Of a stretch of DNA of 64,000 bases, positions 1 through 64,000 are shown piece by piece; position 1 is the stretch's first letter, and each line of letters starts with the position of its first letter. Below the pieces are notes generated by a model, which did not search any database, was not told the origin of the DNA, and worked only from the letters and a program-made list of their open reading frames with translations. The stretch comes from Methanolobus mangrovi (GTDB taxonomy: Archaea; Halobacteriota; Methanosarcinia; Methanosarcinales; Methanosarcinaceae). Where the stretch lies: assembly GCF_031312535.1 (NCBI RefSeq), contig NZ_CP133594.1, forward strand, positions 2,213,934 through 2,277,933, written 5' to 3'. Position numbers and translations under genes: made by a program.

Positions 1-1574
1 CTTAACATGATGATTTGGTTTACTTTTGGAATATCTACGCCTTCATTGAAGATCTCAACAGTAAAGATATAATCTAATTTTTCAAAAGGATCATGACTTT
101 CCAATCTGTTTATTGCAGTATTTCTCTCCTCTTCACTATTTTTGCCAGATAATGAGACAGTCTTGTATCCTCTTGCATTAAATAAATTAGATAGTTCCTG
201 ACTTTCATCTACACTGCTACAAAAGATAAGTCCTCTCACGCATCCATTATCACAACCGTAAAATTCAGCTTTTTCGATAATCCTATCTACACGTTCTTTT
301 GCTGTTAACAAAGAGAAAGCTGCTTCTTCGTCTAAGACTTTATCATCTACCGTAACATCAGTTACACCAAAATAATGAAAAGTCGATAACATTTTTTCTT
401 CTAAAGCTCTATGCAACCGAATTTCGTATGCAATATTGTGTTCAAATTGAGAAAAGATATCGAATCCATCAGTTCTTTCAGGCGTAGCAGTCATGCCCAA
501 CAAAAATTTTGGTTTAAAATGATTGAAGATTTTTTGATAACTTTCTGCCCCTGCTCTATGGGTTTCGTCTACAACTATATATTCAAAATGCCTTTGGTCA
601 AATTGATGTAAATGTTCATCTCTAGAAATGGTTTGAATTGTTGAAAAAATAAAATCTGCATTAATTTCTCTTTCATTTCCTGAGTAAATACCCATGCTTC
701 GACTCTCACCAAAAATTCGTTTGAAGCTTTTTATAGCATCATCTACAATGTTTCTTCGATGTACTACAAACAAAAACTTTTTAGGATTGTATGCTTTCAC
801 ATCAAATGCAGATAGATATGTTTTTCCCGTCCCAGTTGCAGAAATTAATAAAGCCTTATCTTTATCCTTTGATCTTAAATCTTCCAGATTTGCCAATGCT
901 TCAATTTGCATTGAATTGGGAGTTATTGAGTCATTATGACGAGATTCAATGCTTTTTCTTGAACTTGAAATGAACTTCTTTTTCAAATTATAATCTAATG
1001 TATATGATTCAATGAAGTTATCATCCACAAATACAGCATTTTCAAATTCATTTCTGAATTCATTAATTGAGTCAATTATTAATTTTGAGTCAGAAGTAGC
1101 TGATATTTTCAAGTTCCATTCTTTATTTGAACATAGTGCACTAGATGTAAGATTGCTGCTTCCAATAATTAAGTTAAAGCGATTGCTTTTTTTGAATAGG
1201 TAACCTTTTGCATGAAAATCAGAATCGACTGCTATTTTTAAATCAACATTTTTGAGTTTTAATAAAGACTTTAATGCTTCTGGTTGAGTGAAATATTGGT
1301 ATTGGGATACCAGTATTTTTCCGTTAATTCCAGCTTTTTCAAGTTCTTGGAGTGTATTTATTAAAGAAACTACTCCACCTTTTGTTGCAAATGCTACTGA
1401 AAACCAAAATTTCACACAGTTTTTTAGTTCTCTAGATATAGTCTGTAGTACTTTTTTCCCATTACTAGTATCATTTACCAGTAACTCTGGAAGATATTCT
1501 TTTTTTGAAGCTAAAGACTGGTCAATAAAGCCAGTTTTCAAGCTGTCCAATAGATGTACAGGAAAGTGATCCAT
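1..1574 (-). CDS. PLD-like nuclease/SF2 helicase (DUF3427-type), partial
   Basis: The reading frame is open from an ATG at 1574 through the left edge, giving 524 visible residues; the C-terminus is outside the window. Residues 1-180 form a phospholipase D-like nuclease domain with HxK at 121-123 and the GSSN signature at 138-141. A superfamily 2 helicase core follows, with Walker A (ATGTGKT, 246-252), a DETH Walker B box (336-339), TATPER motif III (362-367) and motif V-like NEGVDIP near 509. This order matches PLD-helicase proteins that usually end in a DUF3427 region. The start lies one base after the NUDIX stop, so the two genes are translationally coupled. The gene is visibly more AT-rich than its neighbours, which suggests transfer. 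Defence or DNA processing is an inference; no restriction or methylase partner is visible here. Confidence 0.85.
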   Translation of the reverse strand, partial: MDHFPVHLLDSLKTGFIDQSLASKKEYLPELLVNDTSNGKKVLQTISRELKNCVKFWFSVAFATKGGVVSLINTLQELEKAGINGKILVSQYQYFTQPEALKSLLKLKNVDLKIAVDSDFHAKGYLFKKSNRFNLIIGSSNLTSSALCSNKEWNLKISATSDSKLIIDSINEFRNEFENAVFVDDNFIESYTLDYNLKKKFISSSRKSIESRHNDSITPNSMQIEALANLEDLRSKDKDKALLISATGTGKTYLSAFDVKAYNPKKFLFVVHRRNIVDDAIKSFKRIFGESRSMGIYSGNEREINADFIFSTIQTISRDEHLHQFDQRHFEYIVVDETHRAGAESYQKIFNHFKPKFLLGMTATPERTDGFDIFSQFEHNIAYEIRLHRALEEKMLSTFHYFGVTDVTVDDKVLDEEAAFSLLTAKERVDRIIEKAEFYGCDNGCVRGLIFCSSVDESQELSNLFNARGYKTVSLSGKNSEEERNTAINRLESHDPFEKLDYIFTVEIFNEGVDIPKVNQIIML

Positions 1575-1575
1575 T

Positions 1576-1971
1576 TTAAGATTCCTTCATTAATTTTGAA
1601 ACAATTGGAATATCTGCTTCAGCCCAGTCCAAAGTCGATAATTTTTCTGGATTCAACCATTTGAAAGCAATGTGCTCTTTCAGATTAAATGTTGAATTTA
1701 AAGCGGTGCAAATGAAACTGTGCATGGTAACACTAAAATCAGGATACTGATGATTTACAGTTAAAAACTCTCTTTCTATTTTTATATCTGCATCAAGTTC
1801 CTCTAATAACTCGCGTTGTAATGCTTGTTCTTTAGTTTCGCCAGATTCTATTTTTCCACCTGGGAATTCATACTTTAAAGAAATGTAATCGTATTTTCCA
1901 TGATCTCTTTGAACACATAGAATCTTATCATCATCAATTATTATTGCTGCAACTACTTCGTGGTGTTTCAT
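1576..1971 (-). CDS. NUDIX hydrolase, MutT-like
   Basis: A 131-residue NUDIX pyrophosphohydrolase. The full NUDIX box GX5EX7REUXEE spans residues 39-61 (glycine at 39, REL-LEE at 53-58), so the metal-binding glutamates are intact. The size and box resemble MutT-type enzymes that clean oxidised nucleoside triphosphates, but the substrate cannot be read from sequence. A TTG at 1992 would add seven residues. The ATG at 1971 is preferred because the TATA box at 2011-2019 (read on the minus strand) would start transcription close to 1990, and a GGGATG ribosome site lies about 10 nt upstream. It is the first gene of an operon with the PLD-helicase, one base apart. NUDIX genes next to such helicases may supply or remove a nucleotide, but that link is inferred. 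Confidence 0.85.
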   Translation of the reverse strand: MKHHEVVAAIIIDDDKILCVQRDHGKYDYISLKYEFPGGKIESGETKEQALQRELLEELDADIKIEREFLTVNHQYPDFSVTMHSFICTALNSTFNLKEHIAFKWLNPEKLSTLDWAEADIPIVSKLMKES

Positions 1972-2007
1972 TTGTTTTGTACATCCCTGCAATTATAATT
2001 ACTTAAA

Positions 2008-2022
2008 TAATTTATAAATCTT
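2008..2022 (-). promoter_or_regulatory. TATA box of the NUDIX-helicase operon
   Basis: Read on the minus strand, TTTATAAAT lies at 2019-2011, flanked by A/T-rich sequence. It is about 40 nt ahead of the ATG at 1971, a normal distance for an archaeal TATA box plus a short leader. Its position argues against use of the TTG at 1992. Confidence 0.5.
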
Positions 2023-2130
2023 TTTAAAAATATCGAGCTGATTCACTGCATGTCAACTAGAATCCTCTCAAAGCAAGAATTATTTAAAACTAGAAAACCA
2101 ATTTTATTATAGAATAGATAGAGAATCACA

Positions 2131-2691
2131 ATGTCCCTCTTAACCACAACCCACGTCTGCCCCACAGAAATATCCATCATTCTCAACAACAGGATTCGCA
2201 GATGGTTGCAAAATCCCCGGAAAATACTTGGGCCGTATATTAAAGAAGGGATGGATGTTCTGGAAGTAGGGTGTGGTCCTGGTTTCTTTACTCTTGATAT
2301 GGCTCGGATGGTTGGGGAAAATGGTCAGGTAGTAGCTGTAGACTTACAGGAAGGCATGCTTGCGAAGGTGAGGGAAAAGATCAGGAGGATTGGGACTGGT
2401 CTGAATATCGTACTGCACAAGTGTGATGAAGACAGGATAGGGGTGTCCGGGAACTTTGACTTTGTTTTCCTTTTCTATATGGTCCATGAGGTGGTGGATA
2501 AAGAAGCATTTTTCAGGGAACTGGAATCGCTACTTAAAAAAGATGGGCAGATCTACATAGCAGAACCACCGCTGCACGTTTCAAAAAAGGCATTTGAAGA
2601 GACTGTTATGATCGCTGGTAAAGCCGGGTTTACAGTTGTGGACAGGCCCAAACGTTTTCCTGACAAAATTATAGTGTTGAAAAAGGCTTAA
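2131..2691 (+). CDS. Class I SAM-dependent methyltransferase
   Basis: A 186-residue Rossmann-fold methyltransferase. Motif I (LEVGCGPGFFT, residues 44-54) binds SAM; an acidic residue ends the second strand (VVAVD, 67-71), and FDFVFLFYMVHEV forms the motif IV region. The C-terminus is a short standard beta hairpin (motif VI-like, KKDGQIYIAEP). The substrate is unknown: the family resembles small UbiE/ArsM-like methyltransferases common in methanogens, and no extra domain gives a clue. It stands alone between the helicase operon and a minus-strand membrane gene. The ATG at 2131 follows an A-rich leader (AGAATCACA) with only a weak ribosome site. A/T-rich sequence near 2098-2115 could hold the promoter. 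Confidence 0.8.
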   Translation: MSLLTTTHVCPTEISIILNNRIRRWLQNPRKILGPYIKEGMDVLEVGCGPGFFTLDMARMVGENGQVVAVDLQEGMLAKVREKIRRIGTGLNIVLHKCDEDRIGVSGNFDFVFLFYMVHEVVDKEAFFRELESLLKKDGQIYIAEPPLHVSKKAFEETVMIAGKAGFTVVDRPKRFPDKIIVLKKA

Positions 2692-2811
2692 ACACAACAC
2701 AGTGGACTTCTTGATGTGATGTTATTCTTGTTTAGATGGGCGACCACAAAAAACCGTCTCCGATGTGGACACCTCTGATTACAATAGTTGCTAAGAATAC
2801 TTGAGAACTCA

Positions 2812-3945
2812 TCACTGCTGAATCACATCTGCTGTTTTACTGGATTCAATATTGAACGGCTGGCTAAATGAAACACTTGTTATTGTCCAACCCTGCTCAA
2901 TATCATGTAGCTGAAAATAGACTGGTATAAGTGAAATATCAGTTTCCTTCCCAAGAATATTAAAACTGGATACAGTACAGTTTACTGCTATAACTGCTGT
3001 ATCGTCTTCGATTTCATTTGACACAATATCTATCTGCTTGATGCTATCCGGTTTAATTCCTCCGTTACTGAACAACATTTGGATACTTGCGGGAACAAGA
3101 ACATCTTCTCCCTGATACATATTAAAAGCAATACTGAACTGACTACCATTCACTGCATTGAGAAAATTGGTCACTATCAATTCCGTTTCATTGGAATTTG
3201 TTCCCACTATTCCATACTTGCCAACTATATTTTCTTTAATAATGGGGACTTGCATTAAGGAACCTGCAATAATAAAAAAAATCAGTATGTACAACATCTG
3301 TCTGGGGACTTCCTTCTTGCTTTTTTTATTTCCTTCTAAATTTGTTTCTTCTTTTTTACGTGGTGGGGCTGTGCTGCGAAGAATACTGAGTTTCTTGTCC
3401 GAAGGATACGGATTACGGGGATGCGGAATGATACTAGCTTCGCTTTTCTCTTCAGTCCCGCTTTGTTTGCTTTCGATTTCTTTTAGATATCTATCATACA
3501 TTCTCGCAACATCTTCATCTTGCAGGCTTCGATTATATTTGCCAACCGCAACTCCATCTTTTTTGGCATCCTTCCCATTATTATTGCTCTGGCTAATTTC
3601 TGAAATCCGGGTTGAATGGGTATTGGATTGCTGTATTTCCATTGGTCGCATATCAACAATGTGTTTTTCCCATTTAGGGTCACGGTAGATTATGCTTGCT
3701 TCGATTTTTTCGCTGTGGATGCGTCCCGTAGGCTTCAGGGTGAATTTAGCAGTCAGGGCTGTGCTCGGGGGTATGTTTCCCAGTTTCAGGATCCTGTCTT
3801 TATGCAACTTAAAAAGAGATTCATTATAATCAAGAATGACCTGTACATCAGAAATGACAAGATTAGTATTATTAGTGATTCTTATTCCGAAAACGATATT
3901 GTTGTCTGGAAGTATCTCATAACCACGTTTTATGTCTATTTCCAT
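2812..3945 (-). CDS. Single-span membrane protein with beta-sandwich N-domain
   Basis: I do not recognise a named function. Residues 1-95 look like an immunoglobulin/CARDB-type beta-sandwich (alternating hydrophobic strands, with SDVQVILDYNESLF typical of DUF11/CARDB folds). Residues 100-210 are a polar, charged linker rich in Ser, Lys and Glu. One membrane segment lies at about 217-235. The C-terminal part (250-377) resembles an NTF2/DUF4878-like domain (NAVNGSQFSIAFNMYQGED). There is no signal peptide, and the long charged stretch before the membrane span suggests that the N-domain is cytoplasmic and the C-domain extracellular. The gene stands alone, with its own A/T-rich promoter region at 3955-3985. 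Confidence 0.6.
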   Translation of the reverse strand: MEIDIKRGYEILPDNNIVFGIRITNNTNLVISDVQVILDYNESLFKLHKDRILKLGNIPPSTALTAKFTLKPTGRIHSEKIEASIIYRDPKWEKHIVDMRPMEIQQSNTHSTRISEISQSNNNGKDAKKDGVAVGKYNRSLQDEDVARMYDRYLKEIESKQSGTEEKSEASIIPHPRNPYPSDKKLSILRSTAPPRKKEETNLEGNKKSKKEVPRQMLYILIFFIIAGSLMQVPIIKENIVGKYGIVGTNSNETELIVTNFLNAVNGSQFSIAFNMYQGEDVLVPASIQMLFSNGGIKPDSIKQIDIVSNEIEDDTAVIAVNCTVSSFNILGKETDISLIPVYFQLHDIEQGWTITSVSFSQPFNIESSKTADVIQQ

Positions 3946-3999
3946 TCAACCAAAATTTAATAATTTAGAAATATAAATACATTTTGATTTATGGTATGG

Positions 4000-4064
4000 G
4001 ACAACGTTTGAAAAAAAGAAGATGGGGGTGCAGGGAATGCATCACAATCCCTGTAAACGTTGTC
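4000..4064 (-). terminator. Nested hairpin terminator after the PIN-ATPase gene
   Basis: Two nested inverted repeats lie just past the stop codon. The outer pair is GACAACGTTT (4000-4009) with AAACGTTGTC (4055-4064), a perfect 10-bp match. The inner pair is CAGGGA (4031-4036) with TCCCTG (4048-4053). Read on the minus strand, the inner hairpin is followed by a C-rich stretch and then a seven-T run, which is terminator-like. The outer repeat encloses both. Confidence 0.6.
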
Positions 4065-4067
4065 TTA

Positions 4068-5933
4068 TCAGACTTCCTTCACCCATATGACCACGCCCTC
4101 TTGCATGGCCTCAAAAATATCAAAGGCAACATCAGAATTCGACCTGATCTTGATTTCACCATGTCTGCTGACGGTTGCTGAGAACAGGAATCCTTCACCT
4201 GCATAGACTTCCACATCACGGCCTGATACCTCGGGAACATTGAAGATGACATGCTTTCTTGTACGCTCGATGATGGGGTGGTATTCCTTATTCTCTCGTG
4301 GTTTTCGCTCCTCATTCTCCTGAGATCTTCGTTCCTCCCCGGGCTCGAACTTACGCACATCGATATGGATGCCAAGTATCTTCTCAATATCATCAATGGT
4401 TTTGCCGCTCTTACCTATCACTCTGGGCATGTCCTTATCTCTTACATGCACCATGGCGCGGTTATCTGAGGTCATTTCCACTTCAACAGGACCACTGGCA
4501 TAGTTGCCAATGACTTCCTTGACCTGTTCTTCTGCAAATTTCCAGGATGGGTTTCTCTTTTGCTCACCGCCAAGAGGCATAACGACAACCTGGTCTCCGT
4601 AGGTGTATATCTCGAATTCATTCTTGCCTGTCTCAAGGTCAGAAATAAGGATAACAGGTCTGGCAAGGTCGGCTTCCATCATGCCTGCCGGAACCTTCAC
4701 AGTGAACTCAAGGACGTGTACCTTTGCAATCTCTCCCTTGTCGATGAATATCACAGTATCCACAACCTGTGGGATCACACCAAGCTCCACCCTGCCGATA
4801 AGTCTCTGGATGGCATCTACCGCACGGTTTGCATGCGCAACTCCGATCATGCCCACACCTGCAAGTCTCATGTCCGCAAATATCTCGAAGTCCTTGGTCT
4901 TGCGTACTTCATCATATATGGTATAGTCCGGACGCACAAGCAGAAGCACATCTGCCGTATTCTCAAGGCTGCCGTCAAGAGGTGCATACTGGGTGATTTC
5001 TTGTGGAACCTGCAGGTCACGGGGTGATTCCATGGTCTTGACAACAAATCCCCCTTCGTTAAGATATGTAGCAACACCTGCTGCAAAAGTGGACTTTCCT
5101 GCCCCCGGTGGTCCTGCTATGAGTATTCCTCTCTGGGTTCGTATCCTTTCCTTCAGCACATCGCTCAGACGGTATTCTTCCAGTGACACCGATGCTATCG
5201 GACGAACAATGGTTATCTCCACATCATCTGAGAATGGGGGATTGGATATGGCGATCCTCATATTCCGTATCTGGAGTACAGAAGCACCGCTAAAGGACAT
5301 CTCCGTAAATGACTCCTGGTCAGCGCGTGCTCTTTCCAGCAGCTCCCTTGATATAATTTTCAGTTCCTGGTATGTGCATGGCTCATTTCTTATCTTCACA
5401 TATTTCACATTTGCAATGGAGCCTCTCTTTGCCATCGGGCATACCTTATGCTTCAGATGGACTGACATTGTGTCAGGCGTGAAAAACTGATCAACAAGCA
5501 ACGGTCCGAATTCCTCAAAAGGAGGCTTCACAAAATCAACATCAAGTCCCTTTGCTTTCCCAACCAGTGACTGGACCCTGTCACCAGTGACGAATTTTGC
5601 ATCAAGATTCTCTGCAGTCTCTCTTATCAGTGCATCTATTTCGCCGCCCTTGGCAAGCTTCACCTGGTCAAGGTTTGGTCTGGGTCCTGTGAAAAATAAT
5701 CTGATGTCACCCTTAGATGCGTAACGCTGAAGTTCCTGTATCTCTTCAAGGCCTCTGTATCCAATCTCAAGTCCCCTGTTGGCCTGAGCTTCCAGTTCAG
5801 CCACCACAGCTTCCGGAACATGGATATCAACGTCCCTCAGTCCGCCATCACGTATCCTTCCTGAAAGGATACCATCAATGACCGCACTCGTATCAGGGAC
5901 TATCTTTTGCCTGTTTTGTGCACTTTCTTCCAT
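4068..5933 (-). CDS. PIN domain-PilT-type ATPase-KH domain protein
   Basis: A 621-residue archaeal protein of the COG1855 type. Residues 8-140 are a PIN nuclease domain, with candidate metal-binding acids D14, E46, D100 and D118. Residues 250-460 are a secretion/PilT-type P-loop ATPase with Walker A GPPGAGKS (274-281), a Walker B-like IYDE (339-342) and a conserved histidine (VAHAN, 366-369). A KH RNA-binding domain follows at 490-528 with the GxxG loop GKSG (507-510). A charged linker (530-555) leads to a final beta domain. The combination suggests an ATP-driven RNase or RNA-remodelling factor in the cytoplasm; related archaeal proteins are nearly universal but their role is unsettled. It is a single gene with a hairpin terminator. 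Confidence 0.92.
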   Translation of the reverse strand: MEESAQNRQKIVPDTSAVIDGILSGRIRDGGLRDVDIHVPEAVVAELEAQANRGLEIGYRGLEEIQELQRYASKGDIRLFFTGPRPNLDQVKLAKGGEIDALIRETAENLDAKFVTGDRVQSLVGKAKGLDVDFVKPPFEEFGPLLVDQFFTPDTMSVHLKHKVCPMAKRGSIANVKYVKIRNEPCTYQELKIISRELLERARADQESFTEMSFSGASVLQIRNMRIAISNPPFSDDVEITIVRPIASVSLEEYRLSDVLKERIRTQRGILIAGPPGAGKSTFAAGVATYLNEGGFVVKTMESPRDLQVPQEITQYAPLDGSLENTADVLLLVRPDYTIYDEVRKTKDFEIFADMRLAGVGMIGVAHANRAVDAIQRLIGRVELGVIPQVVDTVIFIDKGEIAKVHVLEFTVKVPAGMMEADLARPVILISDLETGKNEFEIYTYGDQVVVMPLGGEQKRNPSWKFAEEQVKEVIGNYASGPVEVEMTSDNRAMVHVRDKDMPRVIGKSGKTIDDIEKILGIHIDVRKFEPGEERRSQENEERKPRENKEYHPIIERTRKHVIFNVPEVSGRDVEVYAGEGFLFSATVSRHGEIKIRSNSDVAFDIFEAMQEGVVIWVKEV

Positions 5934-6001
5934 AATTATGAATAGGGTTGCTGACTATTTAATTAAGTCGCCACACATGAATCCGGCATAAAAAAGAATA
6001 T

Positions 6002-6036
6002 GAGGGTCAGTGTATCTTCAGTCAGGACACTGATAT
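6002..6036 (-). terminator. Hairpin terminator of hisI
   Basis: TCAGTGT (6007-6013) pairs with ACACTGA (6027-6033), a 7-bp stem with a 13-nt loop. On the minus strand the stem is followed within about 12 nt by a TTCTTTTTT run. It lies directly after the hisI stop. Confidence 0.55.
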
Positions 6037-6045
6037 TTGATGTTC

Positions 6046-6417
6046 CTAATATACATTTTCAGGATCAAAGACCTTTTCACCAATCTCTTTTCCATCGATT
6101 GTCCTGTAAAAACATGAACGGTATCCTGTATGGCATGCTCCGCCTTCCTGCCGGACCAATAGCAGAACTGCATCCATATCACAGTCTATCCTGATCTCGA
6201 CAACCTTTTGTGTATGGCCGGAACTCTCGCCTTTTTTCCACAGGCTCTGCCTGCTGCGGCTCCAGTAGTGTACTATACCGGTATCGAGAGTCTTCTCAAG
6301 TGCTTCTTTGTTCATGAAGGCGCACATTAGTATCTCTTTTGTTTCACTATCCTGCGCAATAGCTTGTATGAGGCCGTTATCATACTTCAGGTCTTCAGGT
6401 TTTATCATGTGAATCAC
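6046..6417 (-). CDS. hisI: Phosphoribosyl-AMP cyclohydrolase
   Basis: A 123-residue monofunctional HisI, which opens the purine ring of phosphoribosyl-AMP in the third step of histidine synthesis. Diagnostic sequence includes the WSRSRQ.LWKKGE.SGH stretch and the metal-binding [10 protein letters not shown] and [12 protein letters not shown] motifs, whose cysteines bind zinc. The length is normal for the archaeal single-domain enzyme, and the separate HisE domain is absent. It is unlinked to the hisG-hisA-hisB cluster 30 kb away in the same window. The start lies next to a symmetrical A/T-rich region (6424-6440) that can serve as promoter in both directions, shared with the KaiC-like gene. 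Confidence 0.95.
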
Positions 6418-6423
6418 TAATTG

Positions 6424-6442
6424 CTATATAGTATAAAATACT
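6424..6442. promoter_or_regulatory. Divergent TATA region, hisI / KaiC-like gene
   Basis: The stretch contains CTATATAGTATAAAATACTA, which reads as TATA-like on both strands. The plus-strand match GTATAAAATAC (6431-6441) is suitably placed for transcription toward the gene at 6503. Confidence 0.4.
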
Positions 6443-6502
6443 ATTATACTTCATCATTAATATAATTGTTAATGAAATAATTACTTGATACGGGGTATGA
6501 TC

Positions 6503-7267
6503 ATGGATTATAGTTTCAATGCTACAGGCGGATATAGGGTCCCCACGGGAATAGCCGGACTGGACGTACAGCTTGGTGGTGGTGTTCCTCCCGGAGCAAC
6601 TATTCTTATCCTTGCAGAGCCAGGGGCCAATTCAGATATCTTTGCCCAGCAATTCGTGTATGGCGGTCTTTTGAACGATGAGGATGTTTTCTACTTCACC
6701 TCAGAACATCCTGCACAGGATATCGTTCATGAGATGGAGAACATGAAATGGGATGTTGAAAAATATCTTGAGGATGGGAATCTTCAGTTTGTAGATGCCT
6801 ACGGACCGCGTTTCTACAATGTGCTTCCAAAAGAGTTCACAACTAATCTCTCTGCCAAGGATTTTCTTAAAAAAGGCACAGACTCAATGAATCTTCTGAA
6901 AGCTACCGTAACGCAAAAAAGAGATACAAAGTATCGTGGAGTTGTAGATTCAATCTCATATTTCCTGCGTGGTTATAGTCTGAACACTATCGTAGATTCC
7001 ATTGAGCTGATATCTTCCATCGGCAGGGCAACAGGAGCAATTCACCTGATACTGATGACAAGTGGCATGCACGATCCGATTACGGAGAATACCCTTCGCC
7101 ACATATGTGATGGTGTAATTGAGTTCAGGATCAAAGAACGTGGAAGCGAGATCGAGCGTACTATAATGATAAGGAAGATGCGTGGAATGCTTGTTCCTAA
7201 CCGAACAATTTCCTATATGGTCACACAGAAGGGGATTGAACTGGAAACTACTACGCGTGTTCTTTGA
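6503..7267 (+). CDS. KaiC/RadA-like protein with altered P-loop
   Basis: A 254-residue RecA-fold protein of the archaeal KaiC/HTR-like group. It begins with the typical VPTGIAGLDVQLGGGVPPG (13-31), but the P-loop that follows reads AEPGANSDI (38-46), with no lysine where GxxGxGKT is expected. The Walker B-like region (YRGVVDSISYFL) and the C-terminal IRKMRG are kept. Normal ATP hydrolysis is therefore doubtful; it may be a nucleotide sensor or a structural partner. The ATG at 6503 is chosen because GGGGT ends about 6 nt ahead; a TTG at 6485 and an ATG at 6497 are alternatives. It is followed by a degenerate nuclease-like gene on the same strand 100 nt away. Confidence 0.8.
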   Translation: MDYSFNATGGYRVPTGIAGLDVQLGGGVPPGATILILAEPGANSDIFAQQFVYGGLLNDEDVFYFTSEHPAQDIVHEMENMKWDVEKYLEDGNLQFVDAYGPRFYNVLPKEFTTNLSAKDFLKKGTDSMNLLKATVTQKRDTKYRGVVDSISYFLRGYSLNTIVDSIELISSIGRATGAIHLILMTSGMHDPITENTLRHICDGVIEFRIKERGSEIERTIMIRKMRGMLVPNRTISYMVTQKGIELETTTRVL

Positions 7268-7367
7268 TATATTTCATTTCCGATTCAGGAGCCATCATTC
7301 AGGTTCCATACATCTTTTATTCATGGAAAGCTATTTTAATTAACCGACAAAATGGGTAATGATCATA

Positions 7368-8576
7368 ATGAAACAGGACTTAGTGCGAATTTTGAGGGAT
7401 ATTTTCACATCATCAGGTTATGATGTTACAGACTCTTTCAGGTATGACCTTATTGCTGAGAAGAACGACCTGAAGACGTTCATTAAACTTTCATACAACC
7501 CGGATCCTCTGGAAGTAAAGGAATTTGCAAGCCAAATAACTGAGGGTGAAGGTCTCTATGTGATTGCCGGGGAGGCAAATGAGGAAGCCCTCCGTCAGGC
7601 AGAGGCATCAGGTCTTAAAGTATGGAGCCGTGATGACCTTGCTTTGAAAATAGGCAGGGCAGTACTTGCTGATATGGAAGGTGCAACGGGAGAATTTGAT
7701 CTGCTTGAAACAGCCCGGAAAAAACCGGTTAACATGTCAGACGAGTTTGCAAAACAAGCTATAAATGCTATATTTGGTACAGGTACCTCTCCCCATGTGG
7801 AAAAAGCAGCATTAGAGGACTCTGGTGTCATGTATATGCCCAAACCGGCCATACCTGCGGTGGAGCGAGTGGCAGAAGTTAAATATTATCGCCCAAGAAG
7901 TATGCCTTATGACTCTGTTCCGGAGGAAACTGAAATTTTAGAGGCGCCTGATGTTATGGAGGAAGCGCCGGTTGAAGCTCCTGTGGCGCCGGTACAGAAT
8001 ATGCCGATGGATTCAGTTATCATGAATCTGCGGTCATCACCTGTCAATGTATCAGGGGACCGTGCACTTTCAATCGCTATCCCATATGTCAGTGGAGCTA
8101 CAACAGCAGTACTGAAATTCGTGCCTTTCTGGAAGTATGATTATTCCCTTGGTGTGGAACATCGCTATAAATCAAAGATAATCGATATATCCGGTGATGG
8201 TTCCGGTTGCCTTAATGCACTTAACGGAAACTCAGAGAGCATGCGCTTGAATGATGTGCGCGAGAGTGTTGTTGTCCCTAATGTGCATTATGATGTCAAA
8301 ACACCTGTTACAACTGGCGAAGAAGCTCGCAAGCAACTTCTTGATATGATAGTAGATGAATACACACGTGACCTCCGTTTTGATGCTACCCAGGGCGAAG
8401 CCATCATTTCCGAACACAAAAGATTTAAGCCACTTCCAACGGATATCAACTTACAGGTGGACCTTGTCTATGTGCCAATATGGGAGGTAAAAGGGCAGAG
8501 GAATTCAGTGGAGATTAATGCTTACAGTGGCGAGGTCTTGCAGAATCCCGTGGATGATGATGTTGAATTTGTGTAA
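7368..8576 (+). CDS. Conserved protein with nuclease-like N-domain
   Basis: About 402 residues. I do not recognise a named family. The first 110 residues (after LVRILRDIFTSSGYDV) look like a restriction-endonuclease fold: DLIAEKNDLKTFIKL resembles the D...(D/E)xK core strand pair, but the catalytic lysine context is altered, so activity is uncertain. Residues 180-225 are a proline- and acid-rich linker. The C-terminal 180 residues begin near MNLRSSPVNVSGDRALSIAIP and contain repeated aromatic beta strands (FVPFWKYDYSL, LVYVPIWEVKG) suggestive of a duplicated beta domain. The ATG at 7359 would add three residues. It probably forms a functional pair with the preceding KaiC-like gene. Confidence 0.7.
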   Translation: MKQDLVRILRDIFTSSGYDVTDSFRYDLIAEKNDLKTFIKLSYNPDPLEVKEFASQITEGEGLYVIAGEANEEALRQAEASGLKVWSRDDLALKIGRAVLADMEGATGEFDLLETARKKPVNMSDEFAKQAINAIFGTGTSPHVEKAALEDSGVMYMPKPAIPAVERVAEVKYYRPRSMPYDSVPEETEILEAPDVMEEAPVEAPVAPVQNMPMDSVIMNLRSSPVNVSGDRALSIAIPYVSGATTAVLKFVPFWKYDYSLGVEHRYKSKIIDISGDGSGCLNALNGNSESMRLNDVRESVVVPNVHYDVKTPVTTGEEARKQLLDMIVDEYTRDLRFDATQGEAIISEHKRFKPLPTDINLQVDLVYVPIWEVKGQRNSVEINAYSGEVLQNPVDDDVEFV

Positions 8577-8606
8577 ACTCAATTCATCAACGGGATCAAA
8601 ATAAAG

Positions 8607-8635
8607 TTCGTATCTATACGAATAGTTTATATATC
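8607..8635 (+). promoter_or_regulatory. Palindrome next to TATA box of the A-type carrier gene
   Basis: TTCGTAT (8607-8613) and ATACGAA (8616-8622) form a perfect 7-bp inverted repeat with a 2-nt spacer. The TATA box GTTTATATATC (8625-8635) follows at once, so the palindrome covers the TFB recognition region. A regulator bound here would block or help TFB/TBP. The gene starts at 8706. Confidence 0.55.
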
Positions 8636-8705
8636 AAAAACACATATAAGGGATTACCCGGTAGTCACTTTGTAGTATTTTCAAACAAATAACGAGGAAT
8701 TAATA

Positions 8706-9035
8706 ATGGTAGAAGTAACTGACAATGCAGCAGCTGAATTAAAATCACTGCTTGAAGAACAGGATAAGACAGATATGGCTCTCAGGATTTTCATTGCAGG
8801 CATGAGCTGCTGCGGTGTGCAGTACGGAATGTCTCTTGAAGATGAGATTAGCGAAGATAAAGATCTTGTAGTTGAAGAAAAAGGTCTCAAGATCGTAATG
8901 AACAAGGATGATGCAGATGGTCTTGCAGGCGCAAAGATCGACTACGTAGATGGTCCATCCGGAAAGGGCTTTGTCATCGACAACCAGAACGGCGGTGGAT
9001 GTAACACATCATCATGCGGCGGCGGTTGCTGCTAA
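8706..9035 (+). CDS. HesB/IscA-like A-type Fe-S carrier
   Basis: A 109-residue protein of the HesB/IscA type. The N-terminal VTDNAAAELKSLL helix and the LRIFIAGMSCCGVQYGMSL strand match the family, with a double cysteine (CC, residues 37-38) at the usual first ligand site. The C-terminus carries GGGCNTSSCGGGCC, four cysteines in a glycine-rich tail instead of the usual CGCG pair. This suggests Fe-S binding or transfer in the cytoplasm, with a modified cluster site. It is a single gene with its own palindrome-marked promoter (8607-8635). An ordinary scaffold role is likely but unproven; a selenium- or persulfide-related role is also possible for Cys-tail members. Confidence 0.8.
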   Translation: MVEVTDNAAAELKSLLEEQDKTDMALRIFIAGMSCCGVQYGMSLEDEISEDKDLVVEEKGLKIVMNKDDADGLAGAKIDYVDGPSGKGFVIDNQNGGGCNTSSCGGGCC

Positions 9036-9088
9036 ATAACTGTTTATATTGAATAATTGGGTAAACTTTCATATACAAAGGTGAGTAC

Positions 9089-9439
9089 ATGTTTCCGGGA
9101 ATAGGTGGCAGGGGAATGAACCCTGCAAAAGTCAAACAGATGATGAAACAAATGGGCATTAACATCACTGATATAGATGATGTTGAACAGGTCATTATAA
9201 GAACAGCTTCAAAGGACATCGTTTTTAATGATGCCAATGTCTCCATAATGAATGCCCAGGGTGTGGATACCTATCAGATAGTTGGTACCCCGGAAGAGGT
9301 CGCCAGGGAAGTTCAAATACCCGATGATGATGTGAGGCTCGTTGCAGAGCAGACAGGCGTGCCAGAGGATAAAGCCAGAGAAGCATTGAAAAATGCAAAT
9401 GGCGATTTGGCAGAAGCTATTCTGTCACTCTCATCATAA
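9089..9439 (+). CDS. nac: Nascent polypeptide-associated complex protein
   Basis: A 116-residue archaeal alpha-NAC that binds nascent chains at the ribosome exit. The N-terminus MFPGIGGRGMNPAKVKQMMKQMG is diagnostic for archaeal NAC, followed by the NAC beta-barrel (IIRTASKDIVF...VSIMNAQGVDTYQIVG, 30-70) and a C-terminal UBA three-helix domain (DVRLVAEQTGVPEDKAREAL, 80-116). The length is the usual one. The ribosome site GGTGAG lies about 5 nt before the ATG. A T-rich terminator (TTCTTTTTTT, 9440-9450) follows the stop. Confidence 0.95.
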   Translation: MFPGIGGRGMNPAKVKQMMKQMGINITDIDDVEQVIIRTASKDIVFNDANVSIMNAQGVDTYQIVGTPEEVAREVQIPDDDVRLVAEQTGVPEDKAREALKNANGDLAEAILSLSS

Positions 9440-9807
9440 TTCTTTTTTTAGCTTTTTTGATTATATTCCCCTTCTTATATTCATAGCGTCCTTAATTGGA
9501 AATCTCTTCTTCGAAACGATTATAGCTCCTCATTTAGAACTTAGCTTTTATAAACATACTAATTCTTTTTAGACCAAAATAGGTATATATTATTATCATG
9601 ATTATACATGATGGATGAAGGTCACTTTATACAATTTATAGTCCCTTCACTGCGGTTCCTTTCATGTCCCGGGGTTTCTTCGTGAACCTTTGTTTGTTTT
9701 TCAAAATGACATGATACGGTTGCTCTGCAAGAACTGGTTCGATTGGCCCGAGACAAATTGAGGTCATGGAAAAATCATCATAGTTATTCATTATAAATGG
9801 AGTAAAC
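9440..9807 (+). promoter_or_regulatory. acs promoter region and long leader
   Basis: This 368-nt gap holds the T-rich end of nac, then TATA candidates at 9545-9555 (CTTTTATAAAC) and 9582-9594 (GGTATATATTATT). If the second is used, the acs mRNA has a leader of roughly 195 nt. Within it TGAAGG (9616-9621) can pair with CCTTCA (9645-9650), and GAACTGGTTC (9730-9739) is self-complementary. No reading frame of note is seen. Confidence 0.45.
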
Positions 9808-11697
9808 ATGTCTGAGAATTTTGATGTCAAGCTGGATGGTAAAAGCTACCTTCCAGATCCCTCTGTAAAGGAAAAGTCCTGGCTACAGGACTACGAAACA
9901 GCATATAGTGAGTTTCTGAAAGACCCTGAGAAACACTGGGAGAATGTGGCAGAAGAACTTGAATGGTTTGAAAAATGGGACAAAGTAAAGGAATGGAACC
10001 ATCCATATGCAAAGTGGTTCACTAATGGCAAGTTGAATATCACTCATAACTGCCTGGACCGTCATGTCCTCAATGGTAAGAGAAACAAGGTGGCCATGAT
10101 CTGGGTCGGTGATAATGGTGAGGAGCAAATACTGACATATCGTCAGCTTTATCGCGATGTCATGAGATTTGCAAACGGCCTTAAGTCACTTGGAGTGGAA
10201 AAGGGTGACAGGGTATGTATCTACATGCCGCTTGTTCCCGAGCAGATCATCGCAATGCTGGCATGTGCCCGTATCGGTGCGGTCCATAGTGTTGTGTTCG
10301 GCGGTTTTGGAGCCAATGCACTGCATTCCAGAATAAAGGATGCACAGGCAAAGATAGTCATTACTGCAGATGCAACTCTCAGGCGTGGAAAGCGCATAGA
10401 CCTCAAGACCCTGGTAGATGAGGCTGTTGTAAATGCTTCTTGTGTGGAAAAGATCGTGGTTTTCAGGAGAATGACTCCCCAGCTCGAACTTTTCTCTGAG
10501 ATAGAAGTTGATTTCTACGAAATTATGGAAGACGTCGAAAAAGAATGTGAGCCAGAGATCATGGATGCAGAAGATCCGCTATTCATTCTCTATACCAGTG
10601 GAACCACAGGTCCTGCAAAGGGAATAGTTCATGCCTGCGGTGGCTACATGGTCGGTACCTATTATACTACAAAGAATATGTTCGACCTGAAAGAGGGCGA
10701 TGTCATGTGGTGTACTGCAGACCCTGGCTGGATCACAGGTCATAGTTACATTGTTTATGGCCCTCTTTCAATGGGTGCAACTATCCTTATTTCCGAAACG
10801 ACACCTGATTATCCGGACCCTGGTGTCTGGTGGAGTATGATAGAAGAGTTCGATGTAACTATCTTCTATACGGCACCTACGGCAATTCGTATGTTCATGA
10901 GAATGGGGGAAGAGTGGCCTGAAAAGTACAATCTGAGCTCATTGCGTATACTGGGTTCAGTTGGTGAACCTCTCAATCCGGAGGCATTTGAGTGGTACTA
11001 CCGCGTCATAGGCAAGGAGAAATGCCCTATCCTGGATACCTGGTGGCAAACCGAGACCGGTATGCATATGCTGACAACAACTGTTGGCGAGCCAATGAAG
11101 CCGGGATTTGCAGGAAGGCCTGTCCCTGGTGTTGTTGTAGATGTTGTGGATGAGAATGGTGAACCGGTTCCGGCTGGAACAGGAGGATTCCTTGTTATAA
11201 AGGAGCCGTGGCCTTCCATGATGAGGACCGTTTACGGCAATGATGAGAGATATCGCCAGTACTGGAACACCATAGGGAATTACTATGCAGCAGGTGACCT
11301 GGCGGTAAAGGATGAAGATGGGTATATCATGATCCTGGGTCGCTCTGATGACGTTCTCATAGTTGCAGGTCACAACATTGGAAGCGCAGAGGTTGAAAGT
11401 GCCCTGGTATCCCATGAGGCCGTAGCAGAAGCAGCGGTCATTGGAAAACCTGACCCTCTCAAGGGCGATTCTATCAAGGCTTTCATCATATTGCGCATGG
11501 GATTCAACCCAAGTGACAAATTGAAACTTGAACTGCTCTATCATGTAAGAATGAACCTTGGTCCGATAGCCATGCCATCAGAGATCGATTTCGTGGGGTC
11601 ACTGCCAAAGACCCGCAGCGGGAAGATTATGAGGCGTTTGCTCAAGGCACAGGAGCTTGGTCAGGATCCGGGAGACATTTCCACACTGGAGGATTGA
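9808..11697 (+). CDS. acs: Acetyl-CoA synthetase, AMP-forming
   Basis: A 629-residue acyl-adenylate enzyme converting acetate, ATP and CoA to acetyl-CoA, AMP and pyrophosphate. Seen motifs include the adenylation core [11 protein letters not shown] (near 267-277), the WWQTETG substrate-pocket motif, GRSDDVL with the hinge aspartate, and the C-terminal [11 protein letters not shown] with catalytic Lys606. The tryptophan of WWQTETG is the residue that limits the pocket to acetate in known Acs enzymes, supporting the substrate call. The length is close to bacterial and archaeal Acs. In a methanogen it feeds acetate into biosynthesis. The start ATG at 9808 follows GGAGTAAAC. Regulation through the long leader is possible. 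Confidence 0.96.
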
Positions 11698-11769
11698 TCT
11701 CCTCCATTTCTTTCAAAAAACAGCAACAGTTATGAAGTATCCTTTACATAATATTTGCAGGTGAGCACC

Positions 11770-12561
11770 ATGATAGACTTTTTTGACCTATATCTTTCGG
11801 AAGATTGTCCTTACGGTGATGAGACCACAGAGTTCCTTGGTATAGAGGGCACCGGCCGTATCCGTATCAAATCAAGGGAACACGGGGTAGCAGCATGCAT
11901 GGATGATCTTGAGGCTTTCTACAAAAAGAACGGTCTTGAAGTTGTTAACATGGTGAAAAATGGTGCGGAGTTCAATTCAAATGATGTGATATTTGAAGCT
12001 CAGGGTGATCTTCCTACGCTTTTCAAACTCTGGCGGATATCACAGACATTCCTTTCACTTGTATGTTCAATTGCATCAAGTACCCGTTTTGCCGTAGAGC
12101 TTGCAAGAAAGTCAAATCCTGATATAATGATAGCAACAAGTCGTAAAACCCATCCTGGATTTCGCAAGTATGAGCTTAAAGCCGTAAAGATTGGTGGTGG
12201 GGACCATCATCGTAACTCGTTAAGTGATTCTATCCTCATTACACAGAACCATCTTGATGTCATGGAGAAACAGGTAAAACTCAAGGCCATACGCAAGATC
12301 GAAATAGAGCCACGAACCAGAGAAGAAGCCTATGAGTCTGCTCCGGTTGCAGATATGCTTCTGCTCGATCATTACGAACCTCAGGAACTCGAGTCACTTG
12401 TGCCGGAGCTGCGCACACTCAATCCCAATCTGGAGATTGCAGTTGGTGGGATTGACATTGGTATGATTCCTGCATATGCAAAGCATGTGGATGTTATTGT
12501 GACAACTGCGCCTTATTACTCAAAGCCTCTCGACCTGACTTCCAAGATTAGACGCATGTGA
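11770..12561 (+). CDS. ModD/NadC-type phosphoribosyltransferase
   Basis: About 263 residues of the quinolinate phosphoribosyltransferase fold. The N-terminus LSEDCPYGDETTEFLGI and the TSRKTHPGFRKYELKAVKIGG stretch identify the NadC/ModD family; the lysine-arginine pairs contact the phosphates in NadC. The DCPYGDETT form and the SRKTHPG motif are closer to ModD (a molybdate-operon relative of unknown reaction) than to classical NadC, and no nadA or nadB neighbour is present. The ATG at 11770 is chosen because AGGTGAG lies about 6 nt upstream; TTG 11755 and GTG 11761 are alternatives. It is a single gene downstream of acs. Confidence 0.8.
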   Translation: MIDFFDLYLSEDCPYGDETTEFLGIEGTGRIRIKSREHGVAACMDDLEAFYKKNGLEVVNMVKNGAEFNSNDVIFEAQGDLPTLFKLWRISQTFLSLVCSIASSTRFAVELARKSNPDIMIATSRKTHPGFRKYELKAVKIGGGDHHRNSLSDSILITQNHLDVMEKQVKLKAIRKIEIEPRTREEAYESAPVADMLLLDHYEPQELESLVPELRTLNPNLEIAVGGIDIGMIPAYAKHVDVIVTTAPYYSKPLDLTSKIRRM

Positions 12562-12581
12562 GTATATAATGTAAACGAAAA

Positions 12582-12752
12582 CTTTATATCCGATTATCTC
12601 ATTGGTTGTGTGTATAACGCGCATTACCGTCACAAAGAGGTTTATGTCTTTTGGGGACTACGGGTGACAGGAAATCTCTTTCCGGCTTGGTATCGCACGG
12701 TATCGATAAATAAAAATAATAACTTCATTGACTATACATAAGAGGTATTCAT
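12582..12752 (+). promoter_or_regulatory. Thioredoxin promoter and structured leader
   Basis: A TATA box CTTTATATC (12582-12590) would give a leader near 140 nt before the gene at 12753. In it CCGTCAC (12628-12634) can pair with GTGACAGG (12664-12671) through one bulge, and GGAAATCTCTTTCC is a small hairpin. It also holds the tandem motif GGTATCG-CAC-GGTATCG, related to one before tRNA-Tyr. Confidence 0.35.
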
Positions 12753-13022
12753 ATGAGCAAAGTGGAACTTTTGGATTTCAGTGCAACATGGTGCGGCCCT
12801 TGTAAGATGCAGAAGCCTTTCCTTGAAAAGGTTGAGGCAGAACTCGGTGACAAGGTTGACGTAAAGGAAATTGATGTAGACAAGAACCAGGAGCTTGCAG
12901 GCAAGTACGGCATTCAGGCAGTACCTACTCTTATCATTCTTAAAGATGGTGAAGTAGCAAAGCGCTTTACAGGACTTACCACCGCAGGTATCCTCATTGA
13001 AGAGCTGAATAAGGTGCTTTAA
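12753..13022 (+). CDS. trxA: Thioredoxin
   Basis: An 89-residue thioredoxin/glutaredoxin-fold disulfide reductase. It has the classical WCGPCKM active site (cysteines at 14 and 17), the cis-proline region AVPTLII and the C-terminal KRFTGL segment. The short length and missing N-terminal strand are typical of the small archaeal thioredoxins. It acts in the cytoplasm in disulfide exchange; the reductase partner is not in the window. The ribosome site is AGAGGTATTC before the ATG. The terminator hairpin overlaps its stop codon. Confidence 0.95.
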   Translation: MSKVELLDFSATWCGPCKMQKPFLEKVEAELGDKVDVKEIDVDKNQELAGKYGIQAVPTLIILKDGEVAKRFTGLTTAGILIEELNKVL

Positions 13023-13043
13023 GCACCTGTTCTTTGTTTTTGA
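13012..13043 (+). terminator. Hairpin terminator of thioredoxin, overlapping its stop
   Basis: AGGTGCTT (13012-13019) and AAGCACCT (13021-13028) are perfect inverted repeats around one base, and the TAA stop lies inside. The run GTTCTTTGTTTTTG follows. The realistic hairpin is GGTGC-TTTAA-GCACC. Confidence 0.6.
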
Positions 13044-13115
13044 AATATTTTCCAACGTATTTTTTGAAAAAGCGTAAATAGCTTAAGATCAATCCAGTTT
13101 CGAGGGTTTAGGAAA

Positions 13116-14129
13116 TTGAAGGAACTGGTCGGTCTTGGTGTAATGGTTTTCAGGGAGAAGAACTCCCGGGGTTCCTTTAAGCCTCATCTTTCTGTTAAGT
13201 TCAAATCTGTTGAAGGGGACCTGGTTACATTTTCTATAGATACTACCAGAACCCCTGCAAAGTATCAGCAACCTGATGCCTATCTTATTACTCATGCCCA
13301 TTCCGATCATAACGGAAAATCCGCAATGCTGTCCGAGCGCGCAGTATGTTCGGAGAAAACGGCCCTTGCCCTTGAGATACGCCACCAGCGTAAATATGCA
13401 GGCAGGACGTTCAAAGTTGGCGAAACCATAGATGTCAAGGGCGTAAAGATTCAGACTTTCCCGAATTTCCACACAGTTGGTTCAGTATCATTCATGTGGG
13501 AAAATGAACTAGGTACAAGGATACTTGTGACCGGTGATGTGAAGGATGCTTCCATGCTTCCTGAATGTGACCTTCTGATAACCGAGGCTAATTACGGGGA
13601 TCCCGGAGATACAAGCTGTTATTTTGATGACGACATCACAGGTTTTGAGAATGCCTTCAGGGATAATTCATCAATTGCTTTTGGAGCCTATGCATTTGGC
13701 AAGGCCCAGAGAGCAGTTGAACTTCTTCGGGGATTTGGTTATCAGGGAGCAATAGAGATGGATGAACAATCTCTTTCATTGACCCGAACTCTCCTTGAGG
13801 ATGCCGGGGAACTGACATATCTTGGAGATAGCTGTGAGGATTGTATAAGTATCGTTCCGCCATGGGATCTGGGTAAACTGCCTTCTCATATATCTAAATA
13901 TGTGATGACCGGACGCAGCGATTATCGTTATCCTGCAATCCAGATAAGTGACCATCTGGATGCCAGGGGACTTGTTACCATGGTAGAAGATATAGATCCT
14001 GAATTTACGGTTGTCTATCATCCAAATGGTCATCGTCCCGGAATATTTGCAAAACACCTTTGTTCCATCGGTTTTAATGCACTTTCCATTGACATGATCA
14101 ATAATGTGTTGAGCAATGAATTTGTGTAA
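13116..14129 (+). CDS. MBL-fold metallohydrolase, exonuclease-like
   Basis: A 337-residue metallo-beta-lactamase protein. The metal motif HAHSDH (60-65) and later NFHTVGS and VTGDVKD provide the usual histidine and aspartate ligands. A C-terminal segment with FGAYAFGKAQRAVELLRG and HLDARGL resembles the RNA-processing (CPSF/RNase J-like or 'mRNA 3-end processing') branch. A nuclease acting on RNA or DNA is likely, but the substrate is not shown. The TTG at 13116 is taken as start with an AGGA just ahead; an ATG at 13143 is the alternative and would remove nine residues. The gene stands alone behind thioredoxin. Confidence 0.8.
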   Translation: MKELVGLGVMVFREKNSRGSFKPHLSVKFKSVEGDLVTFSIDTTRTPAKYQQPDAYLITHAHSDHNGKSAMLSERAVCSEKTALALEIRHQRKYAGRTFKVGETIDVKGVKIQTFPNFHTVGSVSFMWENELGTRILVTGDVKDASMLPECDLLITEANYGDPGDTSCYFDDDITGFENAFRDNSSIAFGAYAFGKAQRAVELLRGFGYQGAIEMDEQSLSLTRTLLEDAGELTYLGDSCEDCISIVPPWDLGKLPSHISKYVMTGRSDYRYPAIQISDHLDARGLVTMVEDIDPEFTVVYHPNGHRPGIFAKHLCSIGFNALSIDMINNVLSNEFV

Positions 14130-14147
14130 TGTCCTTCCGGCAGGATA

Positions 14148-14160
14148 AACATTTATATAA
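14148..14160 (+). promoter_or_regulatory. TATA box of the EMC6-like gene
   Basis: AAACATTTATATAA at 14147-14160 is a strong archaeal TATA box, 53 nt ahead of the TTG at 14213. Confidence 0.5.
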
Positions 14161-14212
14161 GTATTGGTTTTTATAGTACCCACATCCAAGTTGTACCAGG
14201 AGATCAGATCAA

Positions 14213-14632
14213 TTGTCAAAATCATCCAGTAAAAAGCAATCAGTACCCGTTCCTGTTAAGGAATCCACTGATGATGCACAACCAGCTCCTACCTCATCCG
14301 GTTCCGGAAAGATCTCATTTAAGGTGAGAACTCCGGAAGAAAGGAAAAAAGCTCACATGGAGGGAATCATCAAAACGGCAGTTGCAGCTATTATCGGTGT
14401 AATAGCAGGTATACTCGCCTACATACAGCTTGGTGTCGGTGATGCCCTGACCACTGGGTATGAGTGGTATGTTATCATGATGTTCATAGTTGGTATTTCC
14501 TTCTATGTAATGAAATTCTCCTTCCCTCTCTTCAAGATAAAGGTGAAGGAATTCGGCTTTAAGGACTGGTTCTATGTTGAGTTCATCGTTATAGATTTCT
14601 GTCTTGTGACATGGACGCTACTCCTTAATTGA
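14213..14632 (+). CDS. EMC6-like archaeal membrane protein
   Basis: A 139-residue protein with a polar, Ser/Pro-rich N-terminal tail (1-45) and three membrane segments, at about 53-75, 83-101 and 117-137. The layout and the GIIKTAVAAIIGVIAG start of the first span match the archaeal EMC6-like family, a relative of eukaryotic ER membrane complex subunit 6, which assists membrane-protein insertion. The assignment is by pattern only. The start is TTG at 14213 (TTGTCAAAATC), with GGAGATC upstream; there is no ATG in the frame before the tail. The ABCE1 gene follows 45 nt later, so both could be cotranscribed and act around the ribosome. Confidence 0.65.
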   Translation: MSKSSSKKQSVPVPVKESTDDAQPAPTSSGSGKISFKVRTPEERKKAHMEGIIKTAVAAIIGVIAGILAYIQLGVGDALTTGYEWYVIMMFIVGISFYVMKFSFPLFKIKVKEFGFKDWFYVEFIVIDFCLVTWTLLLN

Positions 14633-14677
14633 TCTTCTCTTTTTCCATTTATTTTATTTCACTGACAGGGATTTTAC

Positions 14678-16450
14678 ATGCGAATAGCCATATTGAACAA
14701 AGACAGATGTCAGCCAAGACGTTGCAGTCATGAATGTGAAAAGTACTGTCCTCGTGTAAGGACCGGGGACGAGACCATTGTTTTCGGAGACGACGGTAAG
14801 CCACTGGTGTCCGAAGAACTTTGTGTGGGTTGTGGAATATGCGTCCACAAGTGTCCTTTCGAAGCTATAATGATTATCGGTCTTCCCGAAGCTCTCACAG
14901 AACCAACCCACAGATACGGACCTAATGGATTTGCCCTCTACGGTCTCCCAACCCCTCAGGTTGGAAGAGTCACAGGTATCCTCGGACCGAATGGTATCGG
15001 TAAAAGTACGGCAGTCCAGATACTTTCAGGTAACCTTCTGCCTAATTTCTCGCAGGAAAGTGGTACCTGGGATAAGGTGCTTGAATATTATGCGGGAACA
15101 GCCCTCTATGATTATTTCAGCGATGTGGCGGACGGCGAGATCAAGGTTTCCCAGAAGCCTCAATATGTGGACATGATCCCCAAGGCTTTCAAGGGTAAGA
15201 CCAGTGAGCTTCTCGACAAGACTGATGAAAGGGGCAAACTCCCGGAACTGGTGGAAAGGCTCAACCTTTCACATGTCCTTGATCACAAGATCACAGAACT
15301 CAGTGGCGGTGAACTCCAGAGAGTAGCTATTGCCGCATGTGCTGCAAAGGATGCTGATTTCTATTTCTTCGATGAGATAAGTCCTTATCTTGATATTTAC
15401 CAGCGTATCAATTCAGCACAGCTCATACAGGAAATTGCAGAAGATAAAGCCGTACTCGTTGTAGAGCACGATCTTGCAATACTTGACATGCTTGCCGATG
15501 TTGTACATATAGCCTACGGAGAGCCTGGTGGGTATGGTGTGATAACCCATCCAAAGGGTGTGCGTATTGCTATTAACCAGTATCTTAAGGGCTACCTGCC
15601 TGAAGAGAATGTGCGTGTACGTTCCGAAGCCATCAAGTTCGAGGTCCATCCTCCAAGGATGGGGACAGATATCAGCACCCTTATGGACTATGCTGCCTTC
15701 TCTAAAAAGTATGGAGATGCTTTCTCTTTATCAACCGATGGCGGCTCACTGAAACAAGGTGAGGTTCTCGGTATCGTGGGTCCGAATGGTATCGGTAAAT
15801 CCACATTTGTAAAGATACTTGCAGGAGAAGTACTCCCTGATGAGGGTGAACTTGACCATAATATCAAAATATCATACAAGCCGCAGTATATCAAGGCTGA
15901 CACAGCCATTCCCGTACGATACTTCCTGCGCAGTGTGTCCAGCAGGTTCGACAGTAGTTACTATCAGTCAGAAATCGCCATACCTCTGCAGATAGAAAGG
16001 CTTTATGACCATCTGGTCACTGAGCTCAGTGGTGGAGAACTTCAGAGGGTAGCTATTGCAGCATGTCTTTCCCAGGATGCTGACATGTATATTCTTGACG
16101 AACCAAGTGCCCACCTTGATGTAGAACAGCGTTCAATGGCAACGAAAGTCATCAAGAGATTTGCGGAGAACAACCGTAAGACTGCAATGGTCGTTGACCA
16201 CGATATCTATATGATAGACATGCTGAGTGAGCGTCTCATAGTCTTTGAGGGTGAACCGGCAGTTTACGGTAAAGCACATAAACCTTCCAGCATGCAGGAT
16301 GGTATGAACAAGTTCCTGGCGAACCTTGGTATCACATTCAGGCGTGACGAGGATACTTCCCGTCCAAGGGTAAATAAACCGAATTCAAGACTTGACAGGG
16401 AACAAAAAGCCAAGGGAGAATATTACTACCATGATATTATGGATGAGTAA
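14678..16450 (+). CDS. abce1: ABCE1/Rli1 ribosome-recycling ATPase
   Basis: A 590-residue twin-ATPase Fe-S protein. The N-terminus carries two 4Fe-4S sites (CQPRRCSHECEKYCP at 10-24 and CVGCGICVHKCP at about 50-61). The two ABC domains each have a P-loop (GPNGIGKST) and an LSGGELQRVAIAA signature, with the HLD-hinge regions typical of ABCE1. In archaea it splits terminated ribosomes with aPelota and also takes part in initiation. The length matches family members. The start has a weak ribosome site (ACAGGG). A T-rich stretch (TTCTCTTCTCTTTTTCC) after the stop may terminate transcription. Confidence 0.97.
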   Translation: MRIAILNKDRCQPRRCSHECEKYCPRVRTGDETIVFGDDGKPLVSEELCVGCGICVHKCPFEAIMIIGLPEALTEPTHRYGPNGFALYGLPTPQVGRVTGILGPNGIGKSTAVQILSGNLLPNFSQESGTWDKVLEYYAGTALYDYFSDVADGEIKVSQKPQYVDMIPKAFKGKTSELLDKTDERGKLPELVERLNLSHVLDHKITELSGGELQRVAIAACAAKDADFYFFDEISPYLDIYQRINSAQLIQEIAEDKAVLVVEHDLAILDMLADVVHIAYGEPGGYGVITHPKGVRIAINQYLKGYLPEENVRVRSEAIKFEVHPPRMGTDISTLMDYAAFSKKYGDAFSLSTDGGSLKQGEVLGIVGPNGIGKSTFVKILAGEVLPDEGELDHNIKISYKPQYIKADTAIPVRYFLRSVSSRFDSSYYQSEIAIPLQIERLYDHLVTELSGGELQRVAIAACLSQDADMYILDEPSAHLDVEQRSMATKVIKRFAENNRKTAMVVDHDIYMIDMLSERLIVFEGEPAVYGKAHKPSSMQDGMNKFLANLGITFRRDEDTSRPRVNKPNSRLDREQKAKGEYYYHDIMDE

Positions 16451-16481
16451 ATTCTCTTCTCTTTTTCCTTTTCAATCTTTT

Positions 16482-17270
16482 TTATAGGGTAAGTTCTTTT
16501 CCCATAACCTGGTAAAACTCCTCCGATGCATGCTTTTCCTGCCACGGGTAATGTCCGCAGTTTTCCAGCAGGATGAACCTGAAATCACTGAGAACCTTTG
16601 AAAGAGGTTCTTTTACTCCTTCAAATGGATGAGGGTCATGATTGCCATGGATCGCAACCACAGGACACCTGATATCTTCTCCCATGCTGAGCAGTTTTCC
16701 GCTCTTTCTCAAATAACTGGCTTCGCTCCATATGCTTTTATTGACATCATGCCGGAATCCTGCATAAACCCCTTCATAAGGTATCAAATCAAAAGAATCA
16801 GCCGCTGAGATAAGTTTTCCAAATTTTGCAAAGACATGGTTCTTATTTGTAACAGATGGGTCGCTCATACTTGAACTAAGATGAAGGTACTCTTCTATTT
16901 CGGTTTCACTCATGCGGTCAAGTCGTGTTTTCATAATCGTGGAAGCGTAGCTCTCTTTAAAGGGTCCGCTTGAAACAAGTATCAGTTTCCTTACATAGGA
17001 CGGGTAACGTGCAGCAAGCATAAAGGAGAGCCATGCACCCCAGGAATGCCCCACCAGTGATACAGGCAGTTTTCCATGTTTTTTCAAAATATTTCTTAGT
17101 TCACTGACCTGTCCATCAATGCTCATTGATGTCTGAAGCGGTTCCAGTACGCCAGACCATTCCGATAACCCCCTGGCCAGCTCTGCCACGGTTCCGGGGG
17201 CTCCGGGACCTCCATGGACAACTGCGACATTATATGGTGATGTTCCGTATTTTCGTGGGTTTGAATTCAT
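16482..17270 (-). CDS. Alpha/beta hydrolase
   Basis: A 262-residue alpha/beta-hydrolase. The N-terminal VVHGGPGAPG provides the oxyanion-hole HGGPG of prolyl-aminopeptidase-like enzymes, the nucleophile elbow is GHSWG (68-72 region), and the acid and histidine follow in HGNHDPHPF and NCGHYPW. The catalytic triad is complete. The HGGPG motif links it to proline iminopeptidase-type or ester-cleaving members; the substrate is unknown. It converges with ABCE1, with 30 nt between the stops, and diverges from the AIM24-type gene. Confidence 0.85.
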   Translation of the reverse strand: MNSNPRKYGTSPYNVAVVHGGPGAPGTVAELARGLSEWSGVLEPLQTSMSIDGQVSELRNILKKHGKLPVSLVGHSWGAWLSFMLAARYPSYVRKLILVSSGPFKESYASTIMKTRLDRMSETEIEEYLHLSSSMSDPSVTNKNHVFAKFGKLISAADSFDLIPYEGVYAGFRHDVNKSIWSEASYLRKSGKLLSMGEDIRCPVVAIHGNHDPHPFEGVKEPLSKVLSDFRFILLENCGHYPWQEKHASEEFYQVMGKELTL

Positions 17271-17452
17271 ATTCTTATCTCTGGGGATTTTTCCGGCCTG
17301 TCATAGTTCATATCTTATTCATGGATTAAAATGGATATGCTTATATGTTATATATCGATAAATATATTGATGAAGATATCAGGGTTAATGGGCCTTGGTT
17401 CTGTTTTTCATATGGATGTGGTATCATAGCAGAAACGAAATTCTATAGCAAT

Positions 17453-18253
17453 ATGACTGTCCTTGACAGTGTTGATAAAGGTAACTTTAAAGCAGAGGTC
17501 CTCCAGTACAATTCTTTAACCGGCAGTAAGGACCCTGGTCTTGCAAAGACCCTGTTCCATATACAGAAATCAGGTATGGCTCTTAAACAGGTGAAAATAA
17601 CCCTTAACGACAGTGGTGTCATAGTTGAGCCCGGTGCTCTTTATTTCCAGAAAGGGAACATCACATGTGATGCCAATATTGGTGGGGTTGGTGGTCTTGC
17701 AAAGAAAATGATAAAGAACAAGCTTACAAACGAGTCAACTTTTAATCCTCTCTACAGGGGAACAGGTGAAGTATTCCTTGAACCAGGTTTTGGTCATTAT
17801 CTCATAGTAACGCTGGATGGTGGTTCTATCGTTGTTGACAAAGGTGCGTTCTATTGTGCTGAATCAACACTTGAGGTCGGCGTGGCAACCCAGAAGAGCC
17901 TTACAGGAGGATTGTTGGGTGGAGAAGGATGGTTCCAGACAAAAATAAGTGGTAAAGGCATATGTATTCTGGAAAGTCCAGTGCCAATGGTAGAGATATT
18001 GAAAATCAATCTTGATAACGAGAGACTTCAGGTTGACGGAAGCATTGCCCTGTTAAGGTCTGATTCAGTGAAATTCACTGTAGAGAGGTCCGGAAAAGGT
18101 ATTGCAGGCAAACTAACATCCGGGGAAGGTCTTCTGCAGACATTTGAAGGAACCGGTACCGTATGGCTTACACCAACACAGCCTGTTTACAATGCTATCG
18201 CCTATGGTGGTGTTTCATCGCTGACTGCTGCACCTTACAATAATTCTGTATAA
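17453..18253 (+). CDS. AIM24-family protein
   Basis: About 266 residues. The regular beta pattern with repeated ALYFQKGNI / GAFYCAESTLEV and the LGGEGWFQTKISGKG stretch matches the AIM24/TIGR00266 family of beta-helix-like proteins; the function is unknown in archaea. The ORF is open from an ATG at 17345, but that ATG overlaps the TATA-like TTATATATC (17347-17355), so its first 36 residues are probably not translated. The ATG at 17453 is preferred, although it lacks a clear ribosome site. The gene is alone and plus-strand, with a short gap to the convergent membrane operon. Confidence 0.7.
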   Translation: MTVLDSVDKGNFKAEVLQYNSLTGSKDPGLAKTLFHIQKSGMALKQVKITLNDSGVIVEPGALYFQKGNITCDANIGGVGGLAKKMIKNKLTNESTFNPLYRGTGEVFLEPGFGHYLIVTLDGGSIVVDKGAFYCAESTLEVGVATQKSLTGGLLGGEGWFQTKISGKGICILESPVPMVEILKINLDNERLQVDGSIALLRSDSVKFTVERSGKGIAGKLTSGEGLLQTFEGTGTVWLTPTQPVYNAIAYGGVSSLTAAPYNNSV

Positions 18254-18277
18254 AGGGGCTTTATGCTCCTTTATTTT

Positions 18278-18562
18278 TCATCCAGTACTATTCTTAGTTC
18301 CGTTTTGGTAATTTCTGGCATAGTTAAAAGCCTGGTATACATTGTACAGCCAGAAAATGATCAGTATAGGAAACAGGAGATATGCCGTAACTATCAATAT
18401 AAATGCAATTACAAAATAGTAAGATCCTTTTCTGAAATCTCCATTGTACATCTGCCCAAGTCCCGGGAATACCAGAGAATAGAGTGCAGATTTCCATGGC
18501 AAAGGTTTGTATGCCTCGTCTTCCTCTATTTCTATAACACATTTCTCTTCATCATCTGTCAG
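18278..18562 (-). CDS. Small double-span membrane protein, TM2-like
   Basis: The clear part is 74 residues from a TTG at 18502: FPGLGQMYNGDFRKG followed by a hydrophobic pair of segments (about 28-48) and NVYQAFNYARN, as in TM2/DUF5683-like proteins. The same frame continues upstream without a stop to about 18595 and encodes an acidic stretch (TDDEEKCVIEIEEDEAYK). The best ribosome site in the region, GGGGGAG (18568-18574), is 5 nt before a CTG at 18562-18560, so a CTG start giving 94 residues is proposed. It is the last gene of the minus-strand membrane operon. The function is unknown. Confidence 0.5.
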   Translation of the reverse strand: MTDDEEKCVIEIEEDEAYKPLPWKSALYSLVFPGLGQMYNGDFRKGSYYFVIAFILIVTAYLLFPILIIFWLYNVYQAFNYARNYQNGTKNSTG

Positions 18563-18705
18563 GGTGACTCCCCCATCATTACATAAAAGAATATAGAGTT
18601 CTCTTTACATAACAAGTTTGCCAGATATCATATTAGTACATCTTTTGCTTTTCTGATCGTGGAAGATGCATTTTGAAGTACATTTCCAAAGCTTCCGTAC
18701 TCTCG

Positions 18706-19047
18706 TTATCCGTCTTCCCTTTTTTTCATCTTTGTGCCCTTTGCCAGGTACCATGTCAGGAATTCTGTGTACAGGATTATCCCAATAAGGGTGGACCAGA
18801 GCATCAACAATATATGGAAATTGTTTATGGGTACAAGTCCGTTTGCAAGGAGCATATGTCTGTATGAAAGGAAAGCTATAGATGTTCCTGGCATTATGAA
18901 TATAACTAGAAGGGGTGTCAGGAACAGAATAATAAGTGCAAATCTGGATGACATATTTATCAGGACAAAAAGCACTACTGCAGCGAATAATGCAAAAAGC
19001 ATTCCAGATCCTATTAAAGCTAGAATTCCCATAGTCTTTTTTCCCAA
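18706..19047 (-). CDS. Small multi-span membrane protein
   Basis: A 113-residue protein with three hydrophobic segments, at about 6-30, 35-58 and 78-100. It ends in a basic, charged tail (KGTKMKKREDG), suggesting a cytoplasmic C-terminus. I do not recognise a family. It follows the surface-protein gene by 15 nt on the same strand, so it belongs to the ABC-2 permease operon. Its partner role is unknown. Confidence 0.6.
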   Translation of the reverse strand: MGKKTMGILALIGSGMLFALFAAVVLFVLINMSSRFALIILFLTPLLVIFIMPGTSIAFLSYRHMLLANGLVPINNFHILLMLWSTLIGIILYTEFLTWYLAKGTKMKKREDG

Positions 19048-19062
19048 GTCAGTTAACTTTCT

Positions 19063-20898
19063 TTACTTATATATTCTGATTATATATAAATATGCAAAGG
19101 CAGGCACCGCAGCAATTAGTAGGAACAGGCCGATAAATGAAGATGTCAAAAACCCGGCTGCCTCCATTCTTGTGATTCCGGAGTCCGTTATTGCAGTTTC
19201 CTCACCATTTTCAAAAGAGTTATCGTATAACTCATTGTAACTGCTTTCTTCAATATAGTCATCATTTTCTACAATTGCATCATCAATGTAGAGGAAAGGT
19301 TCGGCTGAAACAATACTCTCTTTTTTCCCATTTTCATCCGTAATACTCAGTTCAGTCTGTGGCAGGTAGTATTCTCCTGCTCTTTCTGCATGGACACTGT
19401 AGGTGAATTCCCTGGTATCTCCTGGTTCCAGTGTTCCATCCCATTTACTGTCCCCTTCAATAAAAGTGAGCTCATCAGGGATGTTTTCCATGAACGATAC
19501 TTTGAACATATTGTCACCTTCATTACTGATTCTGATGACGATATCTATCTCTTCATCAACAAGCATATAACTGGAACTTAGTTCTTTTTCCACAGTGACC
19601 TTTGAACCACTGACATGGAATGGCTGGTCAATTGTTTCAGATTCCAGTATGTATGTCTCTCCTCCATCTTTCCATGCCACTGTTGCAGGCATGAATTTAA
19701 AATCTCCCGGTTCTGTGGGTGATACAAAGTATTCTATTGTCTCTGTGCTCCCGGCATCAAGCAACACTGTCCATTCGGTATTGTCGATATCATCGGGGAT
19801 AAAAGATGCAGGCAACTTATCCGTGACTGAAACAGCTGTCTGGAAATTTGCCTTATTCTGAAGTGTTATAATTATCTGGAAGTACTGTTCTGTTCCGAAT
19901 TCTGGTTTTTCAGATACTTTATCCCTGGTAATTATCTCCTTTTCGATTGATATATACGGTTTGACATTAACTTCAGTTGCAATTTGGCTATTGTATTCGT
20001 TTCCCCTATAATCGTAACCCTGTACTTTTGATATGATGGTTATGTCCTTACCCATAGGCTCGATTTGCGGCTTTACTTTGATAATGAACTTTTTTTGTTT
20101 TCCCGATTCAAGTATGGAATATTGTTGACTTTCCCCGTCGACCTTACAGTCATCACATTCGGTAGTGACTATCATCCCATGCAGTGGTATTGTGCCATTA
20201 TTTGTGACCAGAAGCTCATATTCGACATAGTCATCCGGCTCATAACTGTCTTTTACATTAGCAGAATCTAACTGTATATCGGGTGAACCGGGCTTTAAAG
20301 TCTCTATGAACACTTCTTTAGTATCCTTCTTCAGGTACACGACATTTATCATGAACTCATCAGAGAATTTCTGATAATCTCCTGAATTATAGTTTTCTTC
20401 TAACTTACTGCCATCATACTCAACTGATATCAGTGCCCCGTCTTCATTCACATCTTTCAGGCTGATCTTATATTCATCCCCTGTCAGCGTATCTCCAATT
20501 TTGAATGAAGTCTTGGGGATGTCAGTGACCCATACAAGCTCGGATTTTTGTTTGTATATTTCCAGGGAAACCTTATCCTGGATGATGGAAAGTACATTGA
20601 TCCTGAGTTGGCTGTTGTAAATATGTTCGTTGTTTACTCCGGCATCAACCTGAAAAGCCTCTTTAAAAACAGAATTCCCGTATACCAGCAAAGTAGCCGA
20701 GAGTTCATTATCAACATTTATATCATGGATCTTGATGGTGAAACCTTCCAGGTATGCTCTCTCACCAATTCCCAATTCATAGGAGCCCTGGAATATCCAT
20801 ATGTTCTCTTCACGAATCCCGTAAGCGCTTGCAGGTGTAATGAGAATTAGCAGGAGTATGCTTAAGGACAGAAGCTTTTTTGTTGGCATTAATATCAT
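19063..20898 (-). CDS. Secreted CARDB/DUF11-type surface protein
   Basis: A 611-residue extracellular protein. A signal peptide covers about 1-25 (LLSLSILLLILITPASA) and a C-terminal membrane anchor lies at about 580-605. Between them are beta-sandwich repeats: an N-terminal domain, then CARDB/DUF11-like units with recurring YVEYELLVTNNGTIPL, DKLPASFIPDDI, DEEIDIVIRISNEG and the tail AERAGEYYLPQTEL. Such domains sit on archaeal S-layer-type or transport-linked surface proteins. It is translated 17 nt behind the second permease gene, and so could be the extracellular part of that exporter. The ATG at 20889 is an alternative start. Confidence 0.75.
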   Translation of the reverse strand: MILMPTKKLLSLSILLLILITPASAYGIREENIWIFQGSYELGIGERAYLEGFTIKIHDINVDNELSATLLVYGNSVFKEAFQVDAGVNNEHIYNSQLRINVLSIIQDKVSLEIYKQKSELVWVTDIPKTSFKIGDTLTGDEYKISLKDVNEDGALISVEYDGSKLEENYNSGDYQKFSDEFMINVVYLKKDTKEVFIETLKPGSPDIQLDSANVKDSYEPDDYVEYELLVTNNGTIPLHGMIVTTECDDCKVDGESQQYSILESGKQKKFIIKVKPQIEPMGKDITIISKVQGYDYRGNEYNSQIATEVNVKPYISIEKEIITRDKVSEKPEFGTEQYFQIIITLQNKANFQTAVSVTDKLPASFIPDDIDNTEWTVLLDAGSTETIEYFVSPTEPGDFKFMPATVAWKDGGETYILESETIDQPFHVSGSKVTVEKELSSSYMLVDEEIDIVIRISNEGDNMFKVSFMENIPDELTFIEGDSKWDGTLEPGDTREFTYSVHAERAGEYYLPQTELSITDENGKKESIVSAEPFLYIDDAIVENDDYIEESSYNELYDNSFENGEETAITDSGITRMEAAGFLTSSFIGLFLLIAAVPAFAYLYIIRIYK

Positions 20899-20915
20899 CT
20901 ATGTATTTGTATGTT

Positions 20916-22016
20916 TTAAATGTTATTTGGATCTCTCTTAACAGCCATTACCATTGAAGCGTAAAGGAAAAGTGCCACCAGTATGTAGATGCCCATCCAT
21001 GTCCAGGTTTCCAGTGCACCTATGCTTTCGATAGAAAGGCGGGTGACCATATTCAGCGGAGAGTTCGTAAACAGGTATGAGGACATGAACAGGAAGATAA
21101 GGATAAGTGAGTATAGTAACTGAGCAACTCCTCTTTCCCTGAACAGGACTGCAATTATAGTGCTTGCCAGTACCAGTATGAAGGAAATGATTGTCACAAG
21201 CATTAATATCACAAGTGAATTATGTATCGATACCCTGTTCATTGATAGCAATAACATCCATACAAACGATTGTACTGGAACTATCAATGTTGCCAGCATC
21301 ACTTTTCCGTTCACTATATCGAGCATGGATGCAGGTGACACAAGGAGCATATCCATGGTCTTGCGTTCGTATTCCTCGGTAATGAAATCAACAATCAATC
21401 CGCCTGATATGAATGCAGGGGTGAATACCAGCAGTGGCAGGAGTGCTACATATATGAATTCAAAGTAAGTGGAAGATGTTTTGATTCCTCTTTTTATGAT
21501 GTTGAGATCAATAGGTGTATATCCGGGCAATCTCTGAGTCCTTACATCTCTTACGCTCTGCTCGTACTTCTCAAGGGGTTCCTTTAGCTGGAGAGAAACA
21601 ACGGTCGCCTGGATTTCCGATTTTGGCAGGTATATATCAACGTTTAGCAGGTCATTTCCGGTGGATGTCCCTAACGGAGTAACGATGATCGCATCGAGCT
21701 TGTGGTCATAGAAGTCCGTATATGCTAACTGGAAATCATTGTAAAGATATGTCCTGATATTGCTTTCCTGTAATATCCTGTAAAGTTCATCATCCTGGGT
21801 TCCAACTACAGCAATGGAAGTCCCTTCCAGTTCCATACTTCCCAGTGTGCTGGGGTCATAGAATGATGTAAGTCCGATAACCAGGAAGGTTGCGAATGAT
21901 GCTATGAAAAGCTGGATTATAATGGCAAGTATGAATGTTTTTTCTCTCATCAGCTCTTTGAATTCCTTCTTAGCTATGGTCTTCACTTTGCTGCATGAGT
22001 TTCCGTTTTTCCTCAA
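20916..22016 (-). CDS. ABC-2 type transporter permease
   Basis: A 366-residue permease with six predicted membrane segments: one near 28-50, then after a large extracellular loop (about 55-180) five more to the C-terminus. The loop and TM2-6 pattern is the ABC-2 (NatB/CcmB-like) layout. The conserved ERKTMDMLLVSP amphipathic helix before the second span is diagnostic. It overlaps the previous gene by 4 nt (ATGA), so translation is coupled. No ATPase is in this operon; the nearest one is at 24853 on the opposite strand. The substrate is unknown. Confidence 0.85.
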   Translation of the reverse strand: MRKNGNSCSKVKTIAKKEFKELMREKTFILAIIIQLFIASFATFLVIGLTSFYDPSTLGSMELEGTSIAVVGTQDDELYRILQESNIRTYLYNDFQLAYTDFYDHKLDAIIVTPLGTSTGNDLLNVDIYLPKSEIQATVVSLQLKEPLEKYEQSVRDVRTQRLPGYTPIDLNIIKRGIKTSSTYFEFIYVALLPLLVFTPAFISGGLIVDFITEEYERKTMDMLLVSPASMLDIVNGKVMLATLIVPVQSFVWMLLLSMNRVSIHNSLVILMLVTIISFILVLASTIIAVLFRERGVAQLLYSLILIFLFMSSYLFTNSPLNMVTRLSIESIGALETWTWMGIYILVALFLYASMVMAVKRDPNNI

Positions 22017-23833
22017 AAGAACAACCCCCTCAGGATTATTATGTTATACAGGCTGTGAAACAGGGTTGCAAGCACTACGGCTACCATGTAATAACGTGGT
22101 CCTTTCCTGTACATTACAAGTGAACTGATTAGAACCGTTGTGATATGCAGGAACAATGGTATCAATAGCAAAGTTCCCATTGACATTACTGAACCGAAGG
22201 CTGAACTTGCAATTGGTGCTAAAGTCAGTACTGCAACAGCTTTTTCGCCTACGAAGAATCCAGCACCAGACAGTATGGAATACTTGATCGCATTCCTTAA
22301 TGTGATGTCTGCCAGCTTCCTTTTGAAAAGTGTGTATATTCCTATTGATTTTACAAGTTCTTCCGCCATTGCGGATAGCAGGATCATAGCTATTATCGAA
22401 TATGGCAGAGGCAGGTTGAAAAGCATGACTATGAGCATCAATTGTGCCATATATACAAAAGGAATGAATATGATACTAAGCAGGAACACAGAACCATAGG
22501 GATATGAAAGGAACAGCTCGAAGCAATCTACTATTTTTCCACTTATGGGTTTCTGCGTGAACAGATCCTCTTCCCTGAAAATGAAAGTTCCAAAAGCATA
22601 TACTGAGATAGATACAAAATAGAATGGCAGGGTTGAGAACAGATATGTATTTGTCATGACTGCCTGGTTCTCAATAAGCCTGACTATGAGCGTTATGGGG
22701 GAAATGGAACTTATAGCATGGATATTTGCAAACATTGCAGGGAAGAACAGGTATCCTGATATGACTACAGACAGGAATACGCTTGCGAATGTCAGTTCCT
22801 TGAAGCTCCTTGAAAGTATCGCACTGTAGAATGAAAGTGCAAAGAAGAGCATGACTACAGGGAATATGGCTGCAAGTACAAGAAATACTCTCTCGACACC
22901 TGCAAAAGTTGAAGGTATGCCGATTATGTATAGTGTGATGGCTGTCTGGATAGCCATTGTGATAAAAAGGTATGGAATCGTTTTGCCGATCACGACATCA
23001 ATCCCGCGTAAAGGTGCAACAAGTACAAGTTCTCCTTTTTTATTGGTACGCTCATCCATCAGGCTTGTTGAGTAGAACTGTGAGATGAAGTAGATCGGGA
23101 ATATGAACAGGAATGCGTAAAGTATGGCTGTGAATGGTATGGGTGGTGAGAAGTTGGAAGGTGTGGCTATTGTCTGCTTCTCAAAGAAGGTCTTTCCTTT
23201 CATGGCATCAAGAGCTGCAATATCTTCCGGAGAGATCGTTGATGATCCGGTTCTGAGAGACCCACTGCTCCCTTGTCCGGTTGTGCCATCAGTACCGGGT
23301 ACATCCTGAAAACCTGCAGACCCGTTTGCCCCTCTCCTGATGCTGTCTACTGTTTCTTCAGCTCCTGCCAGCTGGAAGGTCTGCGGTCTTTCCAGATCAT
23401 GGACAGTAACCCATACCGGATGGCTATTGTTAACGTCATTATATGAGGTGAGCACTAACTCGCGATATGTTTTAAATGTGCTTTCTAATGAATCGCCGGC
23501 GGCAGCAGCTTTTCGTGTGTCGCTAAGATATACATTGTTCCCAATGATCGCCATATCTGCACCAAATTCATAATAGGTACCTGCAGTGGATCTGTCTACC
23601 AGAAAATAATCGAACCTCTGGTCGGTTTCGATAATGGGCTGTACATCCGGCTGTGAAATGGCTGCAAGATATATTTTCTGGTTCATGCTCATCCCTGTTT
23701 GGGATGCAGCGTAAGAGGCAACAATTACCAGTATCAAAGATAATGTGAGCATGATCATCGATCGTGCATCGAATTTGAGTTTGGACCTTAAAAACTCCCA
23801 TTTTGCAATAGTGAACCAGCCTGGCATCACCAT
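22013..23833 (-). CDS. ABC-2 permease fused to PrsW-type protease domain
   Basis: A 606-residue protein. The N-terminal 400 residues form an ABC-2 permease, with one span near 27-46, a loop of about 150 residues containing a Gly/Ser-rich segment, the NKKGELVLVAP helix and further spans. The C-terminal 190 residues add a membrane module with EELVK (491-495), GFFVGE and HSLYN, which match the EExxK, FxxxE and H-xxN motifs of PrsW intramembrane proteases. All expected catalytic residues appear present. It heads the five-gene operon and overlaps the next permease by 4 nt. The promoter lies in A/T-rich 23834-23880. The target of the protease is unknown. Confidence 0.8.
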   Translation of the reverse strand: MVMPGWFTIAKWEFLRSKLKFDARSMIMLTLSLILVIVASYAASQTGMSMNQKIYLAAISQPDVQPIIETDQRFDYFLVDRSTAGTYYEFGADMAIIGNNVYLSDTRKAAAAGDSLESTFKTYRELVLTSYNDVNNSHPVWVTVHDLERPQTFQLAGAEETVDSIRRGANGSAGFQDVPGTDGTTGQGSSGSLRTGSSTISPEDIAALDAMKGKTFFEKQTIATPSNFSPPIPFTAILYAFLFIFPIYFISQFYSTSLMDERTNKKGELVLVAPLRGIDVVIGKTIPYLFITMAIQTAITLYIIGIPSTFAGVERVFLVLAAIFPVVMLFFALSFYSAILSRSFKELTFASVFLSVVISGYLFFPAMFANIHAISSISPITLIVRLIENQAVMTNTYLFSTLPFYFVSISVYAFGTFIFREEDLFTQKPISGKIVDCFELFLSYPYGSVFLLSIIFIPFVYMAQLMLIVMLFNLPLPYSIIAMILLSAMAEELVKSIGIYTLFKRKLADITLRNAIKYSILSGAGFFVGEKAVAVLTLAPIASSAFGSVMSMGTLLLIPLFLHITTVLISSLVMYRKGPRYYMVAVVLATLFHSLYNIIILRGLFF

Positions 23834-23956
23834 TTTATTAGGTATTTATTATATTAATAGGTATTTCATAAATCTTCTTTTTATTGAAAAAGACTATATG
23901 CAGGCAATTATTGATAATAATGTGGATATTTCATAATAAGATTTAGGAGTGGTAGA

Positions 23957-24766
23957 ATGGCAGATATTTTAGCTCAAACTATACCTTACACGACAATAAC
24001 ACTGGCAAATATAATATTCGCACTGATCGTCTTACTTGCAGGTCTTCTGGTTGCAGGAGTCCTTTCCAGTATGTTCAGAAATGGTCTGAAAAAGACAAAA
24101 CTTCCCGAACTGGTCGTCGAATTCCTTGTTCGGTTCCTGCGTGCATTGCTCTATGTAGCAGTGTTGCTTGCAGTTGTAAGTACCCTTGGAGTTGACATAA
24201 GTTCTGTGGTAGTAGGTCTTTCCGCAGTCATCGGACTGGTACTTGGTTTTGGTATGCAGGATTCGCTGAACAATATGGCGGCAGGTGTGTGGATCGCATC
24301 CCTGAGACCTCTTGACAAAGGCGAGTATGTGACTGTAAACGGTCTTTCCGGTAAAGTTCATGCAGTAGGTATCATGGCAACGGAACTCCTGACCCCTGAC
24401 AATCAGTTCATCACATTGCCTAACAAACTTGTGTGGGGCAGTCCTATCGTGAATGCAACCCGTATGCCTACCCGCAGGGTATCAGTGGATGTAGGCGTAG
24501 CTTATGCAACAGAGATCCCTAAAGCTGTAGAGGTAGCCATGAGTGTTATCAAGCAACATGCCCTTGTACTTGCGGACCCTGCACCGGCAGTTGTCACTAC
24601 TGAACTGGCAGATTCATCTGTGAACCTTCAGTTGCGTGCATGGGTGAATACTGCTGATTTCTGGGCTGTTAAAAATGACCTCACCATTGCTATACATGCA
24701 GCATTTGACAGGGAAGATGTGGAGATCCCATTCCCACAGCTGGATGTACATATGTACAAGCTCTGA
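23957..24766 (+). CDS. mscS: Small-conductance mechanosensitive channel
   Basis: A 269-residue MscS-family channel. Three N-terminal spans lie at about 17-38, 58-80 and 85-103; the last contains the pore motif VVVGLSAVIGLVLGFGMQDSLNNMAAG. The beta domain follows (GEYVTVNGLSGKVHAVG, about 120-140), then the alpha-beta C-domain. The length fits the short MscS core. It relieves turgor on osmotic downshock, which suits an organism that accumulates acetyl-beta-lysine (see ablAB). It is a single gene ending in a strong hairpin terminator (24778-24811). The ribosome site is AGGAGTGGTAG before the ATG. Confidence 0.95.
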   Translation: MADILAQTIPYTTITLANIIFALIVLLAGLLVAGVLSSMFRNGLKKTKLPELVVEFLVRFLRALLYVAVLLAVVSTLGVDISSVVVGLSAVIGLVLGFGMQDSLNNMAAGVWIASLRPLDKGEYVTVNGLSGKVHAVGIMATELLTPDNQFITLPNKLVWGSPIVNATRMPTRRVSVDVGVAYATEIPKAVEVAMSVIKQHALVLADPAPAVVTTELADSSVNLQLRAWVNTADFWAVKNDLTIAIHAAFDREDVEIPFPQLDVHMYKL

Positions 24767-24777
24767 GTACTTTACAG

Positions 24778-24811
24778 GCATAGTTGTCCTCCAACTATGC
24801 TTTCTCCTTTT
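24778..24811 (+). terminator. Hairpin terminator of mscS
   Basis: GCATAGTTG (24778-24786) pairs perfectly with CAACTATGC (24792-24800) around TCCTC, followed by TTTCTCCTTTT. A 9-bp stem plus a T-rich tract makes this one of the clearest terminators in the window. Confidence 0.7.
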
Positions 24812-24821
24812 ATATAACACG

Positions 24822-24832
24822 GTTTATATATA
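24822..24832 (+). promoter_or_regulatory. TATA box of the ABC ATPase gene
   Basis: GTTTATATAT at 24822-24831, about 26 nt ahead of the GTG at 24853. The spacing puts the transcription start at or a few nt before that GTG. Confidence 0.55.
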
Positions 24833-24852
24833 GTGAACAATATTGTACTCTT

Positions 24853-25767
24853 GTGGAACCTGGCATAATAGAAGTTAACGGCCTGCGGAAAGAATACGGC
24901 GATTTTGTTGCTGTTGATAACCTTTCTTTTTCAGTTGCCAAAGGGCAGATATTCGGAATAGTTGGTCCCAACGGTGCTGGTAAGACCACCACACTAAAAA
25001 TGCTCAGCAGTCTTGTCAGGCCAAGCTCCGGCAATATCTATATGAAGGGGCTGGATATTTCCAGAGATGCCGTTGAGATAAAGTCATTCCTTGGATTTCT
25101 TCCTGAAGAGTCACCTCTGTATGAGGGCATGGGGGTAGAGGACTACCTGATGTTCTTCTCAGAGCTATACTCCATCCCAAAAGACCGTGCAAAGAAAAGG
25201 ATACGTGAACTTCTTTTTGATCTGTCCCTCAATGCCGATGGGAAGAAGATAGGTGATCTTTCAAAAGGTATGAAACGAAAGGTAGCAATAGCCCGTTCTC
25301 TTATCAATGATCCTGATATCCTGATATATGATGAACCGGCATCAGGCCTGGATCCCATGACTTCCCGGTATATTACTGATTATGTGCGCTCATTGAAACA
25401 ATCGGGAAAGACCATTATATTCAGTGCTCACAATCTTTTCCAGGTAGAAAGTCTATGTGACCGGATACTTATCCTCAAATCGGGAAAACTTGTAACACTT
25501 GGCACAGCTGAGGAAATAAGAAAAGAGTATGGTAAGATCCAGTACCGCCTTGAGTTCAAGGTAGATGATGTTGAAGAATATGTCATTTCCGAAATCAAGA
25601 CTGTGGATGACAACTATGTCGTTACAACCAATGATATTGATGTAGTTAACCAGACTACTAAATGGGTTGCATCCCGAGGCGGGGATATAGTGGAGATGCG
25701 CACAATCGTACCATCGCTTGAAGAGATATTCCTTGAATTGATGGGTGTTGAGCTTTTCGTAGATTGA
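24853..25767 (+). CDS. ABC transporter ATP-binding protein
   Basis: A 304-residue ABC ATPase. It shows Walker A GPNGAGKTT (residues 40-48), a LSKGMKRKVAIA signature, Walker B ILIYDEPASGLDP, and an H-loop (SAHN), followed by a C-terminal accessory segment of about 100 residues as in NatA/CcmA exporters. The ORF is open from an ATG at 24784, but that sequence overlaps the mscS terminator and a TATA box; the GTG at 24853 gives the family N-terminus (VEPGIIEVNGLRKEYGD) and would be leaderless. It is probably the ATPase for the two ABC-2 permeases at 20916-23833, although mscS separates them and they lie on the opposite strand. Confidence 0.88.
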   Translation: MEPGIIEVNGLRKEYGDFVAVDNLSFSVAKGQIFGIVGPNGAGKTTTLKMLSSLVRPSSGNIYMKGLDISRDAVEIKSFLGFLPEESPLYEGMGVEDYLMFFSELYSIPKDRAKKRIRELLFDLSLNADGKKIGDLSKGMKRKVAIARSLINDPDILIYDEPASGLDPMTSRYITDYVRSLKQSGKTIIFSAHNLFQVESLCDRILILKSGKLVTLGTAEEIRKEYGKIQYRLEFKVDDVEEYVISEIKTVDDNYVVTTNDIDVVNQTTKWVASRGGDIVEMRTIVPSLEEIFLELMGVELFVD

Positions 25768-25800
25768 TTTATCTTAAATCTGGCTTATTCAGGAGAATGC

Positions 25801-25831
25801 TTTTTTATATGATTGTTGCATATGCAACAAT
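25801..25831 (+). promoter_or_regulatory. MarR-type operator after the TATA box
   Basis: ATTGTTGCATATGCAACAAT (25812-25831) is a perfect 20-bp palindrome. It directly follows the TATA box TTTTTTATAT (25801-25810) and ends 15 nt before the MarR start, so it lies at the expected transcription start. This is the usual position for autorepression by the dimeric regulator encoded next. Confidence 0.75.
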
Positions 25832-25846
25832 TGATAACGCAACTAA

Positions 25847-26347
25847 ATGGTGATAGTCCTGACAGATCCTGTTAAAAATGAAAACCTTTGTAGCATTAAA
25901 AAGCATGAATCCATAGGCCGGGACATATCTCACCTTTTCAGGTCGATAAACATCTATCTTTCAAAAGAGCTGGAGCCATATGGCATTGGAAGTGGACAAT
26001 TCCCTTTTTTTATGCGCTTGATGCATCATGAAGGAGTGAGTCAGGAATCGCTTGCAAGTTCATTGAAGTATGACCGTGCAACCATCACCCGTTCTGTGAG
26101 CAAACTCGAAGAAATGGGTTATGTTACACGGAAGAGGGATCCTGGTGATAAACGTGCTTATTGTGTATACCTCACTGACAAAGGGCGTGAAATGAAGCCT
26201 GTGTTGCTCAATATCAGTTCCAGGATAAATGATGTACTGTTGTATGGTTTTAGCGATGAAGAAAAGGCGATGTTCATTTCCATGATGGAAAAAGCTGCCA
26301 AAAACATTGCATCTGAAAATGAAATGAAGAAGGCTTCAAATGAATAA
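25847..26347 (+). CDS. MarR-family transcriptional regulator
   Basis: A 166-residue winged-helix dimeric regulator. The N- and C-terminal helices form the dimer, and the central region (ASSLKYDRATITRSVSKLEEMGYVTRKRDPGDKRAYCVYLT, about 65-110) is the recognition helix plus wing, with the family RDPxDxRA motif clear. It overlaps the MATE gene by 8 nt, so the two are coupled. The 20-bp palindrome at 25812-25831 is the likely operator for autoregulation and induction by a MATE substrate. The N-terminus is somewhat extended and the GTG at 25850 is an alternative start. Confidence 0.9.
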   Translation: MVIVLTDPVKNENLCSIKKHESIGRDISHLFRSINIYLSKELEPYGIGSGQFPFFMRLMHHEGVSQESLASSLKYDRATITRSVSKLEEMGYVTRKRDPGDKRAYCVYLTDKGREMKPVLLNISSRINDVLLYGFSDEEKAMFISMMEKAAKNIASENEMKKASNE

Positions 26348-27797
26348 TGCGACAAATGGTAAAAAGGCGGGTCCTGCATTAGGGGCCCCAAAGACGACCG
26401 CAGGTATGAAGGCCCTGCTAGGTGATCCTAAAAAAGCTATCATAAAGCTGGCATTGCCAATGATGCTTGGCATGTCTGTTCAGACACTATATAATCTCGT
26501 AGATACTTTCTGGGTTTCCGGACTTGGCTCAGATGCTCTTGCAGCAGTTGGTTTTGTATTCCCCTTCTTCTTTGTGATCATTGCACTTTCAAACGGTCTG
26601 GGAGTCGGCGCCGGTTCAGCCATATCCCGAAGGCTTGGCTCAAAGGACAAAACAGGTGCGGACAATGTTGCAGTTCACACGATGATACTGATGCTTTTGA
26701 TGTCCGCTGTTTTCACTCTTACACTCTTCACATTTGCAGAACCGATATTTGCTATGATCGGTGCCGGCAAGACAACTGCAATGGCAACTTCCTATGGTCG
26801 TATTATCTTCGGAGGCAGTATTCTGCTCTTCTTTACCAATGTTGCAAATGCGATACTTCGCAGTGAAGGCGACACTAAAAGGGCTATGAATGCTATGATA
26901 TTCGGCTCTGTTCTGAATATAGTACTTGATCCTATCTTCATTTACCAGTTTAAGATGGGCGTTGCTGGTGCTGCCTGGGCTACGGTTCTATCAATGGGAG
27001 TAACTGCAGTTATGATGTCCAGCTGGCTTTTCTTTAAAAAGGATACTTACCTTTCCTTTGATTTTAAGGATTTCAATTTCGAAAAGGATATCCTCAAGGA
27101 TATATCAAAGGTTGGCATTCCTGCTTCTGTGCAGCAGGCATCCATGGCTCTTATGATGCTTGTGATGAATGTCATAATAATAGCCGTCAGTAACACCGAC
27201 GGAGTGGCAGTTTACACTGTTGGATGGCGTGTTGCAACAATAGCTCTTGCTCCACTCATTGGTATTTCGACTGCTGTTGTGACAATGGTCGGTTTTTCAT
27301 ATGGGGAAGGTTCGTATGATAAAGTATCCTTTTCTCACATATATGCAATGAAGATGGGCCTTCTTGTCGAGACGGTAATTGCTCTTTTTACCTTTGTTCT
27401 GGCTCCACAGATAGCTTACGCATTTACCCTTTCAGAAAGTGCTTCCCATATCACGGACGACCTTATTATATTTCTCCGAATAATTTGTATATTCTACCCT
27501 ACGGTTTCCCTCGGAATGATTTCATCCTCTCTTTTCCAGGGTGTGGGAAAAGGACTCTATGCACTAATTGCAACGATACTGCGTGCTGTCATATTCGTAC
27601 CATTGTTCGCAGTTTTCTTTGCCTTTAATCTGGACATGGGACTTATAGGTGTCTGGTGGGGGATGGTTGTAGGTAATATCATGGGCTCATTGTTCATCTT
27701 TGTGTGGGCAAGAGGTTACGTCGGAAAATTATTGAAGACGTTGGTTCCCATAGACATTCCCCACAAATTGCCCGATCACGAGGAATTAAGGGTCTAA
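26340..27797 (+). CDS. MATE-family multidrug efflux transporter
   Basis: A 485-residue transporter with 12 predicted spans in two six-helix halves, the standard MATE layout. Signatures are LALPMMLGMSVQTLYNLVDTFWVSG in the first helix, GVGAGSAISRRLG, and the matching second-half GIPASVQQ and GISTAVVTMVGFSYGEG. A 30-residue polar N-terminal extension (GKKAGPALGAPKT) precedes the first helix. It exports cationic or toxic compounds using a Na+ or H+ gradient; the substrate cannot be told. It is transcribed with the MarR regulator, overlapping by 8 nt. The poly-T stretch near 27832 may end the transcript. Confidence 0.93.
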   Translation: MNNATNGKKAGPALGAPKTTAGMKALLGDPKKAIIKLALPMMLGMSVQTLYNLVDTFWVSGLGSDALAAVGFVFPFFFVIIALSNGLGVGAGSAISRRLGSKDKTGADNVAVHTMILMLLMSAVFTLTLFTFAEPIFAMIGAGKTTAMATSYGRIIFGGSILLFFTNVANAILRSEGDTKRAMNAMIFGSVLNIVLDPIFIYQFKMGVAGAAWATVLSMGVTAVMMSSWLFFKKDTYLSFDFKDFNFEKDILKDISKVGIPASVQQASMALMMLVMNVIIIAVSNTDGVAVYTVGWRVATIALAPLIGISTAVVTMVGFSYGEGSYDKVSFSHIYAMKMGLLVETVIALFTFVLAPQIAYAFTLSESASHITDDLIIFLRIICIFYPTVSLGMISSSLFQGVGKGLYALIATILRAVIFVPLFAVFFAFNLDMGLIGVWWGMVVGNIMGSLFIFVWARGYVGKLLKTLVPIDIPHKLPDHEELRV

Positions 27798-27847
27798 TGT
27801 ACGTTTTCTAACATAGATTCTCTCACCCATTTATTTTTTTAAGAGGG

Positions 27848-27858
27848 TATTTATAAAT
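27848..27858 (+). promoter_or_regulatory. TATA box of the CAP/dockerin gene
   Basis: TATTTATAAATATG at 27848-27861 is TATA-like, 50-60 nt before the gene start. The poly-T at 27833-27840 separates it from the MATE gene. Confidence 0.4.
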
Positions 27859-27908
27859 ATGGTTGAATTATTTATTCGAATATCTGATTATGAGGATATT
27901 TGATCAAC

Positions 27909-28844
27909 ATGTCAAGATTAATGAAAACGATAATTTTCCTGATCATTTTATTTATTGTCCAGATCGGGATAACAAGTGCGACTAGCGAATACGCTGCAGA
28001 AGAGCAGCAGATGCTTGATCTTATCAATGGGGAAAGAGCGATATATGGTCTTGAACCACTGAGGTTCAATGCGGTTTTAAATGACGTTGCAAGTGAACAT
28101 AGCAAAGAAATGATAGAGTTGGATTATTTTTCACATGATTCCTATGATGGTACTTCTTTTTCAGAAAGGCTCGCAAACGCAGGCTATGATATGGTATATG
28201 TGGGCGAGAATATTGCGTTGCGCTATCCTCCGGACCTTGTAGCAGCCCACGAAGGCCTTATGGCTTCACCGGGGCACAGGGCAAACATACTGAGTCCCAA
28301 TTACAATGAGATTGGCATCGGTATCTGGGTTGGTGAATACTCCGGTTACGACAATGCTGCCATGTATACGCAGAATTTTGGATGGGGTGATTCCACCACT
28401 ACGGCTTTACAGGTGATGCGCCTAAGTCCGACTGACTCTATAATTGAATCGGATAAATCTGCCCGGACATTTTCCATCGGGACGAACGTAGAATGTGATA
28501 TTATCTGGTCACTTAAAGGAGAGACCATAAAGGTCGATAGTGATGTGTTATCTTCTTATTGTGAACTGGTTCCTCCGGCAGGTGGGACTTATCAGGTAAA
28601 GGCAACAGCATCAGGCTCTGCTCAAAATGTAGTGACAGAGTGGACCTGGCTTGTAGTGGAAGAAACTGTCATGCTAAAAGGAGATGCTAACAACGATGGT
28701 TTGATAAACATTCTTGATTTCAGTGCATTTGCGAAGGTTTATAATAGCACAACTACTGGAACCAGCAAATGGGCAGATTTCAATGATGACGGTATGATAA
28801 ACATTCTTGATTTTAGCGCATTTGCGAAGGTCTATAATAAATAG
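27909..28844 (+). CDS. Secreted CAP-domain protein with dockerin repeats
   Basis: A 311-residue exported protein. A signal peptide covers about 1-25. The CAP/SCP domain follows at 30-155, with HSKEM, DYFSHDSYDG, VGENIA and SPGHRANILSPNY as the classic CAP motifs, so its metal-binding histidines are kept. A beta-sandwich linker at 165-255 precedes two dockerin F-hand repeats (GDANNDGLINILDFSAFAKVYN and the related copy about 30 residues later). Dockerins bind cohesins, so attachment to a cell-surface cohesin is likely; no cohesin is visible in the window. The TTG at 27900 would add three residues. Confidence 0.88.
   Translation: MSRLMKTIIFLIILFIVQIGITSATSEYAAEEQQMLDLINGERAIYGLEPLRFNAVLNDVASEHSKEMIELDYFSHDSYDGTSFSERLANAGYDMVYVGENIALRYPPDLVAAHEGLMASPGHRANILSPNYNEIGIGIWVGEYSGYDNAAMYTQNFGWGDSTTTALQVMRLSPTDSIIESDKSARTFSIGTNVECDIIWSLKGETIKVDSDVLSSYCELVPPAGGTYQVKATASGSAQNVVTEWTWLVVEETVMLKGDANNDGLINILDFSAFAKVYNSTTTGTSKWADFNDDGMINILDFSAFAKVYNK
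28708..28842 (+). repeat. Near-identical dockerin-coding repeat pair
   Basis: AACATTCTTGATTT recurs at 28708 and 28800, followed by almost identical coding of SAFAKVYN (differences at third positions). Both copies encode the dockerin loop, so the repetition is protein-driven with recent duplication or gene conversion possible. Confidence 0.7.
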
Positions 28845-28982
28845 TCTGGAATTACCTTTTTCCACTACATTTCAAAAGATATTTAATGTACACAGGGATA
28901 TATTCAATAATGTCCTGTGTATCCCATATTTCTATTTTATGGATATTACATCGAACAGGTAACAAATGATATGGAGATATCC

Positions 28983-30176
28983 ATGGCAGCCAGATCCAGT
29001 AAAATAACAGGTCAGGAGACTGACCCTGAATCCGTAAAAGGGAGTGCAGTGGAAGAAGGCACACTTCTTTTTGAGACTACGGGCAAAGAGAAAGTATACA
29101 GGTATAAGGATTCTATTTTGCTAAGTCTGCCTGAGGGGAGAAACACTCTCACGACATCGTGGTTGAATGGTGGGTACAGGGAAGACCTGAGGGTAATTTT
29201 CAATCACAGGGTCCCAAAAGGAAAACATGCTCCAAAAGACCTGGATGGTGGAAGCATTCCTGCTTACCTGTCCATCCTGGCAAAGAGACTGGGCGCTGAT
29301 CCTGACACTGCCACAGGGTTGCTGACGGCTGCCAATATGGACAATGTTTCGATCGTGACCAGATCTTTTCGTGGTGTGGAGGTAACGGCTGTCATGACCG
29401 CGGGCATTGAGGTAAATGGTGGGCGTGTTGGCGACCCTGCATCATATTATCAGGAGAATGGTTCCCATCAGTTCATTCAGGGGACTATAAACACTATGCT
29501 GATAATAGGTGCAAACCTGCCTCCATATGCTATGGCAAGAGCCGTCATCACAGCTACGGAAGCCAAGACTGCAGCTTTGCAGCAATTGATGGCTCCAAGC
29601 CGTTATTCCACTGGAATTGCAACCGGTTCGGGAACTGATATGATAGCTGTTGTTGCAGATTCTACAAGTTCTCTTTTGCTGACAGATGCAGGTCATCATT
29701 CCAAGCTTGGCGAGCTAATAGGTAAAGTTGTGATCGAGTGCACTTTCAAGGCACTTGAAATGCAGTCTGACCTGACACCTCTTTCCCAGAGGGATGTACT
29801 TGTGAGGCTTGAACGGTTTGGGATTGAAGAGAACCATTATTGGAAAGTGGCATCACATATGGACGGGGATAATCGCAAAGCAGCTTTTTTCAAGACATTA
29901 CGGGAGATGTCAAAGAACCCTGTTCTGGTAAGTGCAACAGGCTCGATACTGCATATTGTGGATGAGATCTCATGGGGTCTTATTCCTGAGACTGCCGGCA
30001 GAAAGGTAGCTGTATCTATTATGAAGGGACTGCCTGAAATGCTTGGTATAGACGCTTCCATACCATTCGATGAACTGACTGACGAAAAAGATACGATAAT
30101 TGAGAATTGGGTCCGTGTTACTGCCTGGCTGGCAAAGAACTGTGACCCTGAAGATATTTGTAGTTCCAGAACCTGA
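28983..30176 (+). CDS. cbiZ: Adenosylcobinamide amidohydrolase CbiZ
   Basis: About 397 residues. The CbiZ core lies between 110 and 250: VEVTAVMTAGIEVNGGRVGDP, a GTINTMLIIGANLPPYAMARAVITATEAKTAAL helix and a GTDMIAVVADSTSSLLLTDAGHHSKLGELIG tail. CbiZ removes the aminopropanol side chain of salvaged cobinamide to give cobyric acid, used for coenzyme B12-like corrinoids of methyltransferases. The final 130 residues and the first 60 lie outside the core and may be an extra domain. The ATG at 28983 (SD GGAGAT, 5 nt spacing) is chosen; an ATG at 28971 is the alternative. It is followed by a TIM-barrel gene 18 nt away. Confidence 0.88.
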   Translation: MAARSSKITGQETDPESVKGSAVEEGTLLFETTGKEKVYRYKDSILLSLPEGRNTLTTSWLNGGYREDLRVIFNHRVPKGKHAPKDLDGGSIPAYLSILAKRLGADPDTATGLLTAANMDNVSIVTRSFRGVEVTAVMTAGIEVNGGRVGDPASYYQENGSHQFIQGTINTMLIIGANLPPYAMARAVITATEAKTAALQQLMAPSRYSTGIATGSGTDMIAVVADSTSSLLLTDAGHHSKLGELIGKVVIECTFKALEMQSDLTPLSQRDVLVRLERFGIEENHYWKVASHMDGDNRKAAFFKTLREMSKNPVLVSATGSILHIVDEISWGLIPETAGRKVAVSIMKGLPEMLGIDASIPFDELTDEKDTIIENWVRVTAWLAKNCDPEDICSSRT

Positions 30177-30194
30177 TTCATCAGGAGTGCAAAA

Positions 30195-31175
30195 ATGAAA
30201 GAACTGATGAATTTATCTCTTTATGAGAATGACATGAAAATGTTCGACCATGATTGGGGCAAAATTCGGAATTTCCTTGTCAGGCATGATCTGGATGGGA
30301 TAGAACTCTTTGTGGATTCATCCCCGCTTCCTGATGTTCCAGTTGATCTCATAGAAGGTGTACATCTTCCTTACTGGATGGGCAGACATAGGGCATGGGC
30401 AGATCCTTCTGCTTTTTCCCAGGAAATGGAGGAGTTTGAGAAGGTTTACGTTTTTGGGGGGAGCAATCGTGAGGAAGTGATCGATAATTTCAGGAGATCA
30501 CTTGAGAATGCCGCACTTCTGGATGCATCGTATGCAGTATTCCATGTTTCCTATGCGGAAATGGCACAGGTCTTTACACGCTGTTTTGATTGCACTGACC
30601 ATGATGTGCTCGAAACAACTGCAGAATTCCTGAATAAGGCGGTATCTGTTTATCCAAACGGTGAGCCTCCGGTCCGTTTATTCTTTGAGAATCTCTGGTG
30701 GCCGGGACTTACATTCCTTGAGCCTATGAATGTTGAATATTTTTCTTCTCTTCTTGATTTTGATAACTGGGCTTTTGTGTTAGATACGGGGCATCTTATG
30801 AATGCTACAATGAAATGTGAGGATGAGGAATGTTCAATAGATGTTGTAATGGATCTGCTTTCCACTCATTCAGAAGATTTCATCAAGCGAATTGAAGGCA
30901 TGCATTTCCATTGCAGCCTGTCGGGAGAATACATGCGTAATTCCATTGGGAAAGAACTTCCGGCCGGGTTTGATGATATGCCTTTCCATGACCGTTTGTT
31001 GTCTGTTATGGAAATCCTTGAACAGATGGACCATCATATGCCATTTACCAGTGAGAAGTGTTCGCAAATAGTCGATTTCGTGTCCCCTGATTTCCTTACG
31101 CACGAATTTGTTTCAAGTGACCTGCGCTCTCTCGATGAGAAGCTCTCTGAACAGAAGCGTGCATTGCATGGGTGA
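30195..31175 (+). CDS. Xylose isomerase-like TIM-barrel protein
   Basis: A 326-residue protein of the AP endonuclease 2/sugar-phosphate isomerase fold. Motifs include DGIELFVDSSPLPD (second strand), a GVHLPYWMGRHRAW metal region, RLFFENLWWP (a catalytic Glu) and VLDTGHLMNATMK with the following GMHFHCSL. Metal ligands of the fold (Glu, Asp, His, His) seem present. It shares an operon with CbiZ (18 nt spacing), so a corrinoid or sugar intermediate is a reasonable guess. An epimerase or isomerase activity is likely, but its substrate is not shown. The ribosome site is GGAGTGC before the ATG. Confidence 0.72.
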   Translation: MKELMNLSLYENDMKMFDHDWGKIRNFLVRHDLDGIELFVDSSPLPDVPVDLIEGVHLPYWMGRHRAWADPSAFSQEMEEFEKVYVFGGSNREEVIDNFRRSLENAALLDASYAVFHVSYAEMAQVFTRCFDCTDHDVLETTAEFLNKAVSVYPNGEPPVRLFFENLWWPGLTFLEPMNVEYFSSLLDFDNWAFVLDTGHLMNATMKCEDEECSIDVVMDLLSTHSEDFIKRIEGMHFHCSLSGEYMRNSIGKELPAGFDDMPFHDRLLSVMEILEQMDHHMPFTSEKCSQIVDFVSPDFLTHEFVSSDLRSLDEKLSEQKRALHG

Positions 31176-31192
31176 ATCATATCTCTTTTATT

Positions 31193-31284
31193 AGCTCATT
31201 TATTATGGGCTATTTGTATTATTTGTTATATCTCTAAGATAAAAGTCTGTTTAATGAGCTGTTTGCGTAGAAACTTATATATAC
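31193..31284 (+). promoter_or_regulatory. Promoter and inverted repeat before ArsR-type gene
   Basis: AGCTCATT (31193-31200) and AATGAGCT (31253-31260) are a perfect 8-bp inverted pair, 52 nt apart. The TATA box CTTATATATAC (31274-31284) lies just downstream, and the ATG at 31307 is about 25 nt past it, so the transcript is probably leaderless. Confidence 0.45.
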
Positions 31285-31306
31285 CTCACTACATTAACTC
31301 TTACTT

Positions 31307-31861
31307 ATGAGCACTCTCGATAACAATGATTCAGAAAATCCAGAGCAAATGGACCGTTTAAAACTGTTCAGTGCACTTGGTAGTGAGACCAGACTCAGGA
31401 TGCTTCAAAGGCTCACTGAAGGTGAAATGCATATATCCGAACTTGCCAGGGAATTGAGTATTTCTGTTCCTGTTGCTGCAAAGCATGCAAATATACTCGA
31501 AGCTGCTGACCTTATACAGCGTAAGGTCTATGGTAAAACGCATGTCCTGCAGTTGAACAATAAAAATATTTTCAATGCACTGGATATATTTGCACCTTCC
31601 AGGACAGTCGAAGTCCAAAAGGGCGCTACACTTCTGGAAGCACTTAAAAAAGCCGCAGTAGTGGAAGTGAAAAATGTCCACGGACAGGACAATATTGTTT
31701 CCACAAACGGCGAAGAAGGTTTCTTCATCTATGAGGTTGACGGTGAGTTCTCTGATCAGAATGTCAATGAGTTCAGATTTGACAGGGAAGCAACAGTTCT
31801 GTGGAAGAAACTGGAACCAATAAGCATCCTGAAGGTGAATGTCAAATTCAAGAAAGAATGA
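31307..31861 (+). CDS. ArsR-type regulator with transcobalamin-like C-domain
   Basis: A 184-residue regulator. The N-terminal part (1-85) is an ArsR-type winged helix: FSALGSETRLRMLQRLTEGEMHISELARELSISVPVAAKHANILEAADLIQRKVYGK. The C-terminal half (VEVQKGATLLEALKKA... EEGFFIYEVDGEF) has the hallmarks of a DUF4430/transcobalamin-like beta-grasp domain: the G-x-T-LLEAL helix and FIYEVDG strand. Such domains bind cobalamin or similar ligands in known proteins. With CbiZ next door this suggests a corrinoid-sensing repressor; that is inference. There are no clear ArsR metal-site cysteines. The leaderless start at ATG 31307 is set by the TATA box. Confidence 0.75.
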   Translation: MSTLDNNDSENPEQMDRLKLFSALGSETRLRMLQRLTEGEMHISELARELSISVPVAAKHANILEAADLIQRKVYGKTHVLQLNNKNIFNALDIFAPSRTVEVQKGATLLEALKKAAVVEVKNVHGQDNIVSTNGEEGFFIYEVDGEFSDQNVNEFRFDREATVLWKKLEPISILKVNVKFKKE

Positions 31862-32081
31862 TCTTCTATTTAGTCTCTATTAATTAGTAGATTCACTATC
31901 ACATCTCCATCAATACCTCCTTCATTTTATTCTTTCACTTTTTTGTTTTGTTCCTGCTTAAAGGGGTGCGTTGGCTACATCCTCATGAATGAATACTTTC
32001 ACCCCGCTTGCCAGTTGCTTATATCCATGTCAGGCGTATTGCTCACTGATGATTCAGAGGAATCCTGTTAATGAGCACCAT

Positions 32082-33191
32082 ATGACGCTTATGGAAAGGA
32101 TGAGAGTATTGTCCGAAGGCACCAAATATGATAGTTGCAACCAGAGTGCAGTCTGCCATGCTTTTGGGCCTGATGGCCGCTGCATACAACTCTACAAGAC
32201 TTTGATGACAAATTCGTGTTCAGGTGAGTGCACATATTGTCCTAACAGGTGTGGCAGGGATTCTGTACGTGCATCATTAAGTCCTGAGGAAATTGTAAAG
32301 ATCACATGGTCTTTCTACAGAAGAAATGCAATAGAGGGTCTATTCCTATCCTCTGGTGTGATGGGGGATTCTGAAAGAACTGCAGAGAAGCAACTGGAGG
32401 TTGCAAGACTTCTCAGGGGTCAGGGATTTACCGGTTATATCCATATTCGTGTGATGCCCGGTACTCCGAAGTACCTGCTTGAGGAAATTGCAGATTGTGC
32501 AAATAAGTTTGGTGTGAATGCGGAGACTACAAGTTCACTGAACTATTCAGAAATATGTCCGAATTTTGATTACCAAAATGATGTGCTTCAACGCTTACAG
32601 TGGACACGGGACCTTATTAATAAAAAAAGGCGTGATGCAGGCTCCAGAGGTCGCATCATTGGTGCTAATGACACTCAATTCGTTGTAGGGGCCCTGCAGG
32701 AATCTGACAGGGAGATCATTGGAACTGTCGAGAAGTTCATGGACCAATATGAATTAAGAAGGCCATATTTCATGAGTTTTGATCCGGTCCCGTTCACGCC
32801 TCTTGAAAATAATGAGCCTTCTCCCCAGTGGAGGGAAACAAGGCTGTATCAGACCTCTTATCTTTTAAAGGACTATGGTTTGACCGCAAATGATCTGGAT
32901 CATGTCCTCGATGATAATGGTTTTCTCTGCAATGCTGATCCAAAGATGCTTCTTGCATCATGTCGTCCTGATATGTTCCCGGTGGACATAAATTCTGCAA
33001 GCAGGGATGAATTGCTTACAGTACCTGGAATTGGTCCTGTCGGTGCGAACAGGATCATGCAGTCAAGACCTATAGCATCAGAAAAGGAACTTTCACGCAT
33101 GGGTATTGTGCTGGCCCGCGCACGACCATTTATCTCGATAAATGGAAAGAAACAGACTAATCTTTTTTCTTTTGCAGGGGTGGGTGCATGA
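32082..33191 (+). CDS. Radical SAM DNA modification/repair protein
   Basis: About 369 residues of the TIGR03916-type radical SAM family, which is normally linked to DUF4130 and to uracil-DNA glycosylase in bacteria. The cluster motif is CSGECTYC (cysteines at 46, 50 and 53). The N-terminal VLSEGTKYDSCNQSAVCH carries extra cysteines. A ComEA-like helix-hairpin-helix (VDINSASRDELLTVPGIGP) near residue 295 suggests DNA binding. It makes a SAM-derived radical, but the reaction is unknown. The start is set at ATG 32082 by a TATA box near 32017-32025. The stop overlaps the ATG of the next gene (ATGA), so translation is coupled. Confidence 0.88.
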   Translation: MTLMERMRVLSEGTKYDSCNQSAVCHAFGPDGRCIQLYKTLMTNSCSGECTYCPNRCGRDSVRASLSPEEIVKITWSFYRRNAIEGLFLSSGVMGDSERTAEKQLEVARLLRGQGFTGYIHIRVMPGTPKYLLEEIADCANKFGVNAETTSSLNYSEICPNFDYQNDVLQRLQWTRDLINKKRRDAGSRGRIIGANDTQFVVGALQESDREIIGTVEKFMDQYELRRPYFMSFDPVPFTPLENNEPSPQWRETRLYQTSYLLKDYGLTANDLDHVLDDNGFLCNADPKMLLASCRPDMFPVDINSASRDELLTVPGIGPVGANRIMQSRPIASEKELSRMGIVLARARPFISINGKKQTNLFSFAGVGA

Positions 33192-34021
33192 TAGTAGCCT
33201 TCAGGGAAAATGTCGGGGGTGTTCTGCTTGCCTGTGCAGAACTCATGGAAGATCCGAATTGTGATCTTATCTCTGCAAAGGATAAAGATGGGCTGCAACA
33301 AAAAATGGATTTCGCTGGCGTTGATGAGGTGAAGGTGCTTGGTTTCAGAGGTATTGCAGACACAACAACACTCGTTCGCAACATATTTGGAAAACAGGGT
33401 TCAAGAATGTTCCAGCGTGACCCTGACGTTGAAGGATACATAGCCATGGTATTGAGACATAGAAGTTCATCACCTGTTGAACTGGTTCGTTTTCTATGTT
33501 CCTGTAAAGATAATGTTGATCTTCTTTATTCCGGGAAGAGTATCACCGGCAAGAAATACTACAATTTCATGCGTGATGTAACCCGTTCATATCATCGTTT
33601 ATGCATGTTTGCACGTCCCTATTTTGTGAATGGGGTACTGTCTGTTAAAGTCGATTCACCACATCAGATAGGGGATATGTTCTGTCGCTGGCTTGCAAGG
33701 AAGAACCCCGACCTTCCCGTTTCAGTTATCGAGGGGGAAATTGCATGGATCGGTAATGGCAGACACGTAGGTCTTGAACATTTCACAAAGGTTCCCTCCT
33801 CACTGGCAGGAAGTCTGGAGTTCTCCAATGGACGTGATGAGGTCGATGATATGTGGGATATGTACTATGATTCACAGATGATCCCGAATCGAAGAAACAA
33901 AAGCCATGCTAAAAAACTGCAGCCTAAGGCTTCAGCATCTATGAGTGGGATGTCGGAAAGGGATAGGTACAAAGTTGAAAGAGGGATTGCAAACTGCACT
34001 CTGGATAATTTCGTATCCTAA
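33188..34021 (+). CDS. DUF4130 DNA-metabolism protein
   Basis: A 277-residue protein matching the TIGR03915/DUF4130 family, the partner of the radical SAM protein encoded upstream. Characteristic sequence includes AVIEGEIAWIGN-like, YHRLCMFARPYFVNGV and HVGLEHFTKVPSSLAGS. In bacterial relatives this region is fused to or followed by a family 4/6 uracil-DNA glycosylase, and that domain is absent here. The overlap of 4 nt with the upstream gene and a short 11-nt gap to the MutS-like gene place all three in one operon. The C-terminus is rich in polar residues. No catalytic motif can be named. Confidence 0.85.
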   Translation: MIVAFRENVGGVLLACAELMEDPNCDLISAKDKDGLQQKMDFAGVDEVKVLGFRGIADTTTLVRNIFGKQGSRMFQRDPDVEGYIAMVLRHRSSSPVELVRFLCSCKDNVDLLYSGKSITGKKYYNFMRDVTRSYHRLCMFARPYFVNGVLSVKVDSPHQIGDMFCRWLARKNPDLPVSVIEGEIAWIGNGRHVGLEHFTKVPSSLAGSLEFSNGRDEVDDMWDMYYDSQMIPNRRNKSHAKKLQPKASASMSGMSERDRYKVERGIANCTLDNFVS

Positions 34022-34032
34022 TTGGAGGTATA

Positions 34033-36147
34033 ATGTTAGCTGAAGTCAGGACCTTACAGGATATTCCTCGTATTGGGGATAAAATGTCTAAACGTTTTGT
34101 AGATCATTTCGGTAGTGAGAACCAGGCACTTGATGCTATACTTGCCGGGGATATAGCAAGTATTTCCGAGGTAGAAGGCGTTGGCCAGCGTTATGCCATA
34201 TCTCTGATGCAGGATGTCGCTTCCAGGGTTGAAGGTGTAAATGTCTCTGATTTTCTAAGGACCAAGGAGTCAATGGATGTGTATGAGAAATTGCTTGACC
34301 TTGTCAAGGAGTTTGCACACACTCGATATTCCAGGGACAAACTGCATATTTTTTTCCCGTATCCTTCTGCCAAAGTCGAAAAGATAATGAAGGTGCGTGA
34401 ATCGGTTTCATATTACATGGAAACTGCCAAATTGCTGGAAACTGATGAGACTATTGTTGATCTGTTGTCAAAGACGACTCAACTCAATTTTAAACACCAG
34501 TGTCCTAAGGTACGTGACAGGGTTATCATAACATCTGACCAGGATAGTTACGAATATGCCAGAAAACGTTTTGCAGGATTGGTCGATGTGAATTTTGCGC
34601 GCTCCCTTTCCGAATTTATTGATGTTTCAAGAGGCTTTTCCCAGGTCATCGTTGTAGGTGATGATTACCTGTCATTCGATCTTCCTGAAGACGTGGAGCC
34701 TGAGTTCTTTTCTGACATGCAGGAAATAGATGATTTCAAGGTTATACCTGAAAAGGAAATAGTTGCATTTTCCAGAAATCTCAAGTCACTGGAATCTTCT
34801 ATCAAAGTGATAAGGTTGCTTCGTTCCAGGGGAATTGATTTTTTTGACCGAATGGACGACGATAAACTTGAGTTGCTTGCTTCCACGCTGGCTTTAATTG
34901 ATGAGAATGGTGATATTGCTCATGGTACGGATGAAGAGGTGGACAGGGTTTCCGATGCTATAGATAAGCTTAGTTCAACCGTTTCAGAAACAGTCCGCTT
35001 TTTGAATGATAGTCTTAATTCCTGTCTTGAGAATAGTCAGATGACTCTCAGTGGACAGGATATGCTGAAGGTGATGAATGGTACAATTGAGCTGAAAGAG
35101 ATGCTTGGAAAGAAGCTTCACAAGAGTTATCATTCTATTGTAAAAGAATGTACAGACAGGATATGCAATGAACTTCAGCTTGAGAGGAAAGAAAGATTAA
35201 TGGTTGATTCTCTTTTCCCGGAAGAGATAATGCATCCTGTTGAAGCTGACGTTGATAAACTCAATGCTTTAAAACAACATCTGAAGACAAAATCCCTGAA
35301 ACGAAAATTCAATCACAAGCGCGAAGTTTCCCGCATATTGTCTTCTTACAGGGAAATTGTCCGGGAGATGGTTCGTGAAGTACTCGATTTCGATGTAGGA
35401 TTTGCTATCGGTACTTTTGCCCAGGAATACAATCTTATGATGCCGGAAATTGTGGAACACACAGGGATTGGTTTTAATGGTGGAAGGAACCTTTTCCTGC
35501 TTTCCAGGCATGGTGATGTAGTACCAATTGATTATTCGGTGGGAGAGAACAGCCTGAGTCCCAGAGATGAGGCCAGCAGGGTTGTGCTTTTGAGTGGTGT
35601 GAATTCAGGAGGTAAGACCTCTCTTCTGGAACTTCTTGCCCAGAGTATTATCCTTGCACATATGGGATTCCCTGTTCCTGCAGGGCATATGGAACTGTCT
35701 CTTACTGAGTCTATGTACTACTTTGCCAAATCCAAAGGCACTCTGGATGCAGGTGCATTCGAAACGACTCTTACCGAGTTTTCCGTGGTGGCTGATGATT
35801 CTGCAAAATTTGTGCTTGCGGATGAACTTGAATCGATCACCGAACCGGGGGCTTCTGCAAAGATAATGGCTGGTATTCTTGAGGTGCTAACTGAGAACAA
35901 CAGTACCATGTCTATATTTGTATCGCATCTTTCAGAGCAGATAATGGAGAATACGACCTGTGATATCAGAGTTGACGGAATAGAGGCAAGTGGGCTGGAT
36001 GCTGATCTTAATTTAATAGTGGACAGAAGTCCTCGCTATAATTATATTGCAAAAAGCACCCCTGAACTGATAGTTGAAAGGCTCTCAAAAAAGACAGAGG
36101 GAAAAGAACAGGCCTTCTATGATAAATTAAGGAGTAAGTTCCAGTAG
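34033..36147 (+). CDS. MutS-like ATPase with N-terminal HhH
   Basis: A 704-residue ATPase of the MutS superfamily. The N-terminus (IPRIGDKMSKRFVDHFG... EVEGVGQRYAISLMQDV, about 10-55) is a helix-hairpin-helix DNA-binding region, absent from ordinary MutS. The middle is helical (core/lever and clamp, 280-480), and the P-loop reads GVNSGGKT (about 522-529; MutS has GPNMGGKS), with FVLADELE as Walker B and HLSEQI as the switch histidine. It lacks the mismatch-recognition domain, so it resembles MutS2/MutS5-type proteins. It is likely part of a repair or recombination system with the radical SAM and DUF4130 proteins. The ribosome site is GGAGGT, 4 nt before the ATG. Confidence 0.85.
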   Translation: MLAEVRTLQDIPRIGDKMSKRFVDHFGSENQALDAILAGDIASISEVEGVGQRYAISLMQDVASRVEGVNVSDFLRTKESMDVYEKLLDLVKEFAHTRYSRDKLHIFFPYPSAKVEKIMKVRESVSYYMETAKLLETDETIVDLLSKTTQLNFKHQCPKVRDRVIITSDQDSYEYARKRFAGLVDVNFARSLSEFIDVSRGFSQVIVVGDDYLSFDLPEDVEPEFFSDMQEIDDFKVIPEKEIVAFSRNLKSLESSIKVIRLLRSRGIDFFDRMDDDKLELLASTLALIDENGDIAHGTDEEVDRVSDAIDKLSSTVSETVRFLNDSLNSCLENSQMTLSGQDMLKVMNGTIELKEMLGKKLHKSYHSIVKECTDRICNELQLERKERLMVDSLFPEEIMHPVEADVDKLNALKQHLKTKSLKRKFNHKREVSRILSSYREIVREMVREVLDFDVGFAIGTFAQEYNLMMPEIVEHTGIGFNGGRNLFLLSRHGDVVPIDYSVGENSLSPRDEASRVVLLSGVNSGGKTSLLELLAQSIILAHMGFPVPAGHMELSLTESMYYFAKSKGTLDAGAFETTLTEFSVVADDSAKFVLADELESITEPGASAKIMAGILEVLTENNSTMSIFVSHLSEQIMENTTCDIRVDGIEASGLDADLNLIVDRSPRYNYIAKSTPELIVERLSKKTEGKEQAFYDKLRSKFQ

Positions 36148-36170
36148 GACTGAAACTATATATTCTAGGT

Positions 36171-36746
36171 TTAAAGCACACCTTTGGTGCTTTTAATACC
36201 TTTTCCTTCAATGACTGTAGCTCTTCGAAGGGCATAAGCAAATGCCTTAAAGAGTGCTTCTATCTTGTGGTGGTCATTGTCACCATAAACATGAGCGTGC
36301 ATATTTATTTTTGAGTTCTGGGCAATGGCTTCAAAGAAATGAACTACCATTTGTGTGCTGAATTCTCCCACTTTCGAAGCTTTGAACTCTGCATCCATTA
36401 CAAGATAACTGCGTCCTCCAAGATCAAGAGCCACACTTGCCAGTGCTTCATCCATTGGTATGCGTGCTTCACCAAATCTTGCAATACCGGCTTTGTCAGC
36501 AAGTGCTTCTGCAATTACCTGCCCCAAAACGATTCCAGTATCCTCTATGAGGTGGTGATCATCAACTACCAGATCGCCGGTAGCTTTTACGGTGAGATTG
36601 AAGTTGCCATGTTTTGTGAATGCAGTGAGCATATGGTCGAAGAATCCAATACCAGTGCTGATGTCTGCAATGCCTTCTCCGTCAAGCTCCAGCTCGATGT
36701 TGATATCGGTTTCGCTGGTTTTACGTGATATGTTTGCTTTTCTCAT
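36171..36746 (-). CDS. hisB: Imidazoleglycerol-phosphate dehydratase
   Basis: A 191-residue monofunctional HisB that dehydrates imidazoleglycerol phosphate to imidazoleacetol phosphate. The two metal-binding histidine motifs are present ([15 protein letters not shown] near 37-51, [10 protein letters not shown] near 66-75; the repeat half has HFFEAIAQ and [14 protein letters not shown]). The length matches the archaeal single-domain enzyme. It is the third gene of a minus-strand group, 25 nt downstream of hisA. It converges with the MutS-like gene, with only 23 nt between their stops. Confidence 0.96.
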
Positions 36747-36771
36747 GGATGCACCTGGTCATTCTATTATT

Positions 36772-37512
36772 TTATAAATTTTCACTGATAATATTTATTG
36801 CTTCTGGAAGTGTGAACTTTCCTGTGTATAATGCACTTCCGACAACAACTGCTTTTGCGCCTGTCTTTTTCAGAGCAATTAGGTCATCCAGCTTTGTAAC
36901 TCCGCCGGATGCGATTACCGGAATGCCGACTGAATTAACCAGTTCTTCGGTAGGTGTGGTGTTTACTCCCTGCAACAATCCTTCAGAATCTATATTTGTG
37001 AAGAGGATACTTCCGGCTCCCAGTTCTTCAAACTTTATCCCCATTTCAACAGCTGTGAATTCGGATTGCTTTTGCCATCCTTCAATAGACACTTTGCCAT
37101 TTTTGGAGTCAAGTGCAACGTTGATGTGCTTGCTTCCAAATGCATCTGCAAGCTCTTTGATAAGTTGTGGATTATTCATGGCTGCAGTGCTGAGTATAAC
37201 TCTGTCAACCCCGAGTTTTAGCAGGTCTGCCGCATTTTCAAAAGAGCGTATTCCTCCGCCAACCTGGATCTCCACTCCAAGAGGTTTGCATTCCTCTACT
37301 ATTTTTTCGATGATTTGGGCATTGTTGCGTTTTCCGTCAATGGCGCCATCAAGGTCTATGAGGTGTAAGGTCTTTGCACCCTGAGATACCCAGTCTTTGG
37401 CTACTGCTACTGGGTCATCTATAGAGACCATCTCGCTGCCGGGAACGCCCTGGACAAGCTGTACACATTTGCCGTTTCTCATATCAACGGCAGGGATAAC
37501 TTCAAAGCTCAT
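36772..37512 (-). CDS. hisA: ProFAR isomerase
   Basis: A 246-residue TIM-barrel that isomerises ProFAR to PRFAR in histidine synthesis. Motifs are VIPAVDMRNGKCVQLVQG (catalytic Asp10), IQVGGGIRSFEN, VALDSKNGKV and VIASGGVTKLDD, the doubled phosphate-binding loops. The length is standard. It follows hisG by 6 nt, with a GAGGTAGC ribosome site, and is coupled to it. It could also act as TrpF (PriA-like), but no evidence shows that. Confidence 0.96.
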   Translation of the reverse strand: MSFEVIPAVDMRNGKCVQLVQGVPGSEMVSIDDPVAVAKDWVSQGAKTLHLIDLDGAIDGKRNNAQIIEKIVEECKPLGVEIQVGGGIRSFENAADLLKLGVDRVILSTAAMNNPQLIKELADAFGSKHINVALDSKNGKVSIEGWQKQSEFTAVEMGIKFEELGAGSILFTNIDSEGLLQGVNTTPTEELVNSVGIPVIASGGVTKLDDLIALKKTGAKAVVVGSALYTGKFTLPEAINIISENL

Positions 37513-37518
37513 GCTACC

Positions 37519-38373
37519 TCAGGGCATCATTCTCTCGATAGGCACTACCAGTATGTCTTTAGCACCTGCCTTCTTGAGTTCATCCACTGTGGCAAAGATA
37601 CTACCTGCATCAACAACGGCATGCACTGCAAGTATAGAATCATCGGATTCAACTTTCATAACAGTGGGGCCTGCCATTCCTGGTAGGACTTTCTTGACAA
37701 TTTCCAGTGAATCAGCTGGTACATTCATCATCAGGTAACGTTTTCCTTTTGCTCTCAGGACACTCTCGACAGCGGTCCTGATCTGTCCTATCTTATCGTT
37801 GTTTTCCGTTGTCTTCTTATTTGCAATAAGGTAGACTGATGATGTGAATGCCTTTTCTATCATTTTGAGATGATTGGTGACAAGAGTGGTGCCTGAGCTG
37901 GAGATGTCCACAATGGCATCAGCGATTCCTACGTGAGGGGTCATTTCGCATGCACCGCTTACTTTAATGACTTCTATTTTCACTCCCTGATTCTCAAAGT
38001 ACTTGGCAGTAATATTGGGGAATTCGGTAGCAACACGCATTCCTTCAAGCTCTTTTGCAGAGGTTATAGGAGAATCTTCCGGTACGGCAAGGACGAGATT
38101 TGCTCCTCCAAACTTAAGGTCCAGTAATATCTCAACATCAGATTCGGTTTCATGTATAAGGTCCAAACCGGTTATGCCCACATCGGCGGCACCATCCTGT
38201 ACATACTCTGGAATATCTGCGGCTCTTGCAAACAGGTAAGTGATTTCAGGATCTGTTGTCTTGGCAAAAAGTTTCCTTGTCCCTCCTTCAAGTACAGGCA
38301 ATCCTGCCTCTTTGAGGAGACTTACGGTTGGGTCATGTAAGCGCCCTTTATTGGGTATTGCAATACGTATCAT
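37519..38373 (-). CDS. hisG: ATP phosphoribosyltransferase, long form
   Basis: A 284-residue HisG that starts histidine synthesis by joining ATP and PRPP. It has the IPNKGRLHDPTV start, the ITGLDLIHE strand and the DISSSGTTL PRPP loop, plus a C-terminal ACT-like regulatory domain (from about 210, LRAKGKRYLMMNV). The C-terminal domain means the long form, which does not need HisZ and is inhibited by histidine. It is the first gene of hisG-hisA-hisB. A TATA box (GCTATAAAAG, minus strand, 38436-38427) precedes it by about 55 nt. Confidence 0.96.
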   Translation of the reverse strand: MIRIAIPNKGRLHDPTVSLLKEAGLPVLEGGTRKLFAKTTDPEITYLFARAADIPEYVQDGAADVGITGLDLIHETESDVEILLDLKFGGANLVLAVPEDSPITSAKELEGMRVATEFPNITAKYFENQGVKIEVIKVSGACEMTPHVGIADAIVDISSSGTTLVTNHLKMIEKAFTSSVYLIANKKTTENNDKIGQIRTAVESVLRAKGKRYLMMNVPADSLEIVKKVLPGMAGPTVMKVESDDSILAVHAVVDAGSIFATVDELKKAGAKDILVVPIERMMP

Positions 38374-38426
38374 GTGGATCCTTCTGTGAAATTATAATCA
38401 GTATCAATTGAACGTTCTTTGAAAGA

Positions 38427-38437
38427 CTTTTATAGCA
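38427..38437 (-). promoter_or_regulatory. TATA box of the his cluster
   Basis: On the minus strand GCTATAAAAG lies at 38436-38427, giving a start site near 38405 and a leader of about 30 nt before hisG. Confidence 0.5.
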
Positions 38438-38526
38438 TATAGACTTCACGCTGGACTTATATTCCGTTTTGTGAATTTAATAAAAGCGCGAATATAACTC
38501 AGGGTTATCATTATGGACGGATATTA

Positions 38527-38590
38527 TTATATATTGTATAATCTCTAGGTATAGCGAAGGATACATAATTAACTTCAATTATGTATCCTT
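38527..38590 (+). promoter_or_regulatory. Methionine adenosyltransferase promoter and 5' hairpin
   Basis: TATA-like TTATATATTG at 38525-38534 is followed about 25 nt later by a perfect inverted repeat: AAGGATACATAATT (38557-38570), loop AACTTC, AATTATGTATCCTT (38577-38590). The 14-bp stem would be the very 5' end of the mRNA, 43 nt ahead of the start codon, with a T-rich stretch after it. Confidence 0.65.
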
Positions 38591-38632
38591 ATCTTTCATT
38601 TGTCTCTTAATTGATATTATTGAGGATTAATA

Positions 38633-39829
38633 ATGATGCGAAACATCAAAGTTGAACACCTGATTGAAACGCCGGTGGAAAAACAGCAAATCGAACTTGT
38701 GGAGAGAAAGGGTGTGGGACACCCTGACAGTATCTCCGATGGTCTTGCAGAAGCAGTTAGCCGTGCATTGTGCAAGGAATATGTCAATAAATGCGGTGTA
38801 GTTCTTCACCACAATACTGATGAGACTCAGATTGTGGCAGGAAGATCAAACCCACAGTTTGGTGGTGGAGAGGTCATCCAGCCTATATACACCCTGCTTG
38901 TGGGAAGGGCAACCAAGGAGTTCGAAGGCGTGGAGATCCCTGCAGAGTCTGTTGCTCTGAGGGCAGCAAGACAATACCTCAGGACTACCATAGTAGATAT
39001 CGACCTCGAAAGTGACATCATAATAGATTGTAAACTTGGTACCGGTTCATCAGACCTTAGGGATGTTTTTAACAGGGACAGGATCCCAATGGCAAATGAC
39101 ACTTCATTTGGTGTCGGTCATGCTCCTTTTTCAGAACTTGAACAGATTGTCTACGAGTCAGAGAGAATGCTGGTAACTGATCTGAAAAAGAAGATTCCGG
39201 GTATTGGAACTGATATTAAGGTCATGGGTCTGAGAGATGGGAATGATATCAACCTTACAATATGCTGTGGAATGGTTGGTAAGCATATTGACGATCTGGA
39301 TCACTATCTCAATCTTAAGGAAGAGATGGCAGATTATGTGACCGATCTTGCGCTTAAGCGTACAGAGCGTAATGTTAAAACCTTCATAAATGCCGCAGAC
39401 AATCTTAAGTGTGAGTCTGTGTTCCTGACTGTGACAGGTACTTCTGCTGAAATGGGTGATGATGGTTCAGTTGGCCGAGGTAACCGCTGCAATGGCCTTA
39501 TTACTCCTAACAGGCCAATGAGTATGGAAGCGACCAGTGGTAAGAATCCTATTAACCACATCGGCAAGATCTATAACCTGCTTTCCACCCAGATGGCAAA
39601 GGATATTGTGAAGGCTGTTCCTGAGGTTCAGGATGTCTACATTAAGCTGCTTTCCCAGATTGGTCAGCCAATAGACCAGCCACTTGTGGCAAGTGCACAG
39701 ATCATTCCTGAAGACGGCGCAAACTTTGCTTCCATAAGGGCAGAAACCGAAGTTGTTATGGATGAGTGGCTTGCTGATGTCACAAAGATAACCAAGATGG
39801 TTATTAACGGCGAACTGGATACTTTCTGA
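38633..39829 (+). CDS. mat: Archaeal S-adenosylmethionine synthetase
   Basis: A 398-residue archaeal-type methionine adenosyltransferase, which makes SAM from ATP and methionine. It belongs to the archaeal branch, unlike bacterial MetK in sequence: it begins [21 protein letters not shown], and contains [23 protein letters not shown]-like [33 protein letters not shown] and [14 protein letters not shown]. The length is the family norm. The gene is single, with a GAGGATTA ribosome site. The hairpin in its leader may link SAM supply to expression. A terminator hairpin (39846-39863) follows. Confidence 0.96.
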
Positions 39830-39841
39830 TATTGACATTAA

Positions 39842-39881
39842 AGTTCATCCTGAATTCAGGGTGGACTTCTTTTAAATTTTA
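39842..39881 (+). terminator. Hairpin terminator of the SAM synthetase gene
   Basis: CATCCTGA (39846-39853) and TTCAGGGTG (39855-39863) form a stem around CCTGAATTCAGG, then CTTCTTTTAAATTTTATTTTG provides a T-rich tract. It lies directly after the stop at 39829. Confidence 0.6.
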
Positions 39882-39929
39882 TTTTGTTGTTCTTGTTCTT
39901 TGTTTCTATTGAACTTCGTTTTTGTCTTT

Positions 39930-40044
39930 GATTTATATGCTCGTTCTGTTCATGCCCACTTTTCGGCGAAAGAGCTAAGTATGATTGTGCGTATTGGAGT
40001 GTTGCATCGCACGGCATCGTCGTGCTGAAGCATGATTTGTTAGA
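39930..40044 (+). promoter_or_regulatory. tRNA-Tyr upstream region
   Basis: TATA-like GATTTATATGC (39930-39940) is about 105 nt ahead of the mature tRNA, a long leader that contains GTGTTGCATCGCACGGCATCG (40003-40021 region) and a GCACG/CGTGC hairpin. The tandem core GGyATCG is shared with the thioredoxin leader. Confidence 0.35.
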
Positions 40045-40152
40045 CCCGCCTTAACTCAGTGGTAGAGTGCGCGGCTGTAGTTTGATTCATGTGATATGAT
40101 CACATTACGCGCAGGCACCGCGATGTCCCCGGTTCGAGTCTGGGAGGCGGGA
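40045..40152 (+). tRNA. tRNA-Tyr (GTA) with intron
   Basis: The acceptor pair CCCGCCT (40045-40051) / AGGCGGG (40145-40151) with discriminator A at 40152, D-stem ACTC/GAGT, anticodon stem CGCGG (40070-40074) / CCGCG (40118-40122) and T-arm CCCGG-TTCGAGT-CTGGG all form. The anticodon GTA is at 40077-40079. A 36-nt intron (40081-40116) interrupts position 37/38, with CTGT (40075-40078) pairing GCAG (40111-40114) between two 3-nt bulges, the bulge-helix-bulge cut site of the archaeal splicing endonuclease. The intron holds a 7-bp hairpin (ATGTGAT/ATCACAT). CCA is not encoded. Confidence 0.95.
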
Positions 40153-40172
40153 CTTCCAAAATCATGGAAAAG

Positions 40173-40182
40173 CTTTATATAC
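40173..40182 (+). promoter_or_regulatory. TATA box of tRNA-Asp
   Basis: CTTTATATAC at 40173-40182, about 50 nt upstream of the mature tRNA, leaves a short 5' leader to be removed by RNase P. Confidence 0.5.
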
Positions 40183-40227
40183 AAGCATCGCCTTTTAGGG
40201 GTGCTCACAAGCGAAAACTTGCAAAAT

Positions 40228-40300
40228 GTCCGAATAGTGTAGAGGCCTATCATGGAGCCCTGTCGAGGCTCCGACCCGGGTTCGAATCCCGGTTCGGGCG
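40228..40300 (+). tRNA. tRNA-Asp (GTC)
   Basis: Acceptor GTCCGAA (40228-40234) pairs with TTCGGGC (40293-40299), discriminator G at 40300. Anticodon stem GAGCC/GGCTC (40255-40259, 40267-40271) with loop CTGTCGA gives GTC at 40262-40264. T-arm CCGGG-TTCGAAT-CCCGG is complete. There is no intron and no encoded CCA. Confidence 0.95.
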
Positions 40301-40479
40301 TTAAAACCTCAATCCCGGTTTATCCGGGTTCTTTTTTCTTTAATTTCTAATCATTGAGTTTTACTCTTGTTTTATTTTATAATTTGTTTAATCTACAGGG
40401 CATTTTATATGTACGTTAAAATAAAAGCATATAGTGCATCACTTTTTCTACCTCACTTGCGTGCTTTTAAATGGTATAT

Positions 40480-40587
40480 ATGAATGAACATTGTAAATGC
40501 AGTACAACAAAAATAGTATTTGTTGTTCTTGCCTATGTCTTAATGATGGCATTCTTTTTATTATTGGCAGGAATGGTCGGCTATTGA
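40480..40587 (+). CDS. 35-residue membrane peptide A
   Basis: An open frame from ATG 40480 to TGA 40587 encodes MNEHCKCSTTKIVFVVLAYV followed by LMMAFFLLLAGMVGY: a short polar head with two cysteines and one membrane span of about 22 residues. An in-frame ATG at 40471 would add three residues. A TATA-like TTTTATATG at 40403-40411 precedes it. It resembles a second 35-residue peptide at 40809. The function is unknown. The evidence is length, membrane pattern, related copy and promoter; protein expression is unproven. Confidence 0.5.
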   Translation: MNEHCKCSTTKIVFVVLAYVLMMAFFLLLAGMVGY

Positions 40588-40774
40588 TGCTTGATTCTTT
40601 CTTTATTCAAAGGAAACTCAAACCTGGAATAAATAAAAAGTTGTTTACGTGTCATCTTTAGATGTCTTGTGTTTCCTGATAAAATACTATCTTTTCAACA
40701 ATCATCGATTCCTGCCTGTAAGTCAGATGTTAGTAGGGATTGATACAGGCATAAGTTTCTCACTGCGAAAAAAC

Positions 40775-40784
40775 TATTTATATC
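40775..40784 (+). promoter_or_regulatory. TATA box of membrane peptide B
   Basis: TATTTATATC at 40775-40784 is about 25-30 nt ahead of the ATG at 40809, so the transcript is probably leaderless and the start is fixed. Confidence 0.5.
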
Positions 40785-40808
40785 ATTTCATCTATTTTAA
40801 AGACAGTT

Positions 40809-40916
40809 ATGTTTAGTAAGCAAGGTACTTCTACAATACTGAGAATTGTACTTCTGGTATCCGTATATTTTTTACTGATGATAAGTCTGGGTCTGTTCTC
40901 AGCGTTTGTCAGATGA
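40809..40916 (+). CDS. 35-residue membrane peptide B
   Basis: ATG 40809 to TGA 40916 encodes MFSKQGTSTILRIVLLVSVY followed by FLLMISLGLFSAFVR, a peptide of exactly the same length as the one at 40480. The two align over ST..(R/K)IV..V..Y.L.M, with a short polar head and one membrane span, so they look like diverged tandem paralogues. A TATA box ahead of the ATG supports leaderless transcription. It lies in a stretch without other genes. The role is unknown; small membrane regulators or a toxin-like peptide are possibilities. Confidence 0.5.
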   Translation: MFSKQGTSTILRIVLLVSVYFLLMISLGLFSAFVR

Positions 40917-41113
40917 GCTTGCCAGATCAAATATACTAATCTCATCGAAATTAATCTATTTTCTTTTGTTGCAATAACACTTTCATACGAGGTTATTTTT
41001 TTCCTTTGTAGGTATGTGGTTAGAAAAGCGTAATCAAATTACAAAACAGCAGAATGAAAAAGAAAAATGGTGGAATTTGCCGTTTTTCTATCGTTTTTCC
41101 GTTTTAGAGGAAG

Positions 41114-41503
41114 TTAAAAAGTCATTGTATGGATTACCTGCAGCAAGCTGCATTCCATGAAAATGACCATAAGGTTGTTCACCACCAGGAACAAACCAAC
41201 AATCGCGATACTTTTTCTGGATACTACCCACAGGAGATCTGTCCACTTTGAATCTGATTCTCTAAGTATTCTGTAATTCCAGTAAACAATAAAAAGGAAA
41301 AATGCCTTCAGAACCAGAAGTGACTCTACGCCATAGTTCTGGAACACCATGGCCAGGAAATTATTCTCTTCAAACCCATAGTTAAGTGCCTGGGCAGTTG
41401 TCAGGAAATCACCAAGTACGTAGAACAATATGATATATTTGACATCTTTAAGGAAATCAGGTATATTTGCAAATTGCGAAACGTATTGGTTTGCGTTGTG
41501 CAT
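41114..41503 (-). CDS. DUF5658-like membrane protein
   Basis: A 129-residue protein with four membrane segments, at about 22-40, 55-75, 84-98 and 100-120. The motif FYVLGDFLTTAQALNYGFEENNFLAM resembles the GD.LTT......EENP signature of the DUF5658 family, whose function is unknown. The gene has no close partner. The C-terminal codons overlap a questionable plus-strand ORF at 41014-41160. Confidence 0.65.
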   Translation of the reverse strand: MHNANQYVSQFANIPDFLKDVKYIILFYVLGDFLTTAQALNYGFEENNFLAMVFQNYGVESLLVLKAFFLFIVYWNYRILRESDSKWTDLLWVVSRKSIAIVGLFLVVNNLMVIFMECSLLQVIHTMTF

Positions 41504-41716
41504 AATACTTGCTATTTATGGAGCTGTATATAATGTGGATGTGGATACATCGAATGTTTATGGGCACAAAAACAGGTAATATGTAGTATCACCCACAATG
41601 CTGTGTACATGGAATATATCTGATGTATGACTGGTTCGACTATCCTGGATTTCCTGTTACCTTTTTGAGCTCTACATTTGATAACAATTTTGTACTAGTA
41701 ACTACTAGATAATATT

Positions 41717-42892
41717 ATGACTTCAACAAAGGTTCCCATTGATATTTCCAAAGCGCTGGAAAGCCACAAATCAGATTCATATCTGATGGTCGGGAATTCG
41801 AACAATGCAGACATCTATTATGCAACCCGCTTCTTCGCTTCAGACGAGTTTGCGTACTTCTATACGAAAGATGGTGCTGAAACAATACTTGTTTCTGATA
41901 TGGAGAAAGGCAGGGCAGAGATCGAGTCCAGGGTGTCTGATATCCGTACATTACAGGGTTGTGACTACAGGTCAAAAGTAAAGGAAAGAAAAGACCCGGC
42001 TCTTGCATATTGTGACTGCCTTGCAGAGATTCTGCAAAAGGAAGGCGCAAGAAGGGTAGCAGTTCCGCGGAATTTTCCATATCATGTTGCCCAGACTCTT
42101 AAAGAAGAGGGTTTTTCCATAGAAGCCATCAAAAGTCCTTTTGCCCAGTTGCGCTCACGAAAGGATCCTTCAGAGATCGCAATAATAAAAAAAGTCCAGG
42201 ATGCCTGTAATAAAGCAATGAAAGCAGCAGCTGAGATGGTCAGAAAGTCTGAAGATGTTGAAGGCGTACTCAATTACCATGGCTTTGCCCTGACATCTGA
42301 AATGATTCGCAAGGAAATTGATATAACTCTTCTTGAACATGGCTGTGAGGCAGAAAGCACCATAGTTGCCGGTGGGACCGGTTCTGCAAATCCTCATTGG
42401 GAAGGTACGGGTCCTCTCAGGGCCAATGAGCCCATTGTCATAGATATTTTCCCCCGCAGCAAAAGGGAAAGATATTATGCCGACATGACCCGGACGGTGC
42501 TTAAAGGTGAACCTTCCGAGAAGCTCGCGGACATGTATGAAGCTGTTCTTGCAGCACAGAAAGCCGGAACGGAAATGGTAAAGCCGGGTGTCAAATGCAG
42601 TGACATACACAACACGGTTTGTGATGTTTTCAAAGAGAGAGGATATGATACTATCAGGGAAGGTTCAAATGTAGGTTTCATCCATTCCACGGGGCATGGT
42701 GTGGGACTTGAGATACATGAACTTCCTTTTGTAGGTAATAGTGATGTTGAACTTGAAGAAGGGAATGTCATCACAATCGAACCGGGATTATACTATCCCG
42801 ATGTTGGAGGCATACGTCTCGAGGACCTGGTTCTTGTGACATCTGATGGTTTTGAGAACCTCACAGAGATGGAAAAGAAATTCGTATATTAG
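41717..42892 (+). CDS. Xaa-Pro aminopeptidase-type M24 peptidase
   Basis: A 391-residue protein with an N-terminal creatinase-like domain (1-150) and a C-terminal pita-bread M24 domain. Metal-ligand motifs are VIDIFPRSKRERYYADMTRT (two Asp), HSTGHGVGLEIHE (His), ITIEPGLYYP (Glu) and IRLEDLVLV (Glu). Together these bind the dinuclear metal site of X-Pro aminopeptidase or prolidase. It removes N-terminal residues before proline. The gene is followed 34 nt later by the methionine aminopeptidase gene, so the pair may be cotranscribed. Confidence 0.9.
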   Translation: MTSTKVPIDISKALESHKSDSYLMVGNSNNADIYYATRFFASDEFAYFYTKDGAETILVSDMEKGRAEIESRVSDIRTLQGCDYRSKVKERKDPALAYCDCLAEILQKEGARRVAVPRNFPYHVAQTLKEEGFSIEAIKSPFAQLRSRKDPSEIAIIKKVQDACNKAMKAAAEMVRKSEDVEGVLNYHGFALTSEMIRKEIDITLLEHGCEAESTIVAGGTGSANPHWEGTGPLRANEPIVIDIFPRSKRERYYADMTRTVLKGEPSEKLADMYEAVLAAQKAGTEMVKPGVKCSDIHNTVCDVFKERGYDTIREGSNVGFIHSTGHGVGLEIHELPFVGNSDVELEEGNVITIEPGLYYPDVGGIRLEDLVLVTSDGFENLTEMEKKFVY

Positions 42893-42926
42893 TCCTGAGA
42901 CAACAAGTGCTTAAAGGAGATTTCAA

Positions 42927-43823
42927 ATGGTTGATAAAGTAAAGGATATCGAAGAGATCATCGATAAATATGTCAAAGCAGGAAAGATACTCTCACAGGT
43001 AAGAAGTGAGGCAAGAGACAAAATAAAGGTAGGTGTCAGCCTGCTTGAAATTGCCGATTTTGTGGAGAACAGGGCTGTCGAGCTTGGAGCAGATGGTTCG
43101 GCTTTCCCATGTAATATCTCCCGTAACGATGAGGCAGCACATGCAACCCCACTTGCCGGAGATGAAACTGTCTTTGGTGAGGATGTGATAAAACTTGATC
43201 TTGGGGTTCATGTGGATGGTTACATCGCAGATTCTGCCATTACGATCGACCTTTCGGGCAACTACGGAGACCTTGTGAAGGCTTCTGAGGAAGGCCTTAA
43301 AGCTGCTATCGATACTGTCAAAAACGGCGTTGATACGGCAGACGTCGGTGCCGCCATAGAGGATGCGATTATGGCTCACGGTTATAAGCCTGTAGGAAAC
43401 CTTACCGGACATGGGCTTGCACAGTATATCCCTCACGCACATCCCAGTATACCAAATAGGCGGGTAAGCAAAGGTGTTGTACTTAAAACAGGTGACTTCA
43501 TAGCTATAGAGCCCTTTGCAACAGATGGTGTTGGGAAAGTAGTGGATGGTTCCCTCACAGAGATCTTCCAGGTCATAAACAGAAAACCTGTACGCTTGCC
43601 AGCTGCAAGAGCTCTCCTTAAGGAGCTCGAACCATACAGGACGCTTCCATTCGCAAAAAGATGGCTTAAGACTCCACAGCTCGATTTTGCCCTGATGCAA
43701 CTTGAAAAGGCGGGGATTATCCATTCATATCCCGTACTCAAGGAAGTAGGTGGTGGAATGGTTTCCCAGACAGAGCACACAGTCATTGTCACAGACGACG
43801 GGTGTGAAGTCACAACCCTATAA
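42927..43823 (+). CDS. map: Type II methionine aminopeptidase
   Basis: A 298-residue MAP that removes the initiator methionine from nascent proteins. Ligands come from VIKLDLGVHVDGYIADSAITID (two Asp), GHGLAQYIPHAHPSIPN (His), FIAIEPFATDG (Glu) and TEHTVIVT (Glu). An insertion of about 50 residues between the metal ligands (INRKPVRLPAARALLKELEPYRTLPFAKRWLK) is diagnostic of the type II archaeal and eukaryotic form. The ribosome site is AAAGGAG, 9 nt before the ATG. Confidence 0.96.
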   Translation: MVDKVKDIEEIIDKYVKAGKILSQVRSEARDKIKVGVSLLEIADFVENRAVELGADGSAFPCNISRNDEAAHATPLAGDETVFGEDVIKLDLGVHVDGYIADSAITIDLSGNYGDLVKASEEGLKAAIDTVKNGVDTADVGAAIEDAIMAHGYKPVGNLTGHGLAQYIPHAHPSIPNRRVSKGVVLKTGDFIAIEPFATDGVGKVVDGSLTEIFQVINRKPVRLPAARALLKELEPYRTLPFAKRWLKTPQLDFALMQLEKAGIIHSYPVLKEVGGGMVSQTEHTVIVTDDGCEVTTL

Positions 43824-43842
43824 AAAACGGGATGAGATAAGA

Positions 43843-44607
43843 TTGAGGATTGAAAATCTATTATTGTTCATCGTATTATTTTCAATGTTTTCCATTCCGG
43901 CAAGTGCTGCATATGAATGGGATAACAACATCAATGTAAATGCCGACAGCATGGTCTGGGAATACACTGAAACATATTCCGGTGACCGGTCAGTGATATT
44001 CAAAGCCTTCATTGATGTAGAATTCGGGGACAATGATAGATTTGTCAGTGCATGGGAATTACTTAAAGCCGATGTAAGTACCAGCAAGTCATTTCAGAAG
44101 TCTATAGAGAATAATATGGATGTGAAAATAGACAATTCCTCAAAGAATGTGACTCTTTTGAGAGTGGAATCCGATATGTCCACTGAACTTATCGGACCTG
44201 TTAGCGGGGAAAAAGACATAATCAACAAGTATCAGGCATTTTATAATTTCAAAACACCACTTTCAGAATCCGGTTCACACATGTGGTTCCAGGGCGAACC
44301 CGGGACGGATGTAGTCATAAATATTCCTGCAGGAATGAAGCTGATATCTGTGGAAGGCATTGACGACAAATCTATAGAAGAAAGCTCAAAAGGGACAAGC
44401 ATCTCCGGTAAGTTTGGATTTACAGGAGAACTTGTCATTGATTTCTCAATTGAAGAACCACCTGTTCAGGAAAAAGAAGAAATTATAGTAGAAGCGACAC
44501 CTGTCAATACTTCAAAAGTGGATTCCTCACTACTTGATACGATATTCCCGGGATTTACTGACAGGTTACTTGGAATGTTAAACTCCGATAGAGTTAATGT
44601 CTCTTAA
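43843..44607 (+). CDS. Secreted protein of unknown function
   Basis: About 254 residues from a TTG at 43843 (TTGAGGATTGAAAATC), with a signal peptide through ASA-A (about residue 22). The longer frame from 43750 overlaps MAP and is not expected. The exported part is beta-rich and moderately acidic, with a GAGxK-free sequence I cannot match. Residues 225-235 (PPVQEKEEIIVEATP) form a proline-acid linker. No membrane anchor is clear: the C-terminus (LLDTIFPGFTDRLLGML) may be an amphipathic helix. The ribosome site GGGATGAG is 8 nt upstream. It follows map by 19 nt. Confidence 0.6.
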   Translation: MRIENLLLFIVLFSMFSIPASAAYEWDNNINVNADSMVWEYTETYSGDRSVIFKAFIDVEFGDNDRFVSAWELLKADVSTSKSFQKSIENNMDVKIDNSSKNVTLLRVESDMSTELIGPVSGEKDIINKYQAFYNFKTPLSESGSHMWFQGEPGTDVVINIPAGMKLISVEGIDDKSIEESSKGTSISGKFGFTGELVIDFSIEEPPVQEKEEIIVEATPVNTSKVDSSLLDTIFPGFTDRLLGMLNSDRVNVS

Positions 44608-44633
44608 ATACACTATGGAATCAGTGATTATAT

Positions 44634-44921
44634 ATGCTGGTCGAGAAAATAGAACTTGATAATGGATCGGCTCTGGGCCTTAGTTTCCAGATGCAGAATG
44701 CTCCTTTGCTTGTGATCAGGGCAGACAAGGGCTTTGTTATGTGCGGTTATCTGGATATGGAATCAGCAGGTGCCCTTGGTGATGTTGCAGTTAAGGTAAA
44801 AGGTGTCAGTACCTTTGATGATGTACTTCAGGCACTTGTTATTGGTGCTACCCAGAAAGCCATAGACCTTGGTATCAAAGTAGGCATGACAGGGAGAGAA
44901 GCACTGGAACTGATGTTCTGA
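44634..44921 (+). CDS. DUF1805 (YunC-like) protein
   Basis: A 95-residue protein of the DUF1805/YunC family, a compact alpha-beta fold of unknown function. Matching sequence includes NAPLLVIRADKGFVMCGYLDMESAGALGDVAVKVKGV, with one conserved cysteine. The length is the family norm. It lies 26 nt after the secreted-protein gene. No catalytic role can be assigned. Confidence 0.85.
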   Translation: MLVEKIELDNGSALGLSFQMQNAPLLVIRADKGFVMCGYLDMESAGALGDVAVKVKGVSTFDDVLQALVIGATQKAIDLGIKVGMTGREALELMF

Positions 44922-45006
44922 CTCCTCACACATTTCCTATTTTGTTTTTATCCGGCCATTCATTGAAACGCTTTAAATAGTACTTCTATTCTCTATTGCA
45001 GTTATT

Positions 45007-46038
45007 ATGCTGTATGCTTTTGAGTTATCCGGGGAGCACGCCGTCCTGCCATGTAAAGAGGTATTTGCATGTCTTTCAATGGTAGGTCTTGAGTACAGGG
45101 AGCATGCTTTCTTTGATCAGTGCCTCGTTCTTGATATTGAAGGCGAGGATGTCGATGAGAAGCTTGTATTTATCGCAGACCGGCTCGCCATGTCCCATCA
45201 TATACTGAAAGTAGTGGGAATCTGTGACATGGACAATGATTCCATTATTTCTATGTGCGATGCCTCAGATCTGTCAGGACATTTGTCCGAAGGTCAGACA
45301 TACGTTGTGCGCGCAAAAAGAATCAGGCATCACGGTGATGTCAACAGGGAATATATTGAAGGCAGGCTTGGTGGCAGTATTTTCCGCAAAGGGTTCCGAG
45401 CAAATCTCAAGAATCCTGATATAACATTTCGTTTAATAATGACTGACAGGGCAATCCTTGGTACAATTGTAGCCTCTGTTGACAGGGGTGCATATGAGCA
45501 CCGTGCGCCACATAAAAAACCATTTTTCTATCCGGGAGTGCTCATGCCCAGAGTTGCAAGGGCACTGGTGAATATTTCACAGGTAAAGGATGGAGAATCC
45601 CTTTTTGATCCTTTTAGCGGTACGGCTGGTATTCTTGTGGAAGCAGGACTGGTAGGTGCTCATGTGATTGGCATCGAAGTCCGCCATAAGATATCCCATG
45701 GTGCCAGGCTGAACCTTGATGAATATAACACTGACTATTCCCTGCTGGTGGGCGATGCGTGCCGCGTTCCTCTCAAGGATTCATGTGTCGATGCAATCGT
45801 GACCGATCCTCCATATGGCCGTTCAGCAGCCATAAAGGCAGAATCCCTGCATCACCTGTATAGTGATTCATTTGGCGAGATGTACAGGGTACTCAGACAG
45901 GGAAAACTTGCAGTGGTTGTATCAGAGATCAAGGTGATAGAATTTGCAGAGAATGCAGGTTTCAGAGTTGCGGATGTATTCACGCAGAAAGTTCACAAGA
46001 GCCTAACAAGGACATTCACGGTTCTTTATAAGGACTGA
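45007..46038 (+). CDS. tRNA (guanine-N2-10) dimethyltransferase
   Basis: A 343-residue archaeal TrmG10/Trm11-type enzyme that methylates G10 of tRNA. The N-terminal 150 residues form a THUMP-like domain. The C-terminal Rossmann domain shows FDPFSGTAGILVEAGLVG (motif I), the GDACRVPLKDSCVD region and the catalytic DPPYGRSAA motif IV (about 260-268), typical of N2-guanine methylation. It ends 13 nt inside the convergent YgjP-type gene, with overlapping tails. Confidence 0.94.
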   Translation: MLYAFELSGEHAVLPCKEVFACLSMVGLEYREHAFFDQCLVLDIEGEDVDEKLVFIADRLAMSHHILKVVGICDMDNDSIISMCDASDLSGHLSEGQTYVVRAKRIRHHGDVNREYIEGRLGGSIFRKGFRANLKNPDITFRLIMTDRAILGTIVASVDRGAYEHRAPHKKPFFYPGVLMPRVARALVNISQVKDGESLFDPFSGTAGILVEAGLVGAHVIGIEVRHKISHGARLNLDEYNTDYSLLVGDACRVPLKDSCVDAIVTDPPYGRSAAIKAESLHHLYSDSFGEMYRVLRQGKLAVVVSEIKVIEFAENAGFRVADVFTQKVHKSLTRTFTVLYKD

Positions 46039-46601
46039 CCAGTACATTGCTTCTGTATGAGTGACCAGTATGCTGCAAGCAGTGTCTCGTATTCTTTATA
46101 ATCTGGAAAACGTTCTTTGACGTGATTCCAGAACCGATGGCTGTGGTTGAGTTCGATGAGATGTACCATCTCATGGAATACGATATATTCGATAATCCTG
46201 TCTGGCAGGTGCCTCATGTGACTGTTAAAATTCAGGTTTCCTTTAGAACTGCAGCTTCCCCACTTAGTTTTCATTTTTCGGAACCCGATTCTTTGTGGCT
46301 TTGCCCCGAGTTCATTCCCGATCATTGCGACAAAGGAGTTTACAAGTTCCTTTAGCTCCTCGACTGACCTGCCTGCCACCAGCTCAACATCCTTTGATAT
46401 TTCTCTTAACTTCTGAACCCGGGAAAACCTGTTGTAGATCCATCTCCTATGCCTGTGAATGACCTTTTCATGGTCCTTGTGTGCATGCGGGACTATAAGG
46501 TACAATTGCTGGTCCCGGAACTCAAGTCTGGGATTTTTTACATCTCTGCGTATTAACTCATAGTCTATGACCATATCTTTGATACTTGCCTGGAGATGCA
46601 T
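46026..46601 (-). CDS. YgjP/SprT-type metallopeptidase
   Basis: A 191-residue zinc peptidase of the DUF45/YgjP family. The catalytic motif HEMVHLIELNHSHRFW has histidines at 143, 147 and 154 with Glu144. KTKWGSCSSKGNLNFN (112-127) is the diagnostic strand that positions the site, and HKDHEKVIHRHRRW matches the N-terminal helix. The substrate is unknown. It is followed on the same strand by no partner; its tail overlaps TrmG10 by 13 nt. Confidence 0.9.
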   Translation of the reverse strand: MHLQASIKDMVIDYELIRRDVKNPRLEFRDQQLYLIVPHAHKDHEKVIHRHRRWIYNRFSRVQKLREISKDVELVAGRSVEELKELVNSFVAMIGNELGAKPQRIGFRKMKTKWGSCSSKGNLNFNSHMRHLPDRIIEYIVFHEMVHLIELNHSHRFWNHVKERFPDYKEYETLLAAYWSLIQKQCTGQSL

Positions 46602-46625
46602 TTGTAGTAATAAAAAAAGTAAAGT

Positions 46626-47444
46626 TCATTCTTTAGGGACCAGATGGTCCATCACTTCTGCCATGACACGGTGGCGCACCAGGTAATCATGTACATTCTC
46701 ATTAGCCCTTCGTATGGCATAACCATCCTCACACCATTCAATAGGTTGAGGATATTCTACTTCCATAAGGGTTAGTCCGTATGCAGCAGCAGGTTCCAGT
46801 CCCTCCTCGTAAGATTCGGGGTCAAGCATCTGATTAAGCCATTCCTCATCCCTGACTCCGCTTCCCACCATTGTGAGGGCAGAAACGATCTTCCTGACCA
46901 TGTTCCAGAGGAAACTGTTAGCCTGTATATCGATCTTTGTCAGGGTTCCGCTTACACGTACATCTATTCTTTCGACATTGCGGACTGTGCTCTTGTCTTC
47001 ATCTTTACTGCAGAAGTTTGCAAAATCATGTTCTCCCACAAGAATCTTGGAAGCAGCCCTTATCTTGGAAATATCGTATTGTTCCCCGCTCATGATGTAT
47101 CGGTACTTACGGCTGACCGCCCATCTTCTCGGATCAAAGTCATCGGGAACTTCTGCATATGACCATGCCCATATTGAGTTTGGGAGCTTGGAATTTATCA
47201 CCCTTGGTATGGCGAGGTTAGGCTTGTCTGTATTAAATGCCACTACCTGTTCCCTGGCATGTACTCCTGCATCTGTCCTTCCGGAACTTGAGAAACGGGC
47301 AGATTTCGGGTCTTCTATTATCTCAAGCTGCGTGAGCGCATTGAACAGCTCGCCTTCTATTGTTGCAACATCCGGCTGAACCTGCGATCCATGATATCCG
47401 GTGCCTACATATGCTATTTTCAGAGCAATTCTCATACCATTCAC
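46626..47444 (-). CDS. truA: tRNA pseudouridine(38-40) synthase
   Basis: A 272-residue TruA that forms pseudouridine in the tRNA anticodon arm. The catalytic aspartate is in SSGRTDAGVHA (Asp58). Other motifs are YVGTGYHGSQVQP, RKYRYIM, HDFANFC and FLWNMVRKIV. The length matches archaeal TruA. The gene is 8 nt upstream of, and reads from the same strand as, the membrane-anchored regulator. The regulator stops 8 nt before the TruA start, so the two are probably one transcript. Confidence 0.95.
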   Translation of the reverse strand: MNGMRIALKIAYVGTGYHGSQVQPDVATIEGELFNALTQLEIIEDPKSARFSSSGRTDAGVHAREQVVAFNTDKPNLAIPRVINSKLPNSIWAWSYAEVPDDFDPRRWAVSRKYRYIMSGEQYDISKIRAASKILVGEHDFANFCSKDEDKSTVRNVERIDVRVSGTLTKIDIQANSFLWNMVRKIVSALTMVGSGVRDEEWLNQMLDPESYEEGLEPAAAYGLTLMEVEYPQPIEWCEDGYAIRRANENVHDYLVRHRVMAEVMDHLVPKE

Positions 47445-47451
47445 TCTGGCT

Positions 47452-48417
47452 TCATATGTTCTTTTTTCTATAATACATTTCTCTTACGAACAACAAAGCG
47501 ATAACGAAAATGCATCCAAAGAAAAACCATATGCTGACATGTGACAGAATTCCCTGCTGGAATATTCCTGATGCAGGTTCTGCCATAGCAGTCATGTTAT
47601 CAGTGAATGTATTTGACGCAGGTATTGCATGAGTCTGGTTTGTGGCATTTGGGATTATGCCTTCTCTTAAAAGATCGGCTCCTGCATCTGTTCCATTTGG
47701 CGCAGATGCTGCAAGTATCTCCGGGCTTGCGCCATCAACCGGTAAACTATCTGAACTAAATGATTCGGTGGGTACGTCATAATCCGTGATATCTGCTGAA
47801 ACTGTCTGTTCATCGACAGCAACACCCATGGCGGAATCATCTACGGGCATTTCAGCCCCTGCAAAATTTTCAACTTCTACTTCAGGTGTTTCAAATTCCG
47901 GGGCAATATCCTTGGCCATGAATGCCATTGGCTCTTCATCAAACATTGGTGCTGTGGCAGTATCCTGTGCTATTGAAGGCCCTGCTCCCAAACTAAAGCT
48001 TCTTGTTATAGCCTCAAGTCCAGTGGCCGCAAAAACAGCTCCTGCAATAAGGCCCAGGTATTTTTTCAGCATGCTTATGATGGATGATCTGTCGTTTTTC
48101 ATGCCTCCTGGTGCTACAACTATCAGTTTTTGCACAGGCTCATAGATCTTTATCTCTCTTCCCTTGCGACTCCACTTTGTTTCCCTGACCTTTATTAGGT
48201 CCACTTCAATTAGTCCGTCGAGGTTGTATTTGACAGTGGTAAGCGGAATATCAAGTTTTTCAGCTACATCACTGGCAGACATTGGCTTGTCTGCAAGAAT
48301 CTCAAGCATCTTCATTGCTTTTTCATTGGAAAGTATCTGGGTGATCTTTTTTGAATCCTCATTGAGGGGTACAATGAGCACTTTTTCAGAATATGTACTT
48401 TCGTCGTTATCTCCCAT
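47452..48417 (-). CDS. Membrane-anchored ArsR-type regulator
   Basis: A 321-residue protein with an N-terminal winged helix (about 20-95: KAMKMLEILADKPMSASDVAEKLDIPLTTVKYNLDGLIEVDLIKVRE). Two hydrophobic segments follow, at about 118-135 and 291-311, with a polar, acidic, repeat-poor loop of about 150 residues between them that should lie outside the cell. This is a one-component sensor layout: DNA-binding domain inside, sensing loop outside. No family name beyond winged helix can be given. The promoter lies 25-40 nt upstream and carries an inverted repeat. It precedes truA in the same direction. Confidence 0.8.
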   Translation of the reverse strand: MGDNDESTYSEKVLIVPLNEDSKKITQILSNEKAMKMLEILADKPMSASDVAEKLDIPLTTVKYNLDGLIEVDLIKVRETKWSRKGREIKIYEPVQKLIVVAPGGMKNDRSSIISMLKKYLGLIAGAVFAATGLEAITRSFSLGAGPSIAQDTATAPMFDEEPMAFMAKDIAPEFETPEVEVENFAGAEMPVDDSAMGVAVDEQTVSADITDYDVPTESFSSDSLPVDGASPEILAASAPNGTDAGADLLREGIIPNATNQTHAIPASNTFTDNMTAMAEPASGIFQQGILSHVSIWFFFGCIFVIALLFVREMYYRKKNI

Positions 48418-48440
48418 ATAATCCAGTATACAAACATTGG

Positions 48441-48478
48441 CTTATATTGTTTCCTTTAACTTCAATTCTGTTTGAAGT
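48441..48478 (-). promoter_or_regulatory. Promoter and inverted repeat of the membrane regulator
   Basis: On the minus strand a TATA-like CAATATAAGC (48450-48441) is about 25-30 nt ahead of the start. ACTTCAA (48459-48465) and TTGAAGT (48472-48478) form a 7-bp inverted repeat with a 6-nt spacer just upstream of it, at the place a regulator would control TFB binding. Confidence 0.45.
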
Positions 48479-48557
48479 CTTCACTATATCAGATGTAACT
48501 CGTAAAGTTAAAGAATAGCTAGAACAATATGGGATAAATTCTAGGGGCTATTACACT

Positions 48558-49625
48558 ATGATTACTAAAGAACGAATAATGGAAATTGTTGAGAACTACG
48601 ATCTGAATGCTCTGAGCATTGCTACTGTTTGTTCTCACTCAAGCCTTCAGATATTCTACGGTGCAAGAAAGGAAGGCTTCAAGACCATAGGAATCTGTGT
48701 AAAAGAACCTCCAAGATTCTATGATGCTTTTCCACTGGCAAAACCGGATGAATTCATCGTTATTGAGAGTTACGCGGACATACCAAACATCCTCGATGAA
48801 CTCAGGTCAAAGAACGCAATTATCATTCCACACGGTTCCTTTGTAGAGTACATGGGCACTGACGCATTTGCTGAAATGGCTATCCCTACCTTTGGTAACA
48901 GGGCGGTTCTTGAATGGGAATCTGACAGGGAAATGGAACGCGAGTGGCTGGAAGGTGCAGGTCTTGAGATGCCAAAGCTTGTTAAACCTGAGGAGATCAA
49001 TGGCCCTGTTATGGTCAAGTACCACGGCGCAAAAGGAGGACGTGGTTTCTTTGTGGCCAAGAACTATGAAGAGTTCAAGGAACACGTTGATCCCAATGAG
49101 AAATTCACTATCCAGGAATTCATTGTGGGCACAAGATATTACCTTCACTTCTTCTATTCCCCGCTGAGGGAAGATGGCTATAAATTAAGCACCGGTATCC
49201 TTGAAATGCTTAGCATGGACCGCAGAGTGGAATCTAACGCTGATGAGATATTCAGGCTTGGTTCACCACGTGAACTTGCAGAGGCAGATATCATTCCAAC
49301 CTATGTGGTAACAGGAAATGTTCCTCTTGTTGCAAGAGAATCACTGCTGCCAAAGATATTCAGTATTGGTGAAAAAGTGGTTGAGCAGTCTTTAGAGCTC
49401 TTTGACGGTATGATCGGTCCTTTCTGTCTGGAAACCGTAGTTACGGACAAGCTTGAGATCAAGGTCTTTGAAATATCCGCCCGCATAGTTGCAGGTACTA
49501 ACCTATATCTTGCAGGCTCACCTTATTCTGACCTCATCGAACCGGATCTTTCCACCGGCAAAAGAATAGCTCAGGAAATTAAGATCGCAAGTTCCACCGG
49601 TCAGCTGGATAAAATCTTATCCTAA
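48558..49625 (+). CDS. purP: FAICAR synthetase PurP
   Basis: A 355-residue ATP-grasp enzyme that formylates AICAR with formate and ATP, the archaeal replacement for folate-dependent PurH. Features are the TVCSHSSLQIFYGARKEGFKTIG N-terminus, the IIPHGSFVEYMG strand, the GAKGGRGFFVAKN ATP-grasp loop and ETVVTDKLEIKVFEISARIVAGTN. The length fits PurP. The gene stands alone; the divergent 140-nt gap to the membrane regulator holds both promoters. Confidence 0.95.
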   Translation: MITKERIMEIVENYDLNALSIATVCSHSSLQIFYGARKEGFKTIGICVKEPPRFYDAFPLAKPDEFIVIESYADIPNILDELRSKNAIIIPHGSFVEYMGTDAFAEMAIPTFGNRAVLEWESDREMEREWLEGAGLEMPKLVKPEEINGPVMVKYHGAKGGRGFFVAKNYEEFKEHVDPNEKFTIQEFIVGTRYYLHFFYSPLREDGYKLSTGILEMLSMDRRVESNADEIFRLGSPRELAEADIIPTYVVTGNVPLVARESLLPKIFSIGEKVVEQSLELFDGMIGPFCLETVVTDKLEIKVFEISARIVAGTNLYLAGSPYSDLIEPDLSTGKRIAQEIKIASSTGQLDKILS

Positions 49626-49682
49626 TACTTACAATAATATCTATGGTCCTCTTTTTCTGACGGGGACCATGGGTGTGGTACT

Positions 49683-51080
49683 ATTTCTAATGCAACAGAC
49701 GATTATGATGTTGTGATTGTGGGCGCAGGGCCTGCAGGACTTTTTGCAGCTTATGAGCTTACAGGCACTGATCTGAAAGTACTTGTAGTGGATGCAGGCA
49801 AGGACATCGATAAGAGACATTGTCCGATGTCCTCTGTGTTATCATGTGAACATTGTACTCCATGTTCCATTCTTTGCGGCGTTGGTGGTGCAGGTGCTTA
49901 TTCTGACGGGACGCTGAACCTGAGGCCTGACATCGGTGGAAATCTGGCAGATCAGACCGGTGATGACGAAAGTGCCTGGGAACTTGTGGAGTATGTCGAT
50001 AGTATATATCTGAAATATGGTGTACCTCAGGAATCCTATATTGCTTCAGGTGGTGATGCAGATATGCTAAAGCGCAGAGCTGCTTCTGCAGGTGCCAGGT
50101 TTATAGATATAAAACAGCGACACATAGGTTCGGATTATTCTACGGCTCTTATTTCCAGCATGAAGGATGATCTTGGATCAAAGGGAATTTCCTTTCTTCT
50201 TGAATCCAGAGTGAAAGATATCCTTGTAGATAAGGGCAAATGCCATGGTGTGCTTCTGGAAAACCGGATGATCAATTCCAGGTATACTATACTGGCTCCG
50301 GGAAGAGTGGGTTATGAATGGATGGATGGTCTTGTGAATCGCCATTCAATAAAATATTCATACAGCGGAGTTGATATAGGAGTACGTGTGGAAGTTCCTT
50401 CTATTATCATGGACCCCATTACCAGGATAAATCATGACCCTAAGTTCCACATATATACACGCAGGTATGATGACTTTGTAAGGACTTTCTGCACAAATGA
50501 ACATGGTTTTGTTGTGAAGGAAGAATATGAGGGTTTTGTTGCAACAAATGGGCATTCGATGCATAGTAAGGAATCTGAGAATACTAATTTTGCATTCCTC
50601 GTGCATGTGGAACTGACACGACCTATGGAAAATACTATCAAATATGCAAAATCAGTGGCAAAACTTGCAACCACGATTGGTGGCGGCAAACCTGTTTTGC
50701 AGCGGCTTGGGGACCTGAGGCGGGGTAGGCGGTCAACAGCAGAACATATTTCCAGAAATGCAGTTATCAACACCCTCAAAGATGTCACGCCAGGGGATAT
50801 TTCCATGGCAATGCCTCACAGGATCGTGATGAATATAATCGAAGGTCTGGAAGTGCTGAGCAAAATAATTCCCGGTGTTGATTCAGATTGCACCCTTTTG
50901 TATGCTCCCGAGGTGAAGTTCTATTCGCTTAAAATAGATGTTGACCGCACAATGCAGACCAATATTCATGATCTGTTCGTTGCAGGTGATGGTGCCGGTC
51001 TCTCACGTGATCTTATAAATTCATCAGCAACAGGAGTGTTAGCTGCAAGAGGAATACTCTCACGTATAAAAGATGATTAA
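49683..51080 (+). CDS. COG2509-type FAD-dependent oxidoreductase
   Basis: About 465 residues of the COG2509 flavoprotein type. The N-terminal Rossmann strand reads DDYDVVIVGAGPAGLFAAYEL, and a Cys-rich stretch (CPMSSVLSCEHCTPCSILCGVGGAGAYSDGTLNL) is characteristic of this group. The C-terminus LFVAGDGAGLSRDLINSSATGVLAARGI closes the FAD site. The first GTG is at 49713, inside the strand, which gives MIVGAGPAG. No ATG, GTG or TTG lies upstream in frame before the stop, while an ATT at 49683 sits 7 nt after GGGTG. The reduced substrate is unknown. The start is therefore uncertain. Confidence 0.75.
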   Translation: MSNATDDYDVVIVGAGPAGLFAAYELTGTDLKVLVVDAGKDIDKRHCPMSSVLSCEHCTPCSILCGVGGAGAYSDGTLNLRPDIGGNLADQTGDDESAWELVEYVDSIYLKYGVPQESYIASGGDADMLKRRAASAGARFIDIKQRHIGSDYSTALISSMKDDLGSKGISFLLESRVKDILVDKGKCHGVLLENRMINSRYTILAPGRVGYEWMDGLVNRHSIKYSYSGVDIGVRVEVPSIIMDPITRINHDPKFHIYTRRYDDFVRTFCTNEHGFVVKEEYEGFVATNGHSMHSKESENTNFAFLVHVELTRPMENTIKYAKSVAKLATTIGGGKPVLQRLGDLRRGRRSTAEHISRNAVINTLKDVTPGDISMAMPHRIVMNIIEGLEVLSKIIPGVDSDCTLLYAPEVKFYSLKIDVDRTMQTNIHDLFVAGDGAGLSRDLINSSATGVLAARGILSRIKDD

Positions 51081-51316
51081 AAGAGGAACCTCACATAATG
51101 ATGGTTTGGGTGAAGTTTGGGGTATGACACATTTAAGAATCAATGCATCAGAGGGGAATGATGTGATGACGGAGATTCCTCGTCCCCCTACATATAGGTA
51201 GGGCTATATATATTTTGTCAATTTATTCACGTTTCTTCTTTTATTTTATAATGTCGGCTGTATCTCATTTTAATCTTCTGTGATGGATACTTTTACAATT
51301 TAGAACCAAATAAAAA

Positions 51317-51328
51317 GTAATATATACT
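51317..51328 (+). promoter_or_regulatory. TATA box of the HerA-like ATPase gene
   Basis: AGTAATATATAC at 51317-51328 lies about 25-30 nt before the ATG at 51352, suggesting leaderless transcription. Between 51081 and 51316 no gene is seen. Confidence 0.5.
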
Positions 51329-51351
51329 GTGCTATTACTTTTCCAATCACT

Positions 51352-52608
51352 ATGGAAGGTTCTTTTACAGCAGGTGTTTCAAAACAGCAATACATCCTTG
51401 GTGGAAATTGTGAAGATGTTCTCCTTTACATGGGAAGGTATCTTGCACGTGACCGGTCTTCCGGTTCCCATGTATCACTTGATGTAAATCATCCTCATGC
51501 TATATTCATTGCAGGAAAGAGGGGATATGGTAAATCCTATACAATGGCAATTCTCATGGAAGAGCTGATGATGCTTCCAGTTCATATCAAAGATAATGTT
51601 TCTTCTGTTGTCATCGATACCATGGGAATTTTCTGGACATTGAGCAAGGGCAATGAAATACAAACGTCCGTCATTGATGAATGGGAACTTGTGTCAAGGG
51701 GTTTTGATGTGGACATTTTTGTACCTGCCGGAAGTCAGAGAAGTTATGAAGAACGTCATATTGTGGTAAAGCCACTGTCTATTCCAATATCACAAATGTC
51801 TGGATATGAGTGGTGCAAATTGTTTGGTATGGAGGCAGTTTCTCCGCCCGGTGTGCTTATCATCAGGATCATTGATGTTCTGAAAAAGAACCGTGCATTC
51901 TCTTTTGAAGATATCCTTGATCTGGTAATGGAAGATGAACGTTCTGAAATAACCACAAAAGGTGCTGTGGAAAATCATTTCAGAACTGCTATGGCATGGG
52001 GTATATTCGCTGAAAAAAGCGAGGGCATTGAGGATATGGTAAAAGGCGGCTCTACATCTGTTATTGATGTAAGTACGATAAGAAATGAGGCTGTAAGGTC
52101 TGCGCTGGTCAGTTCCATTGCCCGGAACATCTATCATTTAAGGCTTGAAGCCAGGCGGTCTTATGAAAGAATAATGATGGGCGACAAAGATGTTGAAAAA
52201 GGTATTCCAATGGTATGGTTATTCATCGACGAGGCCCAGCAGTTCTTACCATCTCAGGGCAACACTCTTGCTTCGGATATTCTGTTGAATGAGTGGTTAA
52301 AACAGGGCCGTCAGCCGGGATTGTCATTAGTTCTTGCAACCCAGCGTCCCTCTTCCATACACCCTGATGTGCTTTCACAATCAGATATTGTTATATGTCA
52401 TCGGCTTACATCTCAGGATGATATACGTGTCCTTGAATCTGTCAGGCCGACATACATGGAGGAAAATTTCGGTGATTCCCTCATGAAAATGGGCTCTGAA
52501 AAGGGAGCAGCGTTTGTTGTGGACGATAATACGGAAGCAGCTCATCTAATAAGAATGAGGCCTCGTCTTAGCTGGCACGGTGGGGATGATCCGGCAATTA
52601 TCTCTTAA
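51352..52608 (+). CDS. HerA/FtsK-type ATPase
   Basis: A 418-residue ATPase of the HerA type (DUF87-like). Walker A is AGKRGYGKS (about 57-65), Walker B the IDEAQQFLP stretch (about 285-293) with the sensor and arginine finger in LATQRPSSIHPDVLSQ. The N-terminal beta-barrel (ILGGNCEDVLLYMGRYLARDRSSGSHVSLDVNHP) is the HAS-barrel seen in HerA. In archaea HerA is usually beside nurA and Mre11-Rad50; none are near, so it is a stand-alone relative of unknown partner. It probably moves DNA or remodels chromatin ends. Confidence 0.85.
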   Translation: MEGSFTAGVSKQQYILGGNCEDVLLYMGRYLARDRSSGSHVSLDVNHPHAIFIAGKRGYGKSYTMAILMEELMMLPVHIKDNVSSVVIDTMGIFWTLSKGNEIQTSVIDEWELVSRGFDVDIFVPAGSQRSYEERHIVVKPLSIPISQMSGYEWCKLFGMEAVSPPGVLIIRIIDVLKKNRAFSFEDILDLVMEDERSEITTKGAVENHFRTAMAWGIFAEKSEGIEDMVKGGSTSVIDVSTIRNEAVRSALVSSIARNIYHLRLEARRSYERIMMGDKDVEKGIPMVWLFIDEAQQFLPSQGNTLASDILLNEWLKQGRQPGLSLVLATQRPSSIHPDVLSQSDIVICHRLTSQDDIRVLESVRPTYMEENFGDSLMKMGSEKGAAFVVDDNTEAAHLIRMRPRLSWHGGDDPAIIS

Positions 52609-52665
52609 TTCTATCTTTTTCTGTTTCTGCATAAATGTGCCTGCATATATGCGGAATCATCAGAT

Positions 52666-52850
52666 AACTTTTATATTGTCATAAAAGATTCTTTATGAAG
52701 AACCAAGCATGTATATCTAAATATAGAAGATCAACCACAGAAAATTGTTTGTGGTGAACAATTATTCCAAAAACCGGAATTATTTATTCTGAGGTATTCT
52801 GTTTTTCATTATCTTCTGTAAAGCAAAATCCTATATTGATAAGTGATTCG
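52666..52850 (+). promoter_or_regulatory. abl promoter and leader
   Basis: A TATA box CTTTTATATTG (52668-52678) lies ahead of a leader of about 150 nt. It contains the hairpin ACCACA (52734-52739) / TGTGGT (52750-52755) with a 10-nt loop. The gene start is at 52851. Salt-regulated expression is known for abl in methanogens, but no link to this hairpin has been shown. Confidence 0.4.
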
Positions 52851-54164
52851 ATGAAATCATACGAAACAAGACAACAAAATATTGTAGATAGAATTGATTC
52901 TGAGGAACCCCTCACAAAATGGAATGACTGGAAATGGCAATTGAGACATTCGGTCACCGATATTGATACATTTGAAACGCTTCTTAACATCAAATTTCCA
53001 GCAGATGAAAGAGAGGCACTTGAGAAAACACTGGATACATTTCCATTATCCATAACTCCTTACTACCTTTCACTCATTGAAGTCGAGGATTTCAGGAACG
53101 ATCCTATATTCATGCAATCCTTCCCTTCACCTAATGAACTGGTCCTTTCCTGCGATGACATGGAAGATCCATTAAGTGAAGACCACGACAGCCCGGTGCC
53201 TGGAATCACGCACAGGTATCCTGACAGGGTGCTTTTCCATATAAGCAACGTCTGTTCTATGTATTGCAGGCATTGTACCAGAAAAAGAAAAGTGGGTGAT
53301 GTGGATTCAATACCCATAAAAGATGAAGTCCTTCAGGGAATTGAATATATAGCCAGCAACCCGGAGATAAGGGATGTCCTTCTCTCAGGCGGTGACCCTT
53401 TCATGCTTTCAGATGAGTATCTGGACTGGATCCTCACAGAAATTCGGGCTATTCCACATGTGGAGGTCATAAGAATAGGCAGCAGAATGCCTGTTGTTCT
53501 TCCGTACCGTGTAACTGACAATCTTGTGGATGTATTGAAAAAACACCATCCTGTATGGGTGAATACTCACTTCAATCACCCGCGAGAAGTCACGGCCTCA
53601 TCAAGGGCAGCCCTGCGAAAACTTGCAGATGCAGGAATCCCGCTGGGTAATCAGACAGTCCTGCTTGCAGGTGTGAACGATTGTTACAGGATACTGAAGA
53701 GACTTTTCCATAAGCTGGTAGAGAACAGGGTCAGGCCATATTATCTATACCAATGTGACCTTTCAGAGGGCCTGACACATTTCAGGACATCTGTTGGCAA
53801 AGGTATGGAGATAATGGAAAACCTGATTGGCCACACCAGTGGCTTTGCGGTTCCTTCTTATGTCATAGACGCTCCCGGTGGTGGGGGTAAGATCCCTGTT
53901 ATGCCAAATTATCTTATCTCCTGGTCCACGAACAAGGTTATCCTGAGAAACTATGAGGGTGTGATCACTTCATATGCAGAGCCGGATTCATACGAAGCTG
54001 TGTATTGTGATCGAAAGTGCGACGACTGCAAATTACAGTTAAAACTTGATGAGGCAAAGGAATCAAAATCAGTGGGAATTGCAAGTCTGCTATCCGATTA
54101 TGATGATGCATTGAGTCTGGTTCCTGAAGATACTGCGCGCATGGAGAGACGGAACATTGTGTGA
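52851..54164 (+). CDS. ablA: Lysine 2,3-aminomutase AblA
   Basis: A 437-residue radical SAM, PLP-dependent enzyme that moves the alpha-amino group of lysine to the beta position. The cluster motif [16 protein letters not shown] carries the three cysteines, and the PLP lysine sits in [11 protein letters not shown]. The zinc-site cysteines near the C-terminus ([12 protein letters not shown]) are also present. With AblB it makes N-epsilon-acetyl-beta-lysine, a compatible solute of methanogens. The ATG at 52851 has GTGATT just ahead; a TTG at 52836 is the alternative. It overlaps the AblB frame by 8 nt. Confidence 0.95.
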
Positions 54165-54990
54165 TCAGGTGGAAAAGATTGCAGGTTCCCTGATACAACA
54201 TGGTCCATTCAATGACCGTGTGTATCTCATGAAGCTTGCGACAGATGACTTTGAGTATTTGCCATCCGTTATTGAAGGAATTGCGCAGGAAAACAATTAT
54301 TCGAAGATATTTTCCAAGATACCTGTATCTGCAAAGGAATACTTTCTGAACAGGGATCACATTGAAGAAGCCCTTATACCTGGCTTCTTCAACGGGGATG
54401 AAGATGCCAGTTTCATGGCAAAGTATCTTTCTCAGGCGCGTATGCAGGAACCTGATTCCCAGGAGAATACCTCTGTTCTGAAAGCTGCAATCTCAAAATT
54501 CAATGTGCATAAAGATGTGGAACTTTCAGATGATGAACGATTTATTGTTTGCAGGGAAGCTGATACGCCAGAGATGGCTGATCTGTATGAGCAGGTCTTC
54601 ACGACGTATCCTTTTCCAATAAGCGATGCCACTTATTTGCTTAAGACAATGTCTGAGAATTTTGTTTATTTTGGAATAAGGAAAAATGGAAAACTCGTTG
54701 CCGTTTCTTCATGTGAGATGGATGTTAGCAACAGCAACGTTGAAATGACTGATTTTGCAACACTTCCAGAATCACAGGGAAAAGGATATTCCTATTATCT
54801 GTTGGGTGAGATGGAATCTAATATGCGCGATACGGGCATCAAAACAGCATATACAATTGCAAGAGCAAAGTCATATGGTATGAATACGGTTTTTTCACGT
54901 CATTCCTATATCTATGCCGGAACCCTTGTAAACAATACCAATATTTCCGGGGGTATCGAAAGTATGAATGTATGGTACAAAAAGCTCTGA
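54157..54990 (+). CDS. ablB: Beta-lysine N-acetyltransferase AblB
   Basis: A 277-residue GNAT acetyltransferase that acetylates the epsilon-amino group of beta-lysine with acetyl-CoA. The C-terminal domain has the GNAT core ([24 protein letters not shown] for the CoA loop, region 205-228), while the N-terminal half is family-specific. The start is TTG at 54157, which overlaps the ablA stop; GTG 54169 is the alternative. GGAGAG lies 8 nt ahead of the TTG. Its stop touches the stop of the convergent Lrp-type regulator. Confidence 0.92.
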
Positions 54991-55434
54991 TCAGACGTAA
55001 TAGATACTGTCCTTGATACTTTTGGTTATGATCTCTACACTGTAGTTCTGCACAGGTATCTCGTAAAGAAGATGATTGTTTATGAAGCTGGTCAACTCTT
55101 CTTCATCATTGAAAAGACCGAATGCTTTGATGGAGTATTGACCGGTTGTCTGGTATATCTTGATGAATTCATCAATTTGCATGAGTTTCTTTATACTTTC
55201 CTTTGTTTTTTTAGGCTCCATTTCCAGATTGAATATCGCAAAGGTGTTTTTACCAAATTTTTTAGGATTCAATAGCACTGTATAATTTTTGATGTATCCT
55301 TCGTCTTCCAGTTTTTCAAGTCTGTATCTGACTCCGTTCTCGCTGAGATTAACTTCTTTAGCTATCTCTGATATTGGCGTCCTTGCTCCATTTTGCAGCA
55401 TGGAAAGTATGACTTGATCCTTCTTGCTGACCAT
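54991..55434 (-). CDS. Lrp/AsnC-type transcriptional regulator
   Basis: A 147-residue Lrp-family regulator. The N-terminal winged helix (ILSMLQNGARTPISEIAKEVNLSENGVRYRLEKLEDEGYI) and the C-terminal RAM domain with an alpha/beta ligand-binding fold (about 60-140, with QTTGQYSIKAFGLFNDEEELTSF) are clear. It responds to an amino acid or related ligand. It converges with ablB (stops abut) and diverges from leuD-leuB. Control of one of these is likely: lysine for abl, leucine for leu. Confidence 0.9.
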   Translation of the reverse strand: MVSKKDQVILSMLQNGARTPISEIAKEVNLSENGVRYRLEKLEDEGYIKNYTVLLNPKKFGKNTFAIFNLEMEPKKTKESIKKLMQIDEFIKIYQTTGQYSIKAFGLFNDEEELTSFINNHLLYEIPVQNYSVEIITKSIKDSIYYV

Positions 55435-55625
55435 CTGCTTAACCTTGGGTTTGTTATTACTAATGATTTTTCGTTATAACCTGCTTCTGGAGCATTTACA
55501 GTTAACTTAATTCAATATTTATGAAGCTATCAATTTGCCAGTAGTATTATTTAGTATAATGATATCTAAGGTATAGTTTCAACTTTAGTATTGATAATCA
55601 TTAATAATCTTAATCAGGTGGAAAT
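55435..55625. promoter_or_regulatory. Divergent Lrp / leuD regulatory region
   Basis: The 191-nt gap has a plus-strand TATA-like TTTAGTATAATG (55549-55560) about 65-75 nt ahead of leuD. A near-palindrome GATAATCATTAATAATC is centred near 55602. The A/T-rich middle can also hold the Lrp promoter on the minus strand. Confidence 0.35.
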
Positions 55626-56105
55626 ATGAACGGAAGAGTCTGGAAATTCGGAGATGATGTTGATACGGATGCTGTTATTCCGGGAAGGTATCTTATCATG
55701 AATACCCCAAAAGAGCTTGCTGCACATGCTTTTGAAGGTGTACGGCCTGAATTCCCAAAAGAGGTCAAAGAAGGTGACATCATTGTTGCCGGTAACAATT
55801 TTGGTTGCGGTTCTTCAAGAGAACATGCTCCAATTGCACTGAAAGGAACAAAGATAAGCTGTGTGATCGCTAAATCATTTGCACGTATCTTTTTCAGGAA
55901 CTCCATTAATATCGGTGTGGCACTTCTTGAGTGTCCTGACACTGATAAAATAGATGATGGTGATGAATTGTCTGTTGATTTTGCTTCAGGTGAGATTACC
56001 AACGTCACAAAGAATGAGAAATATCAGGCAACACCTCTGCCGGATTTCGTCAGGGGAATTATGGATGCTGGTGGCCTGATCGAATACACGAGACAAATTA
56101 TCTGA
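55626..56105 (+). CDS. leuD: 3-isopropylmalate dehydratase small subunit
   Basis: A 159-residue swivelling subunit of the aconitase superfamily. Its GRVWKFGDDVDTDAVIPGRYL start, NNFGCGSSREHAPIALKG phosphate loop and FARIFFRNSINIGVALLECPD match the archaeal family. The specificity loop reads YLIM, nearer to the YLVM/YLVY type reported for isopropylmalate enzymes than to the YLRT of homoaconitase, so leucine synthesis is preferred. The large subunit is not in the window. The start is ATG 55626 with AGGTGGAAAT 4 nt ahead; leuB follows. Confidence 0.85.
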   Translation: MNGRVWKFGDDVDTDAVIPGRYLIMNTPKELAAHAFEGVRPEFPKEVKEGDIIVAGNNFGCGSSREHAPIALKGTKISCVIAKSFARIFFRNSINIGVALLECPDTDKIDDGDELSVDFASGEITNVTKNEKYQATPLPDFVRGIMDAGGLIEYTRQII

Positions 56106-56160
56106 TCACTTTCTGATCATATCTTTGTAATTATCAAGAAGATCTATCTTAGGAGTAATT

Positions 56161-57288
56161 ATGACACAGTATAAAATACCTGTAATTCCAGGAGACGGTA
56201 TAGGGCCTGAGATCATTGCCGAAGGCCGCAAGGTAATCGATGCTGCAGGCGAGAGATTTGGATTTGATGTTGAATGGACAGAGTTCCCACACGGTGCTGA
56301 CCATTATCTTGCAACAGGGGAACTAATATCAGAAGATTCCCTGAAGGAGCTTTCCAAGTATTCTGCTATTTACCTTGGTTCAATTGGTGACCCAAGAGTG
56401 GCACCCGGTGTCCTTGAGAAAGGAGTATTGCTTGCTGCCAGGTTCTACTTTGACCAGTATGTGAACCTTCGTCCTATCAAGTTGCTTGAGGGCGTCTGGA
56501 CACCTATAAAGGACAAGACCCCTGCAGACATTGACTTTACAGTTGTCAGGGAAAACACCGAGGACTTCTACATCGGAATAGGCGGACGTGCAAAGAAAGG
56601 CGAAAGCAAGGACCTCCTGGAAGTCTCAAGATCCCTTTACTCTGCAAAGTTCGGTCTTGACATTGAGACTGACAGTGAGGAGATCGGCTACCAGATCGGT
56701 ATGATCTCAAAGGAAGGTACACAGAGAGTTATCAGGTACGCATTCGATCTTGCTGAGAAGAGCAAGAAGCACGTATCATCTGTTGACAAGGCAAATGTGC
56801 TTTCTGATATCTACGGTTTCTGGAGAGAGGAATTTGAGAGTGTTGCATCAGAGCACCCGGATGTTACTACAGACTTCAACTACGTTGATGCAATGACCAT
56901 GTGGTTCGTGAAGAATCCTGAGTGGTTCGATGTTGTTGTGACTCCAAACATGTTCGGTGACATCATCACTGACCTTGGCGCAATGGTTCAGGGAGGACTT
57001 GGACTTGCACCTGGTGGAAATATCAACCCTGAGGGTACCAGTATGTTCGAGCCAATTCACGGTTCTGCACCAAAGTACAAGGGAATGAACAAGGTCAACC
57101 CAATCGCTACCATCTGGGCAGGCGCTATGATGATAGAGCAGCTCGGTGAAAAGGAAGCTGCAGATACTATTGTCTCTGCTATCGAAACTAACATACTTGA
57201 AGCAAAGGTCCGTACCTATGACATGGGTGGCTCTGCCGGAACTTCTGATGTCGGTGACGATATCGCAAGAATAGTTCTTGGAAAGTAA
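56161..57288 (+). CDS. leuB: 3-isopropylmalate dehydrogenase
   Basis: A 375-residue beta-decarboxylating dehydrogenase. Diagnostics: the [20 protein letters not shown] start, the [10 protein letters not shown] and [14 protein letters not shown] substrate motifs, and [30 protein letters not shown] with the catalytic Asp and NAD loop. [28 protein letters not shown] follows. Acting after leuD it converts isopropylmalate to the keto acid of leucine. Homoisocitrate or tartrate-type substrates cannot be excluded for this family. Transcription probably stops at the hairpin 57299-57317. Confidence 0.88.
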
Positions 57289-57298
57289 ATTCATATTG

Positions 57299-57335
57299 TG
57301 CATCCTTCATGGATGCATTTTCTTATATTTTCTGT
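57299..57335 (+). terminator. Hairpin terminator of leuDB
   Basis: TGCATCC (57299-57305) and GGATGCA (57311-57317) form a 7-bp stem around TTCAT, followed by TTTTCTTATATTTTC. This lies 10 nt after the leuB stop. Confidence 0.65.
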
Positions 57336-57467
57336 ATTTTACATTGTTTCTGTGTTTTAGTTCAATTTTATTATAATGGCCCTATATTCTGCATACTTTC
57401 ACATTTTGTTCAATAATAACGTTTTTCATATTTATTTGTGATATTATTATTTAATTATGTAGATTCG

Positions 57468-57521
57468 TGACAAATGTCTGCTTTTAAGTCGCAACTCTTA
57501 TATCTTATTAGATTTTTGTCA
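57468..57521 (+). promoter_or_regulatory. Inverted repeat around the promoter of the corrinoid-like gene
   Basis: TGACAAA (57468-57474) and TTTGTCA (57515-57521) form a 7-bp inverted pair spaced by 40 nt. The TATA-like CTCTTATATC (57495-57504) lies between them, and the gene starts at 57546. Confidence 0.4.
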
Positions 57522-57545
57522 AATTTATTACAAACTTGCATAACC

Positions 57546-58124
57546 ATGCAATTTGGGATACTTGATCCATATCAGAGAGATGATATATTGTCTCAACAAA
57601 AAATTATAACACAGCTCATAGAAAATGCAAAGAATTCGATTCTGGATTTTGATGAGGAGGGTGCTGAAAACGTAGCTATGGATGCCCTCGAAATGGGTTT
57701 GGATATCAATGACTTTATAGAGAAAGGATTTCTCGAAGGCATGAAGGCAGTTGGAGATATGTTCGAAGAGGGAAACGCATGTCTTCTTCACATCTTTGCA
57801 GCATCGAATGCTATGAAAGCAGGACTTGCAGTGCTTGAAAATTGTGAATGTTATAAAAAAGCAAATGACAGTATGGTTATCGAACTTGTCAATGAAGGTC
57901 AGAGAGATGAAAAGATCGAAATTCTGGAGGCAATGTTCAGGATAAACGGTTATGATGTTGTAGAGATTTCTGACAATGTTCCAATAGTAGATTTCATAGA
58001 AAAGGATAGGGGATTTCTTGATATTCCTAGTTCATGCAAGGAAGAATTTATGGCAACACTTGCTGCCAATCCGAGGGTAACAACTTTCCAGTTGTGTGAT
58101 CTGACTAAGAACCTTATCTGTTAA
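57546..58124 (+). CDS. Corrinoid-protein homologue lacking the base-off histidine
   Basis: A 192-residue protein related to the corrinoid subunits of methanogen methyltransferases. Residues 10-95 form the helical cap domain (IEKGFLEGMKAVGDMFEEGNACLLHIFAASNAMKAGL). The second domain keeps the final GYDVVEISDNVPIVDFIEKD strand and helix of the B12-binding Rossmann fold, but the loop normally reading DxHxxGK is NEGQRDEK. The histidine that ligates cobalt is missing, so cobalamin binding is doubtful. A regulatory or decoy role is possible. The ATG at 57546 fits the TATA position; the frame extends upstream to 57474. Confidence 0.75.
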   Translation: MQFGILDPYQRDDILSQQKIITQLIENAKNSILDFDEEGAENVAMDALEMGLDINDFIEKGFLEGMKAVGDMFEEGNACLLHIFAASNAMKAGLAVLENCECYKKANDSMVIELVNEGQRDEKIEILEAMFRINGYDVVEISDNVPIVDFIEKDRGFLDIPSSCKEEFMATLAANPRVTTFQLCDLTKNLIC

Positions 58125-58302
58125 TTTCTATTTTTTATTCCTTTTAAGACCTCATAATGATGATGGTCATTATATTCTAAAGAATCGATATGTATATATG
58201 TCTGTATTTGTACCCTTTAAGTGTGGACGTATAGTTTGCTATGTTCTAGATCAAAACAACTTATCAATAGCGGCCTTTCACTTAAAGGAGTGTGACCCTC
58301 GT

Positions 58303-58611
58303 ATGGCAAAAACAATTGCAGAACTGGAAAATGACCTTGATGTCATGAACGAGATGTTTCGTAAATATGTAAAAGTCTCTTTAAATTATCAATTACAGAT
58401 CAAGAATGCAGAAATTCCTGAGGAGCAGCGCAAAGCCCTGATGGAAAAACTTGCAGTTGAAAACGCGAAGGTCCAAAAGGCAAAAGAGCAAATGAAAAAG
58501 TTCGAGCAAACAATAAAAACACTTAAAATGTCTAATCAGAAACTAAAAGAAGTTGTTTCCGGCAAGGAAACGCCTGCGGAAACATCCGATTATCTTGTGG
58601 CTTACATCTAA
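58303..58611 (+). CDS. Small coiled-coil protein
   Basis: A 102-residue cytoplasmic protein from ATG 58303 (AAAGGAGTGTGACCCTCGTATG, with GTGACC close to the start). It is rich in Lys and Glu with heptad-like repeats (LENDLDVMNEMFRKYVKVSL, KALMEKLAVENAKVQKAKEQMKKFEQTIKTLK), so a coiled coil of about 70 residues is predicted, with a short polar C-tail. No family is recognised. The frame is open upstream to 58198, but a TATA-like tract there argues for the shorter start. It lies 180 nt behind the corrinoid-like gene. Confidence 0.6.
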   Translation: MAKTIAELENDLDVMNEMFRKYVKVSLNYQLQIKNAEIPEEQRKALMEKLAVENAKVQKAKEQMKKFEQTIKTLKMSNQKLKEVVSGKETPAETSDYLVAYI

Positions 58612-58640
58612 GAAGCCACAAATTGTATTTTAACTTTAAT

Positions 58641-59345
58641 TTAACCGATTATTCTGGTTCCAAGGTATACGCCTTTTTTGTCACTGTTCTTCTCGCTTTC
58701 CTGCAAGATGACTTTCAGGACATTCTGTGGGTCACTACCTTCCATCACTATAGTTTCAATGTTGCAGCGCTCTATTATTTTTGCAGCAAGTGGGTCAACT
58801 GGTGATTTAGATCCTGCTTTCATTTCTGTCGTCATCACTGTGCTAACGAGCTGTTTTGCTGTCATTGTCGCATATTTGGTAGCATGCGGGTCCTTGCGGG
58901 GATCTGCAGAATATACTCCGTCAACGGCTGTGGATATGACTAACAGGTCCGCCCTAAGATATTCGGTCAGGATTGCAGCTACTGCATCGGTTGTCTGGCC
59001 GGGAATGACTCCTCCCATGACTACTATTTTGCCAGAAGACAAAACTTCCTGGGCCTGTTTGTAGTCCTTTGGAGGTTCAGGATATGCGGCATCTCCAATT
59101 GCAGAAATGAGCAACTTTGCGTTCAGGCGGGTTATGTCAATACCGATGTAATCGCATTCGACCTCATTTGCACCTGTGCTGCGTGCCACATTGATGTAAT
59201 CTCTTGCAGCGGCGCCACCTCCGGTTACTACTACTATCTCATGCTCTTTCGCAAGCTCTTTAAGCGCATCAGCATATCCGAGAAAGCTATCCGGACTAAG
59301 TTCTTTTGCCAGTATTGATCCACCGACTGATAATATAATTAACAT
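58641..59345 (-). CDS. pyrH: UMP kinase
   Basis: A 234-residue archaeal UMP kinase of the amino acid kinase fold. Motifs: LSVGGSILAKELSP (phosphate loop), VVVTGGGAAARDYINVAR, the GQTTDAVAAILTEYLRADLLVISTAVDGVYSADPRKDP nucleotide stretch and AAKIIERCNIETIVMEG. It makes UDP from UMP. It is the last gene of a minus-strand run starting at the ferredoxin, 8 nt behind the OB-fold gene. The length matches PyrH. Confidence 0.94.
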   Translation of the reverse strand: MLIILSVGGSILAKELSPDSFLGYADALKELAKEHEIVVVTGGGAAARDYINVARSTGANEVECDYIGIDITRLNAKLLISAIGDAAYPEPPKDYKQAQEVLSSGKIVVMGGVIPGQTTDAVAAILTEYLRADLLVISTAVDGVYSADPRKDPHATKYATMTAKQLVSTVMTTEMKAGSKSPVDPLAAKIIERCNIETIVMEGSDPQNVLKVILQESEKNSDKKGVYLGTRIIG

Positions 59346-59353
59346 GATAATCT

Positions 59354-60091
59354 CTAGTCGTTACGCTGTTTTGATTTTAAAAGTAACGCCAGAGATAGGA
59401 TTGCGACAGCTCCCATGATTGAAGAAAAGCCTGGTACAAGCGTTGTAATAGAAAGAGGTGACTTGTTCCGGGTCATACTTTCACTGTGAAGGGCATTGCC
59501 ATTGTAAAGTCCGAAGGCTTTTATGTCGTCTCCGATTCCAAGTTCCGTAGATCCGTAATAATATATCTTCATGGCGTTGTTTTCGCTGTCCACAATGGTG
59601 ATGGTATATCTTCCCATGCTCATTTCACGACTTGATACATTCCCTACAACGGTCATGTACCGTCCATTATGGTCGGCTGGATCACTGACAATGCTGCTAA
59701 TATTAACAAGACCCATATCTTCAATTGGATAATGGAGGACATATGTGGGCATTAATGTGCTTTCTCCTACCGGTTCATATATGAACTCCCCGGTAGTCAT
59801 AATTTGATCGTTTATATTGAACCCATCGAAAAGTTCTATTCTGGATATGTCAATCTTCAATGAATCCTGACCATCGACAAGGATTGCAGATTGTTTGGTC
59901 AATTCTGATATATTTCCTATTACACTTATCTTGCGATAAGCCATCGTACTATCATAGACAGTGGGGTCTTCCTTTATTTTAGAAATAGGCACTATCTCCA
60001 GTTCGAACATGGATGCGTATGCGTTCGTGACAGTACAACTGAGTAACAGTATTGCCATGAATATCGTTCTTGTCGTACTGTCATTTAGCAT
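59354..60091 (-). CDS. Membrane-anchored double OB-fold protein
   Basis: A 245-residue exported protein with a signal-type N-terminus (about 1-26, IFMAILLLSCTVTNAYA) and a C-terminal span (221-240, SSIMGAVAILSLALLLK) followed by KSKQRND. The outer part seems to hold two OB-fold-like units (YRKISVIGNISELTKQSAILVDGQDSLKIDIS and YMTVVGNVSSREMSMGRYTITIVDSENNAMKIYYYG), similar to tRNA_anti/CcmE-type folds. No catalytic motif is seen. It sits between asd and pyrH in one operon, but its job there is unclear. Confidence 0.65.
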   Translation of the reverse strand: MLNDSTTRTIFMAILLLSCTVTNAYASMFELEIVPISKIKEDPTVYDSTMAYRKISVIGNISELTKQSAILVDGQDSLKIDISRIELFDGFNINDQIMTTGEFIYEPVGESTLMPTYVLHYPIEDMGLVNISSIVSDPADHNGRYMTVVGNVSSREMSMGRYTITIVDSENNAMKIYYYGSTELGIGDDIKAFGLYNGNALHSESMTRNKSPLSITTLVPGFSSIMGAVAILSLALLLKSKQRND

Positions 60092-60103
60092 TATATCGCC
60101 TGT

Positions 60104-61135
60104 TTAAAGTTTACCTAACTTGTGAAGTAACTCGGCATTGAGTACACTGGCCCCGGCAGCTCCACGAACGGTGTTATGTCCCATTACTGTGTAGCGTATG
60201 CCTTCTCTTATGCGGCCTACTGTGATACCCATTCCGTTACCCATGTTCCTGTCAAGGCGTGGCTGTGGCCTGTCTGGCTCGTCCCTTACGATTAGGACAG
60301 GGTTTGGTTCGGTTGGGAGGTCTCCAAGACCTGGATTGAAATTGAGGAATGCTTCCCTTACCTGCTCCGGTGTTGGATTCTGTGTCATCTTTGCCCAGAT
60401 GTTCTCGGTGTGTCCGTCCATTACAGGTACTCTGTTACAGGATGCACTAATCTCGATATCAGCATCTATTATTTTTGTACCATCGAACTCTCCGAGGAGT
60501 TTCAGTGGCTCGGTTTCCACTTTCTCTTCTTCGCCGCCAATGTATGGGACAACATTATCGAGTATTGCCATTGAAGCAATTCCATCATATCCTGCACCGG
60601 ATATTGCTTGCATTGTAGCAACAGTGACCGACTCAAGTCCGAACTGCATGAGCGGCTTGAGTGTTGGGACCATGACAATTGTGGAACAGTTTGGGTTTGT
60701 AACGATGTAGCCATCCCATCCGCGCTTATCCTGCTGTACGTCAATGAGTCCGAGGTGGTCTGCATTGACTTCCGGGATTACGAGTGGCACATCTTTTTCC
60801 ATCCTGTATGCGGATGCATTACTTGCAACAACGAATCCTTCCTTTGCAAATTCAGCCTCGACTGTTTTTGCGTAGTCGGATGGCAGTGCTGAGAATACAA
60901 CATCAGCATCAACTTTCTTTGGGTCTACAGGGACCACTTTCATGTCTTTGACGGAGTCCGGAAGTTTGCTCTCAAGTCTCCAGTTGGCTGCTTTATCGTA
61001 TGTCTTGCCTGCGCTTCTTTCTGATGCTGCAAGTGATGTTATTTCGAACCATGGGTGGTTTTCAAGTGCCTGGATGAATCTCTGGCCGACAGCACCTGTT
61101 GCCCCCAAAATACCTGCTTTGATTACTTCTGGCAT
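60104..61135 (-). CDS. asd: Aspartate-semialdehyde dehydrogenase
   Basis: A 343-residue archaeal Asd that reduces aspartyl phosphate to the semialdehyde for methionine, threonine and lysine. It has the NADP loop [14 protein letters not shown] (7-20), the catalytic cysteine in [18 protein letters not shown], the substrate region [12 protein letters not shown], and the C-terminal histidine in MDGHTENIW. The start ATG at 61135 has GGGAGAC 2 nt ahead, whereas the frame open to 61258 has no support. It sits 62 nt after a ferredoxin gene, and 12 nt before the OB-fold gene. Confidence 0.95.
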
Positions 61136-61197
61136 TAGTCTCCCTCTGGGATAAAAAAAGAATAGAAAAGTAAAGAATATGGAATAAAATATTATTT

Positions 61198-61374
61198 TTA
61201 TTCCATTGCTATTGCGTCTGTTGGGCACACATCGACACATGCACCGCAGTCCAGACATTCGCTTGCTGCAACTATTGCAATATTTTCACCGTTAAGTGTA
61301 ATTGCCTCTGCAGGGCACTCATCTATACATGTTCCACAACCGACACATTCATCGACAGTAATAATTGCTACCAT
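61198..61374 (-). CDS. Two-cluster ferredoxin
   Basis: A 58-residue protein too short for routine ORF lists. It reads from ATG 61374 to a TAA at 61198. It has two CxxCxxCxxxCP motifs ([12 protein letters not shown] and [12 protein letters not shown]), so two 4Fe-4S clusters, in a regular bacterial-type ferredoxin of 55-60 residues. GGAGCG is 9 nt before the start. It carries electrons in the cytoplasm; its redox partner is not shown. It precedes asd in the same orientation and may be the first gene of a four-gene run. Confidence 0.92.
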
Positions 61375-61629
61375 TTGTTTTACGCTCCTTTACATTGCAT
61401 AACAATGCGCTTTCGCTTTTATATGTATATATCTCTACAATATATTAGTAGGACTCTACACTCTATCATAACACAAGTGAGATAAAAAGCTATCGTTATC
61501 TGTTTAAAATAGGGTTGCCTGCACTCATATTGTTTAGTCTTGACTTTCTTTGGTAGTTGCATTGCTATCGGTATTTTTAATTCCAATTGTATTATACTGG
61601 TGAGGATATATTAAAGTAATTAAGATTAA

Positions 61630-61638
61630 TTTATATAG
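61630..61638 (+). promoter_or_regulatory. TATA box of the pilin gene
   Basis: TTTATATAG at 61630-61638, about 25 nt ahead of the GTG at 61659, so the GTG at 61659 would be a leaderless start; the GTG at 61653 is less well placed. Confidence 0.5.
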
Positions 61639-61658
61639 TTCTTCATAAAATTGTGCTC

Positions 61659-62300
61659 GTGCAAAAACAAATTTTGAATTTTACACGTCACGTTGAAGGT
61701 ATATCTCCAGTCATAGGAGTCGTAATAATGCTTTTCCTAACTCTGTTATTGGCAGGTATAACGGTCTCTTCTGTGTATGGCGGAGATACTGCTTTGTTTC
61801 CTGGTAAAGCTCCTATGGCATCGATTGAAGTGGAGTCTGTAGTGGGAGGCGTTCCAAATTCTGTGAAATATGAAGAAAATTTCCTGTACTTGATGCACAA
61901 AGGTGGAGATCCTTTGCTTACAGATTCTACAAGAATTGTAATATGTGGTGAAGGGAGTGGTTACACGGGCGTTGCTGCACATGGAGGATCGTTTCTCTAT
62001 GGCGAATTATTCGTCAGTTATGATGATCTCACTATTAATGGAAAAGATTCGCCGTATGCTTCAAATAATCCTGATATATTGGATGGCGTCTGGTCTGCAG
62101 GGGAGAAAGTTATTTTGAGTGGACACGATAGTCCTGATGGGAGTTCTCCTTCTTCAGTACATGTTGCAGTCAACGGTATGACAAATACTTCTGATAATTA
62201 TGGTTTGAAAGAAACTAAAATGGTTTCAATCAAAATATTCGATATGCAGACCCAGTGTATCATCTCTGAATTAGAATGTTTGGTCATTCTGGCAGACTAA
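61659..62300 (+). CDS. Archaeal type IV pilin-like protein
   Basis: About 213 residues. The N-terminus GISPVIGVVIMLFLTLLLAGITVSSVYGG is the DUF1628-type archaeal pilin helix with a class III signal peptide cut before the SPVIG region. The rest is a beta-rich outer domain (about 35-210) with a glycine-rich and Asp-rich surface. It is a single gene without pilus ATPase or prepilin peptidase nearby, so it must use machinery elsewhere. The GTG at 61659 is preferred from the TATA position; the reading frame starts at GTG 61653. Adhesion or surface fibre role. Confidence 0.8.
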   Translation: MQKQILNFTRHVEGISPVIGVVIMLFLTLLLAGITVSSVYGGDTALFPGKAPMASIEVESVVGGVPNSVKYEENFLYLMHKGGDPLLTDSTRIVICGEGSGYTGVAAHGGSFLYGELFVSYDDLTINGKDSPYASNNPDILDGVWSAGEKVILSGHDSPDGSSPSSVHVAVNGMTNTSDNYGLKETKMVSIKIFDMQTQCIISELECLVILAD

Positions 62301-62353
62301 CATTTCATTGTATCAAAACCGTTTAAGTAATGTGAGATCATAGGGGTAGTTCG

Positions 62354-64000
62354 ATGAGCGGCAAAAGTGGATACATGAGATATTTTCCGAAAGAAACCTG
62401 TTATCCAAACCAGCAGGATGCAATGGATAAGATCCATTCTTCCCTCATAAACAAAGAGATCATACTTTTTGAAGGAGCATGTGGTACAGGTAAGACTCTC
62501 AGTGCCCTGGCACCTTCTCTGAATGTGGCAAAACAGCTCCAGAAAACGGTAATTATAGCTACCAATGTTCACCAGCAGATGGTCCAGTTTATCAATGAGG
62601 CACGTGAGATCAGGCAGACTAACGATCTGAAAGTTGCAGTGGTAAAGGGAAAGGCTGCAATGTGTCCGAATGAGACTGATTATGAAGAATGCAGGCTCAG
62701 ACGCGAGAACACTTTTGATCTTCTGGAAACCGAAAGGGAAATTGTCCTTAAAAAACAGGAAATGAAGTCTGCATTTGAGACTTATAAACGTTCAAAGGAC
62801 CCAGCACTAGTGGCACTGCGTGATGCTCTTTCAAAGGAGCTGGACGTGGCTGAGGAAAAGGCAAAAGAACTTCGTAAACGCTCATGCAATGAACTTTATG
62901 AGGTGCTGCGTTACGACGGTGAAACTTTCAGGCAGTGGCTGTTCGATGATGTGCGCACCCCCGAGGAAGTAAATGAATATGCTTCCCAGAAAAGTATGTG
63001 CGGTTATGAATTGCTGAAACGTGAACTTAAACATGCAGAACTGGTTATCTGCAATTTCCATCACGTATTGAATTCGGATATATTCATGACAGTGCTCAAC
63101 TGGCTTGAAAAAGAACCTCAGGATGTTATTGTCATCTTTGACGAGGCACACAATATTGAATCTGCCGCAAGATCACATTCATCTATCACTATCACAGAGC
63201 ATACGCTGGAAAAAGCGATCGCTGAGATCGAGGCTAATATGGACCAAATGCCCGATGGCGGTGCCCACAACCTGTTGAGGATACTTCTCAACATTATGCG
63301 TGAGGTCTATAACTCCCGATTCAAGTTCGGCGAGAGGGAAAGAGTTGGAAGGCACTGGTATGATATGCGTATCAGTGACCCATACGAGCGCAATGACGTG
63401 GTACAGGGTAAATTCCTAAAACTTGCAAGGGAAGCAGGTTTTGGGGATGAGGCTGCGATACAGACAACACTTTCAGAGGCAAGTGCATTCGGTGAGATGC
63501 TTGATGAGAATTATCGTGAACAGTACAAGAAGGGATTGAGCGGAGTTCTTAAGCGTTCTAACATTCGCTACGCTGCAGACTTCCTGTCATCATATCTAGT
63601 ACTCTCAAATAACCTGAATTACTATCCGGTTCTCAATGTCAGGCGTGATCTCAGTGATGAGATATACGGTCGTATCGAACTTTTCACATGCATACCAAAG
63701 AATGTAACGGAACCATTGTTTGATTCTGTTTTCTCGGCTGTACTTATGTCGGCCACCCTGCGTCCATTCGATATGGTAAAATCCACGCTGGGAATTGGAA
63801 GACCTACTTGCGAGATCGCTTATGCAACATCATTCCCTGAAGACAAGCGCCTGACCTTATCAGTCTCAGTTCCGCCTTTGTTTGCAAAGACCAGGGACGA
63901 CCCGCAGACATTACAGGCTCTTGAAGAGGTCATCTTCGATGCTGTAGAGTATAGTAAAGGCAACGTTATCCTCTTTTTCCAGAGTTCATTCGAGGCCAGA
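62354..64000 (+). CDS. XPD/Rad3-type Fe-S helicase, partial
   Basis: 549 residues are visible before the window ends. Walker A is GACGTGKT (41-48), DEAH is at 263-266, and four cysteines at 104, 113, 178 and 216 form the 4Fe-4S site of the XPD/DinG family. Motif III (VLMSATLRP) and the QSS region (LFFQSSFEAR) are seen at the right edge. In archaea this is a 5'-3' DNA helicase for repair. The lysine-rich coiled segment at 130-175 forms part of the Fe-S region and is typical. The C-terminal helicase motifs V and VI are beyond 64000. The start is ATG 62354. Confidence 0.92.
   Translation, partial: MSGKSGYMRYFPKETCYPNQQDAMDKIHSSLINKEIILFEGACGTGKTLSALAPSLNVAKQLQKTVIIATNVHQQMVQFINEAREIRQTNDLKVAVVKGKAAMCPNETDYEECRLRRENTFDLLETEREIVLKKQEMKSAFETYKRSKDPALVALRDALSKELDVAEEKAKELRKRSCNELYEVLRYDGETFRQWLFDDVRTPEEVNEYASQKSMCGYELLKRELKHAELVICNFHHVLNSDIFMTVLNWLEKEPQDVIVIFDEAHNIESAARSHSSITITEHTLEKAIAEIEANMDQMPDGGAHNLLRILLNIMREVYNSRFKFGERERVGRHWYDMRISDPYERNDVVQGKFLKLAREAGFGDEAAIQTTLSEASAFGEMLDENYREQYKKGLSGVLKRSNIRYAADFLSSYLVLSNNLNYYPVLNVRRDLSDEIYGRIELFTCIPKNVTEPLFDSVFSAVLMSATLRPFDMVKSTLGIGRPTCEIAYATSFPEDKRLTLSVSVPPLFAKTRDDPQTLQALEEVIFDAVEYSKGNVILFFQSSFEAR

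Follow-up and report, generated by a model that had tools for sequence, protein, structure and literature searches.

Three open reading frames lie in tandem on the + strand (31989/32082–33191, 33188–34021, and 34033–36147) of the 64 kb stretch of Methanolobus mangrovi DNA that was analysed, hereafter the window. They encode, in order, a radical SAM (rSAM) protein, a DUF4130 protein, and a MutS-like ATPase. The features are as follows.

31995..32009, +, promoter box ACTTTCACCCCGCTT; extended form AATACTTTCACCCCGCTT from 31992
32018..32024, +, TATA box CTTATAT, conserved in aligned promoters
32049..33191, +, rSAM gene with C-terminal HhH, 380 aa counted from the conserved ATG (Pfam/NCBIfam matches and start alignment)
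32136..32183, +, three further Cys of rSAM, C19, C25, and C34 (numbering from 32082), from an alignment of relatives
32217..32240, +, radical SAM cluster motif C-x3-C-x2-C (CSGECTYC), invariant in 48 aligned relatives
32988..33062, +, rSAM HhH motif (PF00633)
33188..34021, +, DUF4130 gene (PF13566, 27.7 bits)
34033..36147, +, HhH-MutS-like ATPase gene, 704 aa (MutS_V)
34048..34197, +, N-terminal HhH of the MutS-like protein (HHH_5, 26.4 bits, just below the cut-off of 27)
35587..35943, +, MutS domain V ATPase (PF00488, 32.8 bits, cut-off 30.2)
35596..35619, +, Walker A GVNSGGKT of the MutS-like protein, invariant in 15 relatives

The rSAM and DUF4130 genes overlap by 4 nt (ATGA), and 11 nt separate the DUF4130 stop from the MutS ATG, a gap that contains a GGAGG ribosome site; a first, sequence-only reading of this DNA had given both spacings correctly. 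Its rSAM start at 32082 is better moved to ATG 32049, the start kept in the aligned Methanolobus loci; the ATG at 32082 is not conserved. The alternative start at 31989 falls within the promoter. Across most Methanosarcinaceae, the intergenic distances are −10 to +1 nt for rSAM/DUF4130 and −4 to +44 nt for DUF4130/MutS. Judged from sequence, the three genes are one operon in methane-making archaea.

The Three Proteins

The rSAM protein belongs to the radical SAM superfamily (Radical_SAM, 31.3 bits; cut-off 29.5) and carries the C-terminal HhH first noticed in the sequence (HHH, 26.2 bits; cut-off 24). The accompanying label, TIGR03916-type, needs correction. Because its score of 284.6 bits falls under the curated cut-off of 343.5, the protein is taken as a divergent relative of that family; none of 296 genomes passes the cut-off, the best score being 336.6. 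C19, C25, and C34 are 100% conserved wherever DUF4130 is present, and C25 is missing in 12 of 12 rSAMs without DUF4130. These cysteines possibly form an auxiliary cluster or metal site.

The DUF4130 protein is a member of PF13566 by the Pfam gathering score of 27, and scores 19.2 against the TIGR03915 equivalog cut-off of 112.25. An AlphaFold model (pLDDT 78.5) gives residues 1–217 a predicted DHH/DHHA1-like (RecJ/Cdc45-like) fold. That is, the VIA Z against RecJ reaches 10.5 over about 200 residues, DHH-family chains stand among the best 24 matches, and Foldseek returns 6.6e-4 against DHH-type structures. The fold assignment rests on this one model, because profile–profile comparison (hhalign) with RecJ-like and NrnA-like sets is not significant and no better than with unrelated controls, for which reason a sequence proof of DUF4130–DHH kinship was rejected. 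The likeness to the DHH/DHHA1 phosphoesterases (RecJ, Cdc45, and NrnA) lies in the predicted fold, whereas detectable profile similarity is missing, and neither a DxD nor a DHH catalytic motif is found among the invariant columns of the DUF4130 alignment. Cdc45 likewise lacks these motifs. The protein is predicted to have a DHH-like fold without catalytic residues.

The MutS-like protein was first read as a MutS-like ATPase with an HhH domain, and the domain V match and a fold match to the MutS/MutS2 core (Z 24) place it in the MutS superfamily of ATPases. Its N-terminal HhH scores slightly under the cut-off, and the family profile of this region matches the HhH of topoisomerase V and XPF/Hef. 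The equivalog cut-offs for MutS1 (TIGR01070, 32.8/641.7; PRK05399, 40.4/480) and MutS2 (64.1/400) are not reached. With the archaeal MutS5/MutS2-like ATPases, the protein has in common the core, clamp, and ATPase domains and, by Pfam, the lack of mismatch domain I; it differs from them by its N-terminal HhH, and in that no Smr domain was found and the MutS2-equivalog score is missing.

The Promoter Box and Its Proposed Regulon

The box ACTTTCACCCCGCTT is the sole strong match in the window, at 47.8 bits versus 3.4 bits for the next best. TTATAT begins 24 nt downstream of the start of the box, a distance fixed in nearly all checkable Methanosarcinaceae rSAM promoters. In most of the phylum (Halobacteriota), the rSAM gene has the box in front of it: outside Methanosarcinaceae, 23 of 40 rSAM promoters have it at two or fewer mismatches, against 0/40 in both the antisense and the reversed controls. 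An exact 15-mer scan of 60 related genomes found 48 sites versus none for the reversed pattern. A scan of 296 genomes with ACTTTCRCCCCGC was positive in 125, with about 288 sites (our own count) versus 22 in the control. In one scan, the enrichment was confined to close matches, and a loose pattern (2 mismatches) did no better than its control. A non-exhaustive literature search, most subscription papers lying outside its reach, returned nothing on the box in archaea.

In the M. mangrovi genome, the box also lies upstream of radA, uvrA, recQ, hef (Hef-like helicase), an RPA-like gene, topA, and xseA. Elsewhere it precedes Orc1/Cdc6 genes in two genomes (G078 and G214). The presence of RPA, TopA, RadA, and Orc1 in the putative regulon is also compatible with replication or cell-cycle control. 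The Methanolobus orc1 genes that were checked have no box before either paralogue class, and an autoregulated Orc1 in Methanolobus was rejected on that ground. A conserved stretch at one further site (L314) has no Rfam match, and a known RNA there was rejected.

A common cis-element before repair genes is what a damage-inducible (SOS-like) regulon would display, and the box common to the trio and the repair genes suggests an SOS-like repair response. To our knowledge, no such regulon is established for euryarchaeal methanogens, nor is a response of this kind known from the phylum. The same box could instead mark a replication or cell-cycle (S-phase-like) regulon, with the operon serving replication-coupled genome maintenance and not an inducible damage response, since RPA, TopA, RadA, Hef, and Orc1/Cdc6 are replication genes too. 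This appears unlikely, in that uvrA, recQ, xseA, an XPB-like helicase, and the SOS control of the bacterial counterpart (see below) indicate damage, and the orc1 genes of Methanolobus lack the box.

Gene Order

Of 42 named loci, 39 keep the order rSAM-DUF4130-MutS; two more stop at contig ends, and one is an exception. Set against the refuting condition of the sequence-only reading, a MutS-like gene that is only locally adjacent and not conserved with the pair, the outcome is mixed: the trio is conserved, but the conservation ends with Methanosarcinaceae. In other families the pair and the MutS-like gene are apart. Adjacency alone is weak evidence, because the trio is absent outside Methanosarcinaceae and the MutS-like gene is often present where the pair is not. 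It is weaker still because the flanking genes are syntenic as well (ArsR upstream, hisBAG and metK downstream); with the entire neighbourhood syntenic, adjacency was rejected as the chief argument.

These data raise the prospect of the MutS-like gene as a positional passenger, retained from an ancestral MutS-hisBA neighbourhood upstream of whose MutS gene the rSAM-DUF4130 pair was inserted. One locus (L083) reads ArsR-MutS-hisBAG with no pair, hisB/hisA lie near the MutS-like gene in an f14 genome (G125) too, and many genomes have the MutS-like gene without the pair. Against this, the trio is intact at two loci (L289 and L294) where both flanks are rearranged, and stand-alone MutS-like genes of two lineages (L088, L102, and four f14 genomes) bear the same box, so that we give the passenger account only a small chance. 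No box was found before MutS-like genes in Halobacteria, family f6, or Methanosarcina-type genomes.

CbiZ/CbiR-like cobamide genes lie upstream in Methanolobus. A defence-system identity was rejected, as there was no meaningful PADLOC match and no relatives were found on viral contigs.

Proposed Function

The trio is best read as a DNA-repair operon that is co-regulated and probably induced by damage. The sequence-only reading had proposed an archaeal repair or modification pathway with a radical step; what gained support is the repair-type operon with its radical step, through the box found also before radA, uvrA, and others and through SOS control in bacteria. The whole reading, i.e., one DNA-repair operon with its promoter in a common repair regulon and the radical mechanism that follows, we consider reasonably likely.

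In this mechanism, the box would be bound by a regulator that responds to damage and is possibly, as in Sulfolobus, a paralogue of Orc1/Cdc6. The MutS-like clamp ATPase and its HhH would load on distorted or branched DNA. The DUF4130 protein, DHH-like without catalysis, may serve the rSAM enzyme as a DNA-binding or scaffold subunit. The rSAM enzyme would be anchored to DNA via its own HhH and generate a 5′-deoxyadenosyl radical. The radical is envisaged to act in situ on a nucleotide that is damaged or cross-linked, reversing or processing it. We know of no established substrate for the bacterial rSAM/DUF4130 module.

Modification of nucleic acids is a common activity of radical SAM enzymes, and one Parabacteroides rSAM-DUF4130 pair lies near queF/queC, both of which would fit an operon that installs or takes away a normal base modification of DNA or RNA rather than acting on a lesion; membership in the repair regulon and the bacterial SOS control make this quite improbable. 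That the MutS-like protein is a KamC-type reactivase servicing the radical enzyme is very improbable: ATPase_KamC is its best NCBIfam match and the cobamide genes are nearby, but 90 bits is far under the KamC cut-off of 300, the protein carries an HhH DNA-binding domain, and its gene occurs without the pair and without cobamide genes. The box, short and strongly conserved, ties the rSAM/DUF4130 module to radA, uvrA, RPA, recQ, and hef, making both an archaeal SOS-like regulon and the module's substrate directly testable.

Comparison with Known Systems

The bacterial rSAM (COG4277/TIGR03916)-TIGR03915/DUF4130-UdgX module resembles the archaeal operon in its HhH-bearing rSAM family, its DUF4130 partner, its tight operon, and the three extra conserved N-terminal Cys. 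The regulation may be alike too: the bacterial rSAM operon (COG4277 + UDG) is SOS-regulated (PMC8565304), and damage-type control of the archaeal one is predicted from the box. The archaeal operon differs by having no UdgX, an added HhH-MutS gene, scores below the curated cut-offs, and its own promoter box in place of a LexA box. The link of the bacterial pair with a uracil-DNA glycosylase, stated in the sequence-only reading, is seen in Paracoccus and Agrobacterium, where a DUF4130-like part is fused to UdgX; elsewhere the glycosylase is often not adjacent, as in Lachnospira, Parabacteroides, and Acinetobacter records. The sole PF03167 match of the Methanolobus genome is far from the operon; by inspection, its motif A is GEAPG, which is family-4-like, and the KRRIH loop is missing. 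The idea that the MutS-like protein stands in for the glycosylase is not supported in that form: the bacterial pair is often glycosylase-free, and the MutS-like gene is widespread without the pair, with its own box in two lineages.

In Sulfolobus, the DNA damage element A(N)TTTC, present literally as ACTTTC in upsE (PMC5817253), is bound by Orc1-2 (PMC9738581). The box likewise has the ACTTTC core, at its start, upstream of TATA in repair-gene promoters, and it precedes orc1/cdc6 genes in some genomes. In contrast, the Methanolobus-type box is longer (ACTTTCRCCCCGC), starts 24 nt ahead of TATA, belongs to a different phylum, and serves radA, uvrA, RPA, and hef, not ups pili. We tentatively raise a broader proposal, possible if on balance doubtful: ACTTTCRCCCCGC would be the operator of an ancient Halobacteriota SOS-like regulon, with an Orc1/Cdc6 paralogue as its reader and with homology to Sulfolobus A(N)TTTC/Orc1-2, the damage response would be older than the split of the two archaeal lineages, and rSAM-DUF4130 would repair DNA by radical chemistry and be the most constant member of the regulon. 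Should the box prove to be kin to the Sulfolobus element, a single ancestral damage response would be common to archaea.

The Operon and Its Start

As annotation the trio is ordinary; as a system it is unusual. Its layout, its conservation and a promoter box common to it and other genes are established, and judging from sequence it is probably a damage-inducible repair operon within a wider repair regulon. Its parts are as follows.

31995–32009, +, promoter element ACTTTCACCCCGCTT (the box), found by leader alignment
32018–32024, +, TATA box of the rSAM promoter
32049–33191, +, radical SAM (rSAM) gene
33188–34021, +, DUF4130 gene
34033–36147, +, HhH-MutS-like ATPase gene

The three reading frames proposed by the sequence-only reading are real, and its domain calls hold apart from two corrections. 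The rSAM, which it called TIGR03916-type, does not reach the curated cut-off of that family (284.6 vs. 343.5). Its rSAM start, 32082, is not kept in the aligned Methanolobus loci. ATG 32049 is the most likely start, because the leader alignment shows it kept in all of these loci and because a further candidate, 31989, falls within the promoter. Judging from the TATA position, transcription begins near 32049, and the rSAM message is therefore probably leaderless. The end of rSAM and the beginning of DUF4130 share the four bases ATGA, and 11 nt containing GGAGG separate the DUF4130 stop from the MutS-like ATG. Upstream (28917–31175), a CbiZ-type amidohydrolase and a CbiR-like TIM-barrel gene, present in Methanolobus and Methanomethylovorans, belong to cobamide remodelling, outside the operon.

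Gene Order

Among 100 relatives examined, archaeal-type DUF4130 occurs in 45 genomes of Methanosarcinaceae and in one outside (G084); wherever contigs allow, it is immediately preceded by rSAM and immediately followed by the MutS-like gene. In the 42 named loci (Methanolobus, Methanococcoides, Methanohalophilus, Methanomethylovorans, Methanosalsum, ANME-3-like), DUF4130-MutS adjacency is found in 39; two stop at contig ends, and the one exception, L297 in the Methanosarcinales bin G084, has the rSAM-DUF4130 pair with no MutS within the next 340 nt. One Methanosalsum-type locus (L071, G031:C1:101526-102374) has an in-frame TAG within the DUF4130 frame, for which error, decay and pyrrolysine are candidates.

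The trio order could be inherited inertia, since the flanks (ArsR on one side, upstream, and hisBAG-metK on the other) share the synteny. In favor of a link, the trio remains intact in L289 and L294, where both flanks have changed. Against it, L083 has lost the pair and retains ArsR-MutS-hisBAG; in family f14, probably Methanocella-like, the pair and the MutS-like gene lie apart (by 11 kb in G125, widely in G107, G116 and G133); and MutS-like relatives, in 179 of 296 genomes of Halobacteriota, are mostly without the pair. The adjacency is partly meaningful.

Stand-alone MutS-like genes carry the box in two Methanosarcinaceae loci (L088, L102) and in all four f14 genomes, where the separate rSAM gene bears it too (a clear match in L196, weak ones in the rest); the box is absent before those checked in family f6, Halobacteria and Methanosarcina-type genomes. 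The strongest argument that the MutS-like gene is a partner of the pair comes from co-regulation without adjacency, as the common box suggests.

The Box

In almost every rSAM promoter of the family, including those with a differing upstream gene, ACTTTCACCCCGCTT precedes TATA by 24 nt, and its site here is the sole strong match in 64 kb (47.8 bits; next best 3.4). Sites upstream of repair-related genes in this genome are listed by Pfam identity.

Box sites in the M. mangrovi genome
L313, close match, RPA
L316, close match, radA
L318, close match, topA
L319, close match, uvrA
L320, close match, recQ
L321, close match, Hef-like helicase
L334, two mismatches, xseA

Other close sites lie before a micro-ORF, before a possible small RNA, and within a gene (L317). 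At two mismatches there is no enrichment in this genome (26 sites vs. 35 for the reversed control), so only close matches carry weight. Near-box sites also precede a nucleoside 2-deoxyribosyltransferase (L335, G000:C1:1577042-1577070) and a tyrosine recombinase (L328, G000:C1:508275-508303).

In 60 relatives the exact 15-mer has 48 sites vs. 0 for the reversed pattern, and radA, RPA, uvrA, recQ, hef and, by sequence reading, rmuC recur behind it. Across the phylum, 125 of the 296 genomes contain ACTTTCRCCCCGC, with ~288 sites vs. 22 reversed by our own count of the table; some exact sites within genes of GC-rich Halobacteria are probably chance. Behind ACTTTCRCCCCGC lie radA (G214, G164), RPA (G231, two Halobacteria), Hef-like helicases (Halobacteria) and an XPB-like helicase (G107). 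Exact boxes also stand before a cytosine DNA methyltransferase gene and before genes that read as transposase-like from their sequence (L511 and L514 in G231, L526 in G164); in some cases a mobile gene may have acquired the promoter. Beyond the family, the box lies upstream of rSAM in 23 of 40 additional genomes (≤2 mismatches; antisense 0, reversed 0); it therefore goes with the rSAM gene, DUF4130 present or not.

A conserved 26-aa micro-ORF with a ribosome site, MDEYFETMVERASYYEQFEEFVRYYK (MDDFFTELVNRARYYEQFEEFVRAHK in Methanococcoides), follows the box at L322 (G000:C1:2564508-2564536, −), L345 and L363 (47 aa in the last), possibly encoding a damage-induced small protein. A box-TATA promoter also precedes a conserved ~60 nt stretch, ATGAACACACGCC-TTACACGCTTCAAGGC...GCCATC at L314 (G000:C1:2090283-2090297, −), and likewise at L349, L355, L357, L361 and L368. 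This stretch, which has no Rfam match and is followed by no conserved reading frame, is possibly a small RNA.

The Proteins

Damage control, regulator, chemistry and substrate are what we infer for the trio. The rSAM CxxxCxxC is invariant. C19, C25 and C34 are present in every sequence accompanied by DUF4130, and C25 is absent in 12/12 without it; DUF4130 may therefore be required for a second cluster or a metal site. The predicted DUF4130 model (pLDDT 78.5, pTM 0.73) matches DHH/DHHA1 proteins over residues 1–217 (Z 8.1–10.5, rmsd 4–5), the top 24 rows all being RecJ, Cdc45, PAP phosphatase or RecJ2. Profile comparison with DHH families gives no support, and DHH-type catalytic motifs are absent. 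From the model and the missing motifs, our best guess is a non-catalytic, Cdc45-like role. The fold of the MutS-like protein comprises core, clamp and ATPase parts and matches MutS and MutS2 at Z 24; the protein also has an N-terminal HhH, and it reaches none of the MutS1, MutS2 or KamC cut-offs.

Parallels with Known Systems

An earlier description has DUF4130 as a predicted mutagenesis-related enzyme that goes together with rSAM and UDG (PMC3765255). In Bacteroidetes, the COG1573-COG4277 operon (UDG and the same rSAM) is under SOS regulation (PMC8565304), as it is, by work cited in that paper, in Verrucomicrobia and Alphaproteobacteria. UV-inducible promoters of Sulfolobus need A(N)TTTC, ACTTTC in upsE, upstream of BRE and TATA (PMC5817253), and Orc1-2 binds this motif (PMC9738581). 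The box is absent upstream of the Methanolobus Orc1/Cdc6 paralogues checked; the likeness to the Orc1-2 system lies in G214 (L518, L521) and G078 (L365), where the box immediately precedes Orc1/Cdc6 genes.
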